Virus record (IMG/VR): IMGVR_UViG_3300021961_000330
Location: 1 to 33,811 of that record
Source: a virus
Direction: 5' to 3' (one strand)
DNA: 33,811 nucleotides
The stretch's first letter is position 1, and the number at the start of each line of letters is the position of its first letter. Shown here piece after piece: positions 1 to 33,811 of the stretch. Below the pieces are notes generated by a model. It saw nothing but the letters and a program-made list of their open reading frames with translations, did no database searches and was not told the DNA's origin. The translations under genes were made by a program, and so were the position numbers.

Positions 1-117
1 GGTGACGCCTTTGGTTATCTGATGTTGGGCGGTGGCGAGCAGCGGCGGCTGCGCCGGGGTTCGTATCAATCAGCTGGCGGGACATACACCGCAGCAACCG
101 ATTTTGAGATTTTCTAA
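1..117 (+). CDS. terL: Large terminase, 3' end only (second copy)
   Basis: This is the last 38 codons and stop of the large terminase gene that is complete at 32006-33523. It is in frame from base 1 and begins with the Gly-Asp-Ala-Phe-Gly nuclease motif that carries the last catalytic Asp. It is partial only because the window opens inside the gene. The TAA stop at 115-117 shares its last base with the ATG of the next gene, so the two are translationally coupled. Confidence 0.95.
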   Translation, partial: GDAFGYLMLGGGEQRRLRRGSYQSAGGTYTAATDFEIF

Positions 118-405
118 TGCTTTCTTTTGGAAATAACTTTCTAAGCACCGGGCAGCAGCTGGTCCCCTTTCAGCCAGAGCATTTGTCGCACCTGGAGCTA
201 AAAGGCGACGAGCTGCATTTTGCCGATCTGATCCCGAATTATTACCAATACATCCTGGATAATGCAATCCCCGAGCTCGCCTGGACCGGGATTCGTGATG
301 GCAAACCCGTTTTGATCTTTGGGCTGCGCCCTTATTGGGTTGGTGTTGCAGAGGTTTGGATGGTTCCTGGTCGTGGAATCGAGCGCAATCCGATAGCGTT
401 AATCA
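1..405. repeat. Terminal redundancy, left copy
   Basis: These 405 bases match 33407-33811 at 402 positions. The differences are T128/C33534, G185/A33591 and C281/T33687. All three fall in third codon positions of the gene starting at 117 and are silent (Phe, Leu, Ala). The overlap runs through the end of terL into the next gene and has no special structure, so it looks like the closing overlap of a circular or circularly permuted genome rather than a functional direct terminal repeat. Confidence 0.95.
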
Positions 406-593
406 AGGGTGCGCGACAAATTCTTGCTCAGATCGAGCAAAAATATAACATGAAGCGCCTTCAGATAGCTGTACGAAAGCATAACGATACAGCTTACAAT
501 TTTGCAAAATCGTTGTATTTTACGGTTGAGAGCGTTATGACCAAATTTGGTCCTGACGGTGATGATTATTTAATGATGACGAGGATCAGATAA
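117..593 (+). CDS. T7 gp13-like / GNAT-fold virion-associated protein
   Basis: The 158-residue product has the size and character of the phage T7 gp13 family, often annotated as acetyltransferase-like because it shares the GNAT fold. Features that fit are a central strand pair around residues 65-90 (LIFGLRPYWVGVAEVW), then a helix with KGARQIL, then a strand and helix (LQIAVRKHND..AYNFAKSLYF), the layout of GNAT motifs A and B. A clean acetyl-CoA binding loop (R/Q-x-x-G-x-G/A) is not evident, so enzymatic activity is doubtful. In T7, gp13 is needed for virion morphogenesis. The start overlaps the terL stop by one base (TAATG), and the stop overlaps the next start the same way. The first 289 bases recur at 33523-33811 with three silent differences. 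Confidence 0.6.
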   Translation: MLSFGNNFLSTGQQLVPFQPEHLSHLELKGDELHFADLIPNYYQYILDNAIPELAWTGIRDGKPVLIFGLRPYWVGVAEVWMVPGRGIERNPIALIKGARQILAQIEQKYNMKRLQIAVRKHNDTAYNFAKSLYFTVESVMTKFGPDGDDYLMMTRIR

Positions 594-838
594 TGTCTGG
601 ATTATTTGGCGGCGGCGGCGGTGGATCAGCTCCACCCCCACAAGTTACTGAAACACAAAAGAAACAAGAGGCTCGCGCGGAGGCTCAAACCCGCGAGGAG
701 GCTGCTCAGAGCGCAGCGCGTCGTCGCGTGCAGCGCACGGGCGGTATTCGTTTGTTAATGTCTCCGGCTCGCCAGGAAGGTCCTAACCAAATAGCGCAGC
801 AATCTACATTGGGCGTCGGCAACACGCCTAAAGCGTAA
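593..838 (+). CDS. Small Gly-rich / Ala-Arg-rich virion-region protein
   Basis: This is an 81-residue protein of unknown function. A glycine run at residues 6-11 and a proline run precede a charged Ala/Glu/Arg-rich helix (about residues 24-45) that ends in RRRVQRTGG, followed by a polar tail. Short proteins with a Gly-rich start and an R-rich helix ending in GG lie beside portal genes in many podoviruses and resemble T7 gp7.3, a tail assembly protein, in size and composition. That likeness is weak evidence. It is coupled to both neighbours by one-base stop/start overlaps. Confidence 0.6.
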   Translation: MSGLFGGGGGGSAPPPQVTETQKKQEARAEAQTREEAAQSAARRRVQRTGGIRLLMSPARQEGPNQIAQQSTLGVGNTPKA

Positions 839-990
839 TGCCAAAAAAAATACACAAGCAGCTGCTGCTTAGCGCGGAGCGCCTAGGGTTAAAGGGTGAG
901 CGCAAGCAAGCGTATGTGTATGGGACTATGGCAAAGATAGAGCAAAAAGATGGTCGCAAAAAAACACCAGAACCCAAGCGGGGGTCTTAA
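838..990 (+). CDS. 50-residue basic protein, overlapping its neighbours
   Basis: The ATG at 838 shares its A with the TAA of the preceding gene, and the frame runs 50 codons to TAA at 988-990. The product begins MPKKIHKQL and contains GLKGERKQAYVYGTMAKIE, followed by a Lys-rich tail. The pattern GL-x-G-x-R-K-x-A-Y-V-Y-G-T is one I recall from small phage proteins of unknown function, and it supports this as a real gene despite its length. The last 41 bases overlap the next gene in another frame. Confidence 0.65.
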   Translation: MPKKIHKQLLLSAERLGLKGERKQAYVYGTMAKIEQKDGRKKTPEPKRGS

Positions 991-1243
991 TGCGGCTGGG
1001 CGAGCGTATTACAAACGCACAGAAGGCGCGGATCTCAAGCCGCCAGTTAAGTCTGGCGACAACCCGCGCCGTGCGTCGTTCCTGGCTCGCATGAGTAAGA
1101 ACCCAGGTCCCGAGCGGGACAGCCAAGGTCGCCCGACCAGGCTGCTTTTATCGCTGCGTGCCTGGGGTGCGTCATCGAAAGATGATGCGTCGTCGAAAGC
1201 GGCGGCAATAAGCAAACGATTGGAAGCAAAGCGTAATGCCTAG
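950..1243 (+). CDS. DUF6321-like basic phage protein
   Basis: The 97-residue basic product contains NPSGGLNAAGRAYYKRTEG near the N-terminus, then LKPPVKSGDNPRRASFLARMS, and AWGASSKDDA toward the C-terminus. These short conserved blocks match a family of small phage proteins (I believe DUF6321) with no known function, usually found near portal or terminase genes. Its start lies inside the previous gene and its end overlaps the portal start by 8 bases, so it belongs to the same coupled transcript. A structural or packaging role is inference from position only. Confidence 0.65.
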   Translation: MVAKKHQNPSGGLNAAGRAYYKRTEGADLKPPVKSGDNPRRASFLARMSKNPGPERDSQGRPTRLLLSLRAWGASSKDDASSKAAAISKRLEAKRNA

Positions 1244-2801
1244 ATTTAATGTAAAAGAGCTGATTGAGCGCGAAGCCAAGGCTCAGGCGCGCAAAGACGA
1301 GTGGCGGTCCATATACGAGGACTGCTACGAGTACGCGCTGCCGCAGCGGAACCTATATTCCGGGAACTACGAGGGGCGCGTCGCTGGTAAATCCAAGATG
1401 GCGCGCGTTTTCGATTCGACTGCGATCCATGCGACGCAGCGTTTTGCCAACCGATTGCAGGCTGGCTTATTCCCACCTTACAAGAGCTGGTGTCGCCTGG
1501 AGCCTGGCAGCCAGATCGGCGAGCAGGACCAGGAGCGCGTCCAGGAAATCTTCGATCGATACACCGGGCGCTTGTTTGAGACCCTGCGTCAGACCAACTT
1601 TGACCTGGCAATGGGCGAGTTCTTGTTGGATTTGGCTGTTGGCACGGGCGTGATGATGATCACGGCTGGCGACGAGTCAACCCCCGTGCGCTTTACCCCG
1701 ATCCCTCAGTACCTGGTAGCGATCGAGGAGGGTGCAAACGGCGTGGTGGATAACGTCTACCGCAAGCTGCGCATCAAAGCCGAGTCAATTCAGCGTGAGT
1801 TCCCTGGTGTGCAGATGACTGCTGAGCTGGTGGAGGCGATCGAGCGTCGCCCCGACCAGGAGCTCGACTTGTTTGATGCGGTTATCCTGGACCAGGATAC
1901 CGGGCGTTACCACTATCACGTTGTGTGGACCGCCAAAAAGCAAGAGCTGCTGCACCGCGAGATGCGATCCAGCCCCTTTGTGGTGTCTAGGTACATGAAA
2001 GTGGCGGGCGAGGTGTATGGTCGCGGTCCCCTGGTAACGGCTATTGCTGATATCAAGACCCTAAACAAGACCCTAGAGCTGGTGCTAAAGAACGCCTCAC
2101 TATCGATTGCTGGCGTTTACACAGCAGCCGACGACGGCGTGCTCAACCCGCAGAACATCAAGATCCAACCAGGCGCGATTGTGGCGGTTGCCCGTAACGG
2201 CGGACCCAATGGCGCGTCCCTGGCTCCGCTGCCGCGCGCTGGCGACTTCAACACCAGCCAGATCGTGATCAATGATCTGCGCATGAACATCAAGAAAATC
2301 TTGATGGACGACACGCTGCCGCCAGACAACATGAGCGCGCGCAGCGCGACTGAGATTGCCGAGCGCACCCGTGAGCTCGCCACCAACCTGGGCAGCGCGT
2401 TCGGTCGGTTGATCACCGAGACGATGGTTCCGATCATTGCGCGCACGCTGTACGTCATGGACCAGCAGGGTCTGATTGACTTGCCGCTTAAGGTTAACGG
2501 CGCTGAAGTCAAGATCACCCCGGTCTCGCCCCTGGCGCAAGCGCAAAAGCTCCAGGAGATCAACGACGTTGTGCAATATATGCAGATCGCCAACTCGATG
2601 GGTCCAGAGGGTCAGGTCACGGTGTCGGTCCCGCGCGTGCTGGCGTTTATCGCGCAGCGCCTGGGCATCGATCAGAACCTATTGAACAACGCTGAAGAAC
2701 AGCAAATGCTGATGCAGCAGATGCAACAAGCGATGATGGCACAACAACAGCCGCCCGCAGCCGTTAACGACGGCGGCGCGATGGCAGGAGCAATGCAGTA
2801 A
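1236..2801 (+). CDS. Portal (head-to-tail connector) protein, T7 gp8 family
   Basis: The 521-residue product matches the podovirus head-tail connector family in length (T7 gp8 is 536) and in sequence character. The N-terminal helix has KARKDEWRSIYEDCYEYALPQRN, followed by RVFDSTAIHATQRFANRLQAGLFPP, typical of these portals. The C-terminus is Gln/Met-rich and low in complexity (QQMLMQQMQQAMMAQQQ). Twelve copies are expected at one capsid vertex, where they serve as the DNA channel, the dock for terminase and the seat of the tail adaptor (gene at 5166). It overlaps the preceding gene by 8 bases, and its TAA shares one base with the next ATG. Confidence 0.92.
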   Translation: MPRFNVKELIEREAKAQARKDEWRSIYEDCYEYALPQRNLYSGNYEGRVAGKSKMARVFDSTAIHATQRFANRLQAGLFPPYKSWCRLEPGSQIGEQDQERVQEIFDRYTGRLFETLRQTNFDLAMGEFLLDLAVGTGVMMITAGDESTPVRFTPIPQYLVAIEEGANGVVDNVYRKLRIKAESIQREFPGVQMTAELVEAIERRPDQELDLFDAVILDQDTGRYHYHVVWTAKKQELLHREMRSSPFVVSRYMKVAGEVYGRGPLVTAIADIKTLNKTLELVLKNASLSIAGVYTAADDGVLNPQNIKIQPGAIVAVARNGGPNGASLAPLPRAGDFNTSQIVINDLRMNIKKILMDDTLPPDNMSARSATEIAERTRELATNLGSAFGRLITETMVPIIARTLYVMDQQGLIDLPLKVNGAEVKITPVSPLAQAQKLQEINDVVQYMQIANSMGPEGQVTVSVPRVLAFIAQRLGIDQNLLNNAEEQQMLMQQMQQAMMAQQQPPAAVNDGGAMAGAMQ

Positions 2802-3052
2802 TGGAAGAAGGTTGGGACGGCTTAACAGACGCGCCACGGGTTGAAGCTCGCAAAGCGGACGATCTGGATATCCTATATGGGCGCTGCTTTAAGTCTGAGG
2901 AGGGGCAAAAGGTGCTTGCGCATCTGCGCTCTATTACTATCGAGCGACCGTCTTGGGTTCCTGGGGAAGATGCCAGCTATGGCTATCTCCGGACCGGGAT
3001 GGCTGAGATTGTCCGCATGATTGAAAAGAGAGTGGAACGAAGCGATGGATAA
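2801..3052 (+). CDS. Bbp19-like small protein
   Basis: The 83-residue protein sits between portal and scaffold, the position of Bbp19 in Bordetella phage BPP-1. The pattern matches that family as I recall it: FKSEEGQKVLAHLRSITIERPSWVPGED, then YGYLRTGMAEIVRMI. The function is unknown. It starts at an ATG sharing one base with the portal stop and overlaps the scaffold gene by 8 bases. Confidence 0.65.
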   Translation: MEEGWDGLTDAPRVEARKADDLDILYGRCFKSEEGQKVLAHLRSITIERPSWVPGEDASYGYLRTGMAEIVRMIEKRVERSDG

Positions 3053-3815
3053 CCAGGAAAACACGCAGCAGGATAACGTCAGCGATGACGCCCCGCTGTT
3101 AACCCCACAGGTCCAGGAAAATGTTTCTAGTGAAAACCAAGAGGCTCCGATACCTTTACACGACCCCGATCCGGCGGAGCCCAAAGCTGTTGAAGCAGCT
3201 GTAAAACCGGATTACATCCCCGATCAATTTTGGAAAGACGACGCCCCTGATGTCGAAAACCTCGCCAAGAGCTACAACGAGCTGCGAAAGAAGTTTAGTC
3301 AAGGCAAGCATAAGGTTCCAGAAAATGGTTATGACGTTAAGGGTTTGGTGGATCAAGGTCTCAATCCAGAAGATCCTACTGTCAGCCTATATCAAGATTG
3401 GGCTAAGGAAAACGGGATTAGCCAGGCTGCTTTTGAGGACTTAGCGTCGCGCGTGCTCCAGGTAAGCAACGACAACACCGCTGCAATCGAGTATGACCGC
3501 AAAGCCGAGATGAGCAAGCTGGGCGAGCGAGCGACTGAAAAGATCCAAATGGCAGAGCGGCTGCTGGTCAAAGCGCCGTTGACCAACTCGGAGCGCGAGG
3601 CGATGGCAAATAGCCTCAATTCCGCCGATGCGATCAATGCGTTTTTGAAATATCACGCCTCTCTGACCAACGAGGGCATCCCGGTGCAGCCGTCTGCCCA
3701 GGCTCCCGAGATGACCAGGGATGATTTGAACGCTGCGATTGCTGACCCCCGCTGGACGACGGATGTTGCCTTCCGCACCAGGATAGAAAAGCAATGGTTT
3801 GCCTCACAAAATTAA
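3045..3815 (+). CDS. Capsid assembly scaffolding protein
   Basis: The 256-residue product lies directly before the major capsid gene and has the composition of a scaffold: a disordered, acidic and Gln/Asn-rich N-terminus (about residues 1-60), then conserved IPDQFWKDDAPDVENLAKSYNELRKKF, a helical middle (about 110-200) and a basic C-terminal segment (DPRWTTDVAFRTRIEKQWF) of the kind that contacts coat protein. The ATG at 3045 is preferred over the in-frame TTG at 3021 because it overlaps the previous stop by a few bases as elsewhere in this operon. Scaffolds guide procapsid assembly and then leave. Confidence 0.85.
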   Translation: MDNQENTQQDNVSDDAPLLTPQVQENVSSENQEAPIPLHDPDPAEPKAVEAAVKPDYIPDQFWKDDAPDVENLAKSYNELRKKFSQGKHKVPENGYDVKGLVDQGLNPEDPTVSLYQDWAKENGISQAAFEDLASRVLQVSNDNTAAIEYDRKAEMSKLGERATEKIQMAERLLVKAPLTNSEREAMANSLNSADAINAFLKYHASLTNEGIPVQPSAQAPEMTRDDLNAAIADPRWTTDVAFRTRIEKQWFASQN

Positions 3816-3819
3816 CTTG

Positions 3820-3848
3820 TTGTCAATAAGATTTTTTGTGTATAGAAT
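3820..3848 (+). promoter_or_regulatory. Sigma70-type promoter upstream of capsid gene
   Basis: TTGTCA (3820-3825), a 17-base spacer and TAGAAT (3843-3848) match the sigma70 consensus at 5 of 6 and 5 of 6 positions with ideal spacing. The element begins 5 bases after the scaffold stop and points at the capsid gene, giving a leader of about 135 bases. It would let coat and decoration proteins be made in excess of the other structural proteins. Confidence 0.7.
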
Positions 3849-3864
3849 CAGACCCGGTGGATAA

Positions 3865-3929
3865 TCGCTTGCGCGACCCGCCTACATGGGTGAATCCCAT
3901 TAGTGGTGCGGCTACCCCCGCGCAAGCGA
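3865..3929 (+). promoter_or_regulatory. Structured mRNA leader of the capsid gene
   Basis: TCGCTTGCGCG (3865-3875) is perfectly complementary to CGCGCAAGCGA (3919-3929), an 11-bp stem. It encloses a second hairpin, ATGGG (3886-3890) with CCCAT (3896-3900) around a 5-base loop, extendable by ACC/GGT-like pairs, and CCGC (3878-3881) can pair with GCGG (3908-3911). The element lies between the promoter at 3820 and the strong ribosome binding site AGGAGG at 3975-3980. There is no U-tract after the stem, so it is not a standard terminator. mRNA stabilisation, a ribozyme-like element or a protein/packaging site are possible; I do not recognise a known RNA family. Confidence 0.6.
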
Positions 3930-3988
3930 CCGCCCGGCAAGGATAACGGATCGCGCTATATTGAAACTTCTTTTAGGAGGAATCTGCT

Positions 3989-4822
3989 ATGGCGCAGAAT
4001 GTCACTTCGGCTTTCGTTACCTTGTTTGAATCTGAGGTAAAACAAGCCTATCAAGCTAAAGCTATGTTGCGTGGTACTACCCGTACCCGTACTGGCGTCC
4101 AAGGGAATACAGTTAAGTTTCCCAAAATCGGTAAAGGTGTAGCAACTGTTCGTGTCCCCCAGACCGACGTTACTCCCTTGAACGTCACTTATAGCCAGGT
4201 AACTGCGACTATGAGCGACTACATCGCTGCTGAATACAGCGATATCTTCCACCAAAGCCACATCAATTTTGATGAGCGCCGCGAGTTGGTCGAAGTCGTT
4301 TCTATGTCGATTGCCCGCCGCATGGACCAGATCATCATCGACGCGCTCGATGCTGCATCAGGTGCATCTACGGTTGCAACTGGCGTGGGTGGTGCTACTA
4401 CCAACATGAACGTCGATAAGCTGCGTGCAGCTGCTAAAGCGATGAACGAGAAAAACGTGCCAGCAGATGGTCGTTACTTGTTGATGCACGCTTCTCAGCT
4501 CGACGCTTTGTTGGGTACTACCGAAGCCACTTCCTCTGACTTCGCGTCAGTTAAGGCTTTAGTCCAGGGTGAGATCAACTCATTCATGGGCTTCAACATT
4601 ATCACCATCGGTGATCGTGATGAGGGCGGTTTGCCCAAGCCATCTACCCGCACTTGCTATGCCTGGCAACGCGATGCAATGGGCTATGCCGAGTCAATGG
4701 CGCAAAAAACCGAAGTTAACTACGTTCCAGAAAAAACGTCGTTCTTGGTTGCGTCTATGTTCTCTGCTGGCGCGGTGTCCATCGACGATGAAGGCATTGT
4801 CAAAATCAGCTGTACTGAATAA
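3989..4822 (+). CDS. Major capsid protein
   Basis: The 277-residue product is the major head protein by position (scaffold, coat, decoration) and by likeness to the coat family of BPP-1-like podoviruses. The N-terminus MAQNVTSAFVTLFESEVKQAYQ, the segment RTRTGVQGNTVKFPKIGKGVA and the following beta region fit an HK97-fold coat: N-arm, E-loop strands (about residues 35-65), spine helix with FDERRELVEVVSMSIARRMDQ (about 92-115), and a P/A-domain with GRYLLMHASQLDALLG. It has the strongest ribosome binding site in the region, AGGAGG 8 bases upstream, with its own promoter and a structured leader. Hundreds of copies form the icosahedral shell. Confidence 0.9.
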   Translation: MAQNVTSAFVTLFESEVKQAYQAKAMLRGTTRTRTGVQGNTVKFPKIGKGVATVRVPQTDVTPLNVTYSQVTATMSDYIAAEYSDIFHQSHINFDERRELVEVVSMSIARRMDQIIIDALDAASGASTVATGVGGATTNMNVDKLRAAAKAMNEKNVPADGRYLLMHASQLDALLGTTEATSSDFASVKALVQGEINSFMGFNIITIGDRDEGGLPKPSTRTCYAWQRDAMGYAESMAQKTEVNYVPEKTSFLVASMFSAGAVSIDDEGIVKISCTE

Positions 4823-4835
4823 GGAGGGATGAAAA

Positions 4836-5114
4836 ATGGCTTTTTCTAGTACTGGTTTTGCAACCATCGGCGCGTCCAAAAAGGGCAATGCCGTTTCTCT
4901 GTATGCCTATTCAACGGCAGACGCTATCGGTGATGTGAACACATCAGGTTACTTCAACAGCTTGTCAGATACCCTGGCAGTTGGCGATGTGATCTTGTGC
5001 CGCACATCTACTGGCGGCACACAGGCTCTGAGCCTGGTATATGTTGCTAGTAACGCTAGCGGCGTCGTTGACGTTACTGACGGTTTGACTATTACAGCAA
5101 CCGACAGCGACTAA
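4836..5114 (+). CDS. Head decoration / cement protein
   Basis: The 92-residue product directly follows the coat gene with its own strong ribosome binding site, AAGGAGG at 4821-4827, overlapping the coat stop. It is small, Ser/Thr/Gly/Ala-rich and looks all-beta (VGDVILCRTSTGGTQALSLVYVASNASGVVDVT), which suits a capsid-surface cement protein; BPP-1 has such a protein (Bbp16) in the same place. Being between the coat gene and a terminator, it should be expressed at coat-like levels. The function is inferred from position and composition. Confidence 0.65.
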   Translation: MAFSSTGFATIGASKKGNAVSLYAYSTADAIGDVNTSGYFNSLSDTLAVGDVILCRTSTGGTQALSLVYVASNASGVVDVTDGLTITATDSD

Positions 5115-5119
5115 GCACT

Positions 5120-5145
5120 AGAGGGGCGGGTTTCCCCGCCCCTCT
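5120..5145 (+). terminator. GC-rich hairpin terminator after capsid/decoration genes
   Basis: AGAGGGGCGGG (5120-5130) and CCCGCCCCTCT (5135-5145) form a perfect 11-bp stem closed by a TTTC loop, 6 bases after the decoration stop. The sequence after the stem (GCTTTATAT) is only moderately T-rich, so termination is probably partial, letting some transcription reach the tail genes. Confidence 0.75.
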
Positions 5146-5165
5146 GCTTTATATAGGGGAATCGC

Positions 5166-5783
5166 ATGGCAGCAGGAGATACCAGCCTATCAATCTGTTC
5201 TGACGCGCTGATCATGTTAGGTGCGCAGCCAATATCTTCTTTTACAGAGGGGACAGACGCTGCACAGGCTTGCGACCGTTTATATCCCGATCTGCGGGAT
5301 TCTTTGCTTTCTAGGTACTCTTGGAGCTGGAGCGCGAAAAAAGCGCAGCTGTCACGTTTAAATACGACGCCAATCACCGAATGGCGTTATGCGTACCAAC
5401 TGCCAGGCGATATGCTGTCTGGCGTCCGGGCGCTGTTTAACACGGCTAACCCTTACGCTTCTGGGCTGCGCGAAGGTTGGGAAATCTATGGCGACCAGGT
5501 ATATACCAACGAGACGACGGTATATATTGACTATCAACATACGGTTGACGAGAGCAAGATGCCATATTACTTTGTGCATCTGCTGCGTCATGCTATGGCT
5601 GCCGAGCTGGGTATGGTCATCACCGACCAGATAAGCAAGGCTGATTACTATCGATCATTGGCTTTTGGCGCGCCTGGCGAAAATGGGCGAGGCGGATTGT
5701 TCCGCGAGGCAATGAACATTGATAGCCGTGGGCAGCCAACCCAGGTATTAGAGGATTATTCGCTCATTGCAGTAAGAGGCTGA
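5166..5783 (+). CDS. Tail adaptor, T7 tail tubular protein A-like (gp11)
   Basis: The 205-residue product matches the podovirus adaptor family: an N-terminal helix with SICSDALIMLGAQPISSFTEGTDAAQACDRLYPDLRDSLLSRYSWSWSAKKAQL, then a beta-rich middle and a C-terminal helical part. T7 gp11 is 196 residues. Twelve copies bind under the portal and connect it to the nozzle. The ribosome binding site AGGGGA precedes the ATG; this is the first gene after the terminator. Confidence 0.85.
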   Translation: MAAGDTSLSICSDALIMLGAQPISSFTEGTDAAQACDRLYPDLRDSLLSRYSWSWSAKKAQLSRLNTTPITEWRYAYQLPGDMLSGVRALFNTANPYASGLREGWEIYGDQVYTNETTVYIDYQHTVDESKMPYYFVHLLRHAMAAELGMVITDQISKADYYRSLAFGAPGENGRGGLFREAMNIDSRGQPTQVLEDYSLIAVRG

Positions 5784-5784
5784 A

Positions 5785-7980
5785 ATGACGCGCATTGTCC
5801 AATACCAAACTAACTTCTCTGTCGGTGAGTTAGATCCCTTACTTAAGGCGCGCACAGATCTCCAGCAATATCAAAACGCGCTGGAGAAAGCGACCAACGT
5901 ATATGTCCAGCCCCAGGGCGGCATCAAGCGCCGAGACGGGCTGCGCTTTGTTCACAGCTTTGGCGGCAGCTTTACGGCGTTTAAGATTATCCCGTTTGAG
6001 TACAGCACAACAGACAGTTACGCCCTGGTATTTGTCCACCAGCGTATGTATATCTTTAAAGGTGGCGTGCTGCAAACCAACATCAACGGCAGCGGCAATG
6101 ATTACGCGACAACGCCCATCACGGCTGCGATGATCGATGAGCTCAACTATACCCAGGCTGTTGATACGTTGATCTTGGTGCATGAGGACCTGGAGACGCA
6201 GCGCGTCGTGCGTAACAGCGATACCAGCTGGACCGTCGCAGCCATCCCGTTTACGTTTGTCCCTAAATACGCATACGCGCTTGACACCCACACGCCACAA
6301 TTCACAATCACGCCGAGCGAGATTGAGGGCAATATTACGCTTACAGCGACGAGTGTTACAACCGACAACGGGACCGCCCAGGGTGGCAGCTCAAACACAA
6401 TTACCCTTAAATCGGCATCATCATTTACATCAAACGACCAATGCTCAGGTATGTTTGTGGAGATCACCGCCGGGACCGGAGCCGGGCAGACCAGGCACAT
6501 TGAGAGTTATGTGGCGTCTACCAAGGTTGCGACCGTGTACCCTGCCTGGGATACAGCGCCGACATCTGGCAGTAGTTACGACATTAAGGCATTTAAACCA
6601 GCAGCCGTCGATGAGTACATTAACGTGCTCAACGGCTTTGGTCGCGCGCGCTATACCGAGTATGTAAGCGATACAGTAATGAAGGCTTACGTCGAGATTC
6701 CATTCTTTGATACTGATGCAATCGCGTCAGGTAATTGGGAGAGTGAGCATGGCTATGAACCTACTTGGTCCGCTACTAGAGGTTATCCGAGAAGTGCAGC
6801 TTTCCATGAAGGACGCCTTTATTTTGGCGGCTCTAAGTCCCGTCCTAATACTGTTTGGGGCTCTCGCGTTATTGATTATTTCAACTTTAATCCCGGTTCA
6901 TCTTTGGATGACGATGCGGTTGAAGCGACAATTAACACGAATCAGCTCAACGTCATCACGCATTTAGTCCCTGGTCCTGATTTACAGATCTTTACCACAG
7001 GCGGTGAGTTTGTTGTAAGCCAGGCAGCCAACACGCCGATCACGCCAACCAGCTTTCTGGTTAAGCCGCAGACGCGCCTGGGCAGCAAGCCTGGCGTGCC
7101 GATGGATGACTTAAACGGCGCGACCGTGTTTGTGCAGCGCCAGGGCAGAGCTCTGATTAGTTTCCAATTCCAGGACACCACGGCGAGCTATTCGACGCAA
7201 GCTCTGTCGGTGCTGAGCTCGCATTTAATTAAGATCCCAGTTGACCTGGCAGCGCGTCGTGCCACATCGACAGACGAGACCGATCGCTTGTTCCTGGTTA
7301 ACAGCGACGGCACAATGGCTGTCTATTCGATCCTGGCAGCGCAAAACGTTATTGCGCCGAGCGAGTTCACCACAGACGGCAGCTTTATTCGCGTGGCAGT
7401 CGAGCTTGATAGCGTCTACGTTATTGTTAAGCGCGTCGTTAATGGGGCTGATGTGTATCACCTGGAGCGATTCGATTCGACCCTAACGGTTGATAGCGCG
7501 GTAAGCGGCGGTGCTGCATCGACGGCAACGCTGTCACACCTGCAAGGCAAGACGGTCCAGATTATTCGCGATGGCATTGTCGAGCCGCAGCAAACGATCC
7601 CCGCATCGCCTTACACGATTACGTTTGAGCGCGCTGCGACCAGCTCGCACCAGGTTGGCTTGGGCTACAACATCGAGATCCGCACCATGCCAGCCGAGCC
7701 CCGCCTGGCGCAAGGCACGCTGCTTGGAACCAAGAAGCGCATCCTCCAGGTAGATGCCGTTGTTTACGAGTCTCAGAACATGAGCCTTAATGGCAAGCTA
7801 GTCCCGTTCCGCAACTTTGGTGTTGGCGTGCTGGATTCTGCTATCGAGGAGTACACAGGGACAAAAACTGTTAGCGGCTTGCTCGGCTTTGACAAGACGG
7901 GGCAGATTACGATTAGCCAAACCGCGCCATTGAAATTGACGGTGCTGGGCTTGGAATACAGAATGAGCGTAGGAGATTAA
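5785..7980 (+). CDS. Tail nozzle protein, T7 tail tubular protein B-like (gp12)
   Basis: The 731-residue product begins with IVQYQTNFSVGELDPLLKARTDLQQYQNALEKATNVYVQPQGGIKRRDGLRF, the hallmark start of podovirus nozzle proteins. FHEGRLYFGGSKSRPNTVWGSRVIDYFNF in the middle is another conserved block. The protein is beta-rich throughout, as expected for the multi-bladed nozzle that forms the tail tip with six copies. T7 gp12 is 794 residues. It starts one base after the adaptor stop. Confidence 0.88.
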   Translation: MTRIVQYQTNFSVGELDPLLKARTDLQQYQNALEKATNVYVQPQGGIKRRDGLRFVHSFGGSFTAFKIIPFEYSTTDSYALVFVHQRMYIFKGGVLQTNINGSGNDYATTPITAAMIDELNYTQAVDTLILVHEDLETQRVVRNSDTSWTVAAIPFTFVPKYAYALDTHTPQFTITPSEIEGNITLTATSVTTDNGTAQGGSSNTITLKSASSFTSNDQCSGMFVEITAGTGAGQTRHIESYVASTKVATVYPAWDTAPTSGSSYDIKAFKPAAVDEYINVLNGFGRARYTEYVSDTVMKAYVEIPFFDTDAIASGNWESEHGYEPTWSATRGYPRSAAFHEGRLYFGGSKSRPNTVWGSRVIDYFNFNPGSSLDDDAVEATINTNQLNVITHLVPGPDLQIFTTGGEFVVSQAANTPITPTSFLVKPQTRLGSKPGVPMDDLNGATVFVQRQGRALISFQFQDTTASYSTQALSVLSSHLIKIPVDLAARRATSTDETDRLFLVNSDGTMAVYSILAAQNVIAPSEFTTDGSFIRVAVELDSVYVIVKRVVNGADVYHLERFDSTLTVDSAVSGGAASTATLSHLQGKTVQIIRDGIVEPQQTIPASPYTITFERAATSSHQVGLGYNIEIRTMPAEPRLAQGTLLGTKKRILQVDAVVYESQNMSLNGKLVPFRNFGVGVLDSAIEEYTGTKTVSGLLGFDKTGQITISQTAPLKLTVLGLEYRMSVGD

Positions 7981-7981
7981 G

Positions 7982-8488
7982 ATGAACCCAATGATGGCGT
8001 TTGCAGCGGTATCTGCTGTTGGTCAATTGTCAGCTGGAGCTGCTCAGCAGCGTCAGTACAACGCGCAAGCGGCTCAAGCGGAGCTCAAGGGTCGCAGCGA
8101 GGCGATTGCTTACAAGCAGCAGGGTGCTGATGTCCTAAAGAAACTCAATGAGAACATGGCGACCATTGTGGCAAGAGCTGCTGCTGGTGGAGTTCTTGCC
8201 AATACTGGCAGCGCAGCTGCGCTGCAAGGCTACTCCATGAAAGAGGGCGTGCGAGAGTTCAACATATCGAAAGACAATGCGGTCCTGGCAGAAGGTATGG
8301 CATCTCACCAGGCAGCCATCTATCGCCAAGCTGGTCGAACAGCGATGACAAACGCAATCGTTGGGGCGGTAGGGGCGATTGGTACTGGATATTTCCAATC
8401 AACACAATTGGCAATGCCCGCTTTAAGTGTGTCACCAACGCTGCCCACACCAGGAGCCAGCTTCGCTGCCCCTCGTTATTTCGGATAA
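7982..8488 (+). CDS. Internal virion (ejection) protein, T7 gp14-like
   Basis: The 168-residue product is Ala/Gln-rich and helical, with hydrophobic segments near the N-terminus (AFAAVSAVGQLSAGA) and at about residues 122-140 (AIVGAVGAIGTGYF), the pattern of T7 gp14, which enters the outer membrane at infection. GAAQQRQYNAQAAQAELKGRSEAIAYKQQGADVLKKLNENMATIVARAAAGGV is typical of this family. It lies between the nozzle gene and two large ejection proteins, the order seen for gp14-gp15-gp16 in T7. Confidence 0.75.
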   Translation: MNPMMAFAAVSAVGQLSAGAAQQRQYNAQAAQAELKGRSEAIAYKQQGADVLKKLNENMATIVARAAAGGVLANTGSAAALQGYSMKEGVREFNISKDNAVLAEGMASHQAAIYRQAGRTAMTNAIVGAVGAIGTGYFQSTQLAMPALSVSPTLPTPGASFAAPRYFG

Positions 8489-8491
8489 ATT

Positions 8492-10675
8492 ATGGCTACA
8501 TTACCCCGCTATCAACGGTTAGGTGTCCGAGCTGCTCAGCCTGGCGATATTGATTTTGCTGATGCCCGTGAGGCAGCCCGGCTTGGTCAAAATATTAGCC
8601 AACAAGTCGAGCGCATGGCGTCGTTTGTTTACAAAGAAGAACAAATGAAAGCCGAGCAGCGTGGTGCTCAAATAGCGCAAGAGCTCGGGGCAACCGAGAC
8701 GTTGACCAGGTTGCAGTCAGCTGGCGGTCCGACCACTATTGCCGAGCGGTCTGCCTATAACATCGCGAATCGGATTGCATCAACAGAAGTCGAGACAGAA
8801 GCTCGCCTGGTTATTGGCAACATCCTAAACGAAGCCGAAATAAATAACACGCCACTACCAGATGTTCAGGCTCGGCTGCGCAACGTTGTGGACGGTTTTC
8901 CTGCCGCGATGTCGAGCCTCGATCCCCAGGTTGCTGGCGTGCTGCGTGCCCAACTATTTGGCGTGGCTGCCCAGGCAGAAATGCGTTACACATCGATTGC
9001 GTCCAAGAAGGCGCAAGAAGATTTGCAAGGCAAAGCCATTCAGGGCATCACACAAAGACAGAACGATGTTTATTCGTTTGTTAGATCAGACATGGACCCG
9101 GCTGCCAAAGAAGAAGCCTTGGGCTACGAGATAGCTGGTCTTGAGACGTTCATGCGTGATCGTGGGTTCAGCGAAGCGCAAATATCAAAAGTGCTGATTG
9201 AAACCAAAGCGCAGTCCGCGATTGAAAGCACAATTTCAACATTTCAGCGATTGCAAACTCTGGATGAACAAAAAGCGTTTATTGAGCAGCTGGAGAAAAA
9301 CCCACCAGCGGAGCTGTCATTAGAGAAAACACGAACCTTATCAAAGTCATTCCAGACAGAAGTTAACCACACTATTGCCACCTTGAAAGAGGAGTTGCGT
9401 GCCAGGACGGCTGCGGCTAAAGCAGAAAGAACAGACATTAAGTCCGACCTGGCTGACATGAGATCAATCATGGCTAAGGGTGGCACGCCGAACCCGGAAA
9501 CAATGGCTGCGCTTGAGACGAGAGCCAATGCGCTGCCAGCAGATATCCGGGGAGATCTAAGCATCAACATTGCCGAGATGAAGTTTGTGCAAAGCCGCGC
9601 TGAGTTGTTCCGCAAGATGTCGCCGACGCAGCTGCAAACCACAATTAACGAGTTGTCTCAGGGCATCGACGGTCTTGGTGGCAAAGGTTTGGATACGATT
9701 GCTGAGGTCGAAGTGTTGGATGTGGCGAAAGGGCTGCTCAACACCATGAACGCAGAGCTTAATAAAGACCCGCTATCCTGGGGCGCTAATACAGGCGTTA
9801 TTCAATTCAAGCCAATCGATCTTTCCACACCAGAGACAGCAGAAGCAACAGTTAAGCAGCGTATCGCTGATGCGCGCACAGTAAGTGCCAGGTACGGAAA
9901 CGCGCCAAGATTTTTGACAGACGAAGAAACAAACGTGATGTCAACGCTATTGACCGAATCCCCAAGACCGCAGCGCATGGCATTGCTGTCTGGGCTTGTC
10001 AAAAATTTTGGTACTCATTCCGCGACCGTATTAAAGCAGCTGTCAAATGTTGATCCCAGCCTGGCACACGTTGGCGGTCTGGTTTTGCTTGGTAAAGCGC
10101 CAACAGCCAACACGGCGATGGCTGGCTTTGACATGATGAAAGAGGGCAACAAGGCGATTGGCGTAGATAGCGCAGAGGCTAAAGAATCATTCGCCTCCGC
10201 TGTTGGTCCGGCGTTGCTGTATCAATCGCAATCACGCGCGTCTGGCATGGAGGTGGCGCGAGCTATCTATACCAAGCAGGCAATTGATAAAGGTCTGGAC
10301 CAGTTCGACGACAAGCTCTGGGAGAAGTCTATTCAGCTGGCGTTCGGTTTTGATGAGCGCACCAAGACAGGTGGCATTGCCGAGGTCCGGGGCAAGATGA
10401 CCCTGCTGCCATCTGATTTCGATGACGACAAGTTTGAAAGTGTTTTAGAAACCCTGACCTTAAAACAGCTCCAGGACAATACCGGGTTGACCGACATTGA
10501 CCCGGCGATCGTAGCCAGCATCAATAAAAACGATAAGGTTTACCCGGTGCTGGAAAGCGAGGGTAGATATTTGCTAGTCTTTGATAACGGCAATGGCGGC
10601 GTTAGCCACTTTACTGATCGCAAGGGGCACGTTATCTATTTGAACATTCCTAAGCTAATGGGCACACGCAAATGA
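8492..10675 (+). CDS. Internal virion (ejection) protein, T7 gp15-like
   Basis: The 727-residue product is almost wholly helical, polar, without membrane segments or recognisable catalytic motifs; T7 gp15 has 747 residues. The start (LPRYQRLGVRAAQPGDIDFADAREAARLGQNISQQVERMASFVYKEE) is typical of podovirus ejection proteins, including the Pro-Arg-Tyr-x-Arg opening. Such proteins leave the head before DNA and build the channel across the cell envelope. It overlaps the next gene by 4 bases (ATGA). Confidence 0.7.
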   Translation: MATLPRYQRLGVRAAQPGDIDFADAREAARLGQNISQQVERMASFVYKEEQMKAEQRGAQIAQELGATETLTRLQSAGGPTTIAERSAYNIANRIASTEVETEARLVIGNILNEAEINNTPLPDVQARLRNVVDGFPAAMSSLDPQVAGVLRAQLFGVAAQAEMRYTSIASKKAQEDLQGKAIQGITQRQNDVYSFVRSDMDPAAKEEALGYEIAGLETFMRDRGFSEAQISKVLIETKAQSAIESTISTFQRLQTLDEQKAFIEQLEKNPPAELSLEKTRTLSKSFQTEVNHTIATLKEELRARTAAAKAERTDIKSDLADMRSIMAKGGTPNPETMAALETRANALPADIRGDLSINIAEMKFVQSRAELFRKMSPTQLQTTINELSQGIDGLGGKGLDTIAEVEVLDVAKGLLNTMNAELNKDPLSWGANTGVIQFKPIDLSTPETAEATVKQRIADARTVSARYGNAPRFLTDEETNVMSTLLTESPRPQRMALLSGLVKNFGTHSATVLKQLSNVDPSLAHVGGLVLLGKAPTANTAMAGFDMMKEGNKAIGVDSAEAKESFASAVGPALLYQSQSRASGMEVARAIYTKQAIDKGLDQFDDKLWEKSIQLAFGFDERTKTGGIAEVRGKMTLLPSDFDDDKFESVLETLTLKQLQDNTGLTDIDPAIVASINKNDKVYPVLESEGRYLLVFDNGNGGVSHFTDRKGHVIYLNIPKLMGTRK

Positions 10676-13600
10676 CGTTTCTGCTGCAAGAGCGAGATCC
10701 CTTTGACCTCACGCCAGAGAATGGCGTTAGCAAGCCCATCGGCGGGTTTTCAGAAAACGTATCGGCTGCCTACCAGGGAGCCAGGATGAATGACCAGGCT
10801 TACAGCGAAGCCACCATCCTGAAAGATCAATGGGGTCCAATCGTTGACATGGTTAACGAACGCTCGGGCGGCAAGTCATTTTTTAACCCAGCCAATTATC
10901 TAAGCAGCGGGTTCTTTGATGCGTCGGCATCAGAGGGTAACGCGCAGCGCCAATACCAATATACCGCTGCGCAAATTGTTAAATTCATAAACCAAAACAA
11001 AGAGGCATACCCAGAGCTGCAATGGGTAACGCACGATGAAGTATTGAATCGCGGCAAGCAAGCGGCGATAAAGGCGCGCCAGAATTTAATGGATCTTGAG
11101 GGAAGATCGCCTGGTGGCTTGAATACGATTGGTAGATTTGTCGGCGCAATTGGAGGCGCTGCCACAGACCCGTTTAACTGGCAAGGTGGTTTGGCGGTTC
11201 GCACCAGCGGCTCGCTGTTGTCTATGTCTTTTAAAGAGGCGTTTGTTAACGCTGGCTTAGAGTCAATGGCGCAGTCTGGTGTGCAGAAGTGGTACAAAGA
11301 GCTGGGCTACGAGTACACGCCGGAACAGTTCTGGTATTCAGTAGCCGCAGCTGGTGCGTTTGGCGGGGCGATGCCTGGCGCGCTCAAGATCGGCGGCAAG
11401 ACAATTTCCCTGACGACAGACCAGATGCGCAAGGGATACGACGCCCTGGTTAAGTCTGGCGCACACAAGCCATCGGAAGTGGAGCTGTCTGCGCTGCGGC
11501 AATCCGAGAACATTGTTGAGGACATGAAAGCGAACCCCCTGGTTGATGCTGTTGAGCATGAGACCAGGCTGAACGAGGCTAAGGCTGCGGTTGATAGCGG
11601 CGAGCCCCCACCGATCTCTGACGCACCCGCATCCCCTTTAAAACCAACGCGCAGCGTAAATGAAGCAGATAACCTGGACGGGCTGATCTACAAGTTTGAT
11701 CCGCAAACAATTAAGGTTGACGCCGAGACATTCCAATTCAAAGCTGGTGGCGATGAGTTCGGCGTGACTGAGCGGCTGCAAGGCGTGACCCAATGGGACC
11801 CGATCAAAGCCGGGCAAGTCACCATTTACGAATATGCCGATGGCGGGCGCTTTGTTGCCGACGGGCATCAGCGCGTGGGGCTGGCGCGTCGCATCCAATC
11901 CCAGGACCCTACCCAGGAAGTGGCGCTTTATGGTCACTTGCTGCGCGAGACCGATGGCATCACGCCGGAGATGGCGCGCGTAATTGCAGCCGTAAAGAAC
12001 ATTGCTGAGGGTACGGGGACCGCAATCGATGCAGCCAAGGTGCTGCGCGTCGCGCCTGAGCGTATCGGCGAGCTGCCACCCAGGTCTGCCCTGGTCCGCC
12101 AGGCGCAGGGGCTGGTGCTGCTATCTGACAAGGCGTTTGGTGCTGTTGTTAACCAGGTAATCCCGGCAAACTACGCTGCATTAGTTGGGCGCTTAGTGCC
12201 GGAAGATGAGGGCTTGCAAGATGCAGCCATTGCCATTTTGGCAAAGACAGACCCTGCCAACGAGTTCCAGGCTGAAGCCATCATACGCCAAGTTCGCGAT
12301 GCTGGTGCGCAAACAATGAAACAAGAGGGGCTGTTCGGCGAGGAGATAATCACCGAGAGTTTTTTTACCGAGCGCGCCAGGATCTTGGACCGGGCTCAGA
12401 AGCAACTGCGCCAGGATAAGGCGGCATTTAGTACATTAACCCGCAATGCCGAACGCCTGGAAGCAGAAGGCAACCAACTGGCACGCCAGGCTAACGAGAA
12501 AAGGACAGCTAATGACACGCAAGCAATCGCGCTCCTCCAGGCGCTCGCAAACATCAGAGGACCAATATCAGACGCCCTCAGCGCAGCAGCCAGATCCGCT
12601 CGCGAAAGCGGCAGCTACGCAGAACCTACTCGCAACTTCGTCGATGCTGTCAGACGAGCAGCTGAATCAGGCGATTTCGACCGGGTATCGTCTGGCGATG
12701 TTGGACAGCTTGTCGATGCTCCAACGCAAAGCCGCACGGCTAAGGATGTCTCAGAGCGAGTCGTCGATGACTTCGACGAGCCAGCCGGAGTAGGGGCTAA
12801 GGACCAGGGCGACCAGATCGAGGCAGATCTGTTCGGGCAGCGCGACCCGGTTCGAGAGGCTGTCCAGGAAGATATCAATCTGCGCCAGGATTTAAAACGC
12901 CAGCTCGACGAGGGTGCTGCGGAAGCCGACATCGACAATCACCCGGCGGTTGTCAAAGCGATCGAGGAAGCCAAAGCCATCCAGGAAACGCACCTGGTAG
13001 AGGGTTATGGTTCTGACTTGTGGTTATCGTCGCGCGAGTTTAAGATAGGCGATGAGGCGGTTGTTGGTTACAGCTCAGCTGTTGAGCGGTTGTTTGAAAG
13101 GGCTCGCCGACTAGCCTGGACTGACGAGGGCAAGGCAGCTCCCGATGTGCCGACCAAGTATGAAAAGAAAGCGGTCATTGTCCTCGGTCCCCCAGCAGCT
13201 GGCAAGAGCACGATTGCCAACCCTATTGCGCAAAAGATGGGCGCGGTTATCCTGGACCCGGATGATATTAAGAAGGCGATGCCGGAATATAAAAACGGCA
13301 TTGGCGCTAACGCCGTCCATGAAGAAAGCAGCTACATAACCAGCTTGGTCGAACAGGTCGCGGTAGGCAGCGGTGCTAACGTCTTGATCCCCAAGGTTGG
13401 CAGTAACCCGAAAAGCGTCAAAGGCTTGATCGAGCGGCTGCGCCAGAACGGTTACGAGATTGACCTGGTAGACATGAAGGTGGATTACCAGGAAGCGCGG
13501 CGTCGGATGTTCGTGCGCTTTGTGGATACAGGTCGCCTGGTCCCGCCAAACTATGTGCGCGAAGTGGGCAACAATCCTGGCAAAACATTTGATACATTAA

Positions 13601-13956
13601 AGGCAGAAGGAGCAGCAGATGGCTACACAAGGATCGACAACAACGTCCCCCAGGGAGCAGAAAGACCAATCCTCGAAGATACCCGGAACCTACTGGACGG
13701 AACAGAGCTACGATTACGAGACGGCGGAGAGCCGGGCTTTGGATATGGCGCAGAACGCTCAATCACAGAAACTGGTGCAAGGGATCTTAAAGAAGCTGAA
13801 CCAGAAATAGACATGGACCTGGAGGTCCCGGTTGATTTGCGCGTGGACCCAGAGACCGGGGAGATTGCAGCGCAGACAGTAACGCTGCGGCAGATCCAAG
13901 ATGATATTGCCCAGGACCAGAAAATGCTAGACCGCTTGAGAGGGTGCGCCAAATGA
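10672..13956 (+). CDS. Polyvalent ejection protein with ParB-like and zeta-toxin kinase domains
   Basis: The 1094-residue product is the third ejection-type protein. Residues 1-270 contain the virion-protein part, with GAIGGAATDPFNWQGGLAV and a hydrophobic stretch near 225-240. Around residues 335-500 lies a ddrB-type ParB-like domain: FGVTERLQGVTQWDPIKAG, then VADGHQRVGLARR at 395-407, where the Asp-Gly-His-x-Arg motif corresponds to the ParB nucleotide-binding loop. Residues about 833-965 form a zeta-toxin-type P-loop kinase with Walker A GPPAAGKST at 839-847, LDPDDIKKAMPEY at 861-873 and an Arg-rich lid near 943-960. Such polyvalent proteins are thought to enter the cell with the DNA and act on host targets. 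No lytic transglycosylase motif, as in T7 gp16, is apparent. Confidence 0.8.
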   Translation: MTFLLQERDPFDLTPENGVSKPIGGFSENVSAAYQGARMNDQAYSEATILKDQWGPIVDMVNERSGGKSFFNPANYLSSGFFDASASEGNAQRQYQYTAAQIVKFINQNKEAYPELQWVTHDEVLNRGKQAAIKARQNLMDLEGRSPGGLNTIGRFVGAIGGAATDPFNWQGGLAVRTSGSLLSMSFKEAFVNAGLESMAQSGVQKWYKELGYEYTPEQFWYSVAAAGAFGGAMPGALKIGGKTISLTTDQMRKGYDALVKSGAHKPSEVELSALRQSENIVEDMKANPLVDAVEHETRLNEAKAAVDSGEPPPISDAPASPLKPTRSVNEADNLDGLIYKFDPQTIKVDAETFQFKAGGDEFGVTERLQGVTQWDPIKAGQVTIYEYADGGRFVADGHQRVGLARRIQSQDPTQEVALYGHLLRETDGITPEMARVIAAVKNIAEGTGTAIDAAKVLRVAPERIGELPPRSALVRQAQGLVLLSDKAFGAVVNQVIPANYAALVGRLVPEDEGLQDAAIAILAKTDPANEFQAEAIIRQVRDAGAQTMKQEGLFGEEIITESFFTERARILDRAQKQLRQDKAAFSTLTRNAERLEAEGNQLARQANEKRTANDTQAIALLQALANIRGPISDALSAAARSARESGSYAEPTRNFVDAVRRAAESGDFDRVSSGDVGQLVDAPTQSRTAKDVSERVVDDFDEPAGVGAKDQGDQIEADLFGQRDPVREAVQEDINLRQDLKRQLDEGAAEADIDNHPAVVKAIEEAKAIQETHLVEGYGSDLWLSSREFKIGDEAVVGYSSAVERLFERARRLAWTDEGKAAPDVPTKYEKKAVIVLGPPAAGKSTIANPIAQKMGAVILDPDDIKKAMPEYKNGIGANAVHEESSYITSLVEQVAVGSGANVLIPKVGSNPKSVKGLIERLRQNGYEIDLVDMKVDYQEARRRMFVRFVDTGRLVPPNYVREVGNNPGKTFDTLKAEGAADGYTRIDNNVPQGAERPILEDTRNLLDGTELRLRDGGEPGFGYGAERSITETGARDLKEAEPEIDMDLEVPVDLRVDPETGEIAAQTVTLRQIQDDIAQDQKMLDRLRGCAK

Positions 13957-16433
13957 GCTTTCGCGAATGTATCGTTAATGCTGAAGCCGAGGGCACGATT
14001 ACCCCGGAGCAGGCCAGGGAGGCTCGCCAGCTGTTTGACGAGTTGGAGACCGAATACCAGGGGAATATGGGCGGTCCGGCTGCAAGCTCCAAAGCCGCCA
14101 AAGACGCCTTTAACGCCCTGGAGCGTGAGGTCATCGAGCGCAAACGTCGCAAGCTGCTCCAGGTCCAAAACTGGCAAAAGATTAAAGTCAACCTGGAAGG
14201 CTATCGAAACCTAAAGGGTGAGCGTGATATTGGTCGCGCAGCCGAGGCTTTGTTCGATAGCGACAACTTGTCCAAATACTCTAGCGTCGTGCAGCGTGAG
14301 GCTGCCGTCGAGCGCGCTGCGACCAGGAACTTGTATAACGTCCTGGCAACGTTCCGGCGCAACCTGGTGGGCGAGACCAGGAACAAGGCGCAGCTCAAGA
14401 ACATGATCCGCGAAGTGTTTGAGCGCGGCAGCACAGGGGACGCCAGCGCCAGGGAGATGGCAGACGCCTGGACGCAAACGAGCGACTACTTGCGCAAGCG
14501 TTTTAACTCAGCTGGCGGTCGCATACCCAAGCGTAAGGATTGGGGTTTACCCCAGGTCCACGATACCCTGGCTGTTCGCAAAGCAACGTTTGAGCAATGG
14601 CGAGACTTTATCCAGCCCCGCCTGGATAGCGTCAAAATGATTGACGAGAAAACCGGGTTGCCGTTTACGCCAGAGCGCCTAGAGCTCGCGCTGCACGGAG
14701 TGTATGAAACCATCCGCACCGACGGCATGAATAAGCTCATACCTGGCGCAGCTGGTCAAGGTCGCTCTGTTGCCAATCGCCACATCGATCACCGTTTCCT
14801 GGTGTTTAAGGATGCTGACAGCTGGTTGCAGTATCAGGAGAAGTTTGGCAACGCAAACCCGTTCGATACCATGTTCGGGCATATTAAGTCGATGTCCAAA
14901 GAGATCGCCCTCATGGAGATCCTGGGACCCAACCCCAAGGCTACGGTTAACTTTCTAAAGCAGACGATCAAAAAAGAAGCGGGCATGGCAGCTGACGAGG
15001 CAGCAGAAAACGCAGCCACCAAATCAGCAGCCCGCATTGATAGCTTTTACCTGGCGGTTACTGGTGCGAATAACGCGCCCATCGATGGTAAGTTTGCCTC
15101 CACGTTTGCCGGGTTGCGCCAGGTGCTGCAATCAGCGCAGCTGGGCGCAGCGGCTCTGTCGGCTGTCACCGATGTCAACTTCAATCGGATGGCTCGCGCT
15201 CATGTTGGCTTGCCGCAAGTAAGTACGATTACCGATTACTTGAAGGTGCTAAACCCATTGTCTGCCGAGGAAAAGGGCAAGCTGGCAATTCGCCTGGGCT
15301 TGATTGCCGAGGGCTGGACCAGCCTGGCAGCCGGGCAGATGCGTTATGTTGGGGATATTTCCGGTCCAGAAGTTACGCGCCGTGTGGCTGACTTTGTGAT
15401 GCGCGCATCGCTGTTGTCTCCTTGGACCCAGGCAGGGCGCTGGGCTTTTGGCATGGAGTTCCTGGGAACCCTGGCTGACAACGTAGGCAAGACGTTTGAC
15501 CAGCTCGACAAACCGCTGCGCGAGACTTTAAAGCGGTACAACCTGCAAGCCGATCATTGGGACATCATGCGCAGCACCGAGCTGTATGACCATGAGGGCG
15601 CAAAGTTCTTGCGAGCAGAGGACATCGAAGCACGCGCAGATCTGTCGCCTGGTCTGGCGCGAGACCTGGCTACCAGGATGATGGAGATGATCGAGACCGA
15701 GACCAACTTCGCGGTCCCGTCCAGCAGCTTGCGCGGTCGCGTGGCGTTAACTGGCGAAACCCGACCAGGAACCATTGCGGGCGAAATCACCAGGTCGTTT
15801 GCCATGTATAAGAATTTTGGCGTCACCCTGGTTAACACGCACATCATGCGTGGCATCACGCAGCAGGGCGCAAAAGCAAAGGGACGCTACTTCGCCGATC
15901 TGATTATCAGCACGACGCTGATGGGCGCGCTGGCGATGCAGCTAAAGGAAATGTCCAAGGGTCGCGATCCGCGCCCAATGACAAGCCCAGAGTTTTGGGG
16001 CGCTGCGCTGCTCCAGGGTGGCGGTCTTGGTATCTTCGGCGATTTCATGTTCTCAGATGTCAACCGCTTTGATCGCGGGCTGGCAGACACGATTGCGGGA
16101 CCCGTCGTCGGTTTTGCCGATGATGTGCGCAAGCTAACTATTGGCAACCTGGTAGAGGCGTCTAAGGGTGAGGACACAAACGCAGCGTCTGAATTTGTCA
16201 AGTTCGCTGCACGCTATACGCCAGGCAGCAGCTTGTGGTACACGCGCCTGGCGCTTGAGCGTTTAGTCATCGACCAGGCTCAGCTGCTTGTTGACCCAAA
16301 GGCAAAGCAAAAGATCCGCAGACTAGAGAACCGATACCGCAAAGAGTTCGGTCAAGAGTATTGGTGGGCTCCTGGTGAAACAGCTCCAGAGCGTGCGCCA
16401 GATATTGAAAATGTACTAGCGCCCGCACCCTGA
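13953..16433 (+). CDS. Large ejection protein, C-terminal virion-protein family
   Basis: The 826-residue, mostly helical product completes the ejection set. The C-terminal third carries blocks conserved in podovirus ejection proteins: RSFAMYKNFGVTLVNTHIM, then ADLIISTTLMGALAMQLKEM (a membrane-like helix at about residues 645-665), then PGSSLWYTRLALERLVIDQ and RLENRYRKEFGQEYWWAPG at the end. In several phages this C-terminal part is fused to the preceding protein; here the two are separate genes overlapping by 4 bases (ATGA at 13953). That ATG is preferred to the upstream in-frame GTG at 13944. A role in the trans-envelope conduit, like T7 gp16, is inferred. Confidence 0.75.
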   Translation: MSFRECIVNAEAEGTITPEQAREARQLFDELETEYQGNMGGPAASSKAAKDAFNALEREVIERKRRKLLQVQNWQKIKVNLEGYRNLKGERDIGRAAEALFDSDNLSKYSSVVQREAAVERAATRNLYNVLATFRRNLVGETRNKAQLKNMIREVFERGSTGDASAREMADAWTQTSDYLRKRFNSAGGRIPKRKDWGLPQVHDTLAVRKATFEQWRDFIQPRLDSVKMIDEKTGLPFTPERLELALHGVYETIRTDGMNKLIPGAAGQGRSVANRHIDHRFLVFKDADSWLQYQEKFGNANPFDTMFGHIKSMSKEIALMEILGPNPKATVNFLKQTIKKEAGMAADEAAENAATKSAARIDSFYLAVTGANNAPIDGKFASTFAGLRQVLQSAQLGAAALSAVTDVNFNRMARAHVGLPQVSTITDYLKVLNPLSAEEKGKLAIRLGLIAEGWTSLAAGQMRYVGDISGPEVTRRVADFVMRASLLSPWTQAGRWAFGMEFLGTLADNVGKTFDQLDKPLRETLKRYNLQADHWDIMRSTELYDHEGAKFLRAEDIEARADLSPGLARDLATRMMEMIETETNFAVPSSSLRGRVALTGETRPGTIAGEITRSFAMYKNFGVTLVNTHIMRGITQQGAKAKGRYFADLIISTTLMGALAMQLKEMSKGRDPRPMTSPEFWGAALLQGGGLGIFGDFMFSDVNRFDRGLADTIAGPVVGFADDVRKLTIGNLVEASKGEDTNAASEFVKFAARYTPGSSLWYTRLALERLVIDQAQLLVDPKAKQKIRRLENRYRKEFGQEYWWAPGETAPERAPDIENVLAPAP

Positions 16434-16471
16434 TTATGGTAAAAAACGTTTTATGATTTTGGAGTAGAAAG

Positions 16472-18940
16472 ATGTCCGATATCTCAATCAATCCGGTTAC
16501 CCGCCGTGTGCAATATACGGGCAATACGGGGCTAGGTCCTTTTGTTTTTACATTCAATATCCTGACTAGCACGGACATCGTTGCGTATAAAAACAGCACG
16601 CTGTTAACGCTGACGACAGACTATACCGTCACGATCAACGCTAACGGTACTGGCTCCATTACCTTAACTGGATCTGGCAACGGCACAGCCTTGATAAGCG
16701 CAGATATCCTAACCATCATTGGCGGTCGCGAGCTTAGTCGTACAACTGACTTTGTAACGGCTGGCGATCTGTTGGCGTCGAGCCTGAATGAACAGCTCGA
16801 CAGCCAGGTCATTATGGTGCAGCAGCTGGATGAGAAGGTCGAGCGCACCATGCGCGTGAGCCCGGATGATGTTTACACCGACATGACTTTGCCTATTAAA
16901 AGCAATCGCGCTGGCAAGACTTTGGCATTTCACGAAACATCTGGCGACCCCGTTGCTGGTCCAGATCTGGCATCGGTCACAACAGTTGCCACTCAATCGG
17001 CAAATATCAACACGGTTGCCGACAATATTGGAAGCGTCAATACTGTCGCTGGAATATCTGGCAACGTGACTACCGTGGCGGGCATTTCTGGTAATGTCAC
17101 CACAGTCGCTAGCAACAATGCCAATGTCACGACTGTTGCCACCGACCTGGCTGGCTCTGACAATATCGGTACGGTGGCTGGGGCAATTGCCAATGTCAAT
17201 CTGACAGGAGGCAGTATTGCTAACGTTAATACAGTTGGAACCAACCTAGGTGGCATTGACACGATTGGTACTGTTGCTACTAACATTGCAGATGTAAATG
17301 CGGTGGGTGGCAGTATTGCTAATGTCAATACAGTTGCTGGAGAGTTGGGCGTTGGTCAAGATGTAACCGTTGTTGCCGCAAATTTATCTGGCACCAATAC
17401 AATCGGAACCGTTGCCACCAACATTGCAAACGTCAACACTGTGGGCGGTATTTCTGCAAACGTCACGACCGTGGCTGGGATTAGCGCAGACGTTACCACG
17501 GTTGCCGCTGACGGTACGGATATCGGAACCGTTGCTACTAACATTGCAAATGTAAATACTGTCGCAGGAATTAGTGCTAATGTCACGACGGTTGCGGGCA
17601 ATACAGCCAACATCAATGCCGTGGTAGCAGACGCCACAGATATTGGAACCGTTGCGACCAACATCGCTAATGTCAATGCCGTAGCTGGGATTAGCGCTGA
17701 TGTCACCGCCGTAGCTGCTGACGCAACCGATATTGGCACGGTTGCTACTGATATAACGGGCGCAAATACAATTGGCACGGTAGCTGGAATTGCAGGCAAT
17801 GTTACGACCGTTGCTGGCATCAGCGGCAATGTTACGACGGTAGCTAGCAATAGCGCCAACGTCACAACAGTAGCTGGTATTAGTGGGAATGTCACGACTG
17901 TTGCTGGCATTTCTTCTGATGTAACGACAGTCGTAACCTATGCAGCAGACATCGGCACGGTTGCGGGCATATCTGCCAACGTCACAACAGTCGCTGGTGT
18001 AAGCGGTGATGTTTCAACAGTCGCTGGTATTAGCGGAAATGTCACGACGGTGGCTGGTGTTTCAGCCGATGTCACGACGGTTGCTGGGGTATCTGCCAAC
18101 GTCACAACAGTCGCTGGAATTTCTGCCGATGTCACGACGGTTGCAGCAGATGGAACAGATATCGGCTTGGTGGCTGGCGTATCAGCGGACGTTACAACAG
18201 TAGCTGGGCAAATTAACCCAACCAACAATATTTCAACGGTCGCTAGTGCCGCCGCCAATATTGCTACGGTCGCTGGTATATCCGCAAACGTAACCACGGT
18301 CGCTGGAATTTCTAATGACGTAACAACCGTTGCAAACGATGGTACTGACATTGGAACCGTTGCGACCAACATTGCGAATGTTAATACGGTTGCTGGTATA
18401 TCTGCCAATGTTACAACAGTAGCTGGAATTTCTAGCGATGTAACCACCGTCGCGACAAACGTAGCAGACATTACAAATTTCTCGGACGTTTATTACGGGC
18501 CTGCGGCAAGTGCGCCATCAACCCGCCAGGACACTACCGCACTCCAAGCTGGTGACTTGTACTACAACACAACAAGCGACCAAATGTTTGCTTATAGCGG
18601 CAGCGCATGGGCGGCTACTGCAACTGGGGTAGTGACCGAGGTGTCAGCTGCGGTTGCTGCCTCTAATATTGACTTATCCTCGGCTAACTACTTTACGAAG
18701 ACGATTAGCGGCACGACCACGTTTACTGTCTCAAACGTCGCCAGCAGCGGCACGGTGTCGGCGTTTATTTTGACGCTCACCAATGGCGGCGCTTACACGA
18801 TCAACTGGTTTGGCGGTGTTACTTGGAATCTTGGAACCGCACCAATATTAACGGTAAGCGGGACGGATATATTGGCGTTCTTTACGAGCGATGGAGGCAC
18901 GACATGGCGCGGTTTGGTTTTAGCTCAAGCGGTGGCTTAA
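16472..18940 (+). CDS. Tail fibre with T7 gp17-like N-terminus and decapeptide repeats
   Basis: The 822-residue product has three parts. Residues 1-160 are a podovirus fibre anchor (RRVQYTGNTGLGPFVFTFNILTSTDIVAYKN, then LTGSGNGTALI and a helix with LNEQLDSQVIMVQQLDEKVERTMRV), which should bind the nozzle/adaptor. Residues about 167-667 are roughly fifty copies of a ten-residue unit of the form (A/G)-I-S-x-(N/D)-V-T-T-V-A, which should form the shaft. The C-terminus (residues 670-822) has YYGPAASAPSTRQDTTALQAGDLYYN and a tip with INWFGGVTWNLGTAP and GTTWRGLVLAQAVA, common endings of aquatic phage fibres. The protein is likely trimeric and binds the host surface. GGAG upstream serves as ribosome binding site. 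Confidence 0.85.
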   Translation: MSDISINPVTRRVQYTGNTGLGPFVFTFNILTSTDIVAYKNSTLLTLTTDYTVTINANGTGSITLTGSGNGTALISADILTIIGGRELSRTTDFVTAGDLLASSLNEQLDSQVIMVQQLDEKVERTMRVSPDDVYTDMTLPIKSNRAGKTLAFHETSGDPVAGPDLASVTTVATQSANINTVADNIGSVNTVAGISGNVTTVAGISGNVTTVASNNANVTTVATDLAGSDNIGTVAGAIANVNLTGGSIANVNTVGTNLGGIDTIGTVATNIADVNAVGGSIANVNTVAGELGVGQDVTVVAANLSGTNTIGTVATNIANVNTVGGISANVTTVAGISADVTTVAADGTDIGTVATNIANVNTVAGISANVTTVAGNTANINAVVADATDIGTVATNIANVNAVAGISADVTAVAADATDIGTVATDITGANTIGTVAGIAGNVTTVAGISGNVTTVASNSANVTTVAGISGNVTTVAGISSDVTTVVTYAADIGTVAGISANVTTVAGVSGDVSTVAGISGNVTTVAGVSADVTTVAGVSANVTTVAGISADVTTVAADGTDIGLVAGVSADVTTVAGQINPTNNISTVASAAANIATVAGISANVTTVAGISNDVTTVANDGTDIGTVATNIANVNTVAGISANVTTVAGISSDVTTVATNVADITNFSDVYYGPAASAPSTRQDTTALQAGDLYYNTTSDQMFAYSGSAWAATATGVVTEVSAAVAASNIDLSSANYFTKTISGTTTFTVSNVASSGTVSAFILTLTNGGAYTINWFGGVTWNLGTAPILTVSGTDILAFFTSDGGTTWRGLVLAQAVA
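16971..18470 (+). repeat. Decapeptide-coding tandem repeat region in the fibre shaft
   Basis: About 1.5 kb encodes a tandem series of ten-residue units with consensus AGIS-x-(N/D)-VTTV, with occasional variants such as DIGTVATNIANVN. At protein level the copies are very similar, but the codons differ between neighbouring copies, so DNA identity is much lower than protein identity. Both strands are free of stops for long stretches here, which produces long spurious antisense frames. Confidence 0.85.
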
Positions 18941-18941
18941 T

Positions 18942-20561
18942 ATGACTGTACGTTCTATCACACAAGCAGCGGCTGGTTTTAAGCCTAAAGTTGTTGATTT
19001 GGCAACGGCTGAATTTAATGTTTCGCCAATAAATTATGTTGATGTGTCCCCAGTATATGCACATATGACATCAGGAACTTTTAGTTCTGATGGAACAAAA
19101 ATGTATATTGTCAGCACAATCACGGATATTATTTATGAATATGACCTATCTACGGCGTGGGATTTAAGCACAGTAACGCATAATCAAAATAGCTCATCCA
19201 TAACTGCTCAAGGCACATTTCCCAATGCGTTGTTTTTTAAATCTGACGGAACAAAGATGTATGTTCCCGAAAATGCCAACGACAACGTAAACGAATATAA
19301 CCTATCAACGGCATGGGATATCAGCACTCTAACTTATTCTCAGAGTTTTTCTATTGCGACAGAAGCGCCAGGCCCTACAGGTGTTTGGTTTAAACCTGAC
19401 GGGACAATAATGTATGTTGTCTGTTTCACTAATGACGCGGTTTTTCAGTACACATTGTCTACTGCTTGGGATGTTAGTACAGCTTCTTATGCGTCAAAAA
19501 CAAAGTCTGTTGCAACTGAAGATTCCATACCAACTGGTATATTTTTAAAACCAGATGGGACAAAAATGTGGATTTCAGGCAATACTAACGACCGTGTTTA
19601 CGAATACAGCTTATCTACGGCATGGGATGTAAGCACGGCTTCTTACTCAACATCGTATCTTGCTAATTTTGACGGCCTAGAAACATCTTTAGTTAATGTT
19701 TATTTTAAGAGTGATGGCACCGGAATGTTCACCTTTGGTGGTGGCAACAGAAAAGTATACAAACATGATTTATCTACGGCATGGGATTTAAGTACAGCAA
19801 CTTTTAACTACCCATCCACAAATTACTTCCGCACCGCCACCCAAGACAACTCACCGCAAGCATTGTTTTTCAAACCTGACGGCACGATTATGTATCAGGT
19901 TGGGGCGCAAAACGACAAAGTATCTCAATATAGCCTGTCAACAGCATGGGACATTACGACTGCATCATATTCTCAAGCCTTTTCTGTTCTTACTCAAACA
20001 GGTTTACCAAGGGGGTTATTTTTTAAACCTGACGGGACAAAGATGTATGTTTCTGAAAGCATAACTGATACTGTTCTTGAGTATGATTTGAGTACAGCAT
20101 GGGATGTAAGTACAGCAAGTTACTCTCAAAATTTTAGCGTTGTAACTCAAGAAAACAATCCTATAGGTTTGTGGTTTAAAGATGATGGGGCAAAGATGTT
20201 TGTCGTAGGGACTGGAAGCGATGCAGTCCAAGAATACAACCTATCTACAGCATGGGATATAAGTACCGCCAGTCACTCGCAGGGATTTAGCGTTGCAACA
20301 GAAGAGACATCTCCTCTAGGATTGTCTTTTACAGAAGACGGGAGGCAAATGCTTATTGTAGGCACCACCAACAGAGCGTTATTTGCATACGACCTATCTA
20401 CAGCTTGGGACGTAAGCACAGCTAGTTATTCATCAACTTTTAATCTTCCCGTTTTGCTTTACCTAAGCCCATATTCTTGTTTTGTGAACTCCGACAAAAG
20501 CAAAATTTATATTTCTAACCAGACTAGCCCGGACGATGGTGTCTATGCTCTTGATTTGTGA
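18942..20561 (+). CDS. Propeller-like repeat protein, probable tail receptor-binding protein
   Basis: The 539-residue product is a short N-terminus plus ten repeats of about 46 to 50 residues. Each repeat has the form (G/L)-(V/L)-(F/W)-F-K-x-DGTKMY, a variable strand with an Asp or Asn, then EY-(D/N/S)-LSTAWD-(V/I/L)-STASY. Nine full LSTAWD motifs are visible; the tenth unit ends early at YALDL, as when a last blade is completed by N-terminal sequence. The spacing suits a beta-propeller of the NHL/YVTN sort. DNA here is clearly richer in A and T than the flanking genes, a sign of separate acquisition. The gene begins one base after the fibre stop and precedes a fibre chaperone, so a role at the tail tip in host or polysaccharide binding is likely but unproven. 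Confidence 0.7.
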   Translation: MTVRSITQAAAGFKPKVVDLATAEFNVSPINYVDVSPVYAHMTSGTFSSDGTKMYIVSTITDIIYEYDLSTAWDLSTVTHNQNSSSITAQGTFPNALFFKSDGTKMYVPENANDNVNEYNLSTAWDISTLTYSQSFSIATEAPGPTGVWFKPDGTIMYVVCFTNDAVFQYTLSTAWDVSTASYASKTKSVATEDSIPTGIFLKPDGTKMWISGNTNDRVYEYSLSTAWDVSTASYSTSYLANFDGLETSLVNVYFKSDGTGMFTFGGGNRKVYKHDLSTAWDLSTATFNYPSTNYFRTATQDNSPQALFFKPDGTIMYQVGAQNDKVSQYSLSTAWDITTASYSQAFSVLTQTGLPRGLFFKPDGTKMYVSESITDTVLEYDLSTAWDVSTASYSQNFSVVTQENNPIGLWFKDDGAKMFVVGTGSDAVQEYNLSTAWDISTASHSQGFSVATEETSPLGLSFTEDGRQMLIVGTTNRALFAYDLSTAWDVSTASYSSTFNLPVLLYLSPYSCFVNSDKSKIYISNQTSPDDGVYALDL

Positions 20562-20569
20562 GGTAAAAA

Positions 20570-21001
20570 ATGTACGCAAAAATTACAAACGGCGTGGTCA
20601 GTCAATACCCATACACGATTGGTCAATTTCGCCGCGACAATCCAAACACTTCTTTCCCAAAAGATGTGCCAATTGAAACACTCAATGCTTTTGGTGTGGT
20701 TGAAGTAACCGCCACGCCAAAGCCTGCAATTGACAACAAGACCCATACGCAAACGCGCTCTGTTGATTTGGTTGATGGTTCGTGGGTTGAGACATGGGCG
20801 TCCCAGCAAAGACCAGAAGAAGACGCTGGCAAGAATGTGCGCGGTGAACGCAACCGCTTGCTCGCCCAATCAGATTGGACGCAGGGCAAAGACATTCCCG
20901 AGGCAACGTCTACGGCTTGGGCGGCATACCGTCAAGCGCTGCGTGATATCCCGACGCAAGCTGGCTTCCCCTATAACCTAACTTGGCCCCAAGAGCCATG
21001 A
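20570..21001 (+). CDS. Tail fibre assembly chaperone-like protein
   Basis: The 143-residue product ends in a well-known block: VRGERNRLLAQSDWTQGKDIPEATSTAWAAYRQALRDIPTQAGFPYNLTWPQEP, shared by phage tail assembly chaperone families (Phage_tail_APC type). The N-terminal half (MYAKITNGVVSQYPYTIGQFRRDNPNTSFP) is also typical. These proteins help fold or trimerise fibres and usually follow their client gene, as here. GAGG lies upstream as ribosome binding site. Confidence 0.85.
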   Translation: MYAKITNGVVSQYPYTIGQFRRDNPNTSFPKDVPIETLNAFGVVEVTATPKPAIDNKTHTQTRSVDLVDGSWVETWASQQRPEEDAGKNVRGERNRLLAQSDWTQGKDIPEATSTAWAAYRQALRDIPTQAGFPYNLTWPQEP

Positions 21002-21019
21002 TTTTAGGAAAAAATAAAA

Positions 21020-21211
21020 ATGGAACGAAACGTAGCGTCTGCACATACACGCATTGATGCCCTGGAAAAAGAAGTCGTGGCTATTAAGACCGAAGTACGC
21101 ATCCAGTTCAAGGATTTGTTTGGTCGCGTCAAGCGGCTAGAGACAATCCTGATTGGCGCTACGGGCACGATCCTGGTCTTGCTGTTTAGCATCCTGGTGA
21201 AGATGGGCTAA
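21020..21211 (+). CDS. XhlA-like coiled-coil membrane protein
   Basis: The 63-residue product has an N-terminal amphipathic coiled coil (about residues 5-42: ARIDALEKEVVAIKTEVRIQFKDLFGRVKRLE-like heptads) and one C-terminal transmembrane helix (ILIGATGTILVLLFSILV, about 43-60). That is the layout of the haemolysin XhlA family, which assists phage holins at the inner membrane. It opens the lysis cassette. A ribosome binding site (TTAGGA) precedes the ATG. Confidence 0.7.
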   Translation: MERNVASAHTRIDALEKEVVAIKTEVRIQFKDLFGRVKRLETILIGATGTILVLLFSILVKMG

Positions 21212-21215
21212 CTGA

Positions 21216-21695
21216 ATGGACCCGGTCAGCATCTTTATGGCTGCCACGGCAGCCTTTAACACGGTAAAGAAACTGGTCGAAGCGGGTCGCGAAGTCGAGG
21301 ATGTTCTCGGTCAAATCGGGACCTGGATGGGCAAGGTCTCCGAGCTCAACGCAATTGACAACAAAAAGCCTGGCTTGTTCCAACGCATTGGTGGCGGCAA
21401 GTCAATCGAACAAGAGGCGATGGAACAGCTGCAACGCAGAGAGGCTGTTCGTAAACAACATCTTGAGCTAATGAGTATGGTCCGGCTGCGGTACGGTCCA
21501 GCCGCATACGACGATTTGCTCCAGATGCAGCGCCAGATCAAGCTCAAGCGTGAGCGCGAAATTATCCACCAGCAGCAACGACGCCGGGACCTGGTTGGAT
21601 ATATCCTGGCGGCAATTGTTTTGGCTTTGGCGATCTGGGCTTTGTGGGGGATGATCGCGACAGCTATTGATTGGAAACTAAACGGGATTAAATAA
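21216..21695 (+). CDS. Membrane-anchored coiled-coil protein, candidate inner spanin
   Basis: The 159-residue product starts MDPVSIFMAATAAFNTVKKLVEAGREVEDVLGQIGTWMGKVSE, continues with a long charged helix (about residues 68-125, QEAMEQLQRREAVRKQHLELM...QMQRQIKLKREREIIHQQQRRR) and ends with one strong transmembrane helix (about 126-148). I recall the family from aquatic phages as a protein of unknown function. Position in the lysis cassette and pairing with a downstream lipoprotein-like gene suggest a spanin-type role, but the topology (helix at the C-terminus) differs from classical Rz. It overlaps the next gene by one base. Confidence 0.55.
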   Translation: MDPVSIFMAATAAFNTVKKLVEAGREVEDVLGQIGTWMGKVSELNAIDNKKPGLFQRIGGGKSIEQEAMEQLQRREAVRKQHLELMSMVRLRYGPAAYDDLLQMQRQIKLKREREIIHQQQRRRDLVGYILAAIVLALAIWALWGMIATAIDWKLNGIK

Positions 21696-21991
21696 TGGCT
21701 AGTTCCGACAAGTACAGCAACAATCCGCTCGCGCTGCGCGCTTGGCAGGATGGGTACGAGGAGGGACTAGCACAAGCCAACATCACCGCGCGCGTTACCT
21801 TATGGTCGATCGTTGTCATCTTTGCGATTCTTAGCCTAGCGATTACCGCTGGCTGCTCTGACCGCTACCGCTACCCTTGCCAGGACCCGGCAAACCACAG
21901 CACGAAAGAATGTAAAAGCCCCGTATGCGAGGCTGATGAGACTTGCTCAAACTATTTGGTGGAGGTAACAGATGAAACCAAACCTCGATGA
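21695..21991 (+). CDS. Membrane protein with lipobox-like Cys, candidate outer spanin
   Basis: The 98-residue product has a hydrophobic segment (about residues 34-52: LWSIVVIFAILSLAITAG) followed at once by Cys and a conserved block, CSDRYRYPCQDP, with four further Cys residues. The TAGC before the Cys resembles a lipoprotein processing site, though Thr at -3 is a poor fit and the signal is preceded by 33 residues. The C-terminal part would be periplasmic with disulphides. The CSDRYRYPCQDP family is common in aquatic phages and lacks a proven function. The ATG shares one base with the preceding stop, and the end overlaps the next gene by 20 bases. Confidence 0.55.
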   Translation: MASSDKYSNNPLALRAWQDGYEEGLAQANITARVTLWSIVVIFAILSLAITAGCSDRYRYPCQDPANHSTKECKSPVCEADETCSNYLVEVTDETKPR

Positions 21992-22214
21992 TTGGCTGCG
22001 CTTTATTGTCGGGCTTGCGATGGCGCTCACGCTTATTGGTATCGTCGGCGTCTCTCTCTGGTCTGTCGTATTTGTCACGCAGCCGATGCTCGGTCAGGCT
22101 CCGAATGATGCCGAATTTTTTAAACTGGTTAATCCAATCGCCACGTTTGTCGTCGGTGCGCTTAGCGGCGTGATGGCTGGCTCGCGTCGCGATAAGAAAG
22201 AGGAGACTGAATAA
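21972..22214 (+). CDS. Two-helix small membrane protein, holin-like
   Basis: The 80-residue product begins MKPNLDDWLRFIVG and has two predicted membrane segments, about residues 10-32 (FIVGLAMALTLIGIVGVSLW) and 53-68 (LVNPIATFVVGALSGVM), with a charged C-terminus (GSRRDKKEETE). Size, two helices and a charged tail fit a class II holin or a holin partner. It overlaps the preceding gene by 20 bases in another frame and meets the 3TM holin gene by one base. Confidence 0.6.
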   Translation: MKPNLDDWLRFIVGLAMALTLIGIVGVSLWSVVFVTQPMLGQAPNDAEFFKLVNPIATFVVGALSGVMAGSRRDKKEETE

Positions 22215-22624
22215 TGCTGCCACTTGCCGGATTGCTGGACATTGGGTCCAAGCTGGTCGATAAACTAATCCCCGACCCTGAAGCCAAAGCCAAAGCCCAG
22301 GCTGAGCTAATTAAGATGCAGCAGGATGGTGAGCTCGCCAAGATGGCGAACGATACCAAGCTGTACGAAACCGAGCAGAACAATCTAACCGCCAGGCTGC
22401 AAGCTGACATGAACAGCGACAGCTGGCTGTCTAAGAACATCCGACCCATGACCCTGGTGGCAATCCTGGTCGGCTACTTTACGTTCGCCATGATGAGCGC
22501 GTTCGGCATGGATGCCAACCAGGCATACGTCGAGCTGCTTGGACAATGGGGGATGTTGATTATGTCGTTTTATTTTGGCGGCAGGACCCTGGAAAAGATC
22601 CTGGACATGAAAAACAAGAAATGA
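22214..22624 (+). CDS. Holin, GTA/3TM superfamily
   Basis: The 136-residue product matches the 3TM holin family of gene transfer agents and phages: an N-terminal amphipathic part with LIPDPEAKAKAQAELIKMQQDGELAKM, then LQADMNSDSWLSKNIRPMTL and two or three membrane segments (about 77-98 and 108-124), ending SFYFGGRTLEKILDMKNKK. SWLSKNIRPM and YFGGRTLEK are characteristic. It makes inner-membrane holes that release the peptidase encoded at 22826. Confidence 0.8.
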   Translation: MLPLAGLLDIGSKLVDKLIPDPEAKAKAQAELIKMQQDGELAKMANDTKLYETEQNNLTARLQADMNSDSWLSKNIRPMTLVAILVGYFTFAMMSAFGMDANQAYVELLGQWGMLIMSFYFGGRTLEKILDMKNKK

Positions 22625-22631
22625 GGAAGCG

Positions 22632-22829
22632 ATGACCTGGTTGCCGGTGGCGTTTGTGTGTTTCTTTGGGAACAAATGTGCTTTTTTTCAAGGCAACATT
22701 TCAATTTCAATTGAGCAATGCCAGGTCCAAAATGAATTTGCCAAGGCGTTTCTAGAAAAAGATAAAAAGGTCGAGGCTTTCCAGGTAGATTGCCTTGTTG
22801 TTGAACTTAAAAATACGGATTCGTTATGA
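22632..22829 (+). CDS. Small Cys-containing protein of the lysis cassette
   Basis: This 65-residue product has a hydrophobic start (MTWLPVAFVCFFGNKCAFF) and Cys at 10, 16, 30 and 54, with KKVEAFQVDC near the end. I recall similar four-Cys proteins beside endolysin genes in aquatic phages, function unknown; disulphide bonds in the periplasm are plausible. Its DNA is richer in A and T than its neighbours. GAGGAAG precedes the ATG. It overlaps the peptidase gene by 4 bases (ATGA). Confidence 0.6.
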   Translation: MTWLPVAFVCFFGNKCAFFQGNISISIEQCQVQNEFAKAFLEKDKKVEAFQVDCLVVELKNTDSL

Positions 22830-23293
22830 AATTGTCAGCCCATTTTTCTCTTGAGGAGCTCACAAAAAGTGAGACCGCGCTGCGCTTTGACCTGGATAAC
22901 ACACCCAACGACGAGCAGCTGTCAAACCTGGTGGCGCTTTGCGAAAGTGTGTTGCAGCCGATCCGCGATCATTTCGGCAAGCCAGTTAAAGTTAACAGCG
23001 GCTTTCGCGACAAGGTGGTTAACGCAAAAGTGGGCGGGAGCTCTAAGTCAGATCATTGCAAAGGAATGGCTGCGGACATCGAGATCCCGTCCGTCCCAAA
23101 CGCTGAGCTCGCGCAATTCATTGTCGATTCGGGGATGGCGTTTAGGCAGTGCATATTGGAGTTTTACACCCCAGGCATACCCGATTCGGGCTGGGTCCAT
23201 GTGAGCTACGACATCGCGGACAACAAGCGCCAGGTGTTGACCGCGACAAAGCAGAACGGGCGCACGGTTTACTTGCCAGGACTAGTCCCCTAA
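22826..23293 (+). CDS. Endolysin, M15-type zinc peptidase
   Basis: The 155-residue product is a member of the peptidase M15A family of phage endolysins that cut the peptide stem of peptidoglycan. VNSGFRDKVVNAKVGGSSKSDHCKGMAADIEI contains zinc ligands H77 and D84 in the S-x-H-x-x-G-x-A-x-D motif; ILEF with E112 is the likely general base, and WVHVSY supplies H125, the third ligand. There is no signal peptide, so release depends on the holin. The stop (TAA at 23291-23293) directly abuts the stop of the opposite-strand gene. Confidence 0.92.
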   Translation: MKLSAHFSLEELTKSETALRFDLDNTPNDEQLSNLVALCESVLQPIRDHFGKPVKVNSGFRDKVVNAKVGGSSKSDHCKGMAADIEIPSVPNAELAQFIVDSGMAFRQCILEFYTPGIPDSGWVHVSYDIADNKRQVLTATKQNGRTVYLPGLVP

Positions 23294-23476
23294 CTACTTT
23301 CCCCGCAGAACCGGAGCCCACTTAGTGCGCGGTTCGTTGGCGTGTTTAACGTAAAAGTGAATCAGGTAGTTGATCACCTGGGTGTAAGTCATCTCCACCC
23401 CCGTCTGCTCGGCAATGAACCCCCTGATCTCATCAATGCTTTTGCTGATCGGGATGGTTATCCGTTTTTCTTTCAT
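23294..23476 (-). CDS. Small possible RHH-type protein, end of the minus operon
   Basis: The 60-residue product begins MKEKRITIPISKSIDEIRGFIAEQTGVEMTYTQVINYLIHFYVKH. A short beta segment (RITIPISK) followed by two helices matches ribbon-helix-helix architecture, so DNA binding or an antitoxin-like role is plausible. An upstream in-frame ATG would extend it by 34 residues but overlap the Zn-ribbon gene far more. The chosen ATG has AAGGAAAAG upstream. It overlaps the upstream gene by 44 bases. Its stop touches the endolysin stop. Confidence 0.6.
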   Translation of the reverse strand: MKEKRITIPISKSIDEIRGFIAEQTGVEMTYTQVINYLIHFYVKHANEPRTKWAPVLRGK

Positions 23477-23636
23477 CACGTTTCTTTTCCTTTTTCTTGT
23501 AACCAGGGACAACCACCTCCCTGGTGCTGAACCGATGCTCCAGGTTAAAGCAAAGATAGCGGCGATACTTGCTGCCATCTTTTCTTACTCGCGTTTCCTT
23601 TACATCGGCGGGCTTGTTGCACACCGGGCACTTCAC
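23433..23636 (-). CDS. Zn-ribbon protein, NrdR/Ogr-like N-terminal type
   Basis: The 67-residue basic product starts at GTG (GTGA overlap with the preceding stop) and reads MKCPVCNKPADVKETRVRKDG, then YRRYLCFNLEHRFSTREVVV. Cys3 and Cys6 with Cys29 and His34 could bind zinc, and the CPVC...R(R/Y)RxxC...HRFxTxE arrangement is like the Zn ribbon of NrdR repressors and Ogr/Delta phage activators. The Lys/Arg-rich tail suits nucleic acid binding. It may regulate phage or host genes; which, is unknown. Confidence 0.65.
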   Translation of the reverse strand: MKCPVCNKPADVKETRVRKDGSKYRRYLCFNLEHRFSTREVVVPGYKKKEKKRDERKTDNHPDQQKH

Positions 23637-23836
23637 GCTATGACCCTGAACGATTCGGCAATCTCCAGCTCTTGCAGCTTAGGGTTGCGGTTGTACTCTG
23701 CAAGCGTCGCGACCAGGTAGCCTTGCTCATTGATCAGCAGCAAGCTATCACGCCCGTCGTGCTGCCAATGATCGGCTGTCTTAATCGCAGCAATCAGCTC
23801 GGTGTCTGAAGTGCCGAATTGCATCAGTTGAATCAT
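23633..23836 (-). CDS. Small protein of unknown function
   Basis: The 67-residue product (MIQLMQFGTSDTELIAAIKTADHWQHDGRD and LVATLAEYNRNPKLQELEIAESFRVIA) resembles no family I can name. It looks like a compact alpha/beta fold without membrane segments. Its ATG overlaps the upstream stop by ATGA and its own stop overlaps the next GTG, so it belongs to the same coupled operon. Confidence 0.65.
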   Translation of the reverse strand: MIQLMQFGTSDTELIAAIKTADHWQHDGRDSLLLINEQGYLVATLAEYNRNPKLQELEIAESFRVIA

Positions 23837-24057
23837 AGAATCGTCATCCCGTTTTTGAATCCTTTGGCTCGCTGAATCCAGCCACGGCGCTCGATCGATT
23901 GCAAATGCTTGGCGACCGTCGCCTGGGCGATACCAAACTGCTGCGAGATATCCCGCTGCGTCGGCGTCACCCCGGTGTTTTCTTTGATCTTCACAATGTA
24001 GTCCATAATGTCGCGCTGCTTTTGGGTCAGGCTGAATTTCTCACGATTAACTGACAT
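23833..24057 (-). CDS. LexA-type winged-helix DNA-binding protein without peptidase domain
   Basis: The 74-residue product is a stand-alone winged helix-turn-helix of LexA N-terminal type: FSLTQKQRDIMDYIVKIKENTGVTPTQRDISQQFGIAQATVAKHLQSIERRGWIQR. This covers helix 1 (T11-K25), the turn PTQRDISQQFGIAQATVAKHL (32-52) and the wing. LexA's C-terminal autoprotease is absent, so it cannot be inactivated by RecA in the LexA way. The ATG at 24057 overlaps the upstream stop by 11 bases and is preferred to a far-upstream ATG. It is next to recombination genes and may control this operon or host SOS-type promoters. Confidence 0.75.
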   Translation of the reverse strand: MSVNREKFSLTQKQRDIMDYIVKIKENTGVTPTQRDISQQFGIAQATVAKHLQSIERRGWIQRAKGFKNGMTIL

Positions 24058-25075
24058 CTTTTGCTCCCGCGCCGAGCTGGCGCAAATATAGTTTGTACAA
24101 ACCCAGGACTTCTTTCGACGCATTGCTGTCGAGCCGATCGATGCGTTCCTGGTTAACCTCGCGCAGCTCGCGCAGCAGCGTCATCTTCTGTCGGCTGCTG
24201 AAGATCGTCCCGTCACTTGACTTCTCCAGGTCAACGTACTTGCGCATTAGCTTTACGAACCCGTCGGTATATTCTTTGGCTGTCACCATCTGAGCGCCGA
24301 TCGGTTTGCCCTGGTGGTTCAGCAGCTGCCAGCCAGTAGCAACTGGCTCGGGCTCGGGCTCCGGCTGCGGCTCAGGTTCTGGCTCCGGCTGCGGCGGCAG
24401 CTCATCGAACGACGGCGGGTCCTCATCGACGGGCTCGACATACACGGCGTCCTCCACCTCCGGCTGCGGGGCTGGCTGCTCAAATCGCTCTGTATGCTTT
24501 GCAACAACCCGGTCCAAGGGGTTGGCCTTGGGCGTTACATCTTTGGGCTCTGAGGGCATATCCTGGGCTTCCTCGGCGGTGATTACGCCCTTTAAAGCAT
24601 CAGGGAAAGCGTCGCGCAGCGCGAACCCGCGAGCTCGCATCATCAGCATCCGGTCCGGGTACTGCTGCCAGGGTCCTGGCTTACCCCACAAGCGCGCCAT
24701 CTTGGCATCGCGCACGCTGAATGTGCGCACGGTCTCCTCGATGTCGTCGCCGTAGCGTCGCTTAACCAGGCACGTTGCTGTCTTGCTGTCGCCCTCACCG
24801 CTCACGGTCTCGCTCACGCCAGCGCAGCGCGGATCATTCTTGACCAGGGCGAGCGCAGCGTCACCATAGACCGACGGCTTGCCGTTGATCACCGCAATGT
24901 TTTGCAGCGCCTGGAGCGGTTGCAGCCCGAGCTCATACCCCCATTGGATCGCGACCAGGACGTCTTGAGGCTTGCCCTGGTATTGCTTAGGGACCATCTG
25001 GCTATGGCTGATCATCTTACTGAAGTCCATCGCCTCCGCCATTGTCTGCGGGGCTAGTGTAGGCAGCTTGTTCAT
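24047..25075 (-). CDS. RecT-like single-strand annealing protein
   Basis: The 342-residue product is a phage RecT-family recombinase: MNKLPTLAPQTMAEAMDFSKMISHSQMVPKQYQGKPQDVLVAIQWGYELGLQPLQALQNIAVINGKPSVYGDAALALVK, the typical start with the GL-x-P-LQALQNIA-x-INGKP block, followed by the conserved strand (DDIEETVRTFSVRDAKMARLWGKPGPWQQYPDRMLMMRARGFALRDAFPD). A Pro-Glu-rich linker (about residues 225-240) leads to a charged C-terminal part. It anneals single strands during recombination and concatemer formation, together with the exonuclease encoded just upstream (ATGA overlap). The ATG at 25075 is chosen for that overlap; a longer in-frame start lies inside the exonuclease gene. Confidence 0.85.
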   Translation of the reverse strand: MNKLPTLAPQTMAEAMDFSKMISHSQMVPKQYQGKPQDVLVAIQWGYELGLQPLQALQNIAVINGKPSVYGDAALALVKNDPRCAGVSETVSGEGDSKTATCLVKRRYGDDIEETVRTFSVRDAKMARLWGKPGPWQQYPDRMLMMRARGFALRDAFPDALKGVITAEEAQDMPSEPKDVTPKANPLDRVVAKHTERFEQPAPQPEVEDAVYVEPVDEDPPSFDELPPQPEPEPEPQPEPEPEPVATGWQLLNHQGKPIGAQMVTAKEYTDGFVKLMRKYVDLEKSSDGTIFSSRQKMTLLRELREVNQERIDRLDSNASKEVLGLYKLYLRQLGAGAKDVS

Positions 25076-26070
25076 TTGACTTCCTTTACGCTGATTGATT
25101 TTTGTCTTACCGTGTTTTCCGGCTTGGCGGGCTCCAGCTCTGCCCGACAATGCGGGCATAGCACGGGCGGCTTAGCCTTGCTGGTGCGCCAGCCCCAGGT
25201 GACTTTATATGCGCCGCTGGGCGTGTACAGGTTGCCGATCTTGTAGTTGCCGATCGCTGCCATTAGGTTTTCGGTGGCTTGCTGCTTTTGCTCCTCGGCT
25301 GCCTTAATGGCTGCGCTCGCGTCCTGGTACGCCTCGACCGACGTTGCCAGGTCAGGGTCGAGCTCTGTCTCCTGGTCGGGGTCTGGCTTGTTGTATTTCC
25401 AGGCGAGCTCCTCGATGTTGGTGGGCTCAGGGTATGTATCCTGCGCCATGTGCATCTCAAAATCCTGGACGTAGTTGCTGATCAGACCCACGGTTTCCTG
25501 GTGGCGAGCAAAGATGTTGACCTCGATCTCGCGCCCGCCGTAACAGGTGAACAGGATTCCATATTGGGCGTCGTGGCACATCATCCCGGCTTGCAGCTGG
25601 ATCGGTCCCCGGAACAGCTGCGGGTCGTCGGGCTTTTTGGGTGCCGTCGTAAACTTAGCCTCCAGGATTATCTTTCCTACCAGCTCGATCTCGCCGTCCT
25701 GGTTCATTACCGAGATCCCCTGGCTTTCGTCAGCGTAGATCTTCATGGGCTTGTCCAGCTCGATGATGCCGTCGTCGGAATAGTACAGCTCCATGTCCGG
25801 GTGCTTTTTGGCAGCCAGCGCGCCGTCCTGGGAGTAATGAAAGATCTGGGCGGGATCGATGCCCAGCTTGCGCAGCCCTCGGTCTAAAATCACGGGCTCG
25901 ATGGCGCTGCCGATGTCTGCCGGGAGACTGTCGAGCTCCTCGCGGGGCTCGCCGCGCACAGCTGCACGCGCTCGGTCCAGGACCTCAAAAGGCGTTTGGT
26001 AGGGGCTGAACCCCATATAAGCTGGCAGCACGCTGCCGCTCAGGTGATTGTCGGGTGATAACTTAGCCAT
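25072..26070 (-). CDS. YqaJ/lambda-exonuclease family recombination nuclease
   Basis: The 332-residue product pairs with RecT as lambda Exo pairs with Bet. The PD-(D/E)xK layout is visible: AIEPV with E58, YYSDDGIIEL with D99-D100, then IILEAKF with E137 and K139, and PIQLQAGMM with Q158-Q160 downstream. A C-terminal part from about residue 230 contains a helical coiled segment and a CPHC pair near the end, which may bind zinc; the usual partner pair of Cys is not obvious. It should degrade 5' ends of double strands to expose single strands. The start overlaps the upstream wHTH gene by 8 bases. Confidence 0.82.
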   Translation of the reverse strand: MAKLSPDNHLSGSVLPAYMGFSPYQTPFEVLDRARAAVRGEPREELDSLPADIGSAIEPVILDRGLRKLGIDPAQIFHYSQDGALAAKKHPDMELYYSDDGIIELDKPMKIYADESQGISVMNQDGEIELVGKIILEAKFTTAPKKPDDPQLFRGPIQLQAGMMCHDAQYGILFTCYGGREIEVNIFARHQETVGLISNYVQDFEMHMAQDTYPEPTNIEELAWKYNKPDPDQETELDPDLATSVEAYQDASAAIKAAEEQKQQATENLMAAIGNYKIGNLYTPSGAYKVTWGWRTSKAKPPVLCPHCRAELEPAKPENTVRQKSISVKEVK

Positions 26071-26389
26071 TTATGAGCTCCATTCCTTTGTTGGTGATTG
26101 TCCAGACGATCTCTCTGCGCTTGCGGCTGTTGACCAGGCGCTCGCCGCTATCCTTTACTAGCCCCATGCGCTGCAACTCGGTCAGCCTAGGCTTCACGCT
26201 ATACAGCCACTCGTCTATAATTGCTGCCAGCTGTTCCCCGGTTGCTCCCTGGGTGCAGTTTGCCAGTGCCTCTAGGACTTTTCTCCTGAGTCCTGAAACC
26301 CGAGAGGCTATTTGCACCGCCGCTGCGCGCTCGGTATCGGGTCCGTCGCGGTGGTGCATCTTTTTGATGTCTACATCTTCAATTCCCAT
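26063..26389 (-). CDS. Winged-helix regulator, phage small wHTH family
   Basis: The 108-residue product has GPDTERAAAVQIASRVSGLRRKVLEALANCTQGATGEQLAAIIDEWLYSVKPRLTELQRMGLVKDSGERL and then a wing with RREIVWTITNKG. This is the common phage winged-helix pattern: helix 1, helix 2 (GATGEQLA), recognition helix (SVKPRLTELQRMGLV), then wing (VKDSGERLVN...IVWTIT). The ATG at 26389 has AAGGAG (26396-26401 on this strand) with good spacing. It heads the wHTH-exonuclease-RecT block and probably regulates it. Confidence 0.75.
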   Translation of the reverse strand: MGIEDVDIKKMHHRDGPDTERAAAVQIASRVSGLRRKVLEALANCTQGATGEQLAAIIDEWLYSVKPRLTELQRMGLVKDSGERLVNSRKRREIVWTITNKGMELING

Positions 26390-26552
26390 TGTGCTCTCCT
26401 TCAAAAAAAGCCCGCAGCCGTTGCAGCAGTGTGGGCTTACGTTGTAGCAGCACGCGCTGCCAAAAAATGTTATTGCCGTTCATTGGGTTTTTTGTGGGCG
26501 GGACGTAGTGGCAACCGATCACGACCTTGCCCGTGTTATAGCCCGGCATCAT
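26379..26552 (-). CDS. 57-residue small phage protein with embedded hairpin
   Basis: Two successive ATG codons at 26552 and 26549 open a 57-codon frame with MMPGYNTGKVVIGCHYVPPTKNP, then WQRVLLQRKPTLLQRLRAFF. The pattern YNTGKV-x-IG-x-x-Y-x-PP is one I recall from many short phage proteins of unknown function. Its start overlaps the stop of the 30-residue peptide (ATGA) and its end overlaps the wHTH gene by 11 bases. Bases 26403-26438, in its 3' part, form a terminator-like hairpin on the same strand. Confidence 0.7.
   Translation of the reverse strand: MMPGYNTGKVVIGCHYVPPTKNPMNGNNIFWQRVLLQRKPTLLQRLRAFFEGEHNGN
26403..26438 (-). terminator. Intrinsic-terminator-like hairpin inside a coding frame (possible attenuator)
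   Basis: Read on the minus strand, AAGCCCACA (26438-26430) pairs with TGCGGGCTT (26416-26408) as nine pairs including one G-U, around a 13-base loop, and is followed by seven T (26409-26403). This is a textbook intrinsic terminator, sitting just before the ribosome binding site of the wHTH-exonuclease-RecT block. The hairpin also lies inside the 57-residue gene, so translation of that gene would keep the RNA unfolded. Confidence 0.65.
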
Positions 26553-26641
26553 TTCACCAGGATGTCAAAATACTCAAGCATGGCGACCAACAGGCTGCCG
26601 AATAGCAGAGCATAAAAGATAAAAGCGGCTAACTGTCTCAT
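26549..26641 (-). CDS. 30-residue single-helix membrane peptide
   Basis: ATG at 26641 opens 30 codons, MRQLAAFIFYALLFGSLLVAMLEYFDILVK, with a clean hydrophobic helix over residues 4-21. GGAG lies 7 bases before the ATG, and the stop overlaps the next gene's ATG. It is too short to assign to a family; an inner-membrane role is plausible from the sequence. Confidence 0.55.
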   Translation of the reverse strand: MRQLAAFIFYALLFGSLLVAMLEYFDILVK

Positions 26642-26654
26642 GGTTTACTCCAGG

Positions 26655-27365
26655 TTAGGCTGCCAGGGCAGCGCGGTCTAAGATATTCTTCACTTGCTGC
26701 GGTCTCCAAGCGGGACCGTTGGCTGCGTCGGGCAGCACGGGCTGGTTGTTTTTATCGATGCGCAGCGGAACCCTCCACTCGTTGAGCTCGTTCGCCAGGT
26801 CGCGCAGCGTGGTGTGACCGTAGGCTTGCAGCTTTTCGATAAAGGGCAGGACACGCAGGGCGTTGTCGGCTGCTTTGGCTGCCAGGGCAGCGCCACCAGC
26901 TGCCGCGCCAACTTGAGGGCAAGGGCTGCCCAGCTGCTTGGTCTTGCGTACCTGGGCGAGACCCTCGCGGGTCCGGCGGCTGATACGACGGCTCTCAAAC
27001 TCGGCGATCGACGCGAGCAGCTGGATGGTTAAGCGGCTAACGTCGGGGTCATCCATGTTGGGCATATCCAGGGCGACAAACTTAACCTGGCTGTCCATCA
27101 GGTTAGCGATGAAGCTCAGGTTACGGGCGAGACGGTCCAGCTTGGCGACGACCAGGACCGCTCCGGCTTTGCGGCATTGGTCGATGGCAGCCAGCAGCTG
27201 CGGGCGGTAGTTCTTGCGACCGCTTTCGATCTCGACAAACTCAGCCAGGATCTCGCAGCCCCTGGCGCAGCACCAGTTCTGGACCGCCTCACGCTGCGCG
27301 CCGAGACCGTTGCCAGCCTCGCCCTGGCGCTGGGTTGAGACCCGGAAATAGACAATGGCTTTCAT
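26655..27365 (-). CDS. Serine recombinase (resolvase/invertase or small integrase)
   Basis: The 236-residue product has an intact serine-recombinase catalytic domain: YFRVSTQRQ with catalytic Ser10 and Arg8, ESGRKNYRPQL, then LVVAKLDRLARN with D77, R78 and R81 corresponding to the active-site Arg pair, and an E-helix (SRLTIQLLASIAEFESRRISRRTREGL). After an Ala/Gly-rich linker (about 150-170) comes a DNA-binding end with TTLRDLANELNEWRVPLR and GPAWRPQQVKNIL, the recombinase-type helix-turn-helix. It could integrate the phage or invert a segment. Strong ribosome binding site AGGAGG precedes the ATG. No flanking inverted repeats suggest an invertible segment nearby. It supports a temperate or formerly temperate lifestyle. 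Confidence 0.85.
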   Translation of the reverse strand: MKAIVYFRVSTQRQGEAGNGLGAQREAVQNWCCARGCEILAEFVEIESGRKNYRPQLLAAIDQCRKAGAVLVVAKLDRLARNLSFIANLMDSQVKFVALDMPNMDDPDVSRLTIQLLASIAEFESRRISRRTREGLAQVRKTKQLGSPCPQVGAAAGGAALAAKAADNALRVLPFIEKLQAYGHTTLRDLANELNEWRVPLRIDKNNQPVLPDAANGPAWRPQQVKNILDRAALAA

Positions 27366-27511
27366 AACTGAACCCTCCTATTGAGACTTGCCAGGTAGGT
27401 GGCAATCTCGATAACGTCGTATGCTGCGCGGTTGATCCTGGCGACGTTGCGCTGGTCGAACAGCTCGCACACAGCTTGCCCGGTAGCTTTGCTGACAACG
27501 ACCCAGCTCAT
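27362..27511 (-). CDS. 49-residue small phage protein
   Basis: ATG at 27511 opens 49 codons with MSWVVVSKATGQAVCELFDQRNVARINRAAYDVIEIATYLASLNR. The stop overlaps the recombinase ATG (ATGA) and the start overlaps the upstream stop the same way. GGGAGG with 7-base spacing serves as ribosome binding site. The VSK-T-G-x-x-V-x-ELFD...IN-x-x-x-Y-x-V pattern recurs in short phage proteins; the function is unknown. The coupling suggests expression tied to the recombinase. Confidence 0.65.
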   Translation of the reverse strand: MSWVVVSKATGQAVCELFDQRNVARINRAAYDVIEIATYLASLNRRVQL

Positions 27512-27714
27512 AACCGCACCTCCCGGCTACCCTCGCCAGCCATGCAGCGGTCGGCGTAGGCAATGGCAGCTGCCTGATCGTTAAACCAGACGTAGCCGTA
27601 ATATTCGTTGTCGTCGGTATCGAGCAGCCGCACGACGTAATGCTGAGCCATGCGGGCGACGATGGCGGCAACGCCATCCTCCGCACAGGCTGTTTGATAG
27701 ATGATGTTGCTCAC
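27508..27714 (-). CDS. Small acidic phage protein of unknown function
   Basis: The 68-residue product starts with GTG (27714) preceded by AAGGAGGA at ideal distance. It contains HYVVRLLDTDDNEYYGYVWFNDQAAAIAYADRC, which looks like a compact beta-alpha unit. I do not recognise a family. It overlaps the next gene by ATGA. Confidence 0.65.
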   Translation of the reverse strand: MSNIIYQTACAEDGVAAIVARMAQHYVVRLLDTDDNEYYGYVWFNDQAAAIAYADRCMAGEGSREVRL

Positions 27715-27724
27715 GTTGTCCTCC

Positions 27725-28168
27725 TTACATGATCCGCATGATTTGACCGCTTTTAGCAGCCGCTACCCAGGCATCGCCGCCACCGTTCTGGACCTGGGCT
27801 GCCAGGCTCTGCTCGACGGGGATCTGGATCGCTCCGCTGCTGACGTACTGGTTGTAGACCGCCTGGGCTTTAGCCTGAGCCATCGGCAAACCCTGGGCTT
27901 GCTGCTGCTCAACAGCTTTGGCGGTGCAGCGCACCCGGTTGGTGATCAGGGTCTCGCTGTAATCCTGGAACATCATGGTGGCAGATAGACCGTCGGGCTG
28001 GACTTGCCAGACCCTGGCGGTAGTCACCAATCTGCCGCCGTAACGCTTGCAGGTCAGGACCTCGATGTAAACGCCTTCACTCAGCATGATGCGCTGCCGA
28101 GCTACTAGATCGCCGTAAATGTTACGACGGGCGGCTCCGCTGCCGATGGTTTCAAATACTTGTGTCAT
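27725..28168 (-). CDS. Unknown phage protein, 147 residues
   Basis: The product begins MTQVFETIGSGAARRNIYGDLVARQRIMLSEGVYIEVLTCKRYGGRLVTTARVWQ and has an Ala/Gln-rich helical middle (KAVEQQQAQGLPMAQAKAQAVYNQYV). I see no catalytic or membrane motif. AGGAG precedes the ATG. It is the first gene after the 16-bp palindrome at 28247-28262 and a 73-base gap, so it may open a separately regulated transcript. Confidence 0.65.
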   Translation of the reverse strand: MTQVFETIGSGAARRNIYGDLVARQRIMLSEGVYIEVLTCKRYGGRLVTTARVWQVQPDGLSATMMFQDYSETLITNRVRCTAKAVEQQQAQGLPMAQAKAQAVYNQYVSSGAIQIPVEQSLAAQVQNGGGDAWVAAAKSGQIMRIM

Positions 28169-28241
28169 TTGGTTTCTCCTTTGATTGCCAGTTGATAGTC
28201 TCTACGTCTCTAATGTAATCGCTTTTGATAGCCTTGCATAG
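28169..28241. other. 73-base gap in the minus operon
   Basis: This gap lies between the palindrome at the end of one gene and the start of the 147-residue gene. On the minus strand it contains TACATT and TATCAA-like A/T stretches but no clear -35/-10 pair and no terminator hairpin. It ends in the ribosome binding site AGGAG. Read with the palindrome next to it, it probably holds an operator-controlled promoter that I cannot resolve by eye. Confidence 0.4.
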
Positions 28242-28421
28242 TTACTGTTGCGATATCGCAACTTGTGCCAGGTGCATGGCGCGCTGCCAGGCGATGCCGA
28301 ACTGCGCTGCCTTGTAAATAACCGTGCCGTCGGGGTTGGTGATGTAGTACAGGTTTTTGCCAGCGTGCCAGACCTGGAAGCCCCCGGCTGAGCCTTTTAA
28401 TTTCAAATCGCGTAGGTCCAT
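28242..28421 (-). CDS. 59-residue small protein of unknown function
   Basis: The product MDLRDLKLKGSAGGFQVWHAGKNLYYITNPDGTVIYKAAQFGIAWQRAMHLAQVAISQQ is a compact alpha/beta type. AAGGAG sits 6 bases before the chosen ATG, which lies 10 bases after the upstream stop; an upstream in-frame ATG would overlap that gene heavily. Its last six codons (VAISQQ) coincide with a 16-bp palindrome that looks like an operator. Confidence 0.65.
   Translation of the reverse strand: MDLRDLKLKGSAGGFQVWHAGKNLYYITNPDGTVIYKAAQFGIAWQRAMHLAQVAISQQ
28247..28262. promoter_or_regulatory. Perfect 16-bp palindrome, candidate operator A
   Basis: GTTGCGATATCGCAAC is a perfect inverted repeat. The flank continues as TTGTGC on the plus-strand side, so ATATCGCAA-C-TTGTGC (28253-28268) matches ATATCGCAA-T-TTGTGC (28836-28851) beside the divergent promoters at 15 of 16 positions. 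It overlaps the end of one gene and precedes the gap before the next. A shared regulator, probably the RHH protein at 28863, is the simplest reading. Confidence 0.65.
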
Positions 28422-28431
28422 GATGGGCTCC

Positions 28432-28755
28432 TTAATTTTCAACACGGTCAAAGATTGGCAGCATCCCAAAGGGTCCGCCACCAGCCTCTCGCACAAACTC
28501 ACAAAAGCGAGAATCTGAAGTTCCAGCATAGTTGCCGCCCATCATTGGCGAGGCTTGCAGCAGGTCAGCGGGCACTATGTGGGGATACGGTCTGCCACAT
28601 GGCTGGGTATCTACCACGACGGCAGCAGGGCACTCATCGCTCGGCTGGAACGGTCCTGGTACGTTGGTCAAACAAAACCCGTCAACGTATTTGCTGGCTC
28701 CGTTATTGGTGGAATCACCCAAGCTGCTGCGGCTCACAAAAACTAACATTCCCAT
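28432..28755 (-). CDS. First gene of the minus operon, unknown function
   Basis: The 107-residue product begins MGMLVFVSRSSLGDSTNNGASKYVDGFCLTNVPGPFQPSDECPAAVVVDTQPCGRPYPHIVP and contains a Gly/Pro-rich middle with four Cys. I recognise no family. AAGGAG lies 6 bases upstream of ATG 28755; an extension to 28830 would run through the promoter region and is rejected. Its promoter is the minus-strand promoter at 28802-28830. Confidence 0.65.
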   Translation of the reverse strand: MGMLVFVSRSSLGDSTNNGASKYVDGFCLTNVPGPFQPSDECPAAVVVDTQPCGRPYPHIVPADLLQASPMMGGNYAGTSDSRFCEFVREAGGGPFGMLPIFDRVEN

Positions 28756-28798
28756 GATTCTCTCCTTTAAAGTGACTATTGATCGCCTATCCACAGCC

Positions 28799-28827
28799 TT
28801 GATTCTGTCACTGCGATATCGTACAGT
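28799..28827 (+). promoter_or_regulatory. Promoter of the RHH-replication operon
   Basis: TTGATT (28799-28804), 17-base spacer, TACAGT (28822-28827); each hexamer matches the sigma70 consensus at 4 of 6 positions. The palindrome centred at 28817 lies in the spacer, so a bound protein would block it. Expected start of transcription is near 28834. Confidence 0.55.
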
Positions 28828-28830
28828 CAA
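28802..28830 (-). promoter_or_regulatory. Promoter of the minus operon
   Basis: On the minus strand TTGACT (28830-28825), 17-base spacer, CAGAAT (28807-28802), matching sigma70 at 5 of 6 and 4 of 6. It overlaps the plus-strand promoter almost completely, so only one polymerase can bind at a time. Confidence 0.55.
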
Positions 28831-28851
28831 TACCCATATCGCAATTTGTGC
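28811..28851. promoter_or_regulatory. Operator sites B and C
   Basis: Site B, CTGCGATATCGTACAG (28811-28826), has the palindromic core CGATATCG (28814-28821) in the spacer of both promoters. Site C, CATATCGCAATTTGTGC (28835-28851), is a half-site like the one at 28252-28268 and lies at the expected start of the plus transcript. As far as I can see by eye, the 8-bp core CGATATCG occurs only here and in operator A. Confidence 0.6.
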
Positions 28852-28862
28852 AAAAAAAATAC

Positions 28863-29078
28863 ATGGACCAAAAAGTGAGAAAGACGAGACAGAAGGCGGA
28901 CGACCTGGTTGGGTTCTATCTGCGGGTTCCGGCGGACCTCAAGCGTCGCATTGAATCATTGGCGGAGGCTCGCAGCGTGAGCCAGGCAGAGCTGGTTAAC
29001 GACCTGGTATCCAGGGCGATCGAGCTGCCCCAGGCAGACAGCAAGGTGGGCGAATGGTTGCAGCGTGTAGCGAAATGA
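28863..29078 (+). CDS. Ribbon-helix-helix DNA-binding protein, candidate operon repressor
   Basis: The 71-residue product has DDLVGFYLRVPADLKRRIESLAEARSVSQAELVNDLVSRAIEL, the Arc/CopG ribbon-helix-helix pattern: strand (FYLRVP, about residues 18-23), helix A (ADLKRRIESLAEAR), turn SVSQ, helix B (AELVNDLVSRAIE). Such proteins bind palindromic DNA as dimers. The basic N-terminus (KVRKTRQK) may add contacts. The ATG at 28863 follows the promoter/operator region; an in-frame GTG at 28848 is possible. Position next to two overlapping promoters and a palindromic operator marks it as the likely autoregulator and switch protein. Confidence 0.75.
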   Translation: MDQKVRKTRQKADDLVGFYLRVPADLKRRIESLAEARSVSQAELVNDLVSRAIELPQADSKVGEWLQRVAK

Positions 29079-29266
29079 CGCACGACGAGATCCTGGAGAT
29101 GGCGGGCTCGGTGGGGCTGGCTTTGAATGATGACCAGGTAACGTTCATCAACGAGCTGCTGGAGCTGGAGCGGGACCGCTGCGCGTGCGCGGTGGAGCTC
29201 CTGGCGATGAATGATTGCCCGATCAGCTTTATTGCAGCGGTGATCCGCAGGGAGGAAATCCAATGA
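29075..29266 (+). CDS. 63-residue phage protein of unknown function
   Basis: The product MTHDEILEMAGSVGLALNDDQVTFINELLELERDRCACAVELLAMNDCP...FIAAVIRREEIQ is helical and acidic, with three Cys. The opening M-T-x-DEI-x-EMA resembles short phage proteins of unknown role. The ATG at 29075 overlaps the RHH stop (ATGA); an in-frame ATG at 29054 is less likely. It is followed by another ATGA overlap. Confidence 0.65.
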   Translation: MTHDEILEMAGSVGLALNDDQVTFINELLELERDRCACAVELLAMNDCPISFIAAVIRREEIQ

Positions 29267-29439
29267 CCTGGGTTAACTACCGCATGAGCGCCGCGCAGCC
29301 GTTCAAGATGTGCAGCAAGTGCTCGCAGCTGCGCGAGCCGATCGATGGCATCCAGGCAAGCCCGACCAGGTGGGTCTGCGGCTCTTGCTGGCGGCAGCGG
29401 GTCACGGCTAAGCAGCAGCCCAAGAAGGGCAGCAAGTGA
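29263..29439 (+). CDS. 58-residue zinc-ribbon protein
   Basis: The product carries two CxxC pairs, C17/C20 (MCSKCSQLREPIDG) and C39/C42 (RWVCGSCW), spaced to make a single zinc ribbon, followed by a basic tail. A nucleic acid or protein-contact role near the replication genes is likely. GGGAGG precedes the ATG, which overlaps the preceding stop. The next gene's GTG overlaps its stop (GTGA). Confidence 0.7.
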   Translation: MTWVNYRMSAAQPFKMCSKCSQLREPIDGIQASPTRWVCGSCWRQRVTAKQQPKKGSK

Positions 29440-29864
29440 TCCAAGATTTAAACTTCACAGTCCCTGGTCAACCCATTGGCAAGGGGCGACCGCGCTTTAC
29501 ACGCCAGGGCAGGACCTACACGCCGAGCCGGACCAAAGATTACGAGGACCTGATCCGCTCGGCTGCACGCGAGGCGATGCGCGAGCTCAACCAGCAGCCA
29601 GCGCAGCTGCCATGCACGGTTAAGATCCTGGCAGAGTTTGAGATACCCAAGAGTTGGGCTAAGTACAAAAAAGAAGCCGCCCAGGCAAACAAGGGCGGAT
29701 ATAAACCTGGCAAACCTGACATCGACAACATAGCAAAAGCAGTCCTGGACGGGTGCAACGGCATCGCTTACGAGGACGACAGCCTGGTCTATCGATTGGA
29801 GATCGAGAAATCCTACGCTGCCACATTCCCTGCTCTCTATGTAACGGTGATATTCGATGAGTAA
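29436..29864 (+). CDS. rusA: RusA-type Holliday junction resolvase
   Basis: The 142-residue product matches RusA: VPGQPIGKGRPRFTRQGRTYTP at the start and PDIDNIAKAVLDGCNGIAYEDDSLVYRLEIEKSYA. Asp95, Asp97 and Asp115 with Lys101 correspond to the catalytic Asp70, Asp72, Asp91 and Lys76 of the E. coli enzyme. E. coli RusA has 120 residues. It resolves branched recombination intermediates, which would clear concatemers for packaging. It starts at GTG 29436, overlapping the previous stop. Confidence 0.92.
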   Translation: MIQDLNFTVPGQPIGKGRPRFTRQGRTYTPSRTKDYEDLIRSAAREAMRELNQQPAQLPCTVKILAEFEIPKSWAKYKKEAAQANKGGYKPGKPDIDNIAKAVLDGCNGIAYEDDSLVYRLEIEKSYAATFPALYVTVIFDE

Positions 29865-29872
29865 CAACCACA

Positions 29873-30736
29873 ATGAAGATCGAGACGCTAAGGTCCAAAG
29901 ACCTGAGACGGTACAGCATCCTGCCCATCAAAGCGGTCCAGGACCCACAGATCAACCGCACGGCAGCCCTGGCTGTCCTGGCTGTCATTTGCAGCTACAC
30001 CGATGAGCTGGGGAGAACGTTTGTGAGCCAAGCCCGCATCGCCAGCGACCTGGGTATCAGCAGACAAGCAGCCAACCGCCAGGTCAAGCGGCTGCTGGAG
30101 CTCGGCTACCTGGTGTATGCCAGGCATCAGTACAAGGGACAAAAGACCAACACGGTCAAGGTGATCTACGACGAGGACATCAAGACAGAGGACGACGCAC
30201 GCTCAGCCCTGACAGTCAAACAGCAGATCGAGCTCGCAGAACGGGAGCTAGGGCTTGTGGATAACGTTGTGCATAAGGATGTGGATATCAAGTGGACAAG
30301 TGATGACCAGGATAACCAGGTGCAACATCTAGGGTTGCAGGCAGGTGCAACATCTGAGGTTGACAGACCTGCAACATCTAGGGTTGCACTAAACGAGTCA
30401 TTAACGAGTAATAGTAACGGTATTAAGGGAGAAGCAAAAAGATTGTGTGTTATGTTTTCACGGGCAGCAGATGCTCATGGCACGCCCAGGACATTCCAGG
30501 ATCGAGACGTTCAGGTCATGGAGAGCTGGGTCAGGCAGGGGCTCGATGGCGATACCTGGCAGCAGATCCTGGCAGGGCACACGACCTGGTGCAAGCAGAC
30601 AGGAAAGGACATGGCAAGGGGTATTGGATACTTCGAGCAACCCGTGAAGAAGGCGCTGGGGCGCAGCAGGGACCCAGCAATCAACGCTGCCATCCAGGGA
30701 TTGATCGGCAGCATGACGAGCGGAGCACGCAGATGA
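29873..30736 (+). CDS. Replication initiator with winged-helix domain and internal origin
   Basis: The 287-residue product has an N-terminal winged helix (about residues 30-100): ALAVLAVICSYTDELGRTFVSQARIASDLGISRQAANRQVKRLLELGYLVYARHQYKG, typical of phage O-like replication proteins. A polar linker (about 110-185) leads to a C-terminal helical domain with FSRAADAHGTPRTFQDRDVQVMESWVRQGLDGDTWQQIL. The linker DNA contains three iterons (30321-30388) and an A/T-rich stretch, exactly the arrangement of lambda O. No helicase loader (lambda P or DnaC-like) follows; the C-terminal domain may recruit host helicase directly. It overlaps the following frame's ATGATG by a few bases. Confidence 0.75.
   Translation: MKIETLRSKDLRRYSILPIKAVQDPQINRTAALAVLAVICSYTDELGRTFVSQARIASDLGISRQAANRQVKRLLELGYLVYARHQYKGQKTNTVKVIYDEDIKTEDDARSALTVKQQIELAERELGLVDNVVHKDVDIKWTSDDQDNQVQHLGLQAGATSEVDRPATSRVALNESLTSNSNGIKGEAKRLCVMFSRAADAHGTPRTFQDRDVQVMESWVRQGLDGDTWQQILAGHTTWCKQTGKDMARGIGYFEQPVKKALGRSRDPAINAAIQGLIGSMTSGARR
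30321..30388. other. Iteron array, probable replication origin
   Basis: Three 19-bp iterons: TGCAACATCTAGGGTTGCA at 30321-30339, a variant TGCAACATCTGAGGTTGAC at 30346-30364, and an identical copy of the first at 30370-30388. Starts are 25 and 24 bases apart. Each is itself a dyad (TGCAAC and GTTGCA arms). Downstream bases 30389-30460 are A/T-rich with a repeated AACGAGT (30392-30398, 30403-30409), a likely unwinding region. Confidence 0.8.
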
Positions 30737-30931
30737 TGGTCTGTCCACAAGCCAAACGGTCGTATGGCTCCAGGACAAGCGGTCGGCGGCTGCCAGGGAC
30801 CCCCTCCATCCTGGGTGTAAGGGCTCACTTCGCAACCCTACCCCTCTGCCCCCGCCCCCGCGCGCGTACACACGGGGCCCCCAGAGAAATATTTTTCGGT
30901 TTTTTGTGGTCGTTTTTTTAAGGAGAAACAA
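30737..30931 (+). other. Untranslated gap after the initiator gene
   Basis: This 195-base gap separates the initiator gene from the SSB-like gene. The first part is not obviously structured. Bases 30849-30881 are extremely C/G-rich, followed by A/T-rich sequence and three T-runs (30892-30896, 30900-30905, 30913-30919), then AAGGAG. A 62-codon frame starting at 30733 crosses it but looks non-coding (Pro/Arg-rich). Confidence 0.6.
30844..30919 (+). terminator. Possible terminator with several T-runs
   Basis: CTCTG (30844-30848) pairs with CAGAG (30882-30886) around a GC-rich inner hairpin (CCCC near 30855-30859 with GGGG at 30874-30877), followed by three T-runs. The stem is imperfect and the first T-run begins 6 bases after it, so termination may be partial. 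Confidence 0.4.
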
Positions 30932-31228
30932 ATGAAACGATATAACGTCAACCAAGCAAAAGAAGTGCCAGGACGAGACAAGCCCGTGTGGATCAAGCAC
31001 GGGGTTGCATTTGAGAAGGATGGCAAGGTGCGCATCAAGCTGGAGAGCATCCCTATCCCAAACCGGGACGGTGACATCTGGCTAAGCCTATTCGACGCCG
31101 ATACCTCTGAGAGCCCTCAGAACGGCTCAGGACGGGCTTTTAGCGGTCAGTCTAACCCTACCCCTAGGGCAGAGCGTTACGGCGCTCACAAGGGCGGTGA
31201 TGGCTTTGAAGATGATATCCCGTTCTAA
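30932..31228 (+). CDS. SSB-like protein with acidic DDIPF tail
   Basis: The 98-residue product has a beta-rich N-terminal part (VPGRDKPVWIKHGVAFEKDGKVRIKLESIPIPNRDGDIWLSLFDAD), a Gly/Ser-rich linker and ends in GFEDDIPF. That end is the hallmark tip by which bacterial SSB binds partner proteins. The body is shorter than a usual OB-fold SSB and does not show its classic motifs, so it may be a divergent or minimal single-strand binding protein. Position between the initiator and terminase genes fits. AAGGAG lies 7 bases upstream. The stop overlaps the TerS start by one base. Confidence 0.65.
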   Translation: MKRYNVNQAKEVPGRDKPVWIKHGVAFEKDGKVRIKLESIPIPNRDGDIWLSLFDADTSESPQNGSGRAFSGQSNPTPRAERYGAHKGGDGFEDDIPF

Positions 31229-31755
31229 TGGCTCGCACGCCTAAAGACAAGAGGGCTCCGGTTGGTCGGTTTGGCGGTGTGCGCATGGTGCAGCGCCGGA
31301 TAGGTCGATCGGAGACGCTTTACCAGAATAAGGAAGTTATTGCTGCTGAGTTGTTGATGGTGGCGACGAGCAACATCACGGATATTGTGAACCTGGACGG
31401 CAGTTTAAAGCCGCTCGATGAGATACCCGAGCACGCGCTGCGGGCGATCAAGAAGATCACGCCGACTAAGGACGGGGTGACGATTGAGATGCACGATAAG
31501 GTTGCGACGTTGCGGGTGTTGGCTAAGGCGGCTGGGTTGTTGGATGCTGAGGCGAACCAGGAGAAGCCCAGTATTGTGGGGATCAATATGCGTGGTCCGG
31601 TCCAGGATGTGGATGTAAAGGAGGATACCTATGGCGAAGAAGAAGGAGAGGGAGACGATCGAGCTGGCGCAGCTGATGATCCAGCTGAAGCTGAGCACCA
31701 GGGAGTTGGCGCAGCGGTTTGGCAAGAGCGAGACGATCATCAAAGAGATGATTGA
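31228..31755 (+). CDS. Terminase small subunit-like protein
   Basis: The 175-residue product lies two small genes before terL. Its middle part (NITDIVNLDGSLKPLDEIPEHALRAIKKITPTKDGVTIEMHDKVATLRVLAKAAGLLD) is the block known from phage small terminases of the Terminase_2 type, although their usual N-terminal helix-turn-helix is not evident here; the N-terminus is short and basic. The last 42 codons (acidic, EEEGEGDDRAGAADDPAEAEH) overlap the next gene in another frame. TerS recognises packaging DNA and activates TerL. Confidence 0.7.
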   Translation: MARTPKDKRAPVGRFGGVRMVQRRIGRSETLYQNKEVIAAELLMVATSNITDIVNLDGSLKPLDEIPEHALRAIKKITPTKDGVTIEMHDKVATLRVLAKAAGLLDAEANQEKPSIVGINMRGPVQDVDVKEDTYGEEEGEGDDRAGAADDPAEAEHQGVGAAVWQERDDHQRDD

Positions 31756-31822
31756 CGGCAAGCGCAAGACCGAGCCCATGTATGTTGCAACGTTAAGGGA
31801 GATGCTGAAAAATGCCCGATAA
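31631..31822 (+). CDS. 63-residue helix-turn-helix-like protein overlapping TerS
   Basis: The product is MAKKKERETIELAQLMIQLKLSTRELAQRFGKSETIIKEMIDGKRKTEPMYVATLREMLKNAR. STRELAQRFGKSETIIKEMIDGKR is a XRE-like helix-turn-helix. AAGGAGG, with 6-base spacing, lies inside the terS gene. The overlap with terS is 125 bases in another frame. Its stop overlaps the next start. It could supply the DNA-binding helix-turn-helix that the adjacent TerS lacks. Confidence 0.7.
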   Translation: MAKKKERETIELAQLMIQLKLSTRELAQRFGKSETIIKEMIDGKRKTEPMYVATLREMLKNAR

Positions 31823-32009
31823 ATTTGATTCGCTGTCGTTCAGCAAGAAGCTGGAGCAGCTGGAAAAAACAATGGATGTATTGCAAAACGACATGAACAA
31901 GCTCGCGTCCGATATTCGGTATCTGCATTTCCATACCGATCGGCTAATAGCTGAAGTTCAGCTGAAAAAGAGAATTGTCGAGCTGACGGTACGGGGAGAT
32001 GTGAGTTGA
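31812..32009 (+). CDS. 65-residue coiled-coil protein before TerL
   Basis: The product is almost wholly one coiled coil (FSKKLEQLEKTMDVLQNDMNKLASDIRYLHFHTDRLIAEVQLKKRIVELTV) without other motifs. It overlaps the previous gene by 11 bases and ends GTGAGTTGA, where TerL's TTG start overlaps its stop. A role as packaging partner is inferred only from its place between terS and terL. Confidence 0.65.
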   Translation: MPDKFDSLSFSKKLEQLEKTMDVLQNDMNKLASDIRYLHFHTDRLIAEVQLKKRIVELTVRGDVS

Positions 32010-33523
32010 GCAATATACCGTCGTTAGATCTGGATTTTTCAAATAGCCCGACCGTGTGGAAGTTTCTGCACGACGACAGCTTTGTGCGTGGTTTGATGGG
32101 TCCGGTTGGCTCGGGGAAGTCTTACGGCTGCGCGTCGGAGATTATTCGCCGGGCGGTCCAGCAAAAGCCGTCGCCCAGGGACGGGATTCGCTACTCGCGG
32201 TTTGTGATTGTGCGAAACACCTACCCTGAGCTGCGCACAACGACGATCAAGACCTGGCAGGAGCTGTTCCCGGAGGACATCTGGGGCGCTATTCGCTGGC
32301 AGCCACCAATTACCCACCACCTAAAGCTGCCCGCCAGGGGGGATGCAGCCGGGATTGACTGCGAAGTTATCTTCATGGCGCTGACCAGCCCCCAGGATGT
32401 GCGTAAATTGTTGTCCCTGGAGCTCACGGGAGCCTGGGTAAACGAGGCGCGCGAGCTGCCCAAGGCGGTTATCGATGGTTTGACCCACCGGGTTGGGCGA
32501 TATCCCACTAAGCGCGATGGCGGTCCGACCTGGTACGGCATTTGGATGGACACTAACCCGCCGGATAATGATCATTGGTGGCACGACCTAGCAGAAAAAA
32601 ACCCGATTAAGGGAGAGTTCCCCTGGCAGTTCTACCGCCAGCCTGGTGGCGTCATCCAAGCGGACAAGGGTGAGGTCCCTGAAAGCAGCCCGGAGAGCCG
32701 GGGTTTTATGTTTTCCGGTGGGAAGTGGTGGAAGATCAACCCCAAAGCGGAGAACAGGCACAACTTGCCGCCTGGTTACTACTCGCAACTAATGGGCGGA
32801 AAAAATGCGGATTGGATTCGCTGCTATGCCGAGGGTAAATACACCTTTGTGCAGGAGGGTCGCCCGGTCTGGTCCGAATATGACGACGAGCTGATGAGCG
32901 GCGACGTTGAGGTGGACCCGTATTACCCGATTCAGATCGGGGTTGACTTCGGTTTGACGCCGGCAGCTATCTTTGGGCAGCGCACCGCTGGCGGCGCGTG
33001 GCGGATCTGCGATGAGCTGGTGACGTTCGATATGGGGCTGGAGCGTTTTGGGCGCGAATTACTCAGCAGGATCGCTGAGCGTTACTCGAAACACGAGATC
33101 CTGATCTGGGGGGACCCCGCTGGGAACAAACGCGACGAGATCTACGAAGTGACCGCCTTCGACCACCTGAGAAGTCTGGGGTTCAAGGCGCAGCCAACTG
33201 AGTCCAACGCCTTCCAGGTTCGTCGTGAGGCGGGCGCGTCGCCAATGACCAGGCTTGTCAACGGGAAGCCCGGTCTCATTGTCGATAAAAAGTGCTTGCG
33301 CCTCCGCAAAAGTCTTAGCGGCGGCTATTTCTTCAAGCGGCAAAGCCTGGGCGCTGGGCAAGAGCGGTATAAAGACAGCCCCGTTAAGAACGAACATTCG
33401 CATTGTGGTGACGCCTTTGGTTATCTGATGTTGGGCGGTGGCGAGCAGCGGCGGCTGCGCCGGGGTTCGTATCAATCAGCTGGCGGGACATACACCGCAG
33501 CAACCGATTTTGAGATTTTCTAA
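32006..33523 (+). CDS. terL: Terminase large subunit
   Basis: The 505-residue product has both terminase domains. Packaging ATPase: Walker A GPVGSGKS at residues 32-39 and Walker B-type TGAWVNEARE with Glu147. Headful nuclease of RNase H fold: IGVDFG with Asp314, IWGDPAG with Asp370, and CGDAFGY with Asp469, the three expected metal ligands. The start codon is TTG (32006), overlapping the previous stop (TTGA), with GGGGAG upstream; no in-frame ATG gives a full ATPase domain. The stop TAA overlaps the next ATG by one base. The last 117 bases recur as bases 1-117. Confidence 0.95.
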   Translation: MSNIPSLDLDFSNSPTVWKFLHDDSFVRGLMGPVGSGKSYGCASEIIRRAVQQKPSPRDGIRYSRFVIVRNTYPELRTTTIKTWQELFPEDIWGAIRWQPPITHHLKLPARGDAAGIDCEVIFMALTSPQDVRKLLSLELTGAWVNEARELPKAVIDGLTHRVGRYPTKRDGGPTWYGIWMDTNPPDNDHWWHDLAEKNPIKGEFPWQFYRQPGGVIQADKGEVPESSPESRGFMFSGGKWWKINPKAENRHNLPPGYYSQLMGGKNADWIRCYAEGKYTFVQEGRPVWSEYDDELMSGDVEVDPYYPIQIGVDFGLTPAAIFGQRTAGGAWRICDELVTFDMGLERFGRELLSRIAERYSKHEILIWGDPAGNKRDEIYEVTAFDHLRSLGFKAQPTESNAFQVRREAGASPMTRLVNGKPGLIVDKKCLRLRKSLSGGYFFKRQSLGAGQERYKDSPVKNEHSHCGDAFGYLMLGGGEQRRLRRGSYQSAGGTYTAATDFEIF

Positions 33524-33811
33524 TGCTTTCTTTCGGAAATAACTTTCTAAGCACCGGGCAGCAGCTGGTCCCCTTTCAGCCAGAGCATTTATCGCACCTG
33601 GAGCTAAAAGGCGACGAGCTGCATTTTGCCGATCTGATCCCGAATTATTACCAATACATCCTGGATAATGCAATCCCCGAGCTCGCTTGGACCGGGATTC
33701 GTGATGGCAAACCCGTTTTGATCTTTGGGCTGCGCCCTTATTGGGTTGGTGTTGCAGAGGTTTGGATGGTTCCTGGTCGTGGAATCGAGCGCAATCCGAT
33801 AGCGTTAATCA
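33407..33811. repeat. Terminal redundancy, right copy
   Basis: This matches 1-405 with three silent differences at 33534, 33591 and 33687. Joining the ends gives a unit of 33,406 bases with unbroken genes through the junction. Confidence 0.95.
33523..33811 (+). CDS. gp13-like protein, 5' part only (second copy)
   Basis: The first 96 codons of the gene seen complete at 117-593, cut by the end of the window. The encoded residues are identical to the first copy; three codons differ silently (ttc/ttt for Phe4, tta/ttg for Leu23, gct/gcc for Ala55). Confidence 0.9.
   Translation, partial: MLSFGNNFLSTGQQLVPFQPEHLSHLELKGDELHFADLIPNYYQYILDNAIPELAWTGIRDGKPVLIFGLRPYWVGVAEVWMVPGRGIERNPIALI

What the first reader, a model, noticed from the sequence alone, without database searches (positions are those of the whole stretch)
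10672..13956. Ejection protein carrying ParB-like and zeta-toxin kinase domains
One large virion-type protein combines an ejection-protein N-terminus, a ddrB-type ParB-like domain (VADGHQRVGLARR, 395-407) and a P-loop kinase of zeta-toxin type (GPPAAGKST, 839-847). Free zeta toxins phosphorylate UDP-amino sugars and block wall synthesis. Delivered with the genome, such a domain could alter the host envelope or nucleotide pools, counter defence, or act on the nucleoid at the first moment of infection.
Basis: partly seen in the sequence, partly recalled or inferred. Interest (0 to 1): 0.75.

Follow-up and report, generated by a model that had tools for sequence, protein, structure and literature searches.

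The report
Phage ejection protein with swappable toxin slot
A protein that a marine bacterial virus probably injects with its DNA carries a DNA-binding-type ParB core and, behind it, an exchangeable enzyme slot that holds a zeta-toxin-like kinase here, an alarmone-synthetase-like toxin in near-identical relatives, and nothing at all in others.

Summary
The ORF, coordinates and both motifs are real. Residues 824-988 match Pfam Zeta_toxin (E 4.6e-22); residues 335-545 are predicted to fold like the ParB/Noc CTPase domain plus HTH. 'DdrB-type' is not supported: the ddrB-ParB model gives no match.

In 97 distinct full-length relatives, the first ~710 residues and last ~48 are conserved, while the segment between is an interchangeable cassette: zeta-type kinase (37), Tas1-like RelA/SpoT-fold pyrophosphokinase (34, plus 10 of a divergent subtype), weak ADP-ribosyltransferase-like (1), or no cassette (15). 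Divergent prophage homologues carry a PBECR1 RNase. Two phages 96-97% identical across 11 kb differ at this slot (zeta versus Tas1-like) and in the tail fibre; a scaffold tree needs at least 17 slot changes.

The kinase keeps Walker A and the catalytic Asp (D864), but the UDP-GlcNAc contact Thr118 of zeta is an invariant Val (V909), and T-to-V abolishes PezT toxicity. Wall-precursor phosphorylation is therefore not supported; the substrate is unknown.

Best reading: a polyvalent/polymorphic-toxin-like ejected virion protein on a T7-like internal-protein scaffold. The parts and concept are known (Iyer 2017; MuF toxins); this carrier and its swapping look like a new variant. Packaging, injection and enzyme activity remain inferred.

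The parts
10672..13956 (+). whole gene: 1094-aa putative ejection/internal virion protein with exchangeable effector slot
10672..11661 (+). aa 1-330, mostly helical N-terminal scaffold, conserved in the family, no known fold found
   Evidence: weak PHROG 8824 match
11674..12015 (+). aa 335-448, ParB/Srx-type CTPase fold with invariant DGHQR (397-401)
   Evidence: 7bnk_B Z 8.2, 3.2 A over 93 aa, model 338-447
12016..12306 (+). aa 449-545, ParB-type HTH/middle domain following the CTPase fold
   Evidence: 7bnr_B Z 7.4, 2.9 A over 92 aa, model 450-544; 4umk Spo0J-parS Z 7.2
12349..12681 (+). aa 560-670, conserved long helices, end of scaffold
   Evidence: residues 346-669 match phrog_10691 and 346-647 match the C-terminus of phrog_21
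12817..13806 (+). aa 716-1045, exchangeable cassette slot; here zeta-type
13141..13635 (+). aa 824-988, zeta-toxin-family P-loop kinase
   Evidence: (PF06414 E 4.6e-22)
13186..13212 (+). Walker A GPPAAGKST, aa 839-847
13261..13263 (+). D864, aligned with catalytic Asp67 of zeta, invariant in 19 relatives
13396..13398 (+). V909, at the position of zeta Thr118 (UDP-GlcNAc contact), invariant Val
13516..13536 (+). R949 and R955, invariant arginines; R949 aligned with zeta Arg158; role of R955 inferred
13807..13953 (+). aa 1046-1094, conserved C-terminal tail that closes the slot in all architectures including cassette-less ones
7982..8488 (+). neighbour: internal virion protein (phrog_418)
8492..10675 (+). 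neighbour: gp15-position head protein (phrog_992), overlaps the gene by 4 nt
13944..16433 (+). neighbour: virion structural protein (phrog_684), overlaps the gene by 13 nt; leaves no room for an immunity gene

Best explanation
The protein is a polyvalent ejection (internal virion) protein of a podophage with a T7-like virion module. The conserved scaffold (aa 1-710) would be packed in the capsid and ejected with the genome; its ParB-type CTPase+HTH core would hold it on, or load it onto, the incoming DNA. Behind it sits a slot for an effector enzyme, closed by a conserved tail. In this phage the slot holds a zeta-fold P-loop kinase that transfers the gamma-phosphate of ATP to a host metabolite other than UDP-GlcNAc (probably a nucleotide-type substrate); in relatives the same slot holds a Tas1-like 3'-pyrophosphokinase, rarely an ART-like or PBECR1 domain, or nothing. 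The effector would act in the newly infected cell, altering host nucleotide or metabolite pools or blunting a defence at the first moment of infection, like injected T4 Alt or the MuF-delivered toxins. Shown: architecture, conservation of the kinase core, slot exchange, dispensability. Inferred: packaging, ejection, DNA binding, activity, substrate, benefit.
For: Zeta kinase. ParB CTPase+HTH fold. Slot: 97 distinct full-scaffold proteins = 37 zeta, 34 Rel, 10 divergent Rel, 15 empty, 1 ART-like. Alternative cassette is Tas1-like: profile vs PDB 6ox6 E 2.2e-17, model's top Foldseek hit 6ox6 E 1.6e-7, VIA Z 14.5, 3.1 A over 162 aa. Exchange: L065 (zeta) vs L066 (Rel) 97.4% nt identity over 8.0 kb up to the slot, then 95.9% over 3.4 kb after it, scaffolds 99.6% identical in protein; at least 17 state changes on the scaffold tree. 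Selection: dN about 0.03-0.12 against dS 0.3-1.5 in six of seven cassette pairs, the seventh being too similar to judge. Virion context. ART-like and PBECR1 in the slot.
Against: No proteomic evidence that any family member is in a virion; no biochemical data. ParB assignment is by predicted fold only (VIA Z 7-8, near background for such tests; no sequence-profile match). The kinase's substrate cannot be read from sequence. A potent toxin would harm a phage that needs a living cell, so its action may be conditional, or aimed at something else. Empty-slot relatives show that the enzyme is not essential.
Confidence: 0.62

Rival explanations
1. Bona fide wall-directed zeta toxin: the ejected domain phosphorylates UDP-GlcNAc and weakens the envelope or blocks wall synthesis.
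For: Pfam Zeta_toxin match and conserved Walker A and catalytic Asp; Iyer et al. proposed this for zeta domains of polyvalent proteins (PMC5512222).
Against: UDP-GlcNAc contact Thr118 is Val in all 19 relatives, Arg120 not kept; T-to-V in PezT is nontoxic (PMC3062530). The swap with a Tas1-like enzyme points to a shared nucleotide theme rather than the wall.
Confidence: 0.12
2. Polymorphic toxin for phage-phage or prophage-host competition: the ejected enzyme stops the cell so that rivals or a failed infection gain nothing (abortive or exclusion role), with diversity driven by rival phages.
For: Alternating toxin-type cassettes in one slot, many changes on the tree, as in MuF polymorphic toxins (PMC5576092, PMC12226406); relatives in alphaproteobacterial genomes and recombination, recombinase and repressor genes suggest some are temperate.
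Against: No immunity gene beside the cassette: downstream gene overlaps by 13 nt, sequence resumes at 96% identity after the swap, and no HD hydrolase of the Apk-immunity kind in 12 Rel-type records (several are fragments).
Confidence: 0.2
3. The kinase is a nucleic-acid end kinase or DNA-repair-type enzyme acting on the incoming genome, tethered by the ParB/HTH core.
For: Weaker matches of the domain to PHROG polynucleotide kinase and Pnkp1; DNA-binding-type neighbour domain.
Against: Zeta_toxin scores far better than other P-loop kinase models; it is replaced by a Tas1-like pyrophosphokinase, an unlikely substitute for end repair.
Confidence: 0.06

Closest known systems
Polyvalent proteins of phages and conjugative elements (Iyer et al. 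2017, PMC5512222)
   Same: Large late-gene phage proteins that string together ParB-type, zeta-kinase, RelA/SpoT, ART and PBECR domains; predicted to enter with the DNA; Helicobacter prophage versions are mosaic
   Different: Here a single fixed scaffold with one slot and a fixed tail; ParB part looks like CTPase+HTH rather than DdrB-ParB; no metallopeptidase or LPD domain found in the window protein; the paper's text does not mention internal virion proteins
MuF polymorphic toxins of temperate phages, incl. Apk2 (PMC5576092, PMC12226406)
   Same: Conserved virion-type N-terminal carrier with variable toxic C-terminal domain, including RelA/SpoT-fold pyrophosphokinases
   Different: No MuF domain; carrier is a T7-like internal virion protein; cassette is internal with a conserved tail after it; no adjacent immunity gene
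Zeta / PezT toxins (PF06414; PMC3062530)
   Same: P-loop kinase core, Walker A, catalytic Asp
   Different: No antitoxin gene beside it, part of a 1094-aa virion-type protein, UDP-GlcNAc contact residues replaced
Tas1 (PDB 6ox6), (p)ppApp synthetase effector
   Same: Fold and sequence profile of the alternative cassette (E 2.2e-17)
   Different: T6SS effector with its own immunity protein; phage cassettes have no visible immunity gene
Halovirus HCTV-5 gene 114, annotated 'zeta toxin and ParB nuclease domain protein' (KC292027)
   Same: Zeta-type domain 31% identical to ours in one ORF annotated with ParB
   Different: Archaeal tailed virus, different scaffold; only the zeta part aligns with ours
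Dunaliella viridis virus SI2 DVVG_00008 and cyanophage P-SCSP1u gene 23
   Same: SI2 protein matches aa 294-610 at 43%; the P-SCSP1u 2563-aa protein matches the ParB/helical block and sits in the gp16 position of a T7-like module
   Different: No match to the zeta domain in either; the P-SCSP1u protein is far larger

Membership tests
Zeta toxin kinase family (PF06414) | profile match over curated cut-off | tested here: met
   78.9 bits vs 22.3
Zeta toxin kinase family (PF06414) | Walker A and catalytic Asp67 equivalent | tested here: met
   Walker A Lys/Ser and D864 invariant in 19 relatives; alignment to 1gvn
UDP-GlcNAc-phosphorylating zeta/PezT toxins | Thr118 and Arg120 contacts to UDP-GlcNAc | tested here: not met
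   Val at the Thr118 position in all, Arg120 position variable
UDP-GlcNAc-phosphorylating zeta/PezT toxins | kinase activity on UDP-GlcNAc | not testable with these tools
   needs enzyme assay
DdrB-like ParB domain (PF18763) | profile match | tested here: not met
   no match at E<=10 in the window genome and four relatives; none in 36 scaffolds
ParB/Noc (CTPase + HTH) | CTPase fold followed by HTH domain | tested here: met
   predicted fold only: Foldseek Noc/ParB prob 1.00; VIA 338-447 Z 8.2, 450-544 Z 7.4
ParB/Noc (CTPase + HTH) | sequence profile match to ParB_N or a solved ParB | tested here: not met
   (only a second, extra domain in L095 matches ParB_N weakly, E 0.0012)
ParB/Noc (CTPase + HTH) | CTP binding and DNA clamping | not testable with these tools
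   needs biochemistry
Polyvalent proteins | multiple effector-type domains in one late-gene phage polypeptide | tested here: met
Polyvalent proteins | delivered with the genome | not testable with these tools
   gene order only
MuF polymorphic toxins | MuF N-terminal domain | tested here: not met
   no MuF match in the Pfam scan of the window protein or of 36 scaffolds
Polymorphic toxins (incl. MuF) | variable toxin domain on a constant carrier | tested here: met
   but the slot is internal, followed by a conserved tail
Polymorphic toxins (incl. MuF) | cognate immunity gene next to the toxin | tested here: not met
   13-nt overlap with the next gene; no gene co-swapped next to the slot; no HD_4 hydrolase in 12 Rel-type records
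Tas1/Apk-type pyrophosphokinases (alternative cassette) | RelA/SpoT synthetase fold and conserved Lys/Asp/Arg/Glu motif residues | tested here: met
T7-like internal virion (ejection) proteins | position between gp15-like and tail-fibre genes in a T7-like virion module | tested here: met
T7-like internal virion (ejection) proteins | presence in virion and ejection | not testable with these tools
   no proteomics found; the P-SCSP1u cryo-EM paper models only capsid, portal and tail proteins

The most novel reading that the evidence does not exclude
A podophage ejection protein has become a general-purpose, immunity-free delivery platform: a ParB-type clamp rides in on the genome and carries an exchangeable ATP-consuming enzyme (zeta-fold kinase of a new specificity, Tas1-like pyrophosphokinase, others), and exchange of this slot, together with the tail fibre, is the main difference between otherwise near-identical marine phages.
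Probability: 0.45. Interest if true: 0.78.

Novelty: new variant of a known kind. Interest (0 to 1): 0.64.

Why it matters
It gives a clean natural experiment: phages that are 96-97% identical over 11 kb but carry different enzymes (or, in other members of the family, none) in the same virion-type protein. That makes it possible to ask what an injected effector does for a phage by swapping or deleting one cassette. It also extends the polymorphic-toxin idea from MuF proteins, mostly of siphophages, to an internal virion protein of podophages with T7-like virion modules, and offers a kinase of the zeta fold whose substrate should be new.

Tried and rejected
ParB by sequence: Pfam scans of the window protein and 36 scaffolds, ParB_N and ddrB-ParB searches, and a profile against PDB gave no ParB match; the ubiquitin hits are chance sums over repeats (each about 4 bits) and were ignored. 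PADLOC gave nothing. NCBIfam's XopAJ/AvrRxo1 hit (26 vs cut-off 300 bits) is only the shared zeta fold. Single-sequence phmmer of the zeta domain against PDB gave only generic P-loop proteins; the 19-row profile was needed. An Apk-type immunity hydrolase was sought in 12 Rel-type records and not found (fragments, so weak). Misassembly as the cause of the apparent swap was considered: each cassette on the near-identical scaffold occurs in several contigs whose names point to different samples (L059/L060/L065 vs L045/L066/L068), so it is unlikely. Literature searches for a podophage internal virion protein with zeta or RelA cassettes found none, within an open-access library only.

Full report
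OBSERVATION. Residues 824-988 match Pfam Zeta_toxin far above cut-off. The contig's ends overlap by 405 bp at 99.3% identity, so it is probably a complete genome of about 33.4 kb; the record is a virus record of 33,811 bases. PHROG matches give a T7-like virion module: head-tail adaptor, head assembly protein, major head protein, two tail proteins, internal virion protein, gp15-position head protein, THIS GENE, a virion structural protein, tail fibre. The gene overlaps its upstream neighbour by 4 nt and its downstream neighbour by 13 nt. Elsewhere lie RecE/RecT-like genes, a serine recombinase, a repressor-like gene, holin, endolysin and terminase.

SCAFFOLD. Scans of viral contigs returned 165 and 391 relatives of the scaffold, of which the best 80 per scan could be read. 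Residues 1-710 align end to end. The AlphaFold2 model of residues 1-715 from an alignment of 36 window/viral sequences has mean pLDDT 67.9, about 80 over 340-545. Its top PDB matches are Noc and ParB with Foldseek probability 1.00. The second alignment places the CTPase fold at 338-447 (7bnk_B, Z 8.2, 3.2 A over 93 aa) and the HTH domain at 450-544 (7bnr_B, Z 7.4, 2.9 A over 92 aa; Spo0J-parS 4umk Z 7.2), with Noc 7nfu spanning 328-545. These Z values are modest, but two adjacent domains match in the ParB order, and ParB family members fill the top of the list. No ParB family matches by sequence, ddrB-ParB included. So this is a ParB-type core by predicted fold, not a demonstrated DdrB-type domain.

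SLOT. Relatives keep the scaffold and the last ~48 aa, but the piece between differs. Family profiles built here classify it without overlap between zeta and Rel types. The final tally over 97 distinct complete proteins is zeta 37, Rel-type 34, divergent Rel-type 10, empty 15, ART-like 1. The ART-like case (L176) scores below the Pfam cut-offs. Two Aureimonas homologues (L203, L213) carry PBECR1 RNase domains above cut-off. The Rel type matches Tas1 by profile (E 2.2e-17) and by predicted fold (Foldseek E 1.6e-7; VIA Z 14.5, 3.1 A over 162 aa), with Lys, Asp, Arg and Glu motif residues conserved. The divergent subtype is related to it (hhalign probability 90.8%, E 1.2e-6).

EXCHANGE. L065 (zeta) and L066 (Rel) have scaffolds 99.6% identical in protein. 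Their DNA is 97.4% identical for 8.0 kb up to the slot, then unrelated across about 0.9 kb, then 95.9% identical for 3.4 kb. Over the rest of the shared contig the only other large difference is in the tail fibre. L088/L097 and L032/L034 show the same pattern. On the scaffold tree the four states need at least 17 changes; zeta against the rest needs 13, at least 10 forced by well-supported branches. Six of seven cassette pairs tested have dN far below dS; the seventh pair is too similar to judge, so the enzymes appear to be kept functional.

KINASE. In 19 relatives the Walker A Lys and Ser, D862 and D864, H883, E885, R949 and R955 are invariant. D864 aligns with zeta Asp67, the catalytic base. 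But zeta Thr118, which holds the beta-phosphate of UDP-GlcNAc, aligns with an invariant Val (V909), and Arg120 is not kept; in PezT, Thr-to-Val abolished toxicity (PMC3062530). Hence a kinase of the zeta family is well supported, a UDP-GlcNAc kinase is not.

MECHANISM. Shown: architecture, conserved catalytic core, modular exchange, natural empty versions. Inferred from gene position and from what is known of podophage ejectosomes (PMC11440229 abstract): packaging and ejection. Inferred from fold: DNA association of the ParB core. Inferred from the kinds of enzymes that alternate: action on host nucleotide-type metabolites or RNA at the start of infection. No immunity gene is visible next to the slot, unlike MuF/Apk2 toxins (PMC12226406), which suggests that the producing phage does not need protection, as the protein would be made late and used in the next cell.

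COMPARISON. Polyvalent proteins were described in 2017 with the same domain repertoire, including zeta kinases fused to MuF, RelA/SpoT and PBECR (PMC5512222), and MuF polymorphic toxins have the same logic (PMC5576092). A halovirus protein is already annotated with zeta and ParB domains. What I found no record of is this T7-like internal-protein scaffold as the carrier and the near-isogenic cassette swaps. I therefore rate it a new variant of a known kind.

HOSTS. Twenty-five relatives in bacterial genomes, mostly Alphaproteobacteria (Stappia, Aureimonas, Methylobacterium, Novosphingobium, Rhodobacteraceae), and Ruegeria phage 45A6 point to alphaproteobacterial hosts; the host of this phage is not known.

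Noticed in passing
window 1-405 and 33407-33811: Contig ends overlap by 405 bp at 99.3% identity: probably a complete, circularly closed or permuted genome of about 33.4 kb.
   Followed up: yes
window 17042-18471 and 19099-20436: Tail fibre gene and the following ORF (18942-20561) contain many diverged internal repeats (64-88% identity).
   Followed up: no
window 26655-27365 (-): Serine recombinase (DNA invertase/integrase-like) next to RecE/RecT-like genes and a repressor-like ORF: hints at a temperate life style or DNA inversion.
   Followed up: no
contigs of L065 and L066: Besides the cassette, the other large difference between these near-identical phages is in the tail fibre (1028 vs 1403 aa).
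   Followed up: partly
L034, L070, L094/L095/L098: The slot holds an extra domain before the Rel-type cassette; in L095 it matches ParB_N weakly (E 0.0012), so these proteins may have two ParB-fold domains. L004 has a different extra domain (weak KTSC).
   Followed up: partly
L006, L071, L080, L097, L120, L137, L157, L169: Divergent Rel-type cassette (HIRDSYRFK ... WGWRI ... LVEWYLP) related to but distinct from the Tas1-like one; activity unknown.
   Followed up: partly
L068 (5974-8448): Rel-type cassette cut short by a stop in a phage with a scaffold 99% identical to intact relatives; possible recent loss or sequencing error.
   Followed up: no
L193, L195, L196, L202, L211 and Ruegeria phage 45A6: The ParB/helical block also sits inside giant proteins of about 2600-4400 aa.
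   Followed up: no
L019 (7026-12050): ParB/helical block fused in one ORF to an LPD38 polyvalent domain (E 2.3e-40), a different architecture.
   Followed up: partly

Follow-up and report, generated by a model that had tools for sequence, protein, structure and literature searches.

Genome context

The window, by which we mean the whole stretch of DNA analysed here, is a virus record of 33,811 bases. It begins and ends with a direct repeat of 405 bp (positions 1-405 against 33407-33811, 99.3% identity). The record is accordingly terminally redundant or circular, though it is classed as linear, and probably represents a complete genome of about 33.4 kb. Searches with Pfam and PHROG profiles identified podovirus head, portal and tail proteins among the main ORFs, along with RecT-like and RecE-like proteins, a RusA, a terminase, a holin, an endolysin and the N-terminal domain of a serine recombinase, while no polymerase, primase or helicase family was matched among these ORFs. 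An earlier reading made from the sequence only had described the surroundings as those of a T7/BPP-1-like podovirus without polymerase genes.

The nearest isolate is the Methylophilales phage MEP301, which has a similar gene set, also without polymerase genes, and a TerL of 70% identity (PMC8024684). The genome paper for MEP301 mentions no origin (PMC8024684). Close relatives of P0001 were found neither in viral or genome contigs, searched with its own peptides, nor in bacterial genomes by alignment search; since the bacterial genomes gave no relative, no prophage or host can be named. Two other genes of the window may be mentioned. The serine recombinase (26655-27365, minus strand) consists of a resolvase N-terminal domain without the large-recombinase domain, as reported for MEP301, and 10672-13956 encodes a giant virion-type protein with matches to polynucleotide kinase and ATPase PHROGs in its C-terminal part.

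The region of interest lies in and around a gene for a putative replication initiator, with the following features.

29436-29864, plus strand: RusA Holliday-junction resolvase (PF05866, 2.4e-32), the next gene upstream of the initiator
29873-30736, plus strand: initiator gene, 287 aa (HTH_36, PF13730, 1.7e-9; replication-initiation PHROGs; AlphaFold2 domains)
29963-30163, plus strand: predicted winged-helix DNA-binding domain, residues 31-97 (AlphaFold2; fold comparison)
30062-30103, plus strand: predicted recognition helix, residues 64-77, with invariant Arg64 and specificity residue Gln65 (AlphaFold2; family alignment)
30065-30067, plus strand: codon for Gln65, from which the iteron half-site can be predicted
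30256-30264, plus strand: DnaA box 1, TGTGGATAA, exact
30268-30276, plus strand: DnaA box 2, TGTGCATAA, one mismatch
30280-30288, plus strand: DnaA box 3, TGTGGATAT, one mismatch
30291-30299, plus strand: weak DnaA-like box, AGTGGACAA, two mismatches, which may be due to chance
30321-30339, plus strand: iteron 1, TGCAAC-N7-GTTGCA (direct-repeat search)
30346-30364, plus strand: iteron 2, a variant that keeps the left arm TGCAAC and has a degenerate right arm, GTTGAC (direct-repeat search)
30370-30388, plus strand: iteron 3, identical to iteron 1 (direct-repeat search)
30389-30448, plus strand: A/T-rich stretch with AACGAGT at 30392 and 30403, proposed to act as unwinding element
30407-30661, plus strand: predicted C-terminal helical domain, residues 179-263, a proposed helicase or primase recruiter (AlphaFold2)
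30932-31228, plus strand: candidate single-strand DNA-binding protein, from its position only, with no Pfam match

The last of these is considered a candidate because in MEP301 the annotated single-strand DNA-binding gene directly precedes terS.

The initiator protein

AlphaFold2 predicts a winged helix, a disordered linker and a helical C-terminal domain. Compared with CRP, RbkR and other winged helices, the N-terminal domain gives Z scores of 8.4-9.2, and Foldseek places two staphylococcal plasmid initiators (4pql and 4pt7) at ranks 2 and 3, with weak E-values. The low-confidence linker (residues 132-180) coincides with the DnaA boxes and the iterons. The fold search with the C-terminal domain gave weak and mixed matches, with no known fold clearly matched; the DnaD domain 2i5u (Z 5.1, rmsd 2.6 over 67 residues) is tied with unrelated AAA+ lids reaching Z 6.3.

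PHROGs for replication initiation or O-like proteins match 30 of 30 family members, the window protein over its N-terminal part only. Neither PF04492 (Phage_rep_O) nor the RepA_N domain is among the Pfam matches of the initiator at an E-value of 0.1, and lambda O gave no significant match to an HMM built from the N-terminal part of the initiator family. By the profiles tried, then, the window initiator belongs to neither the lambda O nor the RepA_N protein family.

Iterons, A/T-rich DNA and DnaA boxes

A direct-repeat search returned the same three 19-bp dyad iterons, two identical and one variant, that the sequence-only reading had pointed out in the linker-coding part of the gene, with start-to-start spacings of 25 and 24 bp; iteron 2 differs from iteron 1 at four positions. 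With up to three mismatches allowed, the 19-mer TGCAACATCTAGGGTTGCA occurs in the window only at 30321-30339 and 30370-30388 (0.02 expected by chance). Dyads with at most one arm mismatch are confined to the initiator gene in the window and in four near-complete relatives that were scanned, and the sites lie some 450 bp inside it. The same reading had placed the iterons in different reading frames, which is correct in that more than one frame is used, but the frames are 1, 2 and 2, that is, two and not three. Its argument that the iterons are no by-product of a protein repeat is borne out, because none of 100 codon shuffles that leave the protein unchanged scores as high for repeats as the real gene.

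Immediately after the iterons, the stretch 30389-30448, with the doubled AACGAGT already noticed from the sequence, is 65% A+T (45% for the gene) and ranks in the top 1.7% of the window's 60-mers. Across 77 family genes, the distance from the last iteron to the start of the most A/T-rich 60 bp has a median of 11 nt (interquartile range 9-11). In five genomes the detrended GC-skew minimum, suggested as a check on the position of the origin, lies at -1477, +539, -1179, +4790 and +544 bp relative to the iterons, thus within 1.5 kb in four of five; we do not take it as proof, since the direction of the genes changes at that point too.

Upstream of the iterons there are three DnaA boxes in 12-bp steps and in one orientation, which the sequence-only reading did not mention (TGTGGATAA is the reverse complement of TTATCCACA). 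Thirty initiator genes, 25.5 kb in all, contain 19 exact boxes; shuffles give 1.7, and the 258 kb of DNA outside these genes has 8. The codon choice in the linker points the same way: 21 of 26 linker Val-Asp pairs are spelled GTG-GAT, while GTG makes up about a quarter of all valine codons. Boxes, iterons and A/T peak stand in a fixed order under DNA-level constraint.

The boxes are not universal. About 60% of relatives have one or more boxes that are exact or differ at a single position, and 31 of 76 have none; as some 40% do without, the design cannot depend on DnaA. A DnaA box is lacking in 19 of the 20 genes that have at least four iterons; this inverse relation is strong in raw counts, with too few independent changes for a test on a tree.

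Conservation among relatives

Relatives were gathered by TerL and initiator searches of IMG/VR, and the main set comprised 121 genes encoding 77 distinct proteins, with further proteins fetched afterwards. A loose statistic on dyads with 6-mer arms failed to separate genes from codon shuffles, and a clustered 7-mer test was used instead. With it, two or more clustered dyads with a common half-site were found in the linker-coding part in 27 of 30 non-redundant relatives, as compared with 1.5 expected from codon shuffles. Of 77 genes, 44 have iterons in two or more frames. It had been suggested that the iterons should persist in the same gene region while the linker protein varies, and this is what we see: linker sequence and iteron frame change, and the iterons are kept. 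The opposite case, a related phage with the same initiator and no iterons, is represented only by MEP301 gp55, and there only in part, as gp55 is a 201-aa protein, annotated as hypothetical, that has just the winged helix in common with the window initiator (36-37% identity) and lacks the linker, the C-terminal domain and the iterons.

A proposed recognition code at residue 65

The half-site differs between lineages, being TGCAAC or TGAAAC, TGTAAC, or TGTGAC or TGTTAC, and these differences follow residue 65 of the initiator. Gln65 goes with C or A at base 3 (TG[C/A]AAC), Pro65 with T3 and A4 (TGTAAC), Thr65 with T3 and either G or T at base 4, and Glu65 with T3 and G4. Residue 65 gives the correct base 3 for every one of 76 distinct proteins; the baseline is 40, and the best of the other alignment columns outside the linker scores 68. 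For one protein (L151) no half-site could be made out clearly, and the shifted half-site calls of three others (L155, L067 and L019) were re-registered by eye. Seven distinct proteins fetched later all fit the code, one of them (L366) in a shifted register. When a tree is made with the recognition helix and the linker left out, all six of the independent contrasts available agree with the coupling (p = 0.031); for base 4 the independent contrasts number only two. The half-site can be predicted from linker columns 159-172 as well; these were discounted because the iterons themselves spell them.

Other positions of the site hardly vary: arm positions 1, 2 and 5 are T, G and A, and G2, which accompanies an invariant Arg64, is present in 377 of 388 arms. 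The initiator helix SRQAANR aligns with SRETVGR of CRP, in which TGTGA is contacted at G2 by Arg180 and at the G4:C4 pair by Glu181 and Arg185 (PMC11253593). The pairing of Arg64 with G2, and of Glu65 with TGTGAC (G4 in 26 of 28 arms of Glu65 proteins), resembles that of Arg180 and Glu181 in CRP. The covariation of residue 65 with the half-site strongly suggests that the encoded protein reads the iterons; binding by its winged helix is the simplest cause of the coupling.

Comparison with known origins

In P1 oriR, F oriS and RK2 oriV, DnaA boxes, iterons and A/T-rich DNA lie side by side as they do in the window; these origins differ in lying outside the rep gene and in using an initiator of the RepE/TrfA type. 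In lambda O, the DNA-binding part is N-terminal, as is predicted for the window initiator.

The sequence-only reading had called the site a lambda-style origin, and as to layout this stands: ori-lambda (NC_001416; Stx phages, PMC7466680) likewise has iterons inside the initiator gene, in mixed frames, with A/T-rich DNA directly 3'. By the same measure as above, the A/T peak in lambda O comes 3 nt after iteron 4 and the iterons are spaced 20-24 bp apart. The likeness does not extend to the protein, which has no detectable sequence relation to lambda O, nor to the half-site, which is a different one, and the tandem DnaA boxes of the window are an addition, as a scan of lambda O for them found none. 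Unlike lambda, the window phage has no recognizable P-like loader gene among its main ORFs.

The pSK41-type RepA of staphylococcal plasmids (PMC5703833) is a further parallel, its N-terminal winged helix (4pql and 4pt7, the structural matches given above) binding boxes in the middle of its own gene, with a linker encoded by the origin and a small helical C-terminal domain; the hybrid pPR9 Rep shares the HTH_36 Pfam domain with the window initiator (PMC5703833). The differences are that the staphylococcal plasmids have no DnaA boxes (PMC5703833), and that the window initiator has no RepA_N match and a C-terminal similarity to DnaD that is weak. We did not find rep-internal iterons combined with DnaA boxes in the literature searched, to which subscription reviews did not belong, and priority is accordingly unproven.

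A viral Phage_rep_O gene (L179, 9482-10477, minus strand) does have this combination: inside it, in the same order, stand three exact copies of TGTGGATAA in 12-bp steps, iterons with dyad symmetry and an A/T-rich stretch. It is a PF04492 member with GTAACT half-sites and is missed by the N-terminal HMM of our initiator family, and because this unrelated gene has the same order, the layout extends beyond the family.

Interpretation and alternatives

We consider it very probable, from the sequence comparisons above, that the region described here is the phage's theta replication origin, situated inside the initiator gene and working in the manner of ori-lambda and of the pSK41-type rep-internal origins, with host DnaA sites added. 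Dimers of the encoded initiator would read the three dyad iterons through the winged helix, by way of Arg64 and residue 65, and host DnaA would probably bind the tandem boxes just upstream. Together, initiator and DnaA may wrap or strain the DNA so that the A/T-rich stretch 30389-30448, starting about 10 nt downstream, opens. The C-terminal helical domain might then recruit a host helicase or primase, as we propose because the main ORFs of the phage gave no polymerase, primase or helicase family.

The dyads could instead be operators, acting on the gene's own transcription or on the packaging genes downstream. A winged-helix protein that binds dyads would suit a repressor, initiators such as plasmid Reps often both repress and initiate, and the coupling of residue 65 to the half-site would follow equally. 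We nevertheless think this improbable, given that the sites are so deep within the gene and nowhere else in the genome at one mismatch or fewer, that an A/T-rich peak follows at a fixed distance and DnaA boxes adjoin, that all 30 family members match replication-initiation PHROGs, and that lambda O shows the same geometry. That the dyads are mRNA hairpins (a 6-bp stem with a 7-8-nt loop) which slow translation or decay, the arm changes being RNA covariation, is very unlikely. The arms do change in a complementary fashion between lineages (TGCAAC/GTTGCA to TGTAAC/GTTACA), but a stem in the RNA does not explain why arm bases should track a recognition-helix residue or why the T, G and A at positions 1, 2 and 5 should hardly vary whatever the pairing, and one of the three window copies has a broken arm.

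Still less credible, to the point of being negligible, is the notion that the repeats result from a repetitive protein linker. The 24-bp iteron spacing and the 12-bp box spacing do keep frame and give VDNS and TSEV repeats; the codon shuffles, however, fail to recreate the repeats, and together with the mixed frames they already refute this explanation for the iterons, while for the boxes the use of GTG in linker valines before Asp is far above the gene-wide share. A variant of the origin reading, rather than its opposite, is that the DnaA-like boxes are not used by DnaA and that iterons and A/T stretch alone matter, as in lambda. The relatives without boxes, and the fact that only one of the three window boxes is exact, lend this some weight, but against the strong excess of exact TGTGGATAA in initiator genes, in 12-bp steps and one orientation, and the three exact boxes before the iterons of the unrelated Phage_rep_O gene, we regard it as rather unlikely.

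If the origin reading is right, an origin and an initiator can now be named for a group of phages whose nearest cultured relative, MEP301, has a homologue annotated as hypothetical. Site and reader would lie in one gene, making each genome a matched protein-DNA pair, and for this reason a winged-helix recognition code could be derived from the sequences alone, with natural variants available to test it. A broader proposal, to which we give slightly less than an even chance, is that in these polymerase-less and mostly uncultivated phages, whose origin lies within the initiator gene, origin specificity has been switched repeatedly through one residue of the recognition helix (position 65: Gln, Pro, Thr or Glu), with all iterons changing in step, so that related phages would be mutually blind replicons, and that DnaA boxes and extra iterons, which occupy the same upstream place, may substitute for each other. 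Should boxes and extra iterons indeed replace each other, a phage origin could shift between host and phage control.

DnaA boxes elsewhere

Some further occurrences of these boxes were recorded in the course of the searches. One relative (L014, with Pro65), from a lineage that has no DnaA boxes inside the initiator gene, has three exact boxes outside it (gene at 3221-4051). An HTH initiator-like gene in another contig (L186, 1823-2359, minus strand) contains two exact tandem boxes, encoding VDKSVDN, and no clustered dyads were found in it. In viral contigs, tandem copies of TGTGGATAA spaced 12 bp apart are common, with at least 120 loci (L166-L285), mostly not inside long ORFs.
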